Source: Akanthomyces muscarius (taxonomy: Eukaryota > Ascomycota > Sordariomycetes > Hypocreales > Cordycipitaceae). Taken from it: DNA of 64,000 nucleotides. Within the stretch, counting starts at the first letter, position 1, and each line of letters begins with the position of its first letter. The stretch lies in the NCBI RefSeq assembly GCF_028009165.1, contig NC_079242.1:3534001-3598000 (forward strand), in the 5' to 3' direction. This document shows, one piece after another, positions 1-64,000 of the stretch. The position numbers were made by a program, and so were the translations under genes. The notes below the pieces were generated by a model that had not been told where the DNA came from, did not search any database, and worked only from the letters and a program-made list of their open reading frames with translations.

Positions 1-27
1 GAGGATAAATCAATATGTGGCACACTG

Positions 28-66
<39 letters not shown>

Positions 67-859
67 GAACATTTGTTTTGTACAAGATTGGAGTTTTGGG
101 TATACATTTTCCAAGCAGCCTTGCGTTTGTGCGAGATAGCGGCTCAGCGGAACAGTCATTACAATACAGAGCGTTACAAGAGAGGATCTGAGCACGTGCC
201 GCAGTCTGAGGGCAAGGTGAACAACAGGTGAGGACGGTCACACCAGTAGGTCAAGGTTGTGCAAGAGACCAGGCAACAAAAAAGAAACGGATGCCGGCAT
301 AGTCTCTCGTTTGACGGCTGCCCTCGTGCGACGTCGAGCTGAAGCTTTGACAGAACAATGGTGAATGGCTGCCTGGCAGGTGCCCATCGTGCCATCCACC
401 TAAGCACAGTGGTGGCAGACGCTAAGGTAGCACTATCTGTGGTACTTTCGGCGCCCCGTAGATCAGGCACAGGGGAGAGGCACAGCGGACCGTCTCCACT
501 GAAATTTAATTGACATCGCCACGCTCCGACGCGTCCAACATCAGCCGTCCAGAGCGCCCGAGCAGCATCACGACGTTTGCAGTGAAGAAAATTTGACCCA
601 GCGCTGAGCTCGACTTTACCAGGACCGCCCAACACTAATCTCCACATCTACGCATCACCGACATCTCGAACCGATCCTCTGAATCCTGCGTCTCGTAATT
701 TCGGTCGCTTCTTCATCCGGGACCCTTCGAAACCTGCCCCTCCTGGGTTGGGCGCATCACAGCCTCTTTTTTCGGGCGTGCACTGCGCGTCACTGCGCCC
801 CACGATAATTCTGCGTGTGCGGCGTTCATTGCCGTGCACGACATGCGGCGCGCTACAGC
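1..859. other. Spacer and promoter region upstream of the Uls1-like gene
   Basis: No coding exon can be supported here. A homopolymer run of T lies at about 30-65. The rest is unremarkable mixed sequence that should contain the promoter and 5' UTR of the helicase gene that begins at 860. The small open frames on both strands lack splice continuity or recognisable domains. Confidence 0.5.
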
Positions 860-3800
860 ATGGCCAGCCCGAGGTCACAGGAAATGGATACGTTGAGAGA
901 GGAGATTGGCTTCCAGCGGGCCATTCTGGACTCGCTTGCCAACGCACAGGATGCAGACTCCAAGAGGGTGCGCATCGGCGCCAGGCGGGAGATTCAGCTG
1001 CTCTTGGATAAGCTCCGAAAGCTTGAAGGTAGCAAGTATCTCTTGCCACCACATAATCTCTACTTGCTAACCGGCTTCACAAGGTCCGACAGCAAGCCCG
1101 TCTCGCTCCGCCCCAACACCAACAGGCTCCCAAAGTGGTACGTTGCCGGGACAAAGAACAGAAACCCGGCCTTTTACTTATACTGACAGCTAAACCCATG
1201 GCAGTTAAACGAGAGCGGAACCCAATCCCTTTAGGTCCGCCTACTACACCCGTCAATCTGCCCAACAGGAAGCGAGAATTTGCACACCGTGGAAGTCCTA
1301 CCAGCCCAGGCATACACCCCAAATCACAAAAAACCACACCAATGTCGGGTGCTAGCAACAGGGACCCGAGGAACTCGATGGATGATATTCTAGACTCGGA
1401 TAACCTGGAGGTTATTGACCTCACAGGGTGCGCAACCTCGCCCCCACCAGCCGAATAGAAACCGGCTAACATGGCTCAGGGACGACCTCGCGGATACGAC
1501 TGGCTACATTGCCGCTCAGATGCGACAGGAGAGTCTGGCTGCACAAAGACAGCGTGACCGCGGAATGGCTAGAAGCCTTCAACAGCAGCATGCACCGCGG
1601 CAGCCTCACCCTCTTCCCAACGAGACGCGGGACTCCCGAACTGATCCATTGCAGCGACTCATGATGAGTGCTCGGACGAGCGGGGCCCCTAGAGCTGGAT
1701 TCACTGATCAGGACTCGAGTGAATTCAAAGTTGAGTACCCATCTCACGAAAACAGGAACAAGGTTTCTGGTGCTGCCAGGGCACAGTTCGACCCCAACGC
1801 CTGGTCCAGTGCAGACCGCGACGCCCTTGTGCGTAGTATACGTATGGGCGAGCAGTATAGACTACATAGCCTCGCACAGCACCAGCAACGTAATGGACGA
1901 CGAGCTCAGTTTCCGGCAATGCCACCGCAGTATCCTAGCTTGCCTGGTGCCTTTCCGGGCTCCGAATACTTTAGCCCAGCCTCTCAGCTTGGCCCGCCTG
2001 CTACCCAGAGATCACCCCATGTTCTTGCGTCGACGACTTGGCCTACTGTTCCCAGTATGGGCTCTTCTTCCAAGATGGGCGAGATCATCAACCGCACAAG
2101 TGGCTTTGCGTATGGCAGCGCAGAGGCTGGGTTTGGTCACCCTCCCGTGTCCGATCGCATGAAATATTTCCTGGACTTGACTCAGGATCAGGAAAAGATG
2201 AGCGACAAGGAACTGGAAGAGCTGCTGGGAAATATTCGTCCGGACGTAGAAATTCCTCTTGAGGAGCGCCAAGATACAGTCGAGGGCCTCAAGGTCAACA
2301 TCTATCACCACCAGCAACTCGCTCTCAAGTGGATGCAAGCCATGGAAGATGGCTCAAACAAGGGTGGTATCCTAGCGGACGACATGGGTCTAGGCAAAAC
2401 TATCTCTGCGATGGCATTGATGGTGACAAGGCCTGCTACCCAGCGACCTAAAACCAACCTCATCATTGGACCCCTGGCCCTTGTTCGTCAATGGGAGGAT
2501 GAAATTCTTACTAAGATATCGGCATCCCATAAGATGTCTGTGTATGTGTACCACGGCAAGAAGACTACCACTGATGAGCTTCTCAAGTACGATGTGGTGC
2601 TCACCACGTACGGCACCATTGCTGCAGAGCTCAAAAGACTGGAAAACTTCATGAAGGAGAACGCTGATGCCGGGAGAAGCGCTGACTACACCAACAACCA
2701 AACTACAGTCAGGTTCCCTTTGCTGCACCCAACAAAGGCCAAGTTCCATCGGGTCATCCTTGATGAAGCCCAGTGCATCAAGAACAAGGAGACACAGACC
2801 GCCAAGGCTTGCCACCGTCTCCGGGCCACCTATCGCTGGTGTCTAACAGGCACTCCGATGATGAATGGCGTGTTGGAGCTTTATTCGCTGCTTGCATTTT
2901 TGCGCATTAGGCCTTACTGTGCTTGGGATAGATTCCGTCAACAGTTTGGCGTTTTATTCGGCAAAAAGGGTGATGAGAAGAGTGTCGCCATGTCCAAGCT
3001 CCGTGCACTTCTCAAAGCCATTATGCTCAGACGCAAGAAGAATTCATTGCTGGATGGCAAGCCCATCTTGACGCTGCCACCCAAGATTGAACAGGTTGTG
3101 TATGCAGAGCTCTCACATGATGAGCGTGATTATTACGACCAGTTGGAAGTCAAGGCCCAGGTACAGTTCAGCAAGTATTTGCGTGAAGGAAGTGTTGGAA
3201 GGAATTATTCCAACATTCTTGTGCTCCTTCTGCGTCTCCGTCAAGCTTGTTGCCACCCTCATCTCAATCTCGACGTTACTGACGCCACTCCCATTACCGA
3301 AGATGAGGTCCTCGAATTGGTCAAACAGCTGCAGCCTAGTATCATTGCCAGAATCAAAGCCGCAAACGGATTCGAGTGTCCTATCTGCTATGATGCCGTT
3401 ATATCACCTCAGTTCTTTATTCCCTGCGGCCACGACAGCTGCAGTCAGTGTCTGAGCCGTATCGTCGACAATGCAACATCGACGAATATTCAACACGGAA
3501 ACGAGAGCGACAAATGCAAATGCCCAGTCTGCCGTGGACAATTCGATCCCAAACAATGCTTTACACTGGAAGCATTCCAAAAGGTGCATATGCCGGAGGC
3601 GCTCAAAGAGGAGCTGAAGGATGAATCGGAAGACGAGTCGGACGACGATCTTGTCGAAGACAGCGAAGCTAGCGATGACGACATCTATTCTGACGATGCT
3701 GTGGACGAAAAGGGCAATTTGCCTGGCTTCGTTGTCGATGACCACTTTTTTAGCGACTCTGATGATACTATGGACACCAAGTCAAATGTCGCCGATATCA

Positions 3801-4684
3801 AGGCGGAGGGCATCAAGGCGGAAGGCGTCAAGGCGGAAGTGTCGTCTGCGGCTTCTACATCAAGCAGAGTCAAGTCGGAAGAAGATGAGCAGGAGAAGGA
3901 GAAGCTACGCAAAGCCAAGATAAAACAGGGCAAGCGTGCCCGACTGGTCAAGGAAAAGAAACCCAAGAAGACCAAGTCAAAGGCGAAAAAGGACCAAAAA
4001 GAAGAGAAACAAAAGGTGATCAAAACGGACATCAAGCCGTCGATGCTCAAAGAACTTCGCGTCGAGGCCCGCAAGAGCCGTGAGGCTTACCGCAAGTACA
4101 TGAACTACCTCCGAGAGAACTGGCTCCCTTCCGCGAAAGTCAGCGAATGCATCCGCCTGCTCAAAGAGGCGGAAAAGGAGGGCGGCAAGTCGATTGTCTT
4201 TTCACAGTGGACCCTTTTACTCGACCTCATTCAAGTCGGCCTCGAGCACGAGAATTTCGCGACCAAGCCGGAGCGCTACGATGGCGGTATGTCAGGCGAC
4301 GAGCGCAACAACGTAGCCAAGGCTTTCCAGGATCCCGGAAATAAGCAGGTTAGGGTGCTGCTCGTCTCGCTGCGCGCTGGCAACGCCGGCCTCAACCTCA
4401 CGCAGGCCACGCGCGTCATCATCATGGATCCCTTTTGGAACCCGTACATTGAGATGCAGGCAGTCGATCGCGCGTACCGCATCGGGCAGAAGCAGCCCGT
4501 CGAGGTCTTTCGCATCCTGACCAAGGAGACGGTCGAAGACCGCATCGTGGAGTTAAAGGACAAGAAGCAGGCCATTGTGGAGGCGGCTCTCGACGAGGCG
4601 GAGGGTGCCCGGATTGCAAGACTGGGTGTCAGCGAGCTCAAGTTTTTGTTTAACAGACGCGACGAGCAGACGTGGCATTTCTAG
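860..4684 (+). CDS. Uls1/Ris1-like SNF2 helicase with RING finger and SUMO-interacting motif
   Basis: The product is a SNF2-family DNA translocase of the Rad5/Uls1 group, predicted nuclear, where such enzymes act as SUMO-targeted ubiquitin ligases or displace proteins from DNA. The model is exons 860-1028, 1084-1137, 1190-1427 and 1480-4684, giving about 1221 residues; every junction keeps frame with GT...AG introns of 52-55 nt. Visible features in order: a basic linker; a hydrophobic SUMO-interacting core VIDLT near residue 148; Walker A ADDMGLGKT near 450; a DEAQ box near 582; a C3HC4 RING beginning CPICYDAV near 786; an acidic then lysine-rich linker; and the helicase C domain ending in QAVDRAYRIGQ near 1146. 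The RING sits between the two helicase lobes, as in Rad5, Uls1 and HLTF. The HIRAN domain expected of true Rad5 is not apparent, so Uls1/Ris1 is preferred. The upstream start could differ. Confidence 0.9.
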
Positions 4685-5046
4685 CGGGTGTCTTGATTTT
4701 TCTTTGCACGAATATCTTTTGCTGATGATAGCTCGGTATTTCTTATTTTTGTTTTGATTCTAGGTCGAAACAGGCCAACACAGTGGCTGATTTGAGGGTC
4801 GACCTCTTTTTTCTTTTTATATGATTCACGGCTTAAGCGTCTTCTCTCTTATTCTTCTGGGACGATGCCATGATGACATAAAGGGTATAGTATAAATTTC
4901 AAGGTTTGCTCTGTTTATAGCTAGATGAGACGAAGGATAGATACCATGCAAAACAACAAACTCCTAGGCTTTATTTTTTTACAATGCCTAATAATGACGC
5001 CATGTGCCTTTTGCCGATGAATTCAAATCTACATGGTGACCTTTTC
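4685..5046. other. Convergent 3' spacer between helicase and Med17 genes
   Basis: This is T-rich sequence between two genes that converge. It should hold both 3' UTRs and polyadenylation signals. I see no gene in it. Confidence 0.5.
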
Positions 5047-7083
5047 TCAGTTCTTGAGGATTTTTTCCACCACAGCTTCTAGCGTCTCCTGTGCAGAGCT
5101 GTCCTTGCTGGACGTCCACGTCCACGACTGCCCTGCAGCGGCGGCGGCAGAGGCCTTGGGCGGTGCTGCTTCACCGTCCGTTGATGACAACGACGCAGCG
5201 CCGCCGCTCGGCACACTCGAGACCTTTAGCTGCAGATTGCCATCCGCCTCCTGCGTGACAGCAAAGTCAAGCTGCGACCTATCCAGGTCCTTTGTATTTC
5301 TGATTCTCGTGCCGTGCACGCCCAGCGCCCACGCCTCCCCCCCTTCTCCCGTCGACGCCGCCTTGAGCTTCTCCCCGTGATGCGCGGCGAGCGCCCGCGT
5401 CGCCGCCATGCATAGATAGTCGGACAGCGCCTGCAGCTCCGGATAGCCGTCTGCGTACGGCGCGCAGAGCGTGTGGATGGCGGCGTCGGCGGGCGCGAGC
5501 ACGTGGTAGTAGGTGGCCGTGACGGGCGCGAGGTACGTGCGGCCGCGGACGGTGAATGCAACGTCCGGAAGGAGCGCAATCTCGAGCGCAAAGTCGGTCG
5601 GCTGCAGCATGGCGCGGACGAGGTTGACGGCGGCCGAGGGCTGGTTGGGCCCCGCGGTGGCGAGGTCGGCGACGGTGGGCTGCGGCGTGCGCAGCGTGAA
5701 GGACGAGGCGGCGAGGCCGGCACTGCGGAGCGTCCGCGTCAGGCTGCCGACGAGGGCGGTGCAGGCGGCGGCGTGCCGCGCGAACAGGAGGCGCGCGACA
5801 ATGGGACGCAGCAGGGTGTATATTTGCTGGCCTCGCGTGCGCGGGATGTGTGGCGGTAAAGGGCGGATGCGGAGGAGCTCGTTGCAGCGGTGGGCGTAGG
5901 TGAGGAGGATGTGCAGCGCGAGTGAAATGGCCTGCGCGGTGGTGTCTTCGGGCAGCTGCTTCTCGTCGGCGGGGTGCTGGCAGTCGGCGACGGGAAGCAG
6001 CTCGATGATGATGCGCGCGTTTTCGCCGTCTACGGCGCACACGAGGCGCTTCTCGCCGTCGGGATGTACGTCGTACGCTGCGAGGGAGCGCGCCTCGCGG
6101 GTGAGTTCGTGCCAGAGCTCCTGTGCAAAGATTGTATTCCGGGCACCCAGCACGCGTGCTTCGAGACACTCTTCTTCGTCGCCAAGCTCTTGCGGCGCCG
6201 CGCGGCCCACGACCTGCCCGTTGCGCTCATACGTCACGACGAGGCGCTCTGGTGTGCCGCCCAGCCGGCCGATGTCCAGCCTTGCCTCGCCGTCGTCGCC
6301 GCGCCGAATCGGCGCCAGCCCGTTGCGCTTAAAGTCGGCGGCGGCCTCGGAGAAGCCGAAACGCACGCCGAGCGTCTGCCGCTCCTGGGGCATGCGGCAG
6401 ACAGACCAGCCGGCCTGGCGGATGCCCATGACACCCTCCCAGTAGCGGCCCTCGGCGGCCATCTCGGCCGTCAGGAAGGCGGTGGCGTCGTCGGCGGCGT
6501 CGCGCGCGCGGTTGATTTCCGTGAGGGTCCAGCCGAGGGCCACGGCGGCCTGATCGGCGGTTTTGGCGGGCGTCGTGTTGGCGTCGTCGAGGCGGTCGGC
6601 GCCGAGGGTGCCAATGCCGACCATGTCGCGCAGCTGCTGGCTGAGTGTGAGGCCGGCCTGCGTCGGGTGCTGCTTGGAGAGCAGCAGGGAGAGGGAGTCG
6701 AGCGTGAGCATGGCCGTGTTGCTTGCGATGCTGCACAGAAAACAAAGTTAGCCGGGACGATCGCATGTCCGGAGGCCAGTGGCTAGGTGATCTCACTCTA
6801 TGTGTTTGAGAACCTCCATGCGCGCGACAACCGGATCCTTGGCGCTCGCATCCTCGTCGTCATCATCGTCGTTGTCGTCGTCGGCATCGCTCGACATGTC
6901 AACGTCCTCGCCATCGGTCTCGTTGCGCGCGTGGATGTCCTCCTCCAGGCTCGTCTCCGTGACGGAGCGGAAGCCCCCCGGCAGGGCATTGACGCGGGCA
7001 ATGAAGTCGGCGAGGTTCTTGGGGCTCTTGTCGGCGACGGGGAAGGGTCGCATGGACAGCGGAGGGCCATCGCCCGAAGCCAT
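5047..7083 (-). CDS. MED17: Mediator complex subunit 17 (Srb4/Med17)
   Basis: This is a head-module subunit of the RNA polymerase II Mediator, acting in the nucleus as a scaffold of the head. Two exons are joined: 6797-7083 and 5047-6730, with a 66-nt intron, giving about 656 residues, close to the family's usual size. The short first exon carries an acidic D/E stretch. The second holds the conserved core, including GIGTLGADRLDD, the segment around GWSVCRMPQERQTLGVRFG and FAQELWHELTREARSLA, which I recognise from fungal Med17 proteins. The coding strand is strongly GC-rich, which creates long open frames in other frames (for example 5974-6786 on the plus strand). These are shadows. The assignment rests on remembered family motifs. 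Confidence 0.85.
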
Positions 7084-8396
7084 GGCTGCCAGTTATCGGA
7101 AGGTCTAGCCAGCGAATAGATTGATGCCGCCGGTAGTTGGAGTCGTATGTTTGCGATGCGTGGCAGGGAAGTCTGAAAAAGTGGTAGGTGGTGAAGCTGT
7201 CGCGTGGTTGGAGAAGTGAAGCTTGGGTCGGACCAAGCTAAGCCCCGCGATGCTGGTGGAAGCAAGATGCGCACTGTACTGGGACCACTTTTATGCTGGT
7301 TCATGAGGTCTACTGGTATGAGAACACACTCTTGTACAACAATGGTAACACTTGAAGAAAGTGGTAAATGTAAAATGCCACTACTCCCAATAGGCTTATG
7401 AGATCTTCGGGTGTGCACTCTTTTGCAAAGTTGTTGGGAACTTATCAATCTGTTGGCACTCGGCGGCGGCGAGACAAAGCTGGCCATGAGCCACGGCCAA
7501 CCACTGCTCAGACTGTCAACACACATATTCTTTCTCAATAGTCTCATCATAATTCTAGCAAAGACTTCTAGAGCTTTACTATTCAGTATATAGGTTCCAA
7601 TGAGGAACGAATACAAAATAACCTCAATATTACTTGACAATAACCCCCGGAAATGGCACAAACTTTGCCTTCGAGACGTTCGTTGCGGCCCAAAGAAACA
7701 ATCGAGTATACTTGTCGAATTCTGAAGTTGATATAGTTTTGATCGCATCTACACTGTATATTTTCCCTCTAACGTTACAGTCCCGATATATGCTGGAAAT
7801 CTCTCTTGCCCAGCACCGGTATGCCAGTCCTCAAGCGAAGCTTGCTGGCTGAGATATATAACCACCAAAGAAACAAAAATAAAGGAAAAGGGGGCTGTAT
7901 GACAAAAAGGTTGGATAAATAACAGCATATGGTCTAAACGAACCATATGTATTTGCCTGCATGGCCACTCAGCCAGCTACGATCGTCACTGTCGTGCATC
8001 AATCGCGGTGGACAAAGTCCGCCAAGCTAGCCGCTGATGAGGTAAAGCGTCCCGGAAATCGGCAGACGGGCCTGGCATCCGAGCTGGGCTGGGCCACTTC
8101 TGCTGGTATTCGGTTTGAGGCGGTAATACGCCCCTTGTTATTTCCTTTCCGTGATTGCCCGGCCACGCTGAGCTGCAGGAGTTGTCTCAAGCCGACCTTG
8201 AGAGAGTGCGTCCGTGAAGCTACGCAAGAATGATGATTTCGGTTCTTAATTTGGTTTCCATGGCGATTTCCACAAAGTCCGCTTTTACTATTGCAACCGT
8301 GTGTTACACCTGAAATTCTACTTTTTCCGTCAAGAAATCACATTTGATTCTATTTGATCTGGAGCCTTGAGACTGTTGACTAGGGTCCGAAAAAGA

Positions 8397-8427
<31 letters not shown>

Positions 8428-8966
8428 GAAGGGTAAAGCCCACGAAGTATCTTCGCTGATCGAATTAGGAAAGCCGCACTCGGTCGCCGCGGACAATGAC
8501 CTCATCTCCCTCGGCTGCATCCACCAGGTGCTTCAGCTGCTACGACACTAGCAAAAAGCATCAGAGGCTGCGAGTTGGACGCGAATCTTTACCGTTTTGC
8601 CCTCCCGGCATCGGTTCAGGAAAGTGTCAATGCATGTTTCTCGATGCGTTGGTAGAATCCGACAATTGGGGTCCGCAACTCGGCATGGCCACCACGATCG
8701 TGGCGTTCATGGCGGGCCCACGAGCAAAGTATTGGCCATTTGCCCTCTTTTGGCAATTTTGTGTAATTTTGCTCAGCATGGTGTGCTCAAGCGGTTGTCG
8801 TTCGTTTGTGATCGGATCTACATGTCTGTGCGCACTTCTAGCTCTGTTGTCGGCACATGTGCCGAGAACATGGGGGTTGTTCACGGTAACAAGACCTATC
8901 CACAATGAGGCACTTATATCAACACACATGCTGCATGTTTCGCCCGTCTATTTTAGTGTCTATTCT
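7084..8966. other. 1.9-kb spacer with no supported gene
   Basis: This holds the divergent Med17 promoter and the downstream region of the amine oxidase gene. A 27-base A run lies at about 8401-8427. Open frames at 8496-9152 and 7961-8233 have no recognisable domain, and the former overlaps the antisense of the oxidase's last exon. Confidence 0.45.
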
Positions 8967-10832
8967 CTACAGTTCAAGTACTTCCACATACGGCACATTC
9001 ATGTGCTTCGGAACGATGCATGTCTTCACCTGGCTCTTCTCTGTCGTGGGCGTCCTAGGTGTGCGTGGCGTGCTTGGCGTGCTGCTCTCATCCCCCGACT
9101 CCAACAATTCTCGGCCGAGAGGGAAAAGCACCTTCTCTACGCCGGTACCTAGGACATGCTGCGGTGGAGCGCAGCACCTTCCCAGAATCTCGGCGGTAGT
9201 ATTCAGAGCGGAGTCCACTGCACCGGCGATCTATTGCGCGAGAGCCGCACCTTGTCAGTAAAATGCAACGGTATACACACTGGCCGGCGGGAACGGAACA
9301 GGGGCATAACGAATCGGAAAAGAAGAAACACGGGGCAGGAGATGTTCGTCATTGACACTTACCCACGTGTGGTGTTTTGAAAGGTGCTCGCCAGCAAAGT
9401 AAATGTTCTTCTCCGGCTTCTTTGCAACTTGGTGGAAACGAGAAAATTGGCCGGGGAGGAACATGGCGTCGCCGCCGCAAAACTCATTCATCCATAGCAC
9501 ATCGAATGCTTCAATGTACTGCTCATAGACGTCGATGTCAGGCTCGTCTGCGTAAAATTTACCAAGGTCATGCAAGCAGAGCCGGATACGCTCTTCCTGG
9601 GACAGGCCTGCCCATTTCATAGCATCCGTCATCCAGCTGTAGAGAAGCAGTACACCGGACCCGTCGCTGCCAATGTCGTTGGAGGGATACACGATCCATC
9701 GGAACCGCAGATCCGTCGTGCTTTGGCCGCCGAGCATGGGCGTGGTCGCCGATCGCTCCCAGAATCTGGTACGGAAATGCAGACCCATCTTGTAGAGAGG
9801 CTCAAAATGGGTTCCGCGGATGGACTGTTCCTTCATAAACGACCATGTGGGCCTGTCCACGATGCTATGCAACGCTGAGGGCGGTGTCGCCAGGACCACG
9901 GCATCAAAAACTCCTCCCGTGGAGTCCTGACCAGCATCGGGGCCGCGGGCGGACAGCTGAACGCAGCCGTTGTCCGTGTACGCAATGTGATGCACTCGTG
10001 ATTCCAGGTTGATGTTGTCGTTGCCGAGGATGGCCGCTGCGCATTCGGCAATGCGAGACATGCCGCCTTGTACGGTTGCCCACTATAGTGTAAGTCAGTA
10101 TATCTCCAACCACATTGGCACGAAGCAGAACTAGGAAAATCGATTGGGCAGCAAGAAAGCACGAGCCTGGAAAGTGTGGTGGATTCGGCGTCTTACCTCT
10201 GTGGTGTCGAAATCGAGATTTTGCATGATAATCTCCGTAAAAGACAAATCATACTGATTGGTCTGTGAGCAAAACAGCTCGACAAACTCAATGACCTCGT
10301 GGGGCCACTCTGCAACCAGACGCAGGTATGCCCGGAACGAGTACTCGTCGTACTCGAGCAGCTGCTTGAAGCCAGCGTCAAAGTCCCTGCGGAGCGTCTC
10401 CAGCCACGGAATCACAATGGTGCCCAGGAGCTCCTGAGCCGTCCTGCCGTGGTACGGCGCGGGCAGGCCGGCGTTGGCCGCCCACTGCGCGTCCTGGACC
10501 TTGCCCTTTTGGCCGCGGAAGAAGGACGAGTTGCTGCAGTGCTCGAGAATGTACGGGATGAGCTCAAGCTTGCAGCTGGCGGGACCGTAGGTGTTGAGGT
10601 AGCGAACCAGGTCGAATACCTGCGAGTGCAGGGAGGAACGAGGTATGCGCATGGCACCGGCCTCGAAGTATGCTTCTTCTTTGGAATCGCCATGGGGTTT
10701 GAAGCGGTAGGTGTAGAGGCGTCCGCCCACGCGGTTGGCTGCCTCGAAAATGGTCACTTTGTGACCCTCGCGCTGCAGAAGGAGTCCAGTGTAAAGACCG
10801 GAAATTCCTGCGCCGACAATACCGACATGCAT
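8967..10832 (-). CDS. Flavin amine oxidase / L-amino-acid-oxidase-like enzyme
   Basis: The predicted enzyme is FAD-dependent and oxidatively deaminates amino acids or amines, releasing H2O2. Three exons: 10197-10832, 9363-10082 and 8967-9230, giving about 539 residues; all junctions are phase 0. The Rossmann GxGxxG is at the extreme N-terminus (VGIVGAGISGLYTGLLL), followed by the FEAANRVGGRL motif that binds FAD in monoamine-oxidase-fold enzymes. The C-terminal flavin motif is IYFAGEHLSKHHTW followed by IAGAVDSAL across the last intron. The long last intron (132 nt) is supported by that motif. I chose the ATG at 10832 because it sits immediately before the dinucleotide-binding strand; the upstream in-frame ATG at 10946 would add an unrelated leader. 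No signal peptide is evident, so it is probably intracellular. Substrate unknown. Confidence 0.82.
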
Positions 10833-12747
10833 CTTGGAGCAGTGTTGAGAACTAAATCCGAGAAAAGAGGAGCTACAAAATGTATTGACGAACTGTGCTG
10901 CTTGCTCGCACTGGGGTTTGATGTAATCAAGATAACAAGATAACAAGAGATAGCTTCTTGGCTCCCTTTTATCTTATTTTTAAAATTATATGCTTTCCTA
11001 GTCCATCCTCACGGACTGTCGATCAATATGACGAGCTTGGATATTGCCAGCACTTGAGTGGAAGTGATGATTTACGTAAGGTGCGGTCTGAGATGCATCG
11101 TGTCAATGGCTAGTATGTAGATCATGTCATTTCCGACCATGATGAAGTTTGTAATTGTGGATATACACAGGACGTAACATTGTATGTCGGGAGTAACAGC
11201 GCATCTCGGACGTGGCAGTGCAAGTAGGGAGTGCTGCATCGCATGCAAGAGCTGGCATTCAATGATGGATGCAGGATTTACTATTCCCGGCAAGAGGTGG
11301 GTCGCGTTTCGCATTAATGCAGCACGAAATCTAGGCTCGCGACCAATGAGGTATGGAAGTACGTTGTTCAGCTATATCCCACTCATACCCGATCTTACAC
11401 TCGAGAGACTATGTTACCTCACCGCTTGGCCATGGGCCACAGTCTACATCTGCAACAGAGCTGAGGAGATGTCGATCCATTGGGAAATTCCCCTAGTTTT
11501 CCTACTTAGAGACTGTTCTAACAAGCTCCAATACTGTCGATCCTTATCCAACTTTTACCACTTCAACACCAGGCCACTGTTGCAGTAGAGGCCAATGACT
11601 GTCGATCTGCGACCTGCGACCAGCTGCAATATTTTTCCTCATTCACAATTGCCTCATATGTCATCATACATGCTTCAAGATACACGTGCAGTTTCATGAA
11701 GAAGCAAGTTACACTCACTATACACCCTCATGACGATATGAGATCCGCTCCGCGCCAGCGTCCCAGTGGTTTTGTGCCACGTTGGATGGACTAGCAGCTG
11801 GAAATGGCACGAAAAGAGCACATGTCTTCCAATTAAGTCGAGCAGCAGTTAGTGATTTTCGTCTTGCATCAGTCTTGCCCTGTGAAGATCCGGACTGCGG
11901 CGAGTTGACTCAGGGGAATACTCCGACAGGAGTTGCGGTCGGAGTGGATGTCAGCCAGCTGTTCAACTGTAACGAGGCTCCGGAGGAAATTACCGGGTAA
12001 TTACTCGTACTCACCAGGACTTGTGAGCAGCCTTTTGTTCGTTCAATTGTAGATGGGTATGGATTGCCAAGGGTCGATCTGCCGGGTGATCCTCCTAGCA
12101 TCTGCGCCACAACGTCTCCTGCAACAGCTGTCGTTTCTCGGGCCTGCAGTAGAACTCATCGAAACTGCAAGAAGTTCTGCGAAAGCCGAAGCGTCCAAGC
12201 GGGGTTTGATCTCATAGCATGTCGACCATAGCTCTGAAGCTGATCGGACAGCGTTTCTGGGCGAAGGTCTCTATTCCTGCCAGTCTGCCACATCAAAAAT
12301 GGATGTTATGACGTGTTCGTTCTGTGGAGGCATTTTGGCTCTCGAAATAGATATGATACAATTTTGGTAGAAATTTGACAGTGTTTTTCCAGTTGAGAAC
12401 TATTTTGCCCGTTACTATACACTGGATCTCCCCAGTCATCTCGTGTCGACGTGGCCATCATTTCTCTTACCGATGCGCCCCTGGAATGAACTTTATAGGC
12501 TTAACTTCCAACAAATCGTAAAAAAGTGGTATTTGAAAGATATGTGCTACTAGTGGATTTTCCTTGTTGCTTAAAACTCGGCACACAATGAAGTTGCTGG
12601 CAAGCTGAGGCACGTCGCCCACTCCTCCACAGTAGACCAAAAGTACGATTGCCGCGAATGCGCAGTGGTTTGGAAGAAGATGCATATTCTTTGAGTGATG
12701 AGCCTTAAGCTTCCAGCTTGGCATATACTGTAGCACACTGACAGAGC
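10833..12747. other. 1.9-kb spacer with no supported gene
   Basis: Mixed sequence between two minus-strand genes. The largest frame (11184-11588 +) lacks homology cues, splice context and codon bias. Nothing else was recognised. Confidence 0.45.
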
Positions 12748-13571
12748 CTAAGGCTTCTGCGGGGTGCCCTTCACGTTCGGCCACTTGCTCCAGTCCACGT
12801 TGCCATGGGCCGCAATTGCCTTGACGCCCGCCGTGTCCGTCTTTGCAGCGCACTGCGTCGTGGTCTTCAAGACTTTTGGGTTCTTGATGAGCTGCGGGGG
12901 AATCAGGAGCTGCAAGAGCGGGAATCCTTCAATCTGGCTCAGCAGTATAGTGTTTTCTGGCTTAAAACCAGAACCGCCGATTTGCTTCAGATACGCGGCT
13001 CTATTTGTTTCTTCATTACCAGGATTGTTAGCAAAAATTGCCTCGATACGAGAAATGAGAGAAGAACCAATTGGCCCTTTTCGCGAATGCGAAATCAAAA
13101 TTGAGCTTACCGCCTGCTTTCCACCACAGAGCTTTGCCATTGTTGTCCGTCTTGGGGACCCAGGCCTTGTTGGTCGGGTTCCAGGGCGTGGAATCCGCAA
13201 GGATGGCACAGTACCAGCCGTCGTCGGGGCCGGGCCACTCGCCAAGCTTGGGGCTTATGTACACTCCAGGGCCGAGTTGGTCGGAGCTCTGGGAACCTGT
13301 GTAGACCAACGTGTTGCCAGCAGCCTTGTAATCCGCGGCTTGTTGCTATGTGTACACTCGATTAGGCACGGTCTAACCAACAAGAACTGATCTTCCACTT
13401 TTTGCTGCAGGACTTTATATAAGAGTACCGCCGGGGAATCCAATCTGGATTGGTGGAAACATGACATACCTTGCTGACCGTTCTGTATCCGACGACGATA
13501 CTTGGCCCGCGTTCGGCCAACGGCGCGGCAGCACCGAGGCTGGCCAAGGTAAGAGCGAGGGGGAATTTCAT
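12748..13571 (-). CDS. Small secreted protein with possible ADP-ribosyltransferase-like core
   Basis: This is a predicted secreted protein of about 199 residues. Exons are 13470-13571, 13111-13345 and 12748-13010. The last intron has a GCTAAC branch point and an acceptor at 13011, which restores the frame. The N-terminus is a short signal peptide: MKFPLALTLASLGAAA, then alanine-proline. The mature part starts GYRTVS and continues to a segment ending QLGPGVYISP, then a tryptophan-rich stretch (WPGPDDGWYC, ALWW). A YRT strand followed by a GxGVY strand is reminiscent of PARP/ADP-ribosyltransferase folds, but I cannot place the catalytic glutamate. That function is a weak inference. Its size and signal peptide fit a secreted effector or defence protein of a host-associated fungus. 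Confidence 0.6.
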
Positions 13572-14320
13572 GCTGGCAGAGAGTTTCTAAAGCAATTTTG
13601 GTTGATTGAATTGGAGGGTTGGTTCCAGATACTGCAGGGGAGTGGCTGGCATGTATATATAGTAGATGACGACTCAAGTTGGCCGAGTGGTCTGCTTCCC
13701 CGCGCCTTCCAATTTGGGTCGTATCATTTCAATTGCCGGTGATATCTTTATGCCGCTCAACGATAACATGTATGAGCCACATCGTATGGAGTGGGCTCGT
13801 ACGCCATAATCCGCCCACAGATACACGTACGGAAAGTCCGCCGCTTTTCGCCCAGGTAGCAGACTCGAGCTCACTTATTAGCCATGCCACGCTGGCAAAA
13901 TCTTATAAAAGCAATCAACTGTGCGCCTGACTTTTTAAATACTTGGCAATTGAATTAGTTAATTGTGTAGTTTTATGTATTAAACGGTGCTTTTCTAGTG
14001 GTGACTCTTTGGCGTGAGAAACGATGTCTGCTAAAAAGCGGCGAATGATCGCTTCCACAACAGGACGCAACATTCGATTAAGGTTGTCTCGGGCGTCTAT
14101 GCCTAGCAATTTACTACTATATTGATATAATGATTATGCGCCAAGGTGCCATGTCGTCCGTAGAACCGTACGAGACTACGACACAGCCCGGATCGCCCCA
14201 CCTCGGTGTCCCATGTCATCCGTGTCTTCTGCTGCCATCTGTCCCGACAACAGAACTGTGATCTATCATTCTCTGCTTGAGACACGGATTTTTTACCTTT
14301 GGATAACACACACCGTACAA
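13572..14320. other. Spacer between secreted-protein gene and unknown gene
   Basis: Divergent promoter region. A TGGCCGAGTGGTCT segment near 13680-13693 resembles the D-arm of a leucine or serine tRNA, but no cloverleaf follows. No gene is supported. Confidence 0.4.
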
Positions 14321-14938
14321 ATGAGCCAGACCACGAGTGCTATTTTGTCCTCGGTGCCGGCCTGGTACTTTGACAGCGAAGGAAGATATATCGTCTTTCG
14401 AGAAGACGGAACAGGCGAGGTACGTACGGCGCACGAGCTGCTACCCTCGACACCATCGTTACTAAATCACCCACAGCTATGGTGTGCTTGCAACTTTAAC
14501 TATTGGATTGCTGCCGATATTGAATGGAAAAGTGCCGAGATTTCCGTTGCGGCTGAGGCGCAGGCAGTCGGGCCGTCCGCCACTGCATCTGCAGCTGACG
14601 CTGAGATCACAAGCCAGCTGCAGATTCAGATGACCCTTACAAAACGGCTTCCGCAAAAGGCCCAATCGTCCATTCTGACACAGAGTACCCTGGTGAACGA
14701 GTACAGTCTGACGGACGAGGCGTACAAGACCAAGTCGTACACTGTTCGCGTCGAAAAGGGTCGCTTCATGGAGCCGTGCCGTGTTGGGTACGCGGACGAG
14801 TCGGCAAAGAAATTCAATCTGCGATTGGTATTTGATCCCTCGCCATATCCTCCAAAATCTGAGTGGAAGTCGCTAGAGAGGGGTGTGGAAGATGGTCACT
14901 TCTGGAATCATACGCAGTTTGTTGCCAGCTCAACTTAA
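14321..14938 (+). CDS. Hypothetical protein, about 186 residues
   Basis: I do not recognise this protein. The model is exons 14321-14419 and 14477-14938, with a 57-nt intron (GTACGT donor, CACAG acceptor). Because the intron is a multiple of three, the frame is also open without splicing. Splicing places a tryptophan/cysteine-rich segment (LWCACNFNYWIAADIEW) directly after a GTGE turn, which reads like a continuous beta structure. There is no signal peptide or membrane segment. An in-frame ATG at 14213 is possible but adds a less protein-like leader. Confidence 0.55.
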   Translation: MSQTTSAILSSVPAWYFDSEGRYIVFREDGTGEVRTAHELLPSTPSLLNHPQLWCACNFNYWIAADIEWKSAEISVAAEAQAVGPSATASAADAEITSQLQIQMTLTKRLPQKAQSSILTQSTLVNEYSLTDEAYKTKSYTVRVEKGRFMEPCRVGYADESAKKFNLRLVFDPSPYPPKSEWKSLERGVEDGHFWNHTQFVASST

Positions 14939-16605
14939 TTCGTGCTGGGTGAGACTGGAAAATTGCTGGTAGATAGAGAATCAACATAGATTTGCTATTA
15001 TTTTTGTTCTTTTTCTGCTCTCACTAATCGAGTTCCATTGTAGACGTGTCGCTGGCGACGATTCGTCGGGCGAGCTCACGTGGTTTTGGCCAACACCAGT
15101 TTTTTTGGGGTTGATATTGGATGACTTGCGACGAACACGGCATGTCTTCAACTAAATTAGCAATACCTTCACTACGGATAGACTCTATTATACCGTAGTA
15201 CTTTGAAAGAAGTCAGACGAATAATATGGCAACCTCAACGTGTATTTGCATCTTCCTTAAAACAGCCACGTAAGTTTAGGGTAGGTCCTTCAGCGCTCAA
15301 ACCACGACGCAGAACATAGCCATGGCTGTGACGCAATACAGAGTTTGAAAGCCAAATTGTGGACGAAAGATAATTCTAGGAAAGTTACTACATTTTTCAC
15401 GTGGAAAAATTACTTCAGCAGTGACTTGGAGGACAGTTCTCGAAAGCATTTTTACGATGCCGTATTTGTCTACACTGGATCTCACTGCAGCGTGTGGATG
15501 CCCATGGTCCGCGTAGAGGGCTGTGCATCAATGCAGAGCCTGCTTGCCTGGCATACATGCAACTTACAGGGCCGTGAGGGCGTCACAGAATCGCGGTTAA
15601 CCATGCCTACACTACAGGCGTCTCGAATTCTGTGGTTCTTGTTGGTACGGAGAGGCAAGGATGGTACACAGCCGCCGGCGATGATCTGAGCTGGGGCGCA
15701 GAAGGCTACAGAGGGTATCCGCGGTTGCTGTGAAGGGATACAGACCAGCTGACAAGTTCTGTCGATGTTTCACATGGGGTGTGCGCACATTGAGAAGATG
15801 GTGGTGATGATGTTGTGTCTACTGGTTTTGTGTCCATCGGAGGCGTGGCGGGGTAATTAAGGTAGGTACCTAGGTATCTTATTCAACCGCTATCGTGGCA
15901 TAGTACCTAGGTATGTACAGGTGCAGCGACCCCTCTTTGTTGGTTGTTGGCGGCTCCAATAGCGCCCATTCATTTGGAAATACATTTTCTTTTTGGGATA
16001 TACAAGTTTGCTATGGCACAACACCATCCACTGCTGCAAGATGCGGCCAAAATCACTCTCTTAGTTAAATCTCTCTACCAAACACATCTTATTTATACCT
16101 GGGTAGGGTGAGGCATTAGTTTATAGTGGACTAGCGCTGTCAGAACTGCTGCAAGACCACTAAGCAGCCACTAAGAGAGCTCTAAAAAGCACCGAATTCG
16201 GCTGCCCCACGCGCCTAAACTTGGCTTCCAGATAGCGATAACAATAAGTGCTGCGAGGTGGGAGGGTAGCTGTTTCCGGACCGATAAGAGCTCTGCCCCT
16301 CGTTGGCACAACTCAAGTCTGCGACTTTTTTTTTTTCCGTTGACTATATCACGACGCTATTCTTTCTCTGCCATTTTTATCCTCGTTCAAAGAAAAGCTA
16401 TTGGCAGCTCCTATTGCTGCTGCTGCTGCTGCAACCACCTGCTGAGTGGCCTGATCTATACCTACATCCTTGGCGGCTTATTCACTATACCTTCGGAAAC
16501 AGCTACCAGCTGTCTGGCCCACGCTCTTTGCTCCCGCACGATCCGACCCTCGACGTCCTGCATCCTACAGCCACAATCATCGACTCTTTCCCACGCGCCG
16601 CCGCA
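14939..16605. other. Long promoter/spacer region upstream of phosphofructokinase
   Basis: This should contain the phosphofructokinase promoter and 5' UTR. Two TACCTAGGTA-type palindromes lie at about 15868-15877 and 15904-15912. A CTG-repeat tract at about 16418-16432 sits in the leader. The frame is open from 16303, but that part is leader-like and not needed for the enzyme. Confidence 0.5.
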
Positions 16606-18960
16606 ATGGAGGCCCCGAAAAAGAAGATTGCCGTCATGACCTCGGGAGGCGACTCCCCGGGCATGAACGCCGTTGTCCGCGCCGTTGTCCGCACCGCCAT
16701 TCACCTGGGCTGCGATGCATTCTGCGTGTACGAAGGCTACGAGGGCCTGGTCAAGGGCGGCGATCTGATCCGCCAGATGGGATGGGCAGAGGTCCGCGGC
16801 TATCTCTCCGAGGGTGGCACGCTGATTGGCACTGCGCGCTGCATGGCGTTTTACGAGCGACCGGGCCGCCTAACGGCCGCCAAGAACATGGTGCTGAATG
16901 GCATCGACGCCCTCATCATCTGCGGCGGTGACGGCTCCCTGACCGGTGCCGACAAGTTTCGCGGCGAATGGCCCTCCCTGCTCGAGGAACTCGTCTCGAC
17001 TGGTCAATTGACCGCCGACCAGGTGAAGCCCTACCAGCATCTCAACATTGTAGGCCTCGTCGGCTCCATCGACAACGATCTCTCGGGCACCGATGCCACC
17101 ATTGGCTGCTACTCGGCCCTCTCTCGAATTTGTGAAATGGTCGACTACATTGAGGCTACCGCCTCCTCTCACTCTAGAGCCTTTGTCATCGAAGTCATGG
17201 GCCGTCACTGCGGCTGGCTGGCGCTGCTCGCCGGCGTCGCCACGGGTGCCGACTTTGTTTTCATCCCCGAGCGACCCGTCAGCGAATGTTGGCACGAAGA
17301 AATGTGCGCGGTCGTCAAGAGACACCGCAGCTTTGGCAAGCGCAAGACCATCGTCATTGTGGCCGAAGGCGCCAACGACAAGGACGGCAACAAAATCTCT
17401 CCCGAACAAATCAAAGACTTGCTGGCCGACAAGTCAGAAGGCGGACTAGCCCTCGACACTCGAATCACCACCCTAGGCCATGTGCAGCGCGGAGGCACCG
17501 CCGTTGCATACGATCGCATGCTTGGTACCCTGCAGGGTGTCGAAGCTGTCAAGGCTGTTCTCGAGGCCACTCCCGAAACTGAAACCTGCTTCATCGCCAT
17601 CAACGAGAACAAGATTGTTCGCAAGCCTCTCATGAAAGCTGTTGCAGAGACAAAGTCTGTGGTCCAGGCTGTTGAAGCAAAGCAATTTGACAAGGCCATG
17701 TCTCTCCGTGACACTGAGTTCTCTGACCAGTACAAATCATATCTCACCACAACCAACGTCAAGACCGACGAACATAAGCTTCCCGAAAAGGAGCGCATGA
17801 AGATTGGGTTCATCAATGTCGGAGCGCCTGCTGGAGGCATGAACGCCGCTGTTCGTGCAGCTGTCGCTTACTGCTTCTCGCGCGGGCACACCCCGATGGC
17901 CATACACAACGGGTTTGCTGGATTTGCCCGCCATCATGATGATAAGCCCGTTGGCGCTGTCCGTGAATTTGACTGGCTAGAAGTCGACGGCTGGGCCAGC
18001 AAGGGCGGCTCCGAGATTGGCACAAACCGAGAGCTGCCTTCTGAGTCTGGCATGGAGCACGTTGCTAGTCTGATTGCCAAATACGAGTTTGATGCCCTTT
18101 TCATGGTGGGTGGATTCGAAGCTTTCCATGCACTATCACAGCTACGCATTGCACGGGGGCAATTCCCTGCACTGCGGATCCCCATGGTTTTACTACCAGC
18201 TACCATTTCGAACAACGTTCCAGGAACCGAGTACTCGCTTGGATCTGATACATGTCTCAACGAGCTCGTACAGTATTGCGACAAAATCAAGCAGTCAGCC
18301 TCTGCCACTCGCCGCCGCGTCTTTGTCATTGAGACGCAAGGTGGTCGCTCCGGTTACATTGCTACGCTCGCTGGTCTGGCTGTTGGCGCATCAGCCGTCT
18401 ACATTCCGGAAGAAGGCATCAGCCTTGGTATGCTCAACACAGACGTGACACATCTCAAGAAGGTGTTTGCCGAGGACACTGGCCAGTCTCGCGCCGGACG
18501 TTTGATTCTTATCAATGAAAAGGCTAGCAGTGTCTATGACGCCAAGTTGATTGCCAATATTATTCGCGACGAAGCCCACGGACGCTTCGAAAGCCGTGAG
18601 AGCATTCCGGGCCACGTACAGCAGGGCGGTGTTCCCTCGCCCATGGACCGATGCCGAGCTGTTCGCCATGCCATAAAATGCATGGAGCACCTGCAAGGCT
18701 ACGGCAAGAAGTCTGCCGCGGGAAGTACCGATGCTCTGAGCACCTCTGTTATTGGCATCAAGGGATCAGAGCTCGTATTTACGGCGGTGCAGGAGCTGGA
18801 GGAGCACGGGACGGACTGGCCGAACCGCCGTCCCAAGCAGTCCGAGTGGCTGAGGATGCGCGATATTGTTGACGTACTTGGTGGTCGGCCACAGCACGCC
18901 CGCCCCGAGTCGAATGTGAAGGGCTTGCTGGCAAAGGATATTAAGCGGGGATTGGCATAG
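16606..18960 (+). CDS. ATP-dependent 6-phosphofructokinase
   Basis: This enzyme phosphorylates fructose 6-phosphate to fructose 1,6-bisphosphate, the committed step of glycolysis, in the cytosol. It is a single exon of about 784 residues, the usual size of fungal subunits. It has the expected two homologous halves. The catalytic N-half has [10 protein letters not shown] (residues 12-21), [10 protein letters not shown] and [15 protein letters not shown]. The regulatory C-half has [16 protein letters not shown] chose the ATG at 16606 because [15 protein letters not shown] matches the family N-terminus; the open frame upstream to 16303 is leader. Its transcript runs toward the transposon that begins about 410 bases after the stop codon. 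Confidence 0.96.
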
Positions 18961-19363
18961 GCGTTTTTTAATTTGTTTAATGGACATTACTAGAAGAGTT
19001 GTTTTTTTTTTTTCAAGGCGCTGGACCGTGTAGCACATATATGGCCATTGTGACGTATTATAGCTGTACATGGGTGCTGCCTTGGAGCTGTCGACGCATG
19101 CCACCAACTTGCCGGTGATCGTCCAGCATGATGTGATGGGCTGCTGGCGCAGGGAACATGGTGGAAAGCAAGCAGGCAAGCCAATGTCCACGGCCCTGAG
19201 TGTCGAGACTCAAAAAAAAAAATAAAAAAAAATAGCCGGGCTTTACAGCGCATCCAAGGCGATGCTCAGCGAGTCCAGCTGGAGGCCAGCTGATGCACCA
19301 GGTGCATGATGGGTGGCCCGCTTGCCGCCCATCCCAGCCTCTTTTTTTGATAGCGTTGTCATA
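18961..19363. other. 3' flank of phosphofructokinase, up to the transposon
   Basis: Contains the 3' UTR and short A and T runs (for example around 19001 and 19211-19230). No gene is seen. It ends at the left target-site duplication of the mobile element. Confidence 0.5.
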
Positions 19364-19372
19364 AGGCACAAG
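19364..19372. repeat. Left target-site duplication AGGCACAAG (9 bp)
   Basis: The 9-bp word AGGCACAAG occurs here and again, perfectly, at 26904-26912, each directly outside the inverted-repeat-bounded element. Bases next to it differ on both sides (A/C before, G/A after), so the match is exactly 9 bp. That is the usual duplication length for Mutator-like elements. Confidence 0.85.
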
Positions 19373-19376
19373 GAGC

Positions 19377-19437
19377 ACTAAGCTCACTGGTGGTGGTGGC
19401 GAAGCTATTGGAGGCTAGGGTGGGGCAAAAAGCGGCA
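19377..19437 (+). repeat. Left terminal inverted repeat of the MULE
   Basis: It reads ACTAAGCTCACTGGTGGTGG at its outer end, then GGCGAAGCTATTGGAGG and GGTGGGGCAAAAAGCGG. The reverse complement of 26830-26898 matches this almost base for base, with a one-base gap after ACTA, a handful of substitutions and a 7-base insertion (GGCAAAA-type) in the right copy. Confidence 0.88.
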
Positions 19438-19685
19438 GAAAAATGATTCTCTGCTGCAGATGCTCTGCATATGCAAGGTGCCCGCCTTTTCACTCAAATT
19501 AGTATATGCCTCTTTGTTACTCTGATCTGAAGTTGATCTGAGCAATAGACAATGAAAAAGATCACAATGAATTCACTTCCTTTGAGATACCTCACGTGCC
19601 CTGGCCAGTGCTTAGGAACAATTAACTCATATGCCTAGATCCTGCTCCTCTTCTCCTTTCTCTCTTCTTCATCATCATCAAATTC

Positions 19686-19837
19686 TGTATGCAGGCCCTG
19701 CCCCCGAAGCAAGCACCCAGCATATGCTGACTAGACAGGTAGTAGATATACAACAACTGCGCGCGCCCCCCCGCCATCATCAAAGGTAAGTTTACCCCTG
19801 TTCCTAGAGTACACTCAGCATATGCTAACGAATGCAG
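19686..19837 (+). other. Probable 5' UTR introns of the first MULE accessory gene
   Basis: Two intron-like segments precede the ATG: 19686-19738 (GTATGC...CAG) and 19786-19837 (GTAAGT...CAG). Each holds one GCATATGC, the second continuing into the branch point CTAAC. The exon between them has no in-frame ATG, so it is treated as untranslated. Confidence 0.6.
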
Positions 19838-21200
19838 ATGGATTCTTTCGGAAGTAAGTTTTTGTGTGGTACAATAACTTGAACATGTACTGAGCATATG
19901 CCCAGCAACTTTCACTGACCAGGAGCTGGTCAACTGCGTTGGGGCACCCAGCGAGACAGCCCTTGGCATCCACTGCGGTAAGCACGGGTTGAGCATATGC
20001 TCAAAGCCCACATACTAATTTTTTTCTAGGCGACATGGGCATCGAAGGCCACCACCCCCCCCTCCGTAAGCTCCCTGTCAACCGATTCCAGGCATATGCT
20101 GACCAATTTTCTTAGGCTCGATTCAGATCGCCAAGGTCAACACCATGGTGTAAGTAATACTGAGCATAAGCATATGCCCAGCTAATTCTCAAAAGGTGCG
20201 GCGTCAAGAACGAGCTTGGCGTCATGTGTGGCACCGTGATTGCCTTCTTGGGTGGCTCCGGCCAAGTAAGTGTTGCGCATCTTCCGGGCATATGCCGGGC
20301 TAACAAAAAAAATAGATGAAGAAGCACATCAAGACGATGCACGGCTTCGACCGTAAGTAAGCCCAAGTAAGTTCTGAGCATATGCTGACATCAGTAGCCG
20401 TTTCCTCCGGTCGGCGCAACTTGACCACCGCCGACAAGGCCACCGCCCGCCGGTAAGTAGTTTCAGGCCGATGCTGAGCATATGCTGACCCGTGATAGCT
20501 CCCTCCTCTGGTATGTCCTCTCCCAGGAGTGGAAGAGGGCCGCCTTCCTGGACGAGCCCGGGTAAGTGAAAGAAACCGTCTGAGCATATGCTGAGCTAAC
20601 AACCTCTAGTGCCGGTCCCCTTGGCGGCCCGATCCAGAAGATCGCGGATTTTCTGGAGGCCAAGGCGTGAGTAGAGAATCCTGTGCGAACAAGCTGAGCA
20701 TATGCTGATTAATGTTAGTCGCGCTGATCCCGTCTGGCGCGCCGCGACCGGCGACAAGACTGGTCGTTTCCACCGCTCCCCGCCTGCTGTAAGTTTTAGT
20801 CTGAGCATATGCCGAGTACTCAAGATAATAATACTTTTTCTAGGCGCAGACCACCCCGCGCAAGCGCGGCCGCGGTGTAAGTATTAATCACTACGAACAT
20901 GTACTGAGCATATGCTGACGAGTAATAGGCTGCTGTCCCGGACCGCTCCCCCTCCCCCTCCCAGGGCCCCCCCCGTAAGTATCTGAGCATATGCCCACAA
21001 GGTTCTAGGCTGACCCTCGACAAATAGCCCCGTCGAAGAAGCGCCGCCTTAACAAGGCGGCCACGGGCACCAAGGGTGCCGCCCCTGGTAAGTAGTACGC
21101 CGAGCATATGCTGACAGCATTCTGACAATCAATAGCTGCTACGCGCACCTCCACGCGCCAGGCCCAGCCTTCCAAGAAGGCTGCCGCCAACAAGGCCTGA
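19838..21200 (+). CDS. MULE accessory protein A: CCHH-motif protein with basic tail, 14 tiny exons
   Basis: Exons: 19838-19853, 19906-19977, 20030-20065, 20116-20149, 20196-20265, 20316-20352, 20398-20452, 20499-20561, 20610-20666, 20719-20788, 20844-20874, 20930-20974, 21028-21087 and 21136-21200 (711 nt, about 236 residues). The 13 introns (45-55 nt) each contain exactly one GCATATGC; no exon contains any; another copy follows the TGA directly. The protein has a CCHH motif (C54, C64, H80, H85; HIKTMH), a conserved W/EP/FHRS domain (about 109-167) shared with protein B, and a lysine/arginine-rich tail with SKKRR, suggesting nuclear DNA binding. Two uncertainties: the exon 11 donor must be GTGTAA at 20875 to keep frame, not the better GTAAGT two bases on. 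A GTG donor at 20236 would remove ten residues and give the same C-x5-H spacing as protein B. Function is not known. Confidence 0.75.
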
Positions 21201-21757
21201 GCATATGCCCAGCCTTTCCTCGGGACTTGGACAGTTTTTTGCTTTGTTGTTTTCGTGAATTTCAGGAGGGTGCTCAGCATATGCTGAGAGGCAGGCGGCG
21301 ATGTTTTTGTTCCCGGCAAGCAGACCGGAAGGATACCCTCGGCATATGCCGAAAAATAAAAAGTCATTTCCCAATCTTTTCTGTCCCTCATGTGCATGTT
21401 GTGAGCATATGCCGAGAGATTTAAACGGCTACAGGCTGCCAGCTGCGCCTAGCTAGCGTAAGGCAGGCAGGCTACCCTACAGACCGCGCGGCGAGGCAGT
21501 CAACTTTTTTTCGGCATATGCTGAAATTCCAATACATAATACGGGCTAGTAGCGGGCAGGCAGCCCCTGGACACTTACTAGGTTATTTCGTAATCTAGCA
21601 TATGCTCGCTATAAGTTATGCTTACTATAAAGATATTTCTATGCGGAGGAAAAATGCGTAAGCTATGGATTAATAATAATCCGTCCCGCCTAGTATAGAA
21701 ATTAATCAGGCATATACCCCTCTTCCTCCTTACATCTTCTACTGAGATTCCTGTAAG
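21201..21757. other. Spacer between MULE accessory genes, six palindromes
   Basis: Non-coding stretch after the stop of protein A. GCATATGC begins at 21201, 21277, 21342, 21405, 21514 and 21598, with a gcatatac variant near 21710. It should hold the terminator of gene A and the promoter of gene B. Composition turns AT-rich from about 21540. Confidence 0.65.
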
Positions 21758-22832
21758 ATGGCGCGACAACTTCTATTAGAGTATACAGATATTGATGTGA
21801 TAAATGCATCAAATCCATCAAAGTTTGGCTTCCATCATGGTCAGAATATTTATATCACTTTATCAGCATATGCTAACTCTATTTTAGGACCAGTTGAGAA
21901 GAAAAACACACAAATTCTCTCCCGTGTCAACACACACATTTGTGATATTATTGTCAACAGTACTGGCAGAATGTGTGGAAGGGTATATACTGAGAATGTG
22001 AATGTAGGTGGCCTAACATATGCCAGGCGCTTGCTAGGGATATACTTATCAAATACTTTAGTTTTATCGTCACATTCGAACAGCACATCCCTACCATATC
22101 CGCCTCCCAAATAAGGCGAATATATCAGACGAAGAACGCCTAATTGGAGAGAAGTAAGTATTCTTTTAGAATAGACGTGACATATGCTTACACTTAGTAG
22201 TACTATTCGCGCCTGGGTTCTCAATGGCGGTTGGCGTGATGCTCGGTACCAGCGTGAGCCAAAAAACCTACCAAAGACCTCATTTTTATATAAGGTAGCG
22301 ACTGAGCTTGAGTATCTTGCGTAGGTATCTACTATTCATATTATACGCATATGCTAATAATCTTATAGCCAACAAGACCTAGCATTTGCACAGAAATATG
22401 GTAGACAATTCCATCGTTCAAGTTTCCGACAGATGTTGTTCGAAAATACATTCAACACACCGTGTGCATATGCTCACGGTGTGCCAGTCTCTCCCACATT
22501 AGATCCTACAACCACACGATCAGAGCGGGATCAAACCAGCATATGCTCAGACAACGGTCAACCAGACACCACAATTAACACAGACTCCTCACTTGAGGAC
22601 ACAGCCAGAATGTACACAGCTAGCAGTCAGCATATGCCTGAGGATATTACCTCTACAGAGTCCGTGATAAGAGTTAATAAGTCGCAGAGCATATGCTACG
22701 CAACTACTTCACCTAAAAAGACTACCCGGGCTTTACAAAAGTTATCACAAGTAAGCCACTTAGCATTTTCCTAGCATATACTTATTTAATATCTAATTTT
22801 CAATCTAGCGTAAAAAAACGAAAAAAAACTAG
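21758..22832 (+). CDS. MULE accessory protein B: CCHH-motif paralogue of protein A
   Basis: Exons: 21758-21839, 21888-21982, 22062-22153, 22201-22320, 22369-22750 and 22809-22832 (795 nt, 264 residues). The motif is C46, C57, H63, H68 (MCGRFYRHIRTAHP region). A second domain (about 92-148, with AWVLNGGW, REP and FHRS) aligns with protein A. The last 24-nt exon adds RKKTKKN, a nuclear-localisation-like tail. Two intron positions match protein A: after the GFHHG/GIHCG glycine (phase 1) and after CGR/CGT (phase 0, if A uses its alternative donor). The first intron has a weak GTCAGA donor; it is accepted because position, branch point and alignment agree. GCATATGC occurs in exon 5 as AYA, SIC and HMP codons. 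Probably a DNA-binding partner or regulator of the transposase; inferred only. Confidence 0.75.
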
Positions 22833-22877
22833 CTTATTCTTTTTTCCTTTCCTATATATAAATTAGTTAAGTATCTT

Positions 22878-25800
22878 TTAAAACTCTCTTAAGCATATAC
22901 CTTGTCTGAGTCTTTGACACTTTTCTTTTATATGTTGAATATCCTCTTGAATAAGATCTTTATACTCCTCTCTGACCACCTTCTGCTGTAGAAGAAGTGC
23001 AGAAATCTCAGCATCATCAAATTGATCTATCTCTGGCATATGCCGGGGCCGTTTTGGTCGTAGAGATATCTGAGAAATTGATGGTAGTGAGCACGTTGCT
23101 GATGAGCTAGAGCGATCCCGTTTTTGTTGTTGTGGTGTTTTTGGTTCCTAGAGAAAGTTAGTCCTGGGAATATGCCTATATTATGTCTATTACTTACTGG
23201 TTTACAATCTGCATCAGTAATTGGTCTAATACGGCTTGGTGTTAAAGCTCTTATACTGATGATTGATAGATCATCATCCTGGCATATGCCCGCGGCTGGG
23301 ACTGTAGATAGATCGATTGTTTCCAACTGATCACTATCTAACAGGCTATTAAGCTCAATTACAGTCATATGCCTAACTAGTGCTGGTGCTGTGAGAGGCT
23401 CTAGTAATGCAGTTGATGCCCCATCGGTTTTGGGCGTATGCCTACCGACTGCCGAGGAGGGCCGGGGCGTACCTGTCCCCTGTATTTGCGGATATGCCGG
23501 TTGTTGTGCAGGCATATGCTCCGCCAATGTCTGCACATCTTCTTGTGGTATATTTTGTGGTGATGGAGTAGGTGGTGTTATACGTGTATTCTCGGCATCA
23601 TATAGGCCTACGTTGTTGGCCTGTATTGTGTGTTGTGACGAAGAGATTGCCGGCATGTGCCCAGAACCTGTTGAGGACGGGGGCTCAGAGGGTTGCAAGG
23701 ATCTTTGTGGGACAGGAGTTGTTGGTGTATCGGAGGCATATGCTGACGCAGGGCTTGAGCCTTCGGGTCGAACATGGTAGGGATTCCGTGGGTTAAGGGG
23801 TAGGTTTGGCTGAGAGATACGTCGATCTTGCGCTATGCGATTAGTAGTATCTCGTCGAAGATATGCTCGGCTTATGCGGGCAACAGGCCCTCGATTATGC
23901 CATGTTACTGCTACTCCTAGGTCTGTTTGTGTTTGGACCTTGAAGCATTTCTCCAGCACATGCTGACGTAGCCCTAGGATACCTGATAGTAGGCTGCGGT
24001 GCTGTCCTACAGCAGAGTAGTCTTCCCAATGGCCACTCTCTGCGATATTCGTATTCTTCTGAGCATATAATCGCCATTTTGGAGGCACCTTTGAGGCACT
24101 TGCAACAAGCCCAGCAACAACCCAGGGAGCTGTTTTTGCTTTAAACCAACTTGCTCTCTCAGGGTGTGCCTCAATAAGCTGACGTACTTCCTCATTATAG
24201 ATCTCAGCAGATGGTGAGTCTAGGAGCGACATATATGTATACTCATCAGGAGCATCAGGATGGTTATGTCGCCAGTTCCGTTGGACATGTACCTGGCAGA
24301 AGATAAGCACATGCTCTAAATGTTCTTGCCAGGTCCATCGTGAATCAAGACTTTGTAAGTAATTGCCAAGTCCTAATGATATTAGCTATATTCTCCGTAT
24401 ATGCTGTGTAGCTGCTCACCATGTGCTTGCTTCCCATCCATATCTGTCGTCACTGTATAGAACATAGGAGGAGGTCTTCCGTGTGGCATATGCTCGAGAT
24501 GGTGCCAGCGTATGCTAAAGCCACCAATGTCACCAAGCCACCGAAACATTGCTGCGAACATCTATTTAGATCAGTAGTGTCCTGGGTATATGCTGGGCAC
24601 TTACTTACATCAGTGTATGCCTCTGTAGTTGTGATTGTTGTTATAGCATAAATATATGTTTCGCGAACTAGATATGTAGGTTAGAGATAGGTATTATCTG
24701 GACTGGGCATATGCTTACGATTAGAAGTGTCATTCCAGCTTGAGATGCTAAGAATATTTGCTTTCCCTCGAATCATCTTAAAAGATAGATCAATTTGTAT
24801 ACATCTTGCCTTCTGAGCAGCAGAAGCCTGGCTTTTTGAGCATATGATGATCCAATACTCAGAGCCGTAGAATTTGATCTCACGTATCCATTGCTGGTTT
24901 GGCTCACGGATTTGGTCAAGGCAGAATTCTCGTTGTACACCTAGCATGGTTAGCGCATATGCCCACAACATTCTAAATAGCACTTACCTGCAATATCATT
25001 ACCCTCAGGGTATTTAAGGAATCGTGCACGTATAAGTATTGCATGTATTTTATCCTCACAATTCAATGCTGGGTGGATGCTCCGAATATTCTTAGCCTTA
25101 TACTTTTTAAGGAATTCATTAAGTAAAGGGCTTAAAAATATTTTCCCTATAGGGTATGTTATTAGCATATGCTTTAAATAGTATAGAATAATACTTACGA
25201 GCAGTTAGATATAATAAATCATCTCGCTCAGAGAGGGCATAAATAAGATGTTTAAGAATATCTTGTGGTATGTTTTTTGGTGGCGGTGGAACGTGGGTAT
25301 GGACGTCGCGTGTGCTGAGCATATACCAAGGGAAACGGCGGTTATTAATTGGTATGTAGACGTCAAATTTAACACGGCAACTGTGTGGACGTAGGCGGGA
25401 TATATCCTTATGCTGAAATACTATATATTATTAGCATATGCTCACTCTACATTCTATATATTCTTATCACTTACCACAGTCCTTTCTCCGTGTATTTGAG
25501 GCATCCCAAAAAGAGCAAGTATCGCGTAGAGGCTCCTCGGGCTCGTGTAACCCATACTCGACCATATGCTGAAGATATGCTAGGTCAATATTACCAATAA
25601 CAACTCGGAGCTGTGTGTGCTGACAGGCCTCATTCGATGTTTGTGGACAGCCAATAAAGTACTGCCCGTCAGTCTGGACCCAGGTCATTAGTTGCTCTTC
25701 GCAGCATATGCCTGGTAGACTCTCAGGGTCTTCTGATACAGGGAGTAGCCGACAAGGGCGTCGTGAACTATCCCATATCTTCTTATATGCCAGGTATGCT

Positions 25801-26555
25801 GCTTCCGTCTTCATTCGTGTGCGTTCGTCAATCTCCATGGTATCAATACTTGTGGCATATGTTTGGCGTATGCGGCCAATATTCTCTGGGTTAAAACCAT
25901 TATTCCAGTCGTCTTGGTAGGTTATAAGATCTTGCTTGATTTTTGAGCAGACTCGTATTCCAGTGCATTTGAAGGCCATATGCCAGCACTGTGCCTGCGC
26001 TCCTTTTCCAAGCATCTGCTCCCTATCTCTAGTCAGTATATGCTCAGCATCTGCACACTTGAAGAATTTACTCACAAGAATACCAGAGAAACAGTTGTGC
26101 ATTTGCCAACCCGAGTTGAACCAAACTGTACCTAGTAGATAGTGAGCATAGCACTGGCATATGCCCAGTATTACTTACAATACTCATTTGCTCTTGTATG
26201 AAGTTTGTCACTTCCTCAACCTTATCGCCAGCATATGTCGGGGATATATTTGGTATAATATATACCAATCCATCCATCGATGCTTTTGGATAGCTTGGAA
26301 GAGCAATGCAATCAATCACTTTGCGAACGCTCACAGCACGCGCTCCGCGCCCACTGAGCATAAGCCCAGACTCTTCAATAATCTCTTTCGGGATATTAAA
26401 AAAGCTTGTAGGGTCATCGTCTTCGAGAGTGTTGGCGAATAGGTCCTTGATGTTGTTAGCATATGCCCAGAGCCTTATTAGGGTATTCTTACCTCATTAT
26501 GCTGAAACAGCTGCCCCCAAGGGTTCACCGCGCTTGACTCTGGTGATGACATCAT
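22878..26555 (-). CDS. MULE transposase (DDE, Mutator-like), 11 exons
   Basis: Exons in transcript order: 26493-26555, 26179-26445, 26076-26131, 25475-26022, 25199-25420, 24988-25146, 24719-24940, 24609-24667, 24420-24561, 23198-24372 and 22878-23147 (3183 nt, 1060 residues); all ten junctions keep frame. Family marks: a Cys-rich N-terminal region ending HTHVPPPPKNIPQDI near 352-366, as in fungal MULE zinc domains; first Asp in QIDLSFK (D489); second in TTDMDGKQAHGLGNYL (D572/D574); CQVHVQRN (C605, H608); and ESGHWED (E691 or E696). A long S/P/T/Q-rich region (about 740-980) follows, then a K/E-rich, probably coiled C-terminus. Six introns carry exact GCATATGC and four carry variants; six further copies fall in exons. 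The residue assignments are inferred from MULE patterns. It should cut and join the element's ends in the nucleus. Confidence 0.85.
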
Positions 26556-26829
26556 GTAATAATATTGAAGTTGATTTTTGTTGTGTGTGATAATAGCATA
26601 TGTATGGCATATGCGAGGCTTATGTGCTTTATCATTTTTCTCCTTGTTATCTCTTCACTCAATTTTCTGACCGTCTTTTGCGCCATAGCATGAGAATTCT
26701 TCTACACCGTATTTATGGCCGGGGGCATATGCAGAGCTGGCTGCCGGCATATGCATGGCGTATGCAGATGAGCTTTCCGACAAGCGCACAGTACGTCCAT
26801 TGCATATGCATTGCATATGCGGTCAAGAC

Positions 26830-26898
26830 TCACCGCTTTTTGCCTTTTTGCCCCACCTGAACCTTCAATAGCTTTACGACCACCACCAGTGAGCTAGT
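26830..26898 (-). repeat. Right terminal inverted repeat of the MULE
   Basis: Read on the minus strand, it begins ACTAGCTCACTGGTGGTGGT, then AAAGCTATTGAAGG and AGGTGGGGCAAAAAGGC. It mirrors 19377-19437. Five C bases (26899-26903) lie between it and the right target-site duplication; on the left, four bases (GAGC) occupy the equivalent place. Confidence 0.88.
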
Positions 26899-26903
26899 CC
26901 CCC

Positions 26904-26912
26904 AGGCACAAG
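26904..26912. repeat. Right target-site duplication AGGCACAAG (9 bp)
   Basis: Perfect partner of 19364-19372. It marks the right edge of the inserted element. Confidence 0.85.
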
Positions 26913-27269
26913 AGGCCTGACCAGTGACCACTCTCCACCACGAGGCTTAAGCGCTCACACAATTTTTTTGTTTGATTCATACACTGCGAGCGTTTAAAAT
27001 AAAAGACACTTTCTCATTCTCTTTCTCTCGCAAGCGTGCTGCTACATTTTCTCGTCCTGGCAGCCTCGCTTTGGCATCAACACCACAGACAGTCGTTACC
27101 TTGCGACCCCGCCATAGCGGCCCGACGCGGGACGGAAAACGCCGTTACGTCACCTCAGGGTCGATCGCTCACCAACAGAGACAATTTTGAGGGAGAACCT
27201 CGCATCGAGGAATCTGAGACTTGACAGAGGAAGGGGCACGCCAAGCGGGTAAAAACAGTTGGAAAAGAA
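26913..27269. other. Promoter/5' UTR of the DUF8035-type gene, beside the transposon
   Basis: 357 bases between the transposon's right edge and the next ATG. A CT-rich stretch near 27005-27035 resembles a fungal promoter pyrimidine tract. The insertion has therefore landed in the upstream region of that gene. Confidence 0.5.
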
Positions 27270-29017
27270 ATGTCGTATAGGAGAACGACAGACTTTGAAG
27301 AGGCCGACTACATGTCGCAGCCTCCCCGCAGCAGCCGCGGCGGCGGCGGCGACCAGGTCCGCGTCATGGAGCGAGATCGCGAGCACGACGTCTACATTGA
27401 CCAGCACCGCGACCGCACGCCTGCCTTCCTCCGCGAGGGCGCGCGCCGCGGCGAGCCGGGCCCCATGGTGCTGCGCCGGCGCGAGGTCGAGTCCTTTGAC
27501 CGGCACCGCAGCCCCTCGCCGCCGCACCAGCGCATCGTCGAGGAGCGCATGGTGCGGCGCGCGCGCAGCGAGTCGCCCCCGCCGCACGGGAGAGAGCGCT
27601 CCCGCACGCGGATTGTGCAAACGGAGCGCACGGTGAGCCCCGTGCGGAGGCGCGTCGTTCGCTCGCCGAGCCCGACGGTGCGGTTCGTGGAGCGCAGACG
27701 CGAGAGGAGCAGCTCGCCGGATGACGATGACGATGATGTCGTGGACCACGAGCACATTCGCATCGTTGAGCGGGAGAGGGGTCGGTCGCCGGAACGGTCG
27801 CCGTCGCCGCTGCCGCAGCCAGCGGTGATTAAAGCACCGACAATTGAGAGGGAGGTGATAACGCACTATACAGACATCGATCACGGTAGGTTGATGCGAA
27901 CGAAGTTTAGGTCGACGGGACATTTCAAAAGGCCGATGAACTAAACGTGTAAATAGGCGTCATTCGAGCCCGGCAGCCCAGTCCGCTGCCGCCGCCGCCG
28001 CGGCCGCACCGCGCGCACGACGACGTCCGCGAGACGGACATTGACATCCACCTCGACAAGCACCACACCGACGTCGACATCCGCAAGCGCTCCCGCAGCC
28101 GCTCCCGCCACCGGCACTACCACGACGACGACTACTACGACGAGAGCAGCAACAGCAGCAACACCCGTCTGCGCGTGGACGCCGGCCGGCCCCCGCGCCG
28201 CACGCGGTCCATGATGGGCCGCTCCTCCGAGGGCGACTACATTGCCTCGCGCATCGACGCCCGCGGCCGCATGGGCGAGGCCCGCGGCGGCGCCACCCGC
28301 GACTGGGAGCTCGTCGACGTGCCGCCGGGGACGGAGCGCGTGCGCATGGACGGCATCGGCGGCGGGCGGACGGACACCACGTGGAGCAAGTACAGCGGCG
28401 AGCGGCAGACCAAGTTTGAAGGCGGCGCGAGCGCGGGCGCGCTGGTGCCGATTCTGAAGAAGAAGCACAAGCATGAGAGCCAGAGCCGGGAGCGGAGGCT
28501 GAGCGTGGCGGTGGTGGATCGCGACACGGAGATTGACATTGAGAGGCGGAGGAGGCACAGGAGCAAGTCGCGGCCAAAGGTGGTGGCGCCGAGGGATACG
28601 TGGACCGAGGTGTCGCGGAGCTTGGTCTCGAGGGAGGCGATTGAGAGGCTGGGGTATCCGTTTGAGGAGTCGAAGCACTATTTTTATATCCAAATGTTTC
28701 TGCCATCGGTAAGTCTTCTACGCCAACCCTCTGGACAGCATCAGGTTTACTAAGACGCAACATAGGACGCTGTGACAGAACTCATGGATTTGTCAGAGGA
28801 CCTACGCCGCTCGCGTCGACGTAAAGTGCACGACCACTCGTCGCGCGAGATTGAGCTTGACATCGAGATTGATCGCGACACGCACCACCACCATCACCAC
28901 CCTCAGCGGCCGTTGCAGCGGAGGCGCCGCCGGTCGTCGGGGTACTTGGACGAGCACTTTCGGGACCTGGAGGTGTCGATTGATGAGCGGCGGCCGCGAG
29001 GGGGGTACTATTACTGA
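27270..29017 (+). CDS. DUF8035-type fungal protein, arginine/serine-rich
   Basis: Exons 27270-27885, 27957-28708 and 28766-29017, about 539 residues. The N-terminal two-thirds are low-complexity: RS/SP dipeptides, many R-E/R-D repeats, and acidic and histidine-rich patches. The C-terminal segment DTWTEVSRSLVSREAIERLGY, followed by the YFYIQMFL and TELMDLSEDLRR segments, matches my memory of the DUF8035 domain of filamentous ascomycetes. That domain spans the last intron, which supports the splice. Function is unknown in the family. The RS-rich composition suggests a nuclear or RNA-associated role, but this is inference. The tail has a run of seven histidines. Confidence 0.8.
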
Positions 29018-29314
29018 GATTGAATGATGGATGAACTTATGACTGCATGGCTTTGGAAAGCAAATATATAACATGGAAATCAAGGATAGCCCTAGTTTGT
29101 TTTGATGAATGCATTTAAGTTACGGTTCTGTTGAAGCTGCTGTAGGCAGAGGCCATTGAAGCTTTACAATGAAATCCTCGGCAAAGGGAACAATAGTAGA
29201 AAAATGCAATAGAAAAGGAATGGCATTCATGAAACTATAAGATCACCCGCGCGTGCCAAGACAAAAATGTCTTCAGCTCCTGAAAAGAAAAAAGAAAAGA
29301 AAACCTATTTAGCT

Positions 29315-32300
29315 TTATTCCTCACCGGTGTGGCTTTTTGCCTCCTTGAGTCTCCTGCCACTGCTTTCTCTTCCATTTCTTCTCTTTCGTTTCTGTGCTT
29401 TGCTGCCCCTATCCTCTGTCTCTTCCGCCACTTCTTGCCACTGCTCTCTTCGCAATCGCAACTTCCCGCTGTCGTCCCTGCGCATAGGAAAAGGTACCCG
29501 CGCTGGTACCTTGCTGCGCCTGCCGTCTTTCACAAAGGCTTGGAATAAGAACCACTCACTGATCAGCGCACGCAGATCTCGAAATGGTCTTCGAAACTCG
29601 GCACAAGTCTCCAGCAAAGAAAGCCCACCCTTGACATCAGCATTGTCTGGGTCTCCGTGGACGAGCATGGCAGGGTCTCTGAGGTGGGAGTAGTGCTCGC
29701 TGCAGCTTCGTGACGCCTTCAGCTGGCGCAGGAGATGCGCCCAGACTAGCGAGCGAACGCTAAAATCGGGGTCCCATTTGCCCCTTCTCTTCGGAAACCG
29801 GATATAGTAGCATGTGCTACACAGGTTTGGCTGATCACCCCCCGGTTCTCGGGCTGGGTCTTCGACTCCGCACAACCTGCAACAGTCGATGCCGGCCTCG
29901 CTCTTGGCCACGGCTTTGGCAGACCAAAAGGACAGCTCCTGCACCAAAACTTGAAACTGTATAAAAACACTGTGCTTCGCACCTTGCAGTGTTGCTTCCG
30001 ATCCTGGGCTCAGGTTGCGCTGCCACACGTAGCGCCCGGTTTCGTGGCGGGTACGAGCCGACCCCTGCATGACTGGGTACTCTGGCATATGGCATTCTCT
30101 AAAAAAGAACGCGTAGAATTCATAACCCAGGGAGTAGACGCCGTATGTGTTGCTCAAATTCCAGACACTGCCACCAGGGCTCAAGATGGCCGCCGTGAAG
30201 TTCCTCTTGTCGATCTGTCGGGCTGTGTGATACACATCAACCGTCTCAAAAGCCCGTCTTGTTTTCTCCATAAGCTCTGGTCGCTCTGGAGCTGCCATTT
30301 TCTCTGTAATGACGTAAACACAAATGTTGGCTTTTGACTTTTCCGTCGCTCGAATAGTTTTGTATGACCAGATCAAGACATAGCCGTCTTCAGAAGCTTC
30401 TATTGTATCAGCCTCCGCGCTGGTTGGGCTTCCTGTATCAAGACCCGTATGCTGGACTTGATCGAGCCTTTCAGATCTTCTCAAAAAAGGTTCTTCTGGC
30501 TCAGTGGAGCCCTTCTTGCATGCCCGATATATGTACTCAATTGCATCCCTGAGATAGAATCTCGAGATAGAATGCGGGCCACATGAATGTGGAACACCGT
30601 AAAATTCTCTCTCGCAATGCTCACACGCCTGTCTCCCTCTGTCGCCTTTGTCCGCTGCTGCCACGGAGACATCCGTGTCCTTTAGCTGTGTTCCGACTAT
30701 GTCGCTCACGGCCGACATCTCCGAGGGCGAGAACGCTGCGTGAAACTGGTCGTGTATGACAAAGCAATGACGCGAAATTGCCGCCGCAAGTTGAGTCGCC
30801 ATTGAAACATTCCGCAGTGACTGCACGATGTCCAGCATCATATTGTCCTCAGTCTCTGTCGCTAACGTCCCGCAGTTCGGGTAGAATTTCCCTATCAGTG
30901 ATTGAGCAAAGGCTATGACATGGATCTCGCGGATGACATCCCAAGTGGCAGACAAAAAAGTCGAAAATGACAAACTGACGTAAAAGAGAGAGTCTCTTGA
31001 GCCAGACAGTCGACAGTTACCTGTCCATGTCTGCTCCAGATTTTCGAGCGTCTTTGCATGGACCAAAACGGGATCTATAATTTGTCGGCAGAGACTGTTC
31101 CGTAGCTTGGCTGCATGCTCTGGTGAGGCGGTTGTGGACCTCAGAAAAAGATCATACGTATCCTCAGTGAGATACAGGCAGCGATAACGTGTCTCTGACA
31201 GGGCAGCATGACGGATAGCACAGTCATCTGTATCCAGCTGGGCGAATTGTTTTTTCATCGACAAACGGTCCATAAATGTCTGACGTTCATATTCTTCGTT
31301 CAGTATGGGAACAGTATTTTCCCTACGTGTTGAGTATATATCCGTATCGGCGTAACTCATGCTGGCTGCGTCATTTTCACCGTTTGCGAGGCCTCGCAAG
31401 AGTCGAATTATGTTGGGTCTATAGTTATCTCGTGCCCAATCGAATATGTAATCTACCAACAGTAGAAGCTGGAGGGAACCATCGAGCGTCAGGATGGAGC
31501 CTCTCCAAACATCAACCACTTTCTATAAAATATGAGTTATGAAGTTCGGGAATAGCGGGGACAGGCATGGCTCACATAGATGACATCTCCTATTCGGTTT
31601 TCTTCCGTGGTTGTTTCTTGCATAAATGCCATCGAAAGCCTCCAGTCTTCACCTTTATACGAGAAGAACCAAACCAACGGCCCGAAACTGCCGCGGGGAT
31701 CAGCGGTGTGTTGGAGCCGAGCTTGTATTTGAAGAAAGGCTCTTATCGGAAACGCTGTTTGCATGTTGATAGAGTGCCAGTCCTTTTGAGCCTGTCCAGA
31801 TTTGGCTTCAATTACCAAGAATGGGTAGAGGAGCGGGTCTCCGGTAGGACTTATGGCATTATCGGACGGCGATGGCTCCAGCAACTCGTGAAGCTGACGA
31901 GGGTCGTCGTCTTCATCCAGCATCCTTTTTCGTGAGTCGTACAGCAAGTTTTCAATATTTCTTGTTCTTCGGAGCCCGTATATAGCATCAGGCTTCTGCA
32001 ACTCTTTTCGTAGTTGTTTTGCGAGATCCTTTTCAAAGTGCACCTCCTCATCTTCGCGATGGCAGAACATGCGATTGAGGCCGACCGCCTCATTCCTACA
32101 ATCGCAGAACGGTCAGCAAACGCCAAATACTCGGCTCTGGGGATCAGGACTGACAAATCATGGCTCCGTGCTACACGGGGGCACCGACAGGGCTCTCGAG
32201 CATTCTGCCGCTTCGCAAGGTTCTCAGCAGATGTTGAGTTACCACTAGTACGACAGACTTCAATTTCCGATCGCCATACGCGCTTGCGACAGTTGCGACT

Positions 32301-32684
32301 TTATTTTCTTGTCAGTTCGACACTCGGAAATTGGCGATGCGCCCGCAAAACTCACCAGACAACATCGCCAGACAGTCTGGCAAAGACAAGAGGCTCACAC
32401 GCAAACCTCCAACAGCTCTCGTTTCGCTGTCGGCAGCGCTCTGCCTTTTCGACCAGCATCTGAGCTAGGCTCTTTGCTGTTGCTTTCCATGGATCGCTTT
32501 CAGCAATTTCCGGAATACTGGCGTAGGAGGCAAATCTTTTACTACCAAGTTCGAACACGGCTTCGATTGACTTCTCATGGCACTTGTGAACCTGAACCTG
32601 GCTTGGGTCGGCACTGAACACGATGCGGTATCTTCGACTGAGCTCGGTCAATCGTGCCAGATCTTCATTTGCCTTTGAAGACAT
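29315..32684 (-). CDS. Fungal PD-(D/E)XK nuclease-like domain protein
   Basis: Model: exons 32356-32684, 32185-32298, 31576-32095 and 29315-31522, about 1056 residues; each junction keeps frame. The conserved centre includes DAIYGLRRTRNIENLL, then FLVIEAKSG and INMQTAFPIRAFLQIQ. IEAK fits the E-x-K of a PD-(D/E)XK core and DAIYGL supplies the preceding acidic residue. I recall this arrangement in large, lineage-specific protein families of filamentous fungi with no established function. A CxxC pair and other cysteines near the middle (CEHCEREF, CCRLCGVE, CSTCYY) suggest bound zinc. The tail is K/R-rich. A further short intron near 31020 (GTAACT) cannot be excluded, and the start could be the ATG at 32696. 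Confidence 0.65.
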
Positions 32685-34055
32685 CGTTGCACACACAGGC
32701 AGGCAATAAGATGGTGATGGATGTTAGAAGTTGGTCAATTCAACAGGCTGCCTCCATGCCCCGCATGTGCAGGCGGCAGCATCAATAATCCTCACAGTCT
32801 GCCTTGTTGCTTTTCATGCAGAGCGTCAGCCTTGTGGGTGTGGCGAAGCGCCCACCCCTGATCTTTCTGAGCACTTCTACCCAGATCGTTCATACCAGGA
32901 ACCAGCCATTTCGCCGCTGTAAATTTTGGTTTCGACGGGTATTTCGCAGAGCAACTCTCGCCGGTCTTTAGAGATGTGGTTAAGTTGATCACGGTAGCTG
33001 GTTGCTCTCAATTTCCTTTCGACAGGGCTGTCTTCGGCCGAAGGAAGCGCTGTGCGGAGGCTACAGCAGGCAGGGGTGCCTGCATATCATGCCTACATGT
33101 TTGAGGGAGAAAGTACTGAGTAACGCTCGAGAATACTTTCAACCTAATGCTCGTGTTTCCTGATTCAGATGAGGCACTATGGCCACGTTCACGTCTGTTT
33201 TATCGCTCTAGGAGGAAGATAACAAATGGATAGGAGGGCAATGGGAACGCAACGGTCGTAGAGCGCCTCGACAGTAACGGCTTTCTTGCGCTTCTAATTC
33301 TAGCGAGTGTCGGGAAGCGCAAACAATAGGAGGCCAAGTGGCAAGTTCCAAGTTGTTTTCTTCAGAGTGAGCACCAATTACTATTTATCCTCCTAGTACT
33401 TTCTCCAAGCGCCACCGCTTAGCTTCACTCCATACAAGAGAACCTTACTCGTTTGATAAGCATTTCAGATTCTGCTTTATCACGTAGATACGGAAGAGCA
33501 GCCCTCGTTTCCTCCGCTTTAGTCTGTTCCAGTGCATTGTAAGGAAGAGGATATCTGGCAACAGCCACCAGCGTTGGCCGCGGGCGTGCGAGTTCTCAAT
33601 TAACAAGAAGAGTGTTTGTGCATATGTGATCTGCACAAAAATCCAATTCCGTTTCTTGTTATTGCCGTGCATACACGGCATACGACTGTGATATCGTGGG
33701 ACAAGGGTAAACATTTGTTGGCGCGCCAGGTCGACGCGCACGAAGATGAACCAAAGCACAACAAACCCCTGTGTAGAACGCAAGACAACCACAGCAGGAC
33801 AAGTTCAGGTACCCAGATCCTATAGGAACCAATACATTGTTCATGGTCGATTTTTAAGCGCCGGTGCGACTTTACACAAACACAATACACCTTGCCTCGC
33901 ACAGCAGCGCACGTGCACTCATTGGAAGCAGTGGTGTATAAAGAGAGGCTCACTCCAGAGCCCTCCCTCTCGCATTTTTCCAGAAGAGACATCAACTCCT
34001 GACACAACGAACTATCACTACATATCCTTCAATTGATACTTGTCAGAGCTTTTTC
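32685..34055. other. 1.4-kb divergent promoter spacer
   Basis: Lies between the nuclease-like gene (minus) and the RCC1 gene (plus). Several short frames on both strands are present, but none has domain or splice support. Confidence 0.45.
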
Positions 34056-35848
34056 ATGATGGATTCGCGCCTTCTTTCCCCAACGCCTGGCCCTAGTGAG
34101 AGAGTGTCACGAAAGGTGACGGCGCCAAAGAAAGGTATGTAACTCTCTGTATTAAAAGTTTGTGTGCTTCGCTTTCTAACAATCTTGTAGCCAAGTCGAA
34201 GGCTACCTCCTCGAAGCAGAACACTTCTGCGAAGCGGAGTAGAAAGACGGCCTCAGAAGCCCACGCACCAATTCCCCCTTCTCGGAAGCGAAAGGCGGTG
34301 CCCAGTGGAACTGAGGGCCGTCAAGGCTCAGCGCAGCCGGTGCAAGAAGCCCGGCCAGCGAAGAGGGCCAAGACGAGCCGCGCGAGGAAGGCCGAAGCGC
34401 CCTCCCCCCCTGTCATCAACCAACGTGCCACCGAGACGGTTAATGTCTTTGTCTTCGGTGGTGGCGAAAATGGTGAATTGGGGCTGGGCCCAAAGGACAC
34501 TGGAGCGCTTCGACCGCGCAAAAACTTCTTTTTGGATCCCACTGAGGATTCGGCCCTGCATGTAACGACAATTGCATGCGGTGGTATGCACACGGTGGCC
34601 TTGACAGCGGACAACAAGGTCGTGACCTGGGGCGTGAACGACAACGACGCTCTGGGGAGGAACACGGACTGGGATGACGGCCTTCGCGATGTGGATGCCG
34701 AGTCGGACGATTCCGAGGGCGAGCTGAATCCCCTCGAGTCGACTCCCACGGCGATTGCGTCTGAGCACTTTGGCGCTGAGACGACGCTCGTGAGTGTCGC
34801 TGCGGGGGACAGCTGCAGCCTTGCTCTGACCAGCACTGGACTGGTCTATGGCTGGGGCACCTTCAGAGTATGTTCCACACTTTTCAACTTCCTTTTATTC
34901 TCTATTCTTACTTTATTTCAGGATCCCGAAGGCAACGAAAGGTTTGGGTATTCTGAGACTGGCGCGCTCATCAAGAAGCAGCCCACGCCCTTGCTCATCC
35001 AAGGGCTGGAAAAGATTACCCAGATTGCGTGCGGCGCCAATCACGCTCTTGCTCTTGACGTGAAGGGCAACATCTGGGGCTGGGGGTGCGGCCACCAGAA
35101 CCAATTTGGCCGCCGCCTGTTTGGCCGCCACCAGGACACCCTCCGCCCGCAGATTGTGCGCATCTGCCGCGGAAAGGCCGTGTACATTGCCTGCGGCGAG
35201 TACCACTGCTTCGCCGTGGACAAGAGCGACAACGTCTGGGGCTGGGGCCTGAACAGCTTCGGCGAGGCCGGCGACGTCAAGACTGCCGGGAGCGACGAGG
35301 CGCTTCTTCCCGCGCCCGTGAAGATCCCCGCGCTGTGCGGCAAGCAAGTGACGCAGCTTGCCGGCGGCGCGCACCACTCTGCCGCAGTCACGAAGAACGG
35401 CGACTGCTATGTCTGGGGCCGTCTGGACGGTGGCCAGATAGGCATCGAGCTCCCCGCCGAGCTGCTGGCAGACAAGCGCTACATTCGGTCCGATGAGCGC
35501 GGAAAGGCGCGCATCTGCCTCGTGCCGGCGCGTATCCCGACCATAGGCGCCGTGACGCACGTAGCATGCGGCACGGATCACACCCTGTTCATCAACAGGC
35601 AGAACATGGTCTTCGCGACGGGTTTTGGATCGGAGGGCCAGCTCGGCCAGGGAAACGAGGAGGACGTGCACTCGGCGAAGTGCGTGAGGTTCAAGGGGAA
35701 GCAGCTGGAGGAGCAGGTGTTTCTGTGGGTAGGCGCTGGAGGGCAGTTTTCGGTCGTGGCTGGGAAGCCCTTGCCGGATCGGCGAGCGCAGGTCTTGGCC
35801 GAGATGTCTGCTCGGCAAGCTGGCTGCGCCGGACGCTCGGAGGGCTGA
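34056..35848 (+). CDS. RCC1-family Ran guanine nucleotide exchange factor (Srm1/Pim1-like)
   Basis: The protein promotes nucleotide exchange on the Ran GTPase at chromatin and so sets the Ran-GTP gradient for nuclear transport. Exons 34056-34134, 34191-34867 and 34922-35848, about 560 residues. The second intron is 54 nt, so the unspliced frame is also open. The N-terminus is a lysine/arginine-rich, nuclear-localisation-like stretch. It is followed by RCC1 blades with repeated ACG-x-x-H-x-x-AL/AV and WGWG motifs (for example QIACGANHALALD, YIACGEYHCFAVD, HVACGTDHTLFI). An acidic insertion after NTDWDD (about 160-190) is typical of fungal members. Importin beta-1, which depends on the same gradient, is encoded 9 kb downstream, but the genes are not adjacent. 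Confidence 0.92.
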
Positions 35849-37201
35849 TGCTAACGGTAGCTTGATGGAACGGAAATTGGCTTATTTGGGCTTTTGAGGA
35901 GCACAGGTGACAGTTTCAGAGTTTCAAAAAGTTTCTAACCAGGGTCGACGAGCTTGAAGGAATGGAAATTGGCTTGCCTGGGCTTTTGAGGAGCCTAGCT
36001 GACCATTTCAGATATTCAAACGTTCGTTGGCAGGGTCGACCAGGCGTCATGCTGGACACAACTGCTCGAGGCGATGGACGAGATGAGCGAATGTTGAACA
36101 AACATTGCTCTGCGCACTCAGAATCTCAAGGGAAAAAAGAGAGCACACCAAGAGACGTCAGACCGGATCAGCGCTCTTGGCACTGGTGGATGAGCCCCAA
36201 GTTAGTCCAGATGTCCGCATGGCAGTGCTGCCCATCGCCTCCTTCACGTGGAACCTTTGGTCTGGATGTTTGGCTGGGATGTTTGGCTGGGATATTTTAG
36301 GTTGGAACATGGATATACCCGCTGATTTGCTAGTTGTGGGAAAAAAAATGCAACATTTTTTTCAGTTTTCGTTCTATATACTGTAGCATCTAAGTTGTGA
36401 TTGAAAGGTTATCATCTACTAGCATTAATGAGTACAGCTGACAATACACCCAAGCATTTACTCTATGGGTTTGCTGTTTGCTGTCTACTAATCTCGTACA
36501 TTTTCCAAGTATTGGCCTATTTTTTTATTTTTATTTTGTGTGCCGTCATTGTCCCTGTGTTCTTCCAAAAAGAAGGCCTTTGCCGCCCACTTCCCAATGG
36601 TTCTGTATTGGAACACTCACCGTTTTGTTTTGACTACGTAGCATCACACGAATCATACTGTTACTCAGCTGTGGATTTCTGGTAGCTCGAAGCATGGTGT
36701 TACAAATCATATAGTCATGCGTTTGTATAGGGTACTCACCACTGCAGTCGCTAGGTACAGAATTAATATATATAGAGCGGCAAGCGGATTCCAGCACTAT
36801 CTAGTCTATTATGGTGGCGGCTTCCGTGGGCTCAGATTGCAGCGAGGACAGAACCCCAATTTCATTGTAATATTGGTTCGCAGGCACTCATAGTCTGACA
36901 GAGTCCTGATACTACCAATGTAAAACCGCCGGCAAGATCCCGTACCGCAAGTACCCGTCCTGGCAACTCCCGTAACGATCTTGTGCGCGACAACACTGCA
37001 AAAATGAAACAATATTTAACACAAATAAACATATAGCTGGGTTTAAAAATCGAAAAGTTGCATTTTGCTTCAAGAAGAAACCTCTCCCTGACAAGTGGAC
37101 CGTTCATCTTTACATCCTCTGTTTTGTAAGCATCTACAGCAGCTAGCCGAGAGCCACGGAACTAACACTTATACAGCACCCGTCGCGAGCCAAGCTGAAA
37201 C
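35849..37201. other. Spacer with a 92-bp imperfect tandem duplication
   Basis: No gene is supported. A duplication at 35860-36043 and a smaller GGATGTTTGGCTG repeat near 36265-36292 are the only structures seen. AT-rich sequence from about 36340 to 36560. Confidence 0.5.
35860..36043 (+). repeat. Imperfect tandem repeat, period 92 bp, two copies
   Basis: Copy 1 starts GCTTGATGGAACGGAAATTG (35860) and copy 2 starts GCTTGAAGGAATGGAAATTG (35952). Both continue with GGGCTTTTGAGGAGC, a TTTCAGA segment and AGGGTCGAC. It lies directly after the RCC1 stop, so copy 1 falls in its 3' UTR. Confidence 0.85.
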
Positions 37202-37426
37202 ATGTGCAAAGAGCTCTTCACGTCGACCAGTTATATATGCGGATGCGTCGAGCGCGACTTTGATTCGACCCAGCCCGATGACTGTAGGAACTGCGGCGTG
37301 ATCCGGCGGCGCCGTTGCATCGGTGAGAGATGGTACCCTTTTCCATGCACCCGCTGCGTCAGTCGCTACGATTGGACCGTGGATGAGCAAGGCATCTGGA
37401 GCCGCAAGACAAGGCCGGCTGCTTAG
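37202..37426 (+). CDS. Small Met-Cys cysteine-rich protein, family member 1
   Basis: A 74-residue unspliced protein. It begins Met-Cys, has ICGC near residue 12, further cysteines at DDCRNC, then PCTRC followed by W, WTVDEQGIWS. The same skeleton (MC, C-x-H or C-x-C, PCxxC, then W...D/G...W) recurs in four further genes downstream on the same strand. No signal peptide. Paired CxxC motifs suggest a metal-binding mini-domain. Function is unknown. Confidence 0.55.
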   Translation: MCKELFTSTSYICGCVERDFDSTQPDDCRNCGVIRRRRCIGERWYPFPCTRCVSRYDWTVDEQGIWSRKTRPAA

Positions 37427-37935
37427 GTAATTCTGAACCTGGGTGTGTCGCCTGAAAAGGACGTTGCTTAGCGACCTCCAATTTAGTGAAGAGTGATTTT
37501 CTATCATTACTTTCCGTCGGTGTTTTGTAGAGTAGTAAATGATTTGAGAAATCGGTAAACTGAAAACGTCACCAGACGCCTAAGCCACGCTAGGCCCTGC
37601 GAGCTATTAAGCCTCTTCGGTCGCCGACGCCCCATCAATCTGGAGAACTCAATCGTCTTCTTATAAACAGCTTTCCTTCTAAGGCCCATGATCCCTGTGG
37701 TTTCTCGTCGCCCGCCCCGTAACTAGCTGGACCCTCCACGCCCTGCTAAGCCCTGCAGTTGCGCCCCCGGTGTCCTCGGCCCAGCTTATAAGTTGCCTGC
37801 CAAGACATGACAACGGCAGAGCTCTACTGCAACGCCCTGGCCAAAACTTAAATAGCAGACTACATCCAGGGCGTTTTTCTTTTCAGCACCGCCAAGGTCG
37901 GATCCAAGCTTAACGGTAGCAACTAAGAATTAAAA
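37427..37935. other. Spacer of about 500 bases
   Basis: Nothing recognised apart from leader sequence for the gene at 37936. Confidence 0.45.
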
Positions 37936-38700
37936 ATGGAAAACAAGACGGAGCACGATACTCTGCCTCCCTACGAGGCGACCCCCAACGCAGCACCACC
38001 ATACCAAGTCCGTTCCCATGATGACGTCCTGGACGATCCCACTGTCGAACCGACAATATTCATTCTCGCCGGACAGGCAATCCACGCAGAGACGGCCTAT
38101 TCCCCCGCCGCCTACGAATTGAACCGCGCCGTCGCCACACTCACCAAGTCGACCGAAAAGGTCGAGTTCCAGCGTGTAGACCAAGTCATCAGCGCCGCCT
38201 CCTCTGACGGCGCGCCGACTGTCAAGAGCCGCCGCCGCCACCTCTACGACCTCCGGCGCACCGTCAAGCAGCCGCGCATCGGCTTCTCCCGTTCGCGCTC
38301 CAACTCCGACGCACCCGAGTACTACATCCACAGCATGTCGTCCCGGCGGACGCTCGGCCACGTCGGGCTCTCCAAGTCGCGCCACGGGGGGTTCGCCGCG
38401 GGCTTCACCGCGGTGCCCGTAAGCGTTGCGACGACAAGCCAGGCGCGCTTCGCGGAGCACAAGCCGCCGCTGTTTGCGCTCCGCCGGACCAAGGACCGCT
38501 CCCAGTGGGTGGCGGCGGACGGCGACGAGACAGTCGCGATTGAGGACGCGGCGGACGAGCAGCAGCGGTTGATCTTGATGAAGGCGATGCCGAGGAAGGA
38601 GGTGGATGCGCTGGTGGCGCTGTGGTGCTGCAGCATCTGGCAGGATGCGGCTGAGAGGGCGGAAGAGGCACGTCATGAGGTCGGGGGTAGTAAGTGGTGA
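37936..38700 (+). CDS. Unknown fungal protein, 254 residues
   Basis: A single-exon frame with strong codon bias (GC3). The N-terminus has LPPY (10-13) and APPY motifs, as in many fungal proteins that precede a lipid-binding or tubby-like fold. It continues with beta-strand-like segments IFILAGQAIHAETAY, RRRHLYDLRR and YYIHSMSSRRTLGHVGLSKS. It ends with VAIEDAADEQQRLILMKAM, DALVALWCCSIWQDAAE and a variable tail. I recognise this as a type of conserved ascomycete hypothetical, possibly tubby/LURP-like, but no function can be assigned. It interrupts the Met-Cys family cluster. Confidence 0.75.
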   Translation: MENKTEHDTLPPYEATPNAAPPYQVRSHDDVLDDPTVEPTIFILAGQAIHAETAYSPAAYELNRAVATLTKSTEKVEFQRVDQVISAASSDGAPTVKSRRRHLYDLRRTVKQPRIGFSRSRSNSDAPEYYIHSMSSRRTLGHVGLSKSRHGGFAAGFTAVPVSVATTSQARFAEHKPPLFALRRTKDRSQWVAADGDETVAIEDAADEQQRLILMKAMPRKEVDALVALWCCSIWQDAAERAEEARHEVGGSKW

Positions 38701-39258
38701 CATTGCAGCGTGATGAGAGAGATGTATGCTAACTTGTGTTACTAGGTTCCTTTACGAGAAAAATGGACAGAGGACGGGGTGTATATCTCGGGACAAAAAT
38801 TGACTATTAGCGACGAGAATGGCTGACATTGCGTTCATTGGGTGGCTTCCAAGATTTTATAGATACCACACAATTATATTCCTACTGGTTGATTTAAGCC
38901 AAAACATACGCCTCATCCAGGCCGATGTCGCGATGCATCTCGGTAGACGCTGCTTCATGTGCTACTTGGGCTGCTGTGATTGTGCGATGGTTACATTGGA
39001 GCGCCGGGAGCTTGGGTCAAAAACGGATTCTGTCGCTTTCTTTTCTTTATTTCAGGTTTCTTTCTTCCCGTCTGCGCACGGGATTCTTTCTGCCTAAATG
39101 TTGGTTGAGGTAAGCTATCCCATCTCCCGTCTTTGCCAGCACCGCCACTGCCCTGCATCCCTTTCAAGAAAAGCACCACAAGACGCATTTGCCCTATTTC
39201 TTATCGAGATCAACGGCATATACGCCTTCTTGGAAGGAAAGTAGCGAAAGGGCACAGA
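38701..39258. other. Spacer before family member 2
   Basis: About 560 bases. The short frames at 38819-39113 are unconvincing. No structure seen. Confidence 0.4.
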
Positions 39259-39540
39259 ATGTGCGAACAAGTCCCAAACTACGTCGAGCACCGATGCGGA
39301 CACCCTCGCAAATCCACGACCTCTGTCGTCCGGCGATGCCTCAAGGCGCGGGAGCAATCGGACTGGGAAACCTGTGGTAATTTGTGGGAGGGTCCTGAGA
39401 ACCCGCTCATTGCTCCTACTAAACTACCCGTCCCGTGCAAGGCGTGTAGGATGGATCGATCCTGGGTCGAATACACAGACAAGGAGGGGCAAGTCCGGTG
39501 GAGGAAGACTGTCGGTTCCATTAAGCCAATATTCAATTGA
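39259..39540 (+). CDS. Small Met-Cys cysteine-rich protein, family member 2
   Basis: A 93-residue protein starting at the internal ATG 39259, chosen because the Met-Cys start is shared by all five relatives; the frame is open further upstream to 39133. It has RCGHP near residue 13 (C-x-H type), two spaced single cysteines, then PCKACRMDRSW and GQVRWRK. Unspliced. No signal peptide or membrane segment. Confidence 0.55.
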   Translation: MCEQVPNYVEHRCGHPRKSTTSVVRRCLKAREQSDWETCGNLWEGPENPLIAPTKLPVPCKACRMDRSWVEYTDKEGQVRWRKTVGSIKPIFN

Positions 39541-39805
39541 ATGATGCTCTTACAAGTATGCCTAGTTGAAGTATTTCTTTGTTGAATGTCGCCTCCTTTC
39601 AAAGGGTCTATGTAACTCATTGGTCTTGGTAGGTTTTTACTTCGGTAGCATCCTGCCGTAGCTTTCGCGGTACAATGAAAGAATCAAAGAGTAAAAGATT
39701 AGGACAGTGCATGCCAATAAACACTATTTATACGCCGAAGCCTCTCGCGGCCACGATGAGTCTTACACAACATCTTACACAACATCACTCTGAGCTCCGG
39801 CCAAA

Positions 39806-40165
39806 ATGTGCCAAACGCTCAAGCTCTACTACAACTACAAAATGTGCGGCCACTCGACCGTGGCTCCCGCCCGCATGGTCGGCCCGCCTTGCAAAATCGC
39901 CAACTCCTACAAGCCCAGCCAATTTTACTGTCCAGTTGACTTCGCCGAGTGGAAAACCGAGATTCAAGACTTGAATGAGCCTTGCTTGTCGTGCAAGCAG
40001 ACTAGCCATTGGTTCCTACTCATGGACAAGAATGGAAAGGGGAAGTGGTCGGCACAGACGCCGATCGCGTTTGATCATGGGGAATCTGATATCCGGAAGC
40101 CCTGGGAAAAGTTTAGACTTCCATTTCGTAAAGAAAAATGGCCGTCAGACGTGAAGAAAGGTTAA
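39806..40165 (+). CDS. Small Met-Cys cysteine-rich protein, family member 3
   Basis: 119 residues: Met-Cys start, MCGHS near residue 14, PPCK, FYCP, then EPCLSCKQTSHW and a GKGKW segment, followed by a charged tail of about 35 residues missing from members 1 and 4. Member 2 lies only 265 bases upstream, consistent with tandem duplication followed by heavy divergence. Confidence 0.55.
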   Translation: MCQTLKLYYNYKMCGHSTVAPARMVGPPCKIANSYKPSQFYCPVDFAEWKTEIQDLNEPCLSCKQTSHWFLLMDKNGKGKWSAQTPIAFDHGESDIRKPWEKFRLPFRKEKWPSDVKKG

Positions 40166-41629
40166 ATATCTGGGCATATTCATGGTGAGTTTGCAGTTTT
40201 AGCTGTTTCATTTAGCATTTGTAACCTGCATCACAATTGTGAGACTCCTGCCAGTCTTGTTTCAAAATTGAAGAAGAGAGAAATGGTTTGTTTAACACAG
40301 ACGATTTTAGTTCGCAGTCCAAGTTCTAACAGAAATCAAATCGGTACATGTCTGCAAAAGAGTTGGAGAGCGTATCGCTCAGGTTCTCGCACAGTGGCTG
40401 TCCTTGACTCGAGGATCATGATGGAGCCAAGTGTCTTGCCTCACTGAGTGCGGCTGTCATTTAACAGCACACGTTTTTCGTCATTCTTTCCGTTGGGGAA
40501 GAATCCCAGCGGGTAAGCTATAGCACCTCCGCTAAGTGTTCCATCCTTACATACATGATGGCGTTTCAGTGTAAGTGCGCGACAGAGCAAAAGCGCATCT
40601 CCCAACAGGCCAGGCCTTCCGCCATGGAAGCGAAAAGTATAAGTGTTCTCAGCGCTGAGTTCGTCTGTAATCGGCTCTTTCAGCGCTTAAGATGCTATTT
40701 CTCTGCTGCGGTGGATTTAATGGCTGTAAATTGTGCCGTTTGTGATAGTCGGCGATGGCGTCATGTAGTCGACCGCCGTAGGAGCGCGCTTCGCGTGACT
40801 CTGCACCAGTCGAAGGTCGCCGATGCACAGCGACGCATCAGACCTCTGTCAATGAAAGGCTTTGCTGGGATCGACTCAGGTCAACGCACCATTATCTGGA
40901 GGCACAGGATTGGAGTTGGAACAAGGCGATTCGGCGTCGGTGTCACCGGTAGTGTGAACAACCAACACGGCCCGGCCTCAGCTAGACTCGAGGGCAGTGT
41001 TGCATTTACCACTACGCCAGGATATCAGAAACGCGTGGTAACGCACAAGAAGCGAAGGAAAATTTATATTGCTTACGCATATTACTTACGGGCCGTACGT
41101 AGGAGCCCGTCCACCTGTAACCACTTATGCGCGCGGGTGCATGGTGCTACCATGTCTCGTAATGTCTTCTAAACCCTCTCTTCCAGCCCCGATTAAATGT
41201 TGTAAAAAGGCTGCTTTTTGTATTATGATGACCACCGTGTTTTATGGCTATCCAGCAGAAAGAAAAATGAATGGCACTCAAATCAGGCAGCCTCGGTGCC
41301 GTGATGCTGTTCTTTGTATCCTGCCATCTTGAGTATGAGCACAAACACAAGTGTGTACCACAACAAAAAGCAACTCAACCCACACCCCATCAAAAGCCAT
41401 TGGTAGCAACAAACCGATCTCTCTCTTTGTCAAAATAGTAGTGCGATCTCGAAATCTAGTATAAACTTTGTAGACAAAGCACAGTCATTGAAACATATAA
41501 CAGAGCACGTTCCCTCACCTTCGACGAAAAATTCTTCAACATCCACAACTTCTCCCAGCTCTCAACGCACCCACGCCATCACCCGAGACATTTATTTTGG
41601 CCTTTACAAAGCATTGATTATCATTCGCA
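40166..41629. other. 1.5-kb spacer within the Met-Cys family cluster
   Basis: The 205-residue frame at 40555-41172 has no domain, no relative nearby and atypical composition, so I do not annotate it. Nothing else is seen. Confidence 0.4.
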
Positions 41630-41854
41630 ATGTGTCTCCGCAGGAGGGTTGTCGTCAAGTATACGGTCTGCGAGCACAGTCGAAGGGCGAACATTGACGT
41701 TCCTTGCCCGGCGGCCCCAAACTGCAGCGTCAAGGCCTCCAAATATTACCGCGGAACTTGTAGTGTACCTTGTACACGATGCCTACCTGAATGGGACTGT
41801 GAGCTAGACGAAAATGGCAACCCGATGTGGGTGAAGCTGAGCGAAACTGTGTAA
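41630..41854 (+). CDS. Small Met-Cys cysteine-rich protein, family member 4
   Basis: 74 residues, closest in length to member 1. Met-Cys start; VCEHS near residue 14; VPCPAAPNCS; then VPCTRCLPEWDCELDENGNP and MW. The PCTRC...W...DE.G...W end matches member 1 best. Unspliced. Confidence 0.55.
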   Translation: MCLRRRVVVKYTVCEHSRRANIDVPCPAAPNCSVKASKYYRGTCSVPCTRCLPEWDCELDENGNPMWVKLSETV

Positions 41855-42475
41855 GAAGACCTGTATGGCTAGGGTTCGAAGAGGTATAGGTGCGTTATCC
41901 CAATTCCAGTTATTCGTTGATTTTGCTTGTCTAGATTTTCGCCCGGAAACTCTGATTGCTTGAGACAACGTGCAAAGCGACAGCCGTTATCGGACTGAGC
42001 GCCGTACTACTCGGCGTGTATGGCGTGAGGCGTCCGGCAGGCTGTGATGCCTGATGGACAGCTGTCACTTTGAAAGCAGACCAGATTGCGGGACTAATAC
42101 AGTATCTAGTGACGAGAGGCTAGGAAGCTATGCACTCAGTCACGGTAGGACTGCGCATCGGGTGATCACGCGAGCGCCACCGCAGCTTCGTGATACTGTC
42201 GAGCATGGTGCCACATGGCGCCTTGTTTCTTTCTTGTTCTCAGATATATAAATGGAAACATCAACACATCTCAGGTTCTTGACTCTTGCCTACCATAGTA
42301 TCTTGACAGTCCATGCCAGCCAATGCCCGCGCATAGCCGAAAACAAAAACCTCACACAGCGGTTACAGTTGCTGTGTTGTACAAAATCGGGCACAGTATT
42401 CCAGCGACTGGGTTACAAAAGGTCGCGATAAATCATTTGGCTGATCATATCTACGTTGCGCAAATACAGGGAAAC
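41855..42475. other. Spacer before family member 5
   Basis: About 620 bases. The upstream extension of the member 5 frame (from 42323) does not resemble the family and is treated as leader. Confidence 0.4.
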
Positions 42476-42883
42476 ATGTGCAGAAGACTATTTCACCACG
42501 CCATGTTCATATGCGAGCACTCCGAGGATGTAATGTATGCAGTCGAGTATTGCGGACGTCGGTGCCAGGGCTACTGTACCCGTCCAAGAGAGGAGATTGT
42601 ATACATGCAACTCGTGGACGAACCTTGCAGGGAATGCCAACACAACTACGTGTGGATTCAAGTACCATACGAGTACGGGTGGCGCTGGGTAACGGTCACT
42701 GCGTGGATGGAGGAACCGACAAATCGCGACACGGAGGAAGGACGGAGGCGGCAGGGAGCATGGGACACAATAGCAACGCCGGAACCGATCGTTATTCCGG
42801 AGGAGGAGTGGGAGGAATGGCGAAATGACGAGGAGCCATACCTGGAGGACGACGACGATCCACCGCCTCCTTATTCGCCTTGA
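42476..42883 (+). CDS. Small Met-Cys cysteine-rich protein, family member 5
   Basis: 135 residues. Met-Cys start; FICEHS near residue 13; YCGRRCQGYC; then EPCRECQHNYVW and GWRW. It differs from the others in a long acidic, proline-rich C-terminal extension ending DDDDPPPPYSP, which contains a PPxY motif (PPPY) of the kind bound by WW domains. Function is unknown. Confidence 0.55.
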   Translation: MCRRLFHHAMFICEHSEDVMYAVEYCGRRCQGYCTRPREEIVYMQLVDEPCRECQHNYVWIQVPYEYGWRWVTVTAWMEEPTNRDTEEGRRRQGAWDTIATPEPIVIPEEEWEEWRNDEEPYLEDDDDPPPPYSP

Positions 42884-44568
42884 GTCGCGTGAAGGGGAGG
42901 ATAGGGCGGTGATTTGACATTTTAGATGGTGCATTAAAAGCATTGATTTAGCGAATATATGAAGACAAGGTATCATACGAAAGTGAAAAACGACGAGGTT
43001 CTTGGTAGGCGAGCAGATGTGTAGTCGCGAAATCGTGTGCTTGAATAGGCAAGCTGGTCTAAACTGCCACAAGCAGATGTGCAAGGCGTGGCTGGCATTA
43101 GGCTGATCGCGGTGCACGATGGGCTAGTGCAGGATTAATGCTGTGCACGACGGCGCATGCACACTCTGCACTGGCAGCGTGCACTGTGCTCAGGTGTGGC
43201 GTACAGTGTGAAGAGTGCACCGCACTTGTGCTTGAACCCTTGTCCACTCTGGCCCTTCACGTACGGTGGCAGTTTCTAGCCGCCACTGTGCCGGTTGTGC
43301 CACGGCGACGCGCACAGAATCTACAGTGCGAGGAAGAGCGCGTTGTCTGACAAGGCCCGGTCTGGCGTCTGGTTGCCCGGAGAGGTCCCGCTGTGCCCCT
43401 CATTGATTGTTGACATTGCAATTTCCAGTTCAACAACAAAGGTCAAAGACCTCGGAAAAGGCGTGTCGGCCGTATTTCTTGGACAAGAGGAAAAATTATG
43501 CTGTTGGGGATCAAGGAGATGCATCGTAGATCTAGGAACAGCCCGTGAAGCAAATCGGGAGAGCGTCGCGTGGGCACAAAGCGGATGGTGGTGCCCTGGC
43601 AAGGCTTGCAGCGTGCAGTGTTTTGTTTGGAGGGCCCCTGCGCCACGGGCCAACGCGGCGGCGTGCCAGCTTTGCCCAGCTTTCTCTGGGGTACTTGTAC
43701 CGTTGCACGTACGTGGTGCTGGTACCTACAGTACCGAACCTAGGTACTTTGCCTGTAGCATCTGCCCTGACAGCCTGTCGAAGCCTGTGGAATTATTACG
43801 TCGCCTCTGCTGCCCTGCCCTGCCGCGCCTCATTTTAATGCAGCTGTTCTGCCGACCCCAAAATTAAGGAGAGGTGTTGGACAAGGCAGGCTCCCTGGAC
43901 CAGACTTTGCTTCTTTCTCACCGGTGTCGAAAATAGTCAGCAGCTTCATTTCCACCGACTTTCAACCTGCTGCAGCCCGTACTTTTGCCCTGCCCGCGCG
44001 CGTTCTGCCGTCGACGTTGTCTCCGCGACGCCCCGTCCAGCGGTTTTGGGTCTGTCTGGGAGACAGCAAGTTTTAGCTTTTTTTCCTTGTCGCCCTTCGA
44101 TTAGCTTCTGCGACCTGTAATTGACGTGAAAATAGCGGTGCCCGAGGTGCTGGATGCCCTGTAAACGCCCCCTAAACACCCAACCCGCAGCGCCCTGTCA
44201 GTGTGTGTCGCAGCGAAACTGCGCTGCATCTCGCTACGGTGCAAAGTGGAAACGGTACTTGCATCAGCGGCAGAGTTGGCTGTGAAATTCCCGCAAAAGG
44301 GCAGACTGTGTCAGGTACCTCCTCCGCCCTGGCTGCGTCCAGCGTTAATGCCTTGCCTCGCCCCAGCTTTCCACTGCCATCCTCGCTCTCCTCCTGCTGC
44401 ACCATCAACCCCCCAATTCCGCTTTGGGCGTCCCGTTCTCTTTTTTTCCTGCTTCCTTCATTTACTCTTGACTTCTCCCCACCATTCCTTTTTCTCCTCG
44501 CCTGTCTGCCGTAATAGAGGACTTTTTCTTTTGAAGCCGCATGACGACTTTCTTCACATCTTGCCATC
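42884..44568. other. Long promoter/leader region of the importin gene
   Basis: 1.7 kb without a supported gene. It includes GTACCTA/CCTAGGTA motifs near 43719-43745 and a long pyrimidine-rich tract (about 44320-44520) typical of a strongly expressed fungal promoter and leader. Confidence 0.5.
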
Positions 44569-47564
44569 ATGTCGAGCGCCGAAATCAACCAAGTGCTCGC
44601 CAACTCGCTGTCGCCTGGTATGTTGTGGCCCCCCCTCCATGTGCGAAACGCAGGCTCCCAGGACGGCCGCCATCACGCCCCCGACCGCCCCCTGCGCGCG
44701 CTCCAAACGATCATTTTCTAACTCGACTCCCTCTCGATAGATGCGACACTGCGAAGTGCGGCCGAGCAGCAGCTCACTCAAGCTGCCGAGAGCAACTTTG
44801 TAAGTAACGGCCCTCCAGCTACCCCTCAACGACGCTCTGCACGCCCTGCACGCCTGTCTCTGCCCAGTCACATGCTCACCGCTCTCGACAGCCTCTCTAC
44901 CTCGCGACCCTCGTCCAGGAACTCGCCAACGAACAGGCACAAGGCTCCATCCGAGCTGCCGCCGGTATCGCTCTCAAGAACGCCTTCACAACCAGAGATT
45001 TTGCCCGCCACCAGGAGCTCCAGGCCAAGTGGCTCCAGCAAACAGACGATGACACCAAGAACCGCGTCAAGGAGCTGACCCTCCAGACCCTCGCCTCCTC
45101 CAACGCGCAGGCTGGCAACGCTGCCGCCCAGGTCATTTCTTCCATCGCCGCCATCGAGCTGCCCCGAAACCAATGGGCCGAGCTTATGCCCGCTCTCGTC
45201 AAGAACATTAGCGAAGGTGCTGACCACCAAAAACAAGCATCCCTGACAACCATCGGTTACATTTGCGAGAGCCAAGATCAAGACCTCCGTCTCTCCCTCG
45301 GCCAGCACTCCAATGCCATCCTCACCGCCGTCGTGCAGGGTGCTCGCAAGGAGGAGACCAACCAAGAAGTCCGACTCGCCGCCATCACCGCCCTGAGCGA
45401 CTCCCTCGAATTCGTTCACAACAACTTCAAGCATGAAGGCGAGCGAAACTACATCATGCAGGTTGTCTGCGAGGCCACCCAGGCCTCCGACGCCCGCATC
45501 CAGCAGGGCGCCTTTGGCTGTCTCAACAGAATCATGGCCCTCTACTACGAGAACATGCGTTTCTACATGGAAAAGGCTCTCTTCGGTCTCACCATCCTCG
45601 GCATGAAGTCTGAGGATGAAGACGTCGCCAAGCTGGCTGTCGAATTCTGGAGCACCGTCTGCGAAGAGGAGATTTCCATCGAGGATGACAACGCCCAGGT
45701 CGAGAGCTCCGAGCAGGCCCGCCCCTTCTACAACTTTGCCCGTGTTGCCGCCCCCGAGGTCATCCCCGTTCTCCTGCAACTCCTGACCAAGCAAGACGAA
45801 GACGCCACCGACGACGAATACAACGTGTCCAGAGCCGCCTACCAGTGTCTGCAACTCTACTCTCAGGCCGTCGGTGCTACCATCATCGCCCCGGTTCTGC
45901 AGTTTGTCGAGACCAATCTCCGTGCTGAAGACTGGCACCACCGTGATGCTGCCGTTTCGGCCTTTGGTGCCATTATGGAGGGACCCGACGAGAAGGTCCT
46001 TGACCCCATCGTCAAGCAGGCCCTGCCTATCCTCATCTCAATGATGGAGGACCCGTCCCTCCAGGTCCGAGACTCCACCGCCTATGCTCTAGGCCGTGTT
46101 ACCGAAGCTTGTTCGGAGGCTATTGACCCCCAGAACCACCTTCCCACACTCATCGAGTCTCTGTTCAAGGGTCTCCTCAGCAACGCCAAGATGGCTCCCT
46201 CTTGCTGCTGGGCTCTCATGAACTTGGCCGAACGTTTCGCCGGCGACTTTGGTGTCTCTGCCAACCCCATTACTCCTCACTTCAACAACGCCGTCAGCTC
46301 GCTTCTCGACCTCACCGCCCGCCAAGATGCCGACACCGCCGTTCGCAGTGCCGCTTACGAAGTCCTCAACGTTTTTGTCCAGAACTCTGCCACTGAGAGC
46401 ATGCAATCCGTCGCTTCGCTCTCTGACGTCATCATTAAGCGCCTGGAGGAGACTGTTCCCCTGCAGCAGCAGGTCGTTAGTGTCGAAGACAAGATTACTC
46501 TGGAGGAAATGCAAAACAGTCTCTGCACTGTTCTGCAAGCCATTGTCGCCCGCTTGGAGAGAGAGATTGCTCCCCTCGGTGACCGCATCATGCAGGTTCT
46601 TCTTCAGATCCTCAGCACCGTCGGTGGCAAGTCGAGCGTCCCCGAGGCCGTCTTTGCTGTCATCAGCGCTCTCTCCACCGCCATCGAGGAGGACTTTGTC
46701 AAGTATATGGAGGCCTTTGCTCCCTTCCTTTACAACGCTCTTGGCAACCAAGAAGAGGCTAGTCTCTGCTCCATGGCTATTGGCCTGGTCAGCGACATTA
46801 CCCGATCCCTGGGCGAGCAGAGCCAACCGTTCTGCGACAACTTTATGAACTACCTTCTCAACAACCTGAGAGTATGTGAAACAATCCCATTACGTGACAT
46901 TGCCATTCTAACCAGTCTGTAGAGCCCAACTCTTGGCAACCAGTTCAAACCCGCTATTCTCCAGTGCTTTGGCGATATTGCTGCTGCCATTACGGGCCAC
47001 TTCGAGACCTATCTCTCCGTGGTTGCTCAGGTTCTCGAGCAGGCCGCCACCGTTACGGCTACTCCTGAGGGTCCCTACGAGATGTTCGACTATGTCATTT
47101 CGCTCCGTGAGGGTATCACAGATGCCTGGGGCGGCATCATTGGTGCCATGAAGTCCAGCAACAAGAGTACGCCAAAATCAAAAGCACAAAGCAAGCAACA
47201 TACTAACCGACTGCTTTTAGCCCAAGCCCTGCAGCAATATGTGCCCACCATCTTCCAGCTCCTCGGTGTGATTGCTAGTGACTCCACGAAGAGCGAAGGT
47301 CTGCTGCGCTCGTGCATGGGCGTCATTGGGTAAGTCGTCTGCCATATTTTCACTGGACACAGAACTAACATATATAGTGATCTTGCCGATGCCTACCCCA
47401 ATGGCGAGCTGGTCGACGCTTTCCGTCAGAACTGGGTAACCACTATGATCAAGGAAACCAAGAGCAACCGCGACTTCTCTCCTCGCACCATCGAGACTGC
47501 TCGCTGGGCTCGTGAGCAAGTCAAGCGCCAGCTTGCCGGTGGTCAGAATGCCATGTCCTCTTAG
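44569..47564 (+). CDS. KAP95: Importin subunit beta-1 (karyopherin Kap95)
   Basis: This carries importin-alpha-bound cargo through the nuclear pore and is released by Ran-GTP. Exons: 44569-44617, 44741-44799, 44892-46871, 46923-47166, 47221-47329 and 47378-47564; 875 residues, close to the 861 of the yeast protein. The protein is a continuous HEAT-repeat solenoid. The N-terminus (LATLVQELANEQ, AAGIALKN) forms the Ran-binding importin-beta domain, and the acidic loop near EEEISIEDDN lies between helices as in the family. The third exon holds most of the protein. All splice junctions restore well-conserved segments. The RCC1 protein in this window generates the Ran-GTP that regulates it. Confidence 0.96.
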
Positions 47565-48712
47565 GTTGCCACCACAATCTACTCTCCGAGGTTGAAACAC
47601 CACGGCGAATCCCCTCCCTTCCCCACTTCACATCACTGCATAGCCCACGATCGCCAACGCCTTTCACGTGTATATAGACCCCCTTGACACAACATTTACC
47701 TTGAAGCAATACCCCCCTTGTCACGACGCATCACCAATACCTTATCTCATTACATATCACGTCATTAGAATTTCTATTCTTTTTTCTCCCCAAAATACAA
47801 CCCAATTTTTCCCCATTTTCCCCTGACCCCCATTTACTTTTATATGTTTTTTTTTAAGTGCAGCAGTCCCGCATTATCGAAGGAATAGAGATGGTTCATG
47901 TATGTCTGCCCCGCGAGCTTTTGACTCGGGCCAGTCAATTTCAAAAAGTCATGTAGAGAAGGATATCACAAAAGAGTTTTTTTTTCAAGGGAGTACTGGC
48001 GGCTGGACAATTTGTGTTTTTCTCCCCATTCCTTTTTTGTCCATTTTAATTCTGGTTGTTCACAAAGAGGCTCTTTTCTGTTTCCAGGCATCTTTTCTCA
48101 AAGTTTTCAATGTTTTCCCCCCCCCCCCCTTTATTTATTGTTTATTGATGGTGATGGTTCCGGGATTGGAACAGCAAGTCCTGGAAAGCCGAAGGAGGAA
48201 CGATGGATACGATATACTCTGTTCTTTTGCAACTTGTCTTGTTTCATGGCTGGGGTTGCTCCCATGAGGTATGAATTTGAGGACTTAAGAAACAAGAAAA
48301 CAAGAACAGCAGCAGATATCTAGACTAGAGAATCAAGTGATCTCATTGTCGCCACTTAATTCTGACCTATGAACCCACAGCCGGGGAGCGGCATGCTGTG
48401 AACGCTGTAGGCAGGCCTAATTTCTCGTTGGGCACCTGGTGGTATGTCAGTCGGCGCGAGTACTCGCCTCTCACTTGGACGTTGCAAACTGCAGATTGGC
48501 AGCGGAATACAAGGCAATTTATTCAGGTAATTATACTGAACATGAGCATGTCTATAATTATGTACGCCGCAGCTCGGAATAGCAATGCCATATACACCGT
48601 AAAGGGGCAATCCAACGCCCCGACTCCAGGCAATTGTCTATCTATACCTAACAAAAGTAGAAAAGGGAGGAAAGGAGCGGCGAATATCGTATTCATATTC
48701 AGCTGTATCGTC
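47565..48712. other. Convergent 3' spacer
   Basis: T- and C-rich 3' flank of Kap95, with a run of C at about 48118-48128, facing the 3' end of the Zn2Cys6 gene. No gene seen. Confidence 0.5.
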
Positions 48713-51475
48713 CTACGAGCCAGTGTCCATGGTGAGGTCGTACGGCGAATACGTGTAGATGTTGGTCGGCTGCCACTGATCAAACGGCAAGCTCATGTGA
48801 GCATCGTGCTCGCCATCGAATTGGAAGAGCAGCTCATTCTCAAAGCCATCCATCAGCAGGGGCTGCTGTGAAGAGAGGTCAGCCACATTGGCGCCCAATG
48901 GCATCAAGTTATTTTCCATGAACGGTCCTTGCTGCTGCGGGGTCAAGTTGGCAAAGCCTGGGACCAGCATGCCCACTCCGTCAGGCTGCTGCGGCCGGCG
49001 ACTCGGGTTGGTAGGAACAGGGGGTGATAGAACACCAGCACCGCCAAGTGGCCAACGCGATGCCAAGTCGGCCGCACTGAGCAATGGCTGACCCAATGTG
49101 CCGGGGATGTTGCTGACTGGACTGGCTACGGGTCGAAGTGTCGATGCCGGGTTATGCTGAGGCTGGTTGCCAAATTGAAGCGGGGCAGGTTGCACGTCTG
49201 CCCGCGGTTGCGGGGATTGGCTGGTCTGGTATTGGCTGAGATAGGAGCGATTTTGCGGCGGTTGGTGTTGCTGTAGTGGTGGTGAGTGCGGCTGGCTTAT
49301 CTGGTTGGTGTAGAGCTGATTGCCTGGTGCCTGTCCGTGAGTGCCAGGGCCTAGTGAGCTTTGAATCTGGTCATTGCGAAGAGCGCCCATCACCGCGGAG
49401 GGTGCGGAACCTGGCTGTGTGCCGGGCACAGGCAGTGCTCTATCGGGCATGGCCGCAACAGCAGCCACAGATTCGGCAGATTTGGAAATGGGGGGCGGCA
49501 GAGGATGGATAGCTCGTGGAATGGGGTCCTTCCCCTCATCCATACTTCCCTCGGTTGTTAATAGCGTAGCCTTGGGATTGTTGTGGAAATTTTCCAAGGA
49601 TTCCGCCCAGCGACTTGCCAGTGGCCAGACCTCTTTGCTCTCGTTGAGAATATTGATTGTTCTGTTCAGCATGGCGGGGCCCTTTTCCGCGATAGAGGCA
49701 TCAGGGCAGATTTCCGGGTATTTGCAAAGGTATGTAGAAAATAAGCCGCAGCTATAGACACAAAAGGTGGCGATCTGGGCACCAACGCTTTCGTCGGGTG
49801 TGCGGTCTGTAAATTGAGCCTCAATTTGTTGGTAGAGCCCATGAACATTGCGAAATAGGTCCAAAGACAGGGTCGAGAAAAAGGCTTGCTGTCGCGTCTC
49901 TTTACGCTGTATCAAATCGACGAGATAGGGGCGCCGAAGCACAATATTGCACAGTCTCGTCATCATTGTGACACATAGGTAAGCCAAGTCCTCTCCTACG
50001 CTTTTGTATCGTCGCAGCAGCTCGTGGCTAAATAAGTGGCTAGGCGGAAGAGAACGTTCCCACTCGCGCAGGGTTGTGGCCATTTTCGAGAACTGGCTGT
50101 CGGAGTCCCATGGCTTCAAACTGCGACTATCATATACAGCACGCCGTCCCACAGTTCCCCAGAGATTGTGTATCTGCATGAGAGTGGCAAAGAGAGAGCG
50201 ATTTCTGTCAGAAATGAGAGCAGGATTATCCTTGGCCGGTTGTGTTCCGGCTAGTGCAGCGCGAGAAGCTGGCAAGACACCATTGGCAAAGTCGTCTTCA
50301 TCGCATGGTAGGAGGGTGGTAATATCGAAAGCGGATAACGCTACAGGTGAAACTGGGCCGGAATGCAGATTGTCCTGGCTGTGCAGCATCCAAATGGTGC
50401 GACGGGCAGACTCGGCCACCATGATTGCTTCTGGAGTCGGGTTGTTAAGCTTGTACGTCTCCTCTCGATGCAGCATCATGAGAGTAGCCATGCGGATAGC
50501 GACACCCATGTTCATCTGTGTTGTGTTAGCATTTTGCGCCGAGCGAGGGTGGCCGTGAGGCATCTTACATAGCTATGATTTCTCAAACCACTTCCGTGCT
50601 GGGCAATGCTGAGCAAGTAAAATGCCTGGCACCGCTCTAAAGAAGGCTCAGCATAGACCTGCTCCTGTGCTATCGAAGAGGCACGGTCCATGAAGAACTC
50701 GGCGGCCCTGACGCCGGTGCCGTATCTGGTGCGTAAAGCCGGGGTCATTCGGGCGGAGACGCTCAGTATACTCAGCAAGAGAAATAAGTTGCACGATTTA
50801 TGGCTCATGCGGAGCTTTTCAGGGTACTGCCTCTTGGGAAGGAAGCCAAGCTGAAAGTAGTAGCGGGTAAAACGATTGACACCATCAATGAGCTCGTCTA
50901 GAGGCGGCAAGCCGTCCCACGAGTCAGCAGGAGGCTCTTCTGGGCGCTTTGCTCTGACGGCGGCACTCTTGGGCCGCTCAGCCCTCGTGCGAGGGTGGCG
51001 ATAGTCACGGTCAAGGTCAGGCTGTCCACGGGACGGGAACTCGCTGTAGTTGGTGGGGGTATATCAGCGGCCAATATTTCTCGTCGTGTATCATGACGGT
51101 GTACGCTAATGCGACTCACCACTCTCTGGCGGCTTCCGGGCCGGTTTCTCTGCATGATTTACAAGGCGGCTTCCCCCTGTCATGGACGCATTTTCTCCTC
51201 AGGCGTCGGCAGCTATACATATGTCGGGAGCGGTTAGCAAACAACGCAAAGAGTGCAGTGGTCTCGGCAATGGGCCTGGCCAGGTGGACTCACGCGCGGC
51301 AGGCGATGGCAGCTCTCCGCTTGATGGCCGGTTTTGCGGGCGCAGCAGGGGCTGCGGTGGATGTGGATGGACTGCCGGAGACATGGGCAGCTGGTGATGT
51401 GGACGCAATCGACGAGGCAGCCGTGGAACCAAAGGCCGAGCTGGCATACGAGACATTGGGGTTCGGATCCATCAC
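48713..51475 (-). CDS. Zn2Cys6 fungal-specific transcription factor
   Basis: A nuclear binuclear-zinc-cluster regulator. Exons: 51294-51475, 51120-51212, 50569-51043 and 48713-50515, about 850 residues. The cluster is assembled across two introns: ACRACRRLRRKC in exons 1-2, then PPCKSC, with the sixth cysteine (CEFPSRG) at the start of exon 3, fitting C-x2-C-x6-C-x8-C-x2-C-x(n)-C. The middle-homology domain follows (FLLLSILSVSA; the segment around MGVAIRMATLMMLHREE; ESARRTIWMLHSQD). The C-terminal third is Q/P/S/N-rich and likely an activation region. The pathway it controls cannot be read from the sequence. The closest neighbour is an aminotransferase gene about 1.7 kb away. Confidence 0.9.
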
Positions 51476-53136
51476 GGTGAGTGGCTCAGACGCCAGGCCG
51501 ATGTTTCAACGACCGCAGGGCCTCTCTTTGTCCCTCTGAAACAACGCGGTTAAAGATATGCGATTGCCGGATGATTAAGGCTAACTGTGGTCCCTTGGTG
51601 TTGTTTGCTGGTGGTTGGGAGGGGCGCCGAAATGTTGCCTGCCGGGGAGTGTAGAGTGTTGTCGAGTATCGCCGTTGGGAGGTCGGCAAGAGCGCCGCAG
51701 AGGGGCTGCTGGGGGCTGCCGGGGGCTGCCGGCGAATGAAATGGGGGGGTTCGCGCTGCTGAGGTAGGGCGCACCTTGGGGCCCTTGGGGGCTGTTTCCG
51801 GCGGCAGGCAACAGCTGGTCTTCAGCGGGATCCCGCCTGTCACAGATGGAGTGGCGGCTGAAGATCTACCCGATGGCGCGTGTCAAAGAAAATAGTGCAA
51901 AAAAAAAGAAACGGTTGTGCGGCACGGCATTCTTTGACGGCCGGCAGCTCTCCTCACTTCTTCCCAGCCGCAAATGAAACTCTTGATAAGTTTTGCAACC
52001 TTCCCGTGGTCCTGCATCGGGGGAAGCAGGGTTCTCGCAACAAAAGTCCATCACGTGATCTACACGGTGCCAATCCGCACTAGCCCACCGCAGATGGCAA
52101 ACAGCGAGACCCGGTTGCCGCACTTCGCTACCAAGAAAGACGCCGGTGTTTGCGAGCAATTACAAAAAGAGAGAAAAATAAGACAAAAAGGGCACATGGC
52201 CCAAATAAAGCAAATAAGGAGAATTAAGAGAGAATAGGGAGAATAAGACTAAATAAGAAGAAAAAAGGTAAAATAAATAATAAGCTACTACTTCTGCTAC
52301 TTTAAGCGGCGTCTTTTTTGTCACCCATTGCCCGGCTAATAAGCCGATCGGCTTTCAAAGCATCCAACGCGGTATCCCGCAACACTCCTTCGTCATCGGG
52401 ATCGCTTGTTGTTTAGGTCTCTCAAATTGTTTCATCATACCATCGAAACGGCTCGATCAACCCCGCTGCAGGCGCGTCAACTCTTCATTGCGTCCTTCGA
52501 GAATACAAATCCACACTGCCACCCACACGACTCCATGTGCGACTCCTACCCTACACTAGAATTTATCAGCATTCAACGCAATCGTGCGGAAACTATTTCA
52601 GACAAAACAATTCATACGCTGAACCCTAGCCAGCACTTGCGCCTGTCGGCGTCAAATATATGAAAACCACCAACACCGCAGCGTAGGCGGCTGTGCTAGC
52701 AAACATCTCATAGTCGGGCATCGCGGCCATTTTTTGAGTTAGATGAGGGAGGCCCCCCCGCCCATTCCTCATTTTCGACATCCATCGACCGCATAATTTC
52801 CGACCATTAAGTTTCGAAGTCTGTCTGGGGCTTTTAAATTAACAGTAGTCTGCCCTTAATATTCATTAAGTGCCATAGAAGAGACTGAAGTGCATTAATG
52901 TTGCGCCATAGAAATTCATTTCTCACGTCCTAAGGAGCCTAGCCATAAAAAATGATCCTCAAAGCTATAAAAGCTACTCAGCCACTCTGTCTAGCCTCAT
53001 TACTACACGTGCAGGGGGGTAGCAAAGACAGACGTCGGTGACTACGAGCTGCTATAAAAAGAAAGAAAAAGACAGAAGGAAAGTAAATAAAAATAGGATA
53101 AATAAGGAGAAGAAAGAGGAAATAGGAAGAATTAAA
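51476..53136. other. Spacer with an AT/purine-rich island
   Basis: The first 700 bases form the promoter of the Zn2Cys6 gene. From about 52150 to 53140 there is AT-rich sequence with AGAAATAAG-type purine runs at both ends (52160-52290 and 53050-53140). It may be a decayed, mutated repeat. No intact gene is present. Confidence 0.45.
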
Positions 53137-54699
53137 CTACTGCTTACTTTGCCGTGATGACACTCTTGATCCTGTACAGCTATAGTCAATGGCTGCCATA
53201 GAGGTAAGCCGCGCGGGAAAAACATACCTTTTTATTCCCTCTGTAACAATGGCAGGATCCTGCGTATACACCAGCCTGAACCAGCCCGGCTTGTTGGCGT
53301 GTTCCTCCCTGGGCTGCACAAACACCCCCGCCGCCAGGGCCTTTTTCGCAAACGCAAACTCGGCGTTCTCCTCGCCATCCAGATCCGCGGGTAAATGCCC
53401 CGAGAGGTCGATCCACAGGAAGAAGCCCGCGTTGGAGCCCGGCAGGAAGGGTACGCCCGCGGCGCGCAGCTGCTCCGTGGCGTGCGCATGCGCGGCCCTC
53501 GTCCGGGTGCGCATCGTGTCAATGTACGCGCGGCACCACGCGCGGTCCTCGAGCAGCGCGCAGGCCATGTTGAGCACGGGTCCCGACGGCGTGTGGAAGC
53601 GCATCAGGCTGTCCATGGCGCGCAGGATCGGCCGGCTCCGGCTGACGAGCGCGCCGAGCTTCATGCCGCCGGCGGCAAAGTCCTTGGCGAAGCCGTACTC
53701 GACGTGCAGCAGGTCAAGATCGATGAGACCCCGCGGGTCGATGGAGAGCATCGAGGTAAAGGGTGTGGCCTCGGGCTCGTCAGAGTCAAAGACGGAGCAG
53801 GCGTAGACTTCGTCGCTGATGAGATGGATCTGGTGGCGTTGGCACAGCTTCATGAGCTCCATCAATGTGTTGCGGTGGTAGCATTGACCTATGGAGAAAA
53901 TTGAGTAATCAGGACTTGTAAGCAAGCGAGTTTGAGCTCAGAACTTACCAAGAGGGTTGTTGGGATTGACGATGAGAATAGCGCGCACGTGGATGCCCGA
54001 CGCTGCGGCATCGGCAAGGGCCTCTTCGTACTTTTGGATAGCACTCACTTTCAGACACGTTTCAGCATCCGTGTCCGCGTACAAAATTTTGACCTGCTCG
54101 CGATTGGTAAAGTCTAGCTCGAAGCGTCCGTAGATGGGACGATTGAGCAGGATCGCGTCACCGGGGTCGGCCATGGCCCATGCCAGCATGTCATGCAGCG
54201 CAGTGCACGAGCTGGTCGAGCGAATGTGCTCTGGCTGGATGGGAAGGTACGGGTGCAGGTATTCTGTGAGATGTGCGGCCAGCGCTCTAGGAAAGCGATC
54301 TGTAGTGCCGTAGTTGAAGTCGTTGCTCTCAAACGTGACCTGGGTCGGCGTTAGCAATGCGCATCAGACGCATACACCGACTAGTGACATGACTTACATT
54401 GCGATTGACAAAGTCTTGTACGTCTTGAACAACCAATTTCTACATCCAGATGCTTAGTGTGTAGTTTGATTTTCGCCGAAACTTATCTGGTGAGGGGTTT
54501 CACGCACATTCTCGGCCAAGGCAAATGAGATGACGCCGTCGGGATTTGTATCCTTGTCATAGGTCTGTCTCGTGGCGAATCGCCAGGGAGCGCTCAGGAA
54601 CTCGGCGGTAGCCTGCGATCTCGCCGATGTTCGGGCGGCCATTTTAATGTCAAGATGGATAGAGGCGTCAGAAGGCAGTGAATAAGTTGAGTTGTCCAT
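53137..54699 (-). CDS. PLP-dependent aminotransferase, ACC-synthase-like
   Basis: A class I/II aminotransferase-fold enzyme. Exons: 54508-54699, 54398-54439, 53949-54339 and 53137-53888; about 458 residues. Landmarks: DFNYGTTDRFPRALAAHL, the ILIVNPNNPLG cofactor-ring segment, SDEVYA, and the Schiff-base lysine region YGFAKDFAAGGMKLG. These resemble the 1-aminocyclopropane-1-carboxylate-synthase-like group common in fungal secondary metabolism. The GFFLWIDL segment and a PGWFRL arginine segment follow near the C-terminus. The 3' end could carry a last small intron (GTATGT at about 53228), but both versions end at 53137. The natural substrate is unknown. Confidence 0.85.
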
Positions 54700-55594
54700 T
54701 GTAAAAAATGGTTGACCGTGAATTTGCTCGTAGATCGATGGACCCCGACAGCAGAAGTGGGGAGGAGGGCGTGCGAGGCTGTAAGACGGGAGAATCAATT
54801 GGACAGCTCGGCTTTTACCTACGTGAGCAGATAAGAGACAGATGATTCAGCTAGAAGAAAAAGAATCGAGAGTTTCACGTCATATCTTTCGGAACTGATG
54901 ATACACTGGGCCATGCACTTGCGACTTGATACGCCGCCGAGCTGCACCGAGACTGTGCACCGTGATGTCCCAACTTGACCCACCTCGAGTGCAGGCGATC
55001 GATTTTGTTTTCACGGTCATTTGTCAGTGGCGTTGGGTTACAATATAGTTATGCTGTATATAGGTAGTATTTATCTGTGTCTGCATTCTATACTCAGCCA
55101 GCGCGCGAGTGGCAGAATCTAGGTACGCCGGGGGCGCGCAGCTCTGACATAGGCGGCGCCGCGGATACGAGCACATTTTAATGTGAGAGAGATGTTGAAT
55201 CATACTTGACTAAGCGCATAAAAGAAGTAAATCAATAAACTATAATGAAGTATTTTCGTCATCGAAAATTGGCATTTATCGCCTGACTGAAACTTGTCGT
55301 CTTAGTTGTAAATTGCCCGGCGTTTGCCTACTGCGTGGCCAACGGAGCTGCCAGCTGGCAGTCACTCGACCAGCGTCGCCGTCAGCCGGCCGCTTTCAAG
55401 TTGCAAACGGCGCGTCTCAAACGCGTAATTGGCAGCCATTAACTTCTTTGTGCTTCTACCGTCGCAAAAGCTCATGATGTCTGCATCTTCAAACGCCGCA
55501 CCCGCCTCACATTCCGCCCCAGCCATGCGCTCCCACTAAGTGCCGTGGCATACAATACCTATCACTTCTTCTTTGTTTCCATCTTTACTTCAAA
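54700..55594. other. Divergent promoter spacer
   Basis: About 900 bases between the aminotransferase and Rec8 genes. No gene, RNA or repeat recognised. Confidence 0.45.
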
Positions 55595-57873
55595 ATGTTT
55601 TACAGTAATCAGAGTATGTACGCGCTTATAAATTCCGTGCTCTGCTCGCGGTGCTGACTGACACGGCGCAGTTTTGACCAGCACGCAATATGGCGTTTCC
55701 ACCATCTGGTGAGCATCCTCCAACGAGAACCTATCCTCTCGCGACTAACACGACGCTAGGCTCGTTGCCACCGTTGGCAAGTCCCACCAGAAACGCGTCA
55801 ACAAGAGGACTATCCAGGATGTCGACGTCCCCCGGGCCTGCGACCAGATTCTCGATCCGGGCGCCCCTCTGGCCTTGCGCCTCCAGGGCAATCTCTTATA
55901 CGGCGTCTCGCGAGTCTTTGCAGACCAATGCGGCTACCTCCTCTCCGACACTGAAAAGACGCAAAATGACATGATGACTTTTTTCCGCGCCATCAAGGCG
56001 AGCCACCTCGATCTGCCAGACACCAAGACCAAGTAAGTTCCGTGAACAGGCCCGATCAGCCACATTCACTGCTCACCTGCTAACCCCTTTCCCTTTCTTT
56101 ATCAGGCGCGTGAGCATTACTCTCCAGGACGATCCCAACTTTGACCCCATGAGCCAGCTCCCGCCGCTTGATCTCAGCATCATTGACGCCGACTGGCTCG
56201 CGATACCCAGCCAGGGCTCCGCCACCAAGTTCTCGCAAATGTCTCCTCTGCAGGCTTACACGAGCAGGCACGGCTCCGTGAACCGCCACACGTCCCACAT
56301 CAATCTTGAGCTCCCACCGTCTTCCCACTCGCCTGGAAGCTACAGGCTACCGTCCCATCTCGACCAGAGCAGCTCGCCCTATGCCAAGCTCGGTCACTAC
56401 GACGACGTGCCCGAGTTTGTCCCAACCAATGAGGACGAGTTCGACGCCATTGCAGGCATCGGCCTGAACTTTGACGGCGACGGCAATTTGATCGAAGCTG
56501 TGGTAGACGAGCCGGAGCTTCCGCCCTTCTTCGGTGACACGCCCTCCAACATCTCCATGCCCGCCTCGGGCGCACAGCAGCAGCTCCCGCCGATGGAGGA
56601 CGCCTTCATCGCAATGGGCGAGGAGCAGGTGCTCCCCGATGCGGAAGCGTTCCCAGCGCCGCCACTCGCCACGTCCAATAAGAACAAGCAGCCCGCGCTG
56701 TCCGACGAGGGCGATACAGTCACCACCACAGAAGTCGAGCAGGCAGCGGCGGCGCCGGCGAAACGCCGCAAGATCACCCGGCACGTTTTCATGGCCGACG
56801 AGGATCCGTTCCTGCCGCGCGGAGAACAGAAATACTGGATGGAGCACTACGTCGACATAATGGCCACTGCCACCAGGCTCCGGGACGGCACCGCGCCCGC
56901 CCAAGCCAAGAGAAATGCAATCGCATTTGTCCTGCACAACGGCGTCGCCAACGTGGGCCTCTCATCCCGAATGACCGGCGGCATCGTCCATCCTCTCGCC
57001 GCCCCATTCAGCGGCTGGAACGTCCTCTCGCAGCTGCAACCCGACGTCTTCGGCCAGCCCGAGCCTCAGACACCGCGTCGCTCGCGCCGCCGCAAGTCCG
57101 CCGAGGCCTTTGACGACGAGGCAGCTATGGAACAGGAGCAGCAGCGCAACGTTCGCCCCCGACACGACTTGGACGACCCTGCTGAAACTGGCCGCGGTCA
57201 GCATGCTGATGAGATGCCGCCGCCGCCGCAGCCGCCCATGCTACCCAGCCAAGACGACTCGTACTTTGAGATGGGCATGGACGCGCTCCCGGACATGGCC
57301 GACCACCACTCTTCCTCCGCCATGCCCTGGAGCCGTCAAGGCTCCGCGGCCCCCGGCTCCTCCGTCCGCGGCGGCGGCCCTCCCGGCAGCGCGCGCAAAG
57401 CCGCCGCTTCGAGCCCTCTGCTGCGCAAGAGGACCAACCTCATCGCGGGCCTCGATCGCCGCAGCGACCCCGTCGAGCCCCCGACGCCATCCCAGCTGGT
57501 GGCGCTCCACAACCTGTCGGCCCTCGACTCTTCTGCCGTGGACGTGGATCCCGTGCTCGACTTTGGCGACGCTGCCTATGCCGGCCTGGACGCGGCCAGC
57601 CAGGAATTTCTCGATTACGCCTCCAAGCGCGCCGTCGTTCACGGAGACGTTGTTGCAGGGACGGGAAGCGACCGTCGTCGCTGGATCGACTTTGAGTACA
57701 TTGCGAGCCCGCTCAAGCACGACGGCGCCACGGCGGCGCATGCCTTTTTGCACGTGCTGGCGCTGGCCACGCGCGGTGTCGTCTCGGTTCGTCAGGACAA
57801 CAATGAGCAGGGCACGCAGCCGTTTGGTGCCATTTACGTGGGTATCAATCTCTCCCGGGGCGGAGAAGAGTAA
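55595..57873 (+). CDS. REC8: Meiotic cohesin kleisin subunit Rec8
   Basis: The kleisin closes the Smc1-Smc3 ring and holds sister chromatids together in meiosis. Exons: 55595-55613, 55672-55708, 55760-56032 and 56106-57873; about 698 residues. The N-terminal kleisin domain begins MFYSNQILTSTQYGVSTIW and includes ALRLQGNLLYGVSRVFADQCGYLL, which favours Rec8 over mitotic Rad21. The tiny first exons are supported by this alignment. The C-terminal winged-helix region holds FLDYASKRA, WIDFEYI and AAHAFLHVLALATRGVVSV. The middle is disordered, acidic and rich in SP and RR, as expected for separase-cleaved kleisins. Confidence 0.9.
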
Positions 57874-58423
57874 ATAATTGCTATGGGTTTATCCTTCCTT
57901 GTTTTCTTCTTTATGCTTCGTTTGCCATTTTTTTTGTTTTCTCTGGGAGGCTTTTTATACTGGCAGTTACAAATGGGCATCGCTGGCATCTACTCTACAT
58001 TTTTCTTTTTATTTCGACGTTTTTGCTACTGGGAAGAAATGCATTCCGATTGGGGGTGAGGGTACAACTGGTATTATATGGATTGGCAAGGGTTTTTTCT
58101 TTCGGTTGTTTTTGTTCTGCGGCAAGCTACGACATACATACATTCGCTCCCGGATTTTATGCATGGTCTGGGGAAGGTGGGAAAGGAGATCAGCCGACAC
58201 TTGGTACTTTGATACCGGGTGGAAATATTGGGATTTGGAGAGGCGGCAAACGACATCGATCGATATTTGGTACTATGATATTGGGTGAACATTTTTAGCT
58301 TACAAAGACCTGCTGGAGAAACAGCACACAAATCAAGCACGGCACAGTCTATCAGGAACTCGTCAAGAATTAAATAAGATTTGTTCATTTGTGCACACGA
58401 ATTTACGGCATGCGTGGTATATA
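57874..58423. other. Convergent 3' spacer between Rec8 and Mrs6
   Basis: Contains an imperfect duplication: TTTGATACCGGGTGGAAATATTGG near 58208 and TACTATGATATTGGGTGAACAT near 58269 share a GACACTTGGTA/GATATTTGGTA lead. No gene recognised. Confidence 0.45.
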
Positions 58424-60216
58424 CTAAGCGTCAAATACGTCGTCATCATCTACAACTTCGCGGTCCTCAAATACAAGGTACTCGGCGTCGGCTTGCTCAC
58501 CAGTCTGGCCAGTAAAATTTTCCCAGGCCTGCCGCACAGGCTGCAGCATGTCGTCGCGAAACGCCAAGTCCAGTACAGGGGCGCCAAACGTTACAATGCT
58601 ATCGTCGGCGTTCAAAGAGGGCAATCTCGCGCCTCTTTGCTCGTACTGGAGCCTAAAAACAACTTCGGGAGGTTCTAGGTTCCCGGAGGCCGCTTGCAGA
58701 AGAGACGATAGTGCCGTGTCCAAGAGAGCCCTGGACGATGGTGTCGAAATGGTGCTCAAGTAGACAATGCCTGATAGCAGATGCGGTTAGCAAATGTGCC
58801 CATTCCAAATGAATGCAAAAGAAGTGGAGTTGAGTAGTGTCAATCAGGTTGTCAGAAGATTGATCGTCATTGTAATTCAGACAATGTAGATAAGTATTCG
58901 TATTCGTAGGTTCATCCGGACACTGAGGAATTTGCGAGGGCAAAAGAGGAGAAAAGAAGACAACTTACATTGACCAACGGGACATTCCCCCGTGTCGCTC
59001 GAGTGTACCATGGCGTATATGGGATACTGTGACATATGCCCGTTGCCACCAGCCACCAAGCCGGCTGGGAATGCCACGACGATGGCAGAAGGGGTTGGAG
59101 ACCCCTCCACCACCGTTTCAAACAAGTTCGGTAGAGCAGTACCAATCACAGCCGTGGTTCGCGCCAGACTCACTCCATCTGCAGGGCTGGTTTCTGAGCC
59201 ACGGAACAGTGTCTTGGCTCTTACCACCATGTCGTTGGAAAGAGAAATGTCCAGCTTGACCGCCTCGTCCGAGCGCTTCGCCACTTGTGTGATGCCGGTG
59301 CCGAGCATGTACACAGCGCCGCCGACGGCAGCAGCACGACACCCAACCTGGCATACCTCGGACAAGCCGCCCCATTTCGGGTAGACGGCCGCGAAGCCAG
59401 CACCGAAAACGCCCATGGAGCCCAAGTGGCGGCTGATAACGGCCAGCCCATTCTCGACCGAGATGTTTCCATCCAGGCTGAGGGTCAGGGTGATGATGTA
59501 AGACTGTAGCATAGTATCAAGCTTGAATTCGGAGCTTAGAAACTCGGCGAGCGGCTTGTCAGCGTGGGGCTTCCAAACCTCAGCCTGCGACTCAGACTCG
59601 AAGTCGAACACAAACTTGAGAAACTTCATCAGCGACCGCTTGGCTCGGACCGGTATTGCCGTACTCAAGAAGACATCTTCTCTCGTGGACGGAATGCGAG
59701 CGAGTGTGGGCGTGGTCGCGTCTTCTGTTTCGGCCTGGAAGATGAAGAACGACCCGACGGCCTGAAACTCAATCTGCCGAAAGGCCTTGGAGGAGACGAG
59801 CTTGTTGAGGAGCTCGGACCGGGCGTGGATGAGCTGCGGCGCGAGGGCCAAGCTGTAGCCACGCGGCGACGGTGGGCCGTCCGCCGTGGTCACCTTGGCG
59901 GCGCGAAAGATTCCCGGCGCGTCGGGCGATGCATGCTTCTGGGCCCAGGCGTCGGCTTCCTGGAGGCTAAAAGCAGCTTCGTGTTCTCCGTAGTAGCTTT
60001 CGGGGTCGACGTGGAGGATGTTCTTGCCTGATCGCGAGAGAGCCCTTTTTTGTTCCAACACGGGGTCAGTCAGAAAATTTCAGGGTTCTCTTTTTTGGTA
60101 GACATCTGAGCGCCTTTTTTTTCCGATGGAATCCAAGCTTACAGGGCAAAGAGAGACTGCTGCAGTCCCGTGCCGCTGATAACTACATCCCAATCAGTGT
60201 CTGAGAGGGATTCCAT
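58424..60216 (-). CDS. MRS6: Rab escort protein (Mrs6/REP)
   Basis: This presents Rab GTPases to geranylgeranyltransferase II so that they become prenylated. Exons: 60143-60216, 58979 region ending at 58969-60044, and 58424-58770; 498 residues; both junctions keep frame. The N-terminus has the GDI/REP dinucleotide-like start (DWDVVISGTGLQQSLFALALSRSGKNILHVDPESYYG). KFLKFVFDF, LDTMLQSYI and GLAVISRHLGSMGVFG follow, and then the GCRAAAVGGAVYML segment matching the GDI family's second conserved block. The acidic C-terminal end (EDREVVDDDDVFDA) is REP-like. It is shorter than yeast Mrs6 (603 residues) because the insertion after the first block is small. Confidence 0.9.
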
Positions 60217-60718
60217 GCTTGCGCAGGCCAAGCTGTGATGAAACGAGGTGGAAGAAGGAAGAGAGAAGGAAGAGAAGAAAATTGGCTTGAAATTCTGCGG
60301 TACGAGGGCAGTCTAGTGAAGTGGGGGTGCTGCCTCAGGCGGTGTCTCCAGCTCCCCTGCAACGCCCACAAAGTTTGTCGCTGCTGTGGGAACTCGGTCT
60401 CGTTTTTCTCTTCTTCTCTATCCGCTCGCCTCAAATTATCCTCCGCGGCGTCTTTGGCCTCTGGCCCGTGGCGCTGCGATTTTATTTGAACTGAGTGGTA
60501 GAGCAAGCCGTCGGCCGGTATCTACTGCCCTAGAATAAAGTCTGAAAGGGTGGTTCGAATGGTTGATACATTTTTACTACACACAATTATCATGAGTGTT
60601 TTGCCGGGGCAGTACAACCCGGCACATGATTGCAACTTCTACCAAAGCAAAGCTCACGAACTCTCCAACTTGCGATGGCGTGCCAATCGGGTATCATGCT
60701 AGTTTTATTGATGCTATG
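60217..60718. other. Divergent or tandem spacer upstream of Mrs6
   Basis: Promoter of Mrs6 and 3' flank of Rrp43, both on the minus strand. No gene seen. Confidence 0.45.
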
Positions 60719-61732
60719 CTACACTGCCATAACATCGGCAAATCCCTTCCACCGCTTCTCGACAAAGCCAAGTAGCTGTTTGGACCGTAGATGCTTCGGC
60801 GTCAGCACGGTGCCGCCGTGTTTCGAAATGGACAGTATGGCCGTAGTCCCCCCCGTGCAGTCTGCCACTACCGTAAGGCTCTCGTCGCAGAGCGACTCCT
60901 CCAACGTATCAGGGTCGACCAGCACCCAGTACTTGCCCTCGGTCGGGCGGTCTGTTTCCTTGCCGGTGAAGACGGCCGCCGTGCAGGCAATGGGGAAGCC
61001 ATTGATTGAGAGCGGCTTGGGGTTCTTTCGGGAGCAGACGACTAGTTCCCTGTCCGGATCGTAGCGAGCTTGCGGCAGCTTTGTATCGCGCAGAGCAGCT
61101 AGCGTAGCAGCCCACGCGGCGTCAAACTGGTTTCCGTCCAGCGAGATGAAGAAAATATCAATGTAGAGCACCCAGTAGGCAATGACCTGGCGCTCATCGC
61201 CAAATTGATCATCGTTTTCGCCATCCGCGTCCTTCATCTCCTCGTCATCAGCCGTTGTCGGGTCTGCCGTTTGTGTATGCCATATGCGAAAGTCGGACGC
61301 ATCGAGGAGCTTGGAGCTGTGAAGTAACGAGTAGACTCTTGTGCTGAGAGTCTGAGCCAGCGTCGAAGGCGGGCCACCAGGCAGGTTTTGAGGAGAGGAA
61401 CCGGTCGCTAGTTCAATATTGGGGACGAGCAAGTCGTAGTCGCGCAGCTCGGACTCGGTATTGGAGGCGCGGTAGTTGGGAATATTGGTCGTCAAGATGG
61501 ATTCGGCGCGGACGCCACAGATGGCTGTCGTGTCGCCAATTCTCACCAGAGAGCTGCCATGAGCATGCGAAAGCGATGATAGATTGACTTCAGGCATGCG
61601 GGCTTCGTCTGGGGCGCGGCCATTGCTTCGCGCCGGTGGAACGTCTTCGTTGGAGGGCTCGAGGTTGGCGAGTAGATATGGGTGCGGCGAAAGCTTCGCA
61701 AAGGTGGCGCGGGACAGGCCAGCCTCGGCCAT
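60719..61732 (-). CDS. RRP43: Exosome core subunit Rrp43 (RNase PH-like)
   Basis: A ring subunit of the RNA exosome that acts in 3' processing and decay of RNA in nucleus and cytoplasm. A single exon of 337 residues starting MAEAGLSRATFAKLSPHPYLL. The frame is open upstream to 62008, but the family start fits 61732. RNase PH features: LVRIGDTTAICGVRAE, a long acidic insertion (MKDADGENDDQFGDE), YWVLYIDIFFISLDGNQFDAAWAATLAAL, and VLVDPDTLEESLCDESLTVVAD near the C-terminus. The eukaryotic ring is catalytically inactive, so it is structural. Confidence 0.92.
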   Translation of the reverse strand: MAEAGLSRATFAKLSPHPYLLANLEPSNEDVPPARSNGRAPDEARMPEVNLSSLSHAHGSSLVRIGDTTAICGVRAESILTTNIPNYRASNTESELRDYDLLVPNIELATGSSPQNLPGGPPSTLAQTLSTRVYSLLHSSKLLDASDFRIWHTQTADPTTADDEEMKDADGENDDQFGDERQVIAYWVLYIDIFFISLDGNQFDAAWAATLAALRDTKLPQARYDPDRELVVCSRKNPKPLSINGFPIACTAAVFTGKETDRPTEGKYWVLVDPDTLEESLCDESLTVVADCTGGTTAILSISKHGGTVLTPKHLRSKQLLGFVEKRWKGFADVMAV

Positions 61733-64000
61733 GGTTGTTATTGTGATTTGGGTGTGAAGTTGATCTTGGGAAACGATATGGAATACAGGCAGTCCTGAAG
61801 CTAAGGCGTAGCGTAGCGCAGAAGGATGATTATGCCGTTTGAAAATTGGGCAAGCTTCTTTTCTGTAGAAAACTCGACTGTCGCCGGTTCGCCTGGGTGG
61901 GCTAGGTGGGGCCATGGTAGATGGACCCGATGCCCGCGCCAGTGAAGCGCAACCGTAGATGATTATTCTCAGTGTGTCTGCAAGTGAAGAATTATGAAGA
62001 ATACTCATTGAGGTCTGAACTGAACGCTGAATTATCGAGGGCCTGACTTGATGAAATAAACCACCATATCATTCTTGACGGGCTCAACCAGTGCAAGGCT
62101 AGATCCGCTGCAGGCGAGAAGCAACAGGAAAAGCCAGACCGTATCCGTACTCATCATTTCCAAAGTATGATCCGGGGTAAATTAGAAAGATCAAATAACA
62201 TGCACTTTTTTCTTCTTCTGGTGCTGACATCTTTCGGATTAATTGACCATCGCGAAGTTGGGCACCTGGCTACACAATCGTGGAAGATGTGCGCCCCAAC
62301 TGAAGACATCACTGGGTGTGTTGGGCGACCATGTTAGAATAAAGTCCTTTTAAAGGAAAGCTTTGTTACATTTTTTTTTGTTTGTTTGTGTCGTTGCCAA
62401 TGGTAAACGATCCGAGGACATCCTGACTATCAGCTAGCTGATACGTGAACAATGCTAGCTCCTAGTTGTGAGACCTTGGACAAGGCTTAATACGCATGAG
62501 TTGTGCATGTGCACAAACCGCCATGCACAAACCGACCGAGGTCCTGAACTAGAAAACCTTCAAAGCAAGATCCTAGTGGCAAACAGTCAATAATGCAGAT
62601 ATTTTCAATATCTTTGGTAAGTCGGAAGCTTCCAGCGAGGCCGCCCCCGCGTCTCGCGCCGTTTGCAGGCTCAAAAGCCAGGCGATGCTGCATGACGCCA
62701 CCAATGCGACGCTGTGTTGGTTACGCAACAAGAAAGACCCAAAGTGACAGCTTTCATTCTTGAGTTTCGACGCCACTTGTATCCATCTATTGATCATCAT
62801 TACTCTGTGCAGGCTACGAGAGGATATTACCTCCAGGTTCCCCTCTCGCACTGGTGGGCGTGTGGCTCGCTGGTTGGCTGGCATCTGGGTTGGCATGATC
62901 CTGGCCGCCTCTGACGAATCACAGCTCGCCTATAGCCGCCCGTTTCTTTAGCTCCCGCCACCCCCAATTTTGTGAGTCTCTTCTCCAAGCTTCATCTCCA
63001 TACCTGCCTCTAGGGGTCGTCCGTTTACACCACGACATGGCTCAAAAGTTCGCATCACCCAGCCTTGCCGGCTGGCTTCGAGCGCGGCTTCGCTGCGAGC
63101 CGACATCATGGATAATATTACTCCACTTGGATAAATGAATTGGCCTTCGCACCCGTCTCGCTGAGCACTCACATCAGGCGCTGTTTGTTGGGTCGGACAT
63201 GCTTCTTGTGGCACGTAATGCTAACAGAACAAGCAAAAAAGCATGGGCTTGTCGTTTGGCGAGACTATACTTTTCTTTTTCCCAAGGCGAGATTATAGGA
63301 TACTGTTCATCAGATACACGACATATCCTGGCCCCGGGATCGATCCAGCGCCGCTAGTCAAGCAAAACAATCGACTCAACGCTCTGCAAGTCAACAACGC
63401 CTCTACCGCAGAGAGAGGGTATACTCAGTATGGGGCTTCACACCATTACCCGTTGGCTACTGCTGCACATGCAAGCCTCATCACCTTTTCGCCCCGCGGA
63501 GTGTACCATTCACCGTGCCGCACCGCTACTCTGTGTGATGATCACTTCGCTCGGCCCCTGCAAAGCCGCTGGAACCCTGCGAGTCGTCCAGGCTAGCACC
63601 ACCACCCACCACGTTAGCCCCCCTCGTCGCAGCCAATCTCGACGAGCTCCCAGCCGCTGACCTGTCTCGGCCAGTTGGCCATGCATGTCCGACCGTTCTC
63701 GACGGAGCCATTCATGTCCCTCCCCGGCCCCTCGTCACATTTGGCCTCAGCATGTCCAACCTGACGTCTTGGCAGCATCCGGCTTAGTCGCCCCCAGTGA
63801 AATCCTCATTGGCATCCGATCTAGCTCCTCCATTATGCCCGCTGAATCCGCTCTGCGGCATGTCTCTGAGGGGTGCATCTTGCGCCCAGCCCAGCCTTGA
63901 GGCCTGAGCTTTCATATATTCTTCGCCTAGCCACGCCTTGCTCACCGCAGCTAGCTCTTCCTTTTTATTTCCAGTGTCAACGCATTCTCCCTGCCCGTAC
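61733..64000. other. Terminal spacer, no supported gene
   Basis: 2.3 kb to the window edge. Short frames at 62487-62951 and 63243-63900 lack domain or splice support. The pyrimidine-rich last 100 bases may be the leader of a plus-strand gene starting beyond the window. Confidence 0.45.

Follow-up and report, generated by a model that had tools for sequence, protein, structure and literature searches.

The DNA examined here, a window of 64,000 nucleotides from Akanthomyces muscarius, holds a 7531-bp element (19373 to 26903) along which the short palindrome GCATATGC recurs again and again, and it has to be asked what gathered such an array and what reads it. The array comprises 45 exact sites between 19467 and 26820, with CYSRGCATATGCYSRG as the extended consensus. 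Judged from its sequence, the occurrence of the palindrome across introns, spacers and exons on both strands would be best explained by an array for DNA binding. The reading that we favor, at a probability of roughly 0.4, is that of a dispersed self-recognition array, read by the A and/or B proteins of the element and similar in effect to the VANC system of Arabidopsis.

The element, its copies and its genes

The element is flanked by the exact 9-bp target-site duplication (TSD) AGGCACAAG, with the same letters at 19364 to 19372 and at 26904 to 26912, and ends in terminal inverted repeats at 19373 to 19476 (forward strand) and 26800 to 26903 (reverse strand). The outer arms (19381 to 19432 and 26844 to 26895; 52 nt each) are 87% complementary, and the inverted repeats extend over a 98-column alignment at 77.6%. 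Both the inverted repeats and the 9-bp duplication described in an earlier note on this DNA were confirmed; moreover, all six copies found in the genome present an exact 9-bp TSD, different in each. Five of them are full length (on C2, which is the window copy, on C3, on C6 and twice on C4), and the sixth, on C1, is degraded and RIP-mutated. Compared over 6.7 to 7.1 kb, the C6 copy shows no difference from the window copy, the second C4 copy differs by 4 substitutions, the C3 copy by 22 and the first C4 copy by 24. The C3 and both C4 copies contain an extra 56-bp stretch with one additional site, and carry in double a 26-bp motif-bearing unit that is single in the window (21506 to 21531, forward strand) and in the C6 copy; two 1-bp length differences occur in the C3 and first C4 copies, one of which (at about 20054) falls inside an exon of gene A. 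Given the near-identity of the copies and their distinct exact TSDs, the element was recently active, and not every one of the five full-length copies is intact. End fragments are present on C10 (the first 278 bp of the element, 98.9% identity) and C11 (about 100 bp, 79% identity), and the 3.1 kb covered at these places showed no second inverted repeat.

Gene A (19838 to 21200, forward strand) encodes a C2H2-like protein of 237 aa with a basic tail and has 13 coding introns, each with one exact site, and none in its 714 nt of coding sequence. Its model, built manually on donor, acceptor and frame, later agreed with the NCBI protein LMH87_011223, from which it differs by five extra N-terminal residues and by two residues at one splice site. 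Two possible 5'-UTR introns (19687 to 19738 and 19786 to 19837, forward strand), with one exact site each, are our own choice without independent support; the NCBI protein implies instead a single intron (19739 to 19837), which holds the site of the second one. Gene B (21758 to 22832, forward strand; 272 aa) has five introns, two with an exact and three with a one-mismatch site, and four exact sites in the exon for its C-terminal tail. These introns were placed manually, and four of the five coincide with introns of A in position and phase, and A has nine more. The first intron of B has an unusual donor, GTCAGA, and in-frame read-through is possible there.

As for the two paralogous CCHH proteins of the earlier note, the paralogy stands (31% across some 130 aa; local score of 119, with shuffles at a mean of 27.9 and a standard deviation of 4.3 and none of 1,000 reaching it), and the finger is a C2H2-like pattern, C-x9/10-C ... 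H-x4-H, recognized by eye: Pfam places zf-C2H2 below threshold in B (17.1 bits, with a cut-off of 25.2), and none of its finger models matches A. The first C-C spacing, 9 to 10 residues by eye, is unusual. The third-position GC is 0.82 in A and 0.38 in both B and T.

On the reverse strand, gene T (22878 to 26552) is predicted to encode a transposase of 1061 aa, with ten introns (six with an exact site, four with a one-mismatch site) and six exact sites in exons. The ten-intron version was preferred near 26029 to 26178, where the exon choice is uncertain; under a motif-blind model with nine introns, the site at 26157 is exonic. The MULE pattern consists of a DDE triad with a CxxH between the second D and the E, and by eye we could notice residues of this kind in T (IDLSF at 489, TTDMDG at 571, CQVHVQRN at 606 and NTNIAES at 687), in keeping with the MULE transposase announced by the earlier note. 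However, the profiles did not bear this out: Pfam gave no family for the spliced T at E up to 10 and, for all three proteins, none above cut-off, NCBIfam had no match in two open frames of T, a search of the genome with PF10551 returned four other loci and not T, and T could not be aligned convincingly with open frames taken at three of these four. With regard to the Mutator superfamily, the exact 9-bp TSD of all six copies lies within the 8 to 11 bp given for MULEs in PMC6446971, and T is neither recognized by the profiles used nor convincingly alignable to the MULE open frames compared. The label is partly supported, since it would suit the target duplications and the DDE/CxxH layout seen by eye.

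Among about 5.8 billion proteins, relatives were found neither for T (E up to 1e-3) nor for B (E up to 0.01), and A matched only LMH87_011223 of the species itself. This search requires shared exact words, which for T came from residues 1 to 500; moreover, proteins of transposons often go unannotated, so that missing relatives are weak evidence. The largest open frame of T gave 14 pattern matches in viral contigs, none of which was confirmed as a relative, and a locus at C1:5317036 (E 0.145), considered as a host paralogue of A, was discarded, the only open frame of 150 residues or more listed there being unlike A by eye.

Counts and family specificity of the palindrome

About 45 exact copies in the element, and none elsewhere in the window, had been reported by the earlier note; the count in the element is indeed 45, and one further exact site occurs outside it, at 3586, giving 46 in the window. 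Dinucleotide shuffles of the window contained 1.28 sites on average and five at most, and none of 100 reached 46. One-mismatch sites number 35 in the element (4.6 per kb), compared with 26 (0.46 per kb) in the remaining 56.5 kb, and two-mismatch sites are at background (30 and 227, respectively, 4.0 per kb in both). In the 36.2-Mb genome, GCATATGC occurs 831 times, which by subtraction leaves about 600 beyond the copies, and RGCATATGCY 310 times, 36 of which are in the window copy; CYSRGCATATGCYSRG occurs 31 times, namely, six times in each of the five full-length copies and once elsewhere. An equal density in unrelated DNA, which the earlier note had named as contrary evidence, was therefore not what the genome-wide count returned, with 30 of the 31 in copies. 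Site pairs 60 to 89 bp apart number 55 in the genome; among the 50 listed, 48 lie in the five copies and two are isolated, and the other five equal the shortfall of the C6 copy, if it holds 11 like the C3 and first C4 copies. The motif is not shared with the other MULE loci of the genome, no GCATATGC being present in any of the four PF10551 loci, each covered over about 3.2 kb. The array is thus family-specific, and chance or composition as its source was rejected on the basis of the window shuffles, the densities of the mismatch classes and the genome-wide counts of CYSRGCATATGCYSRG.

Over the 45 sites, the flanking positions +1 to +4 are palindromically biased, with p between 1.5e-4 and 6e-13. 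Among the 22 sites that lie outside introns, this bias weakens (p = 2e-3 at +1, 0.03 at +3 and 1.5e-5 at +4) and loses significance at +2 (p = 0.07). The palindrome measures some 14 to 16 bp, as would suit a dimer.

These counts bear on the idea that a host DNA-binding factor, for instance one that opens chromatin or forms a boundary, reads the array, with A and B doing something else. Binding by A and B is itself something that we infer, and a host factor could equally select a dense array; however, with CYSRGCATATGCYSRG nearly missing elsewhere (1 of 31) and one core in the other 56.5 kb, such a factor would have few native sites, and we judge it decidedly unlikely.

Placement of the sites along the element

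The sites are spread, as the earlier note had it, over the genes of both strands, introns, spacers and subterminal DNA, and additionally over exons. All 30 predicted introns (two UTR introns and 13 coding introns of A, five of B and ten of T) contain a site, exact in 23 and with one mismatch in seven; leaving out the two UTR introns, the count is 28 of 28, with 21 exact. Support for the introns comes from the NCBI protein, which matches the 13 coding introns of A with one splice site shifted by 6 nt, and from the motif-blind automatic model of T, whose nine introns each carry a site of at most one mismatch. Were fifteen sites scattered uniformly, the chance of one landing in each of the 15 introns of A would be about 1e-11. 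The motif as a general feature of host introns was rejected, as none of the nine host-like intron candidates elsewhere in the window carries it and its core is rare outside the copies.

Outside the predicted introns lie 22 of the 45 exact sites, and 10 of the 45 are in predicted coding sequence. The A-B spacer (21201 to 21757) contains six exact sites and one with a mismatch, and the right subterminal region upstream of T (26553 to 26903) contains five and two, respectively. The four exact exonic sites of B compare with a mean of 0.50 in synonymous-codon shuffles and the six of T with a mean of 1.87, and in neither gene did any of 1,000 shuffles have as many. One-mismatch exonic sites in T (19, with a shuffle mean of 8.3) also lie above all shuffles; the only one in B is no excess (mean of 1.8). 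All four exonic sites of B fall outside the part alignable to A, and four of the six of T are beyond the putative catalytic E. HM dipeptides occur seven times in T, with 0.7 expected (0 of 5,000 shuffles), and IC and AYA are not significantly enriched there. A peptide repeat as the cause of the exonic sites was rejected, because B and T together use all three reading frames (two, four and four sites in phases 0, 1 and 2), which argues for selection on the DNA and not on the peptide. Considering the sites in all predicted introns, the use of three reading frames and the surplus of exact sites that B and T have relative to synonymous shuffles, it is very likely that the motif is under selection at the DNA level.

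The introns could suggest a role at the RNA level, in which the motif would be an element-specific splicing signal beside the branch site and A or B perhaps splicing regulators. All 30 predicted introns have a site, and many intron sites read GCATATGCTGAC or GCATATGCTAAC/T, overlapping the CTRAY branch consensus. However, the 22 exact sites outside introns are found in exons, in the A-B spacer and less than 200 bp from the right end, the distance from the site to the 3' splice site ranges from 4 to 39 nt, and the palindromic bias of the flanks remains, though weaker, outside introns. A splicing signal therefore appears very unlikely to us.

The spacing of the sites depends on the part of the element considered. 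Between 19700 and 21620, a stretch picked after the sites had been seen, 21 exact sites follow one another at 63 to 118 bp, with a mean of 94 bp and a coefficient of variation (CV) of 0.17, an evenness that none of 20,000 shuffles attained and that 2% of trials with random placement inside the introns of A matched. In the whole element, the 80 sites with at most one mismatch have a mean distance of 93 bp, a CV of 0.57 (0 of 20,000 shuffles as even) and a largest gap of 351 bp; the evenness of exact sites alone is not above chance (CV of 0.83; 13.7% of shuffles). Decay is uneven, with 22 exact among the 26 sites of at most one mismatch up to 21620 and 23 among 54 beyond. Helical phasing of the sites was rejected (resultant at most 0.24 at a period of 10.6 bp, 85 distances).

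Repeat families in the element measure 25 to 42 nt, are 60 to 86% alike to the reference and are mostly centered on the motif; none is of intron length, and the introns are not copies of one another. According to an introner-like or neutral explanation, introns or short motif units were copied around and the motif is passive, which would accord with the 26-bp unit found double in three copies and single in two and with the nine introns of A missing from B. However, the lack of intron-length similarity, the short and mostly motif-centered families and the excess of exact exonic sites over synonymous shuffles make such a passive spread highly improbable.

Candidate readers and possible role of the array

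In the self-recognition reading, a palindrome of 14 to 16 bp with the core GCATATGC would have been gathered by selection every 95 bp or so wherever the sequence allows, that is, in introns, spacers, subterminal DNA and tolerant coding stretches. A reader protein would bind the site (e.g., CTCAGCATATGCTGAG) as a dimer. We infer A and/or B as the most likely readers, because they are the only other genes found in the element and are finger-like, and an element-encoded reader of some kind is, in our estimation, probable. Through the array, A and B would coat the element and mark it as self, and the outcome would be VANC-like, with the whole element kept open and expressed against host chromatin silencing and array-free DNA ignored. 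The short motif to which VANC21 binds in Arabidopsis lies in the introns of its own MULE as well as in intergenic and terminal regions, and methylation is lost over the entire element (PMC5735166). With this precedent, anti-silencing is the leading reading, and we hold it possible, at somewhat less than an even chance, that anti-silencing or maintained expression would be the main function of the array.

In its widest form, the suggestion of the earlier note that the array may counter silencing was contradicted by the C1 copy. C-to-T changes, counted on both strands, affect 77 to 89% of CpA, 56 to 65% of CpG and 4 to 6% of CpC and CpT in this copy, and this CpA-biased change is a RIP signature; each motif site presents CpA on both strands. 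In the three stretches compared, no exact site is left in 40 alignments, which represent 38 distinct sites of the 45, since two lie in the overlap of the stretches. RIP erased all the C1 sites examined, and thus the array does not prevent RIP. The RIP load is heavy in the C1 copy and light in two copies. The C3 and first C4 copies share a strand-biased run at 24112 to 25475 (19 C>T at CpA and one G>A), which puts three TAG in an exon of T; their insertion sites, flanks and TSDs differ, and therefore one of the two apparently moved after being hit. A shielding of the motif sites from RIP was rejected, given the C1 copy and the second C4 copy, where one of the 4 substitutions strikes an exact site (24955); the 22 and 24 substitutions in the C3 and first C4 copies, none at an exact site, are too few to tell.

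The array might instead serve a transposition complex, if A and/or B, or T, bind it, fold the element and pair its ends for excision, or if a coat stops self-insertion. Close to the right end there are five exact sites (26607 to 26820), and the left end has one nearby (19467); the binding of TnpA to the subterminal repeats of En/Spm offers a precedent (PMC2613891). Furthermore, the C3 and first C4 copies have the same mutated run with its three TAG but different flanks and TSDs, so that such an element apparently moved with the transposase supplied in trans. However, TnpA-type sites lie subterminally, whereas in the present element density and evenness peak in gene A and the A-B spacer, 0.3 to 2.2 kb inside, and the left end has a single exact site. 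Coating or marking suits sites along the whole length better than end-pairing does, and we consider a transposition complex unlikely.

The self-recognition reading can be compared with known systems. VANDAL21 (Hiun) with VANC21 is likewise a DNA transposon with accessory genes and a short family-specific motif that recurs in the introns, between the genes and at the ends of its family members and whose number shifts by tandem repeats (PMC5735166, PMC10398659). Different from VANDAL21, the present element is fungal, in a host whose DNA shows RIP, and its accessory proteins are C2H2-like and apparently not VANC, Pfam placing no family above cut-off in them; the motif is palindromic, mostly single, spaced by about 95 bp and present in every predicted intron and in coding exons. 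VANC targets are tandem repeats in noncoding DNA, whereas here there is one local tandem unit, and 10 of the 45 exact sites are coding. With the En/Spm (CACTA) TnpA system the element shares many short repeated motifs and an accessory DNA-binding protein, which is a candidate in our case; the motifs are subterminal there and span the whole element here, and a soybean En/Spm-type element has a 3-bp duplication instead of the 9-bp TSD (PMC2613891).

Among fungal elements, Mutyl and other MULEs of the Hop group resemble the present one in their ascomycete hosts, a TSD of 9 to 10 bp, more than one ORF and a C2H2 finger (PMC6446971). Mutyl has a 22-bp terminal inverted repeat and a second ORF, MutB, in place of two paralogous accessory genes; the motif array is noted here, Mutyl being compared through its published description, and the transposase here escapes the profiles used (PMC6446971). 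Fungal transposons with TET/JBP dioxygenases also carry a gene of their own proposed to act against silencing, through an enzyme proposed to work on methylated cytosine and not through a sequence-specific array (PMC12730594); Pfam detected no dioxygenase in the proteins of our element. Introners, too, tie unusual intron richness to a transposable element; in our case, the introns are inside the element, are not mutual copies and have only the binding-site-like palindrome in common. In the titles and abstract openings listed for the open-licence literature, we found no description of such an array, and none of the listed titles on GCATATGC concerns transposons.

It is tempting to hypothesize, as a tentative and on balance doubtful extension, that introns are carriers of the address label, so that an even, whole-length array read by the element's own zinc-finger pair drove the gain or retention of minimal introns. 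The 714-nt gene A would then owe to the array its 13 introns, nine of them missing from the paralogue and each with one palindrome; where introns are lacking, codons and even residues of the element's own proteins would have been rewritten for sites, and the whole would be an independently evolved fungal system of sequence-specific self-marking or anti-silencing.

The array looks like a built-in address label for a DNA-binding protein, with a reader probably made by the element. The proposal is directly testable, as there are a defined site, candidate readers and five copies in the genome to work on. With its one site per intron, the layout would explain in concrete adaptive terms why a selfish element gains or keeps introns. 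Sequence-specific self-marking of transposons is described, in the sources consulted, for the VANDALs of Arabidopsis; a fungal case with another type of protein and another site layout, in a host whose DNA shows RIP, would, if true, suggest that self-marking has evolved repeatedly.

RIP signature and cytosine methyltransferase family matches

In the A. muscarius genome, alignment of the element copy at C1:6921783-6929361 revealed a RIP signature, with 77-89% of CpA and 56-65% of CpG sites changed in this alignment-based estimate. The cytosine methyltransferase family PF00145 was matched at two loci of the same genome, C2:4639982 and C3:2362046-2362912. For a different A. muscarius isolate, PMC11354060 reports no sign of active RIP and the absence of the rid gene.

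Gene composition and partial termini

Despite the paralogy of genes A and B, the third-position GC content of A (19838-21200) is 0.82, versus 0.38 for B and the predicted transposase gene T (21758-26552). Elsewhere, the first 278 bp of the element occur by themselves at C10:1225852-1226128 (98.9% identity), with one exact site and no second element end within the 3.1 kb examined. About 100 bp at C11:330751-330842 are 79% alike to the terminal repeat, and the exact motif was not found within the 3.1 kb examined; this fragment is a trace of a related family.

Shared changes at separate insertion sites

The copies at C3:1081168-1088748 and C4:649558-657138 have 21 C-to-T or G-to-A changes in common, 20 of them in CpA context and one, at 19480, also present in the second C4 copy. 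Since these two copies nevertheless differ in their flanks and target-site duplications, a lightly RIP-mutated element apparently transposed afterwards, the transposase for that later event probably having been supplied in trans.
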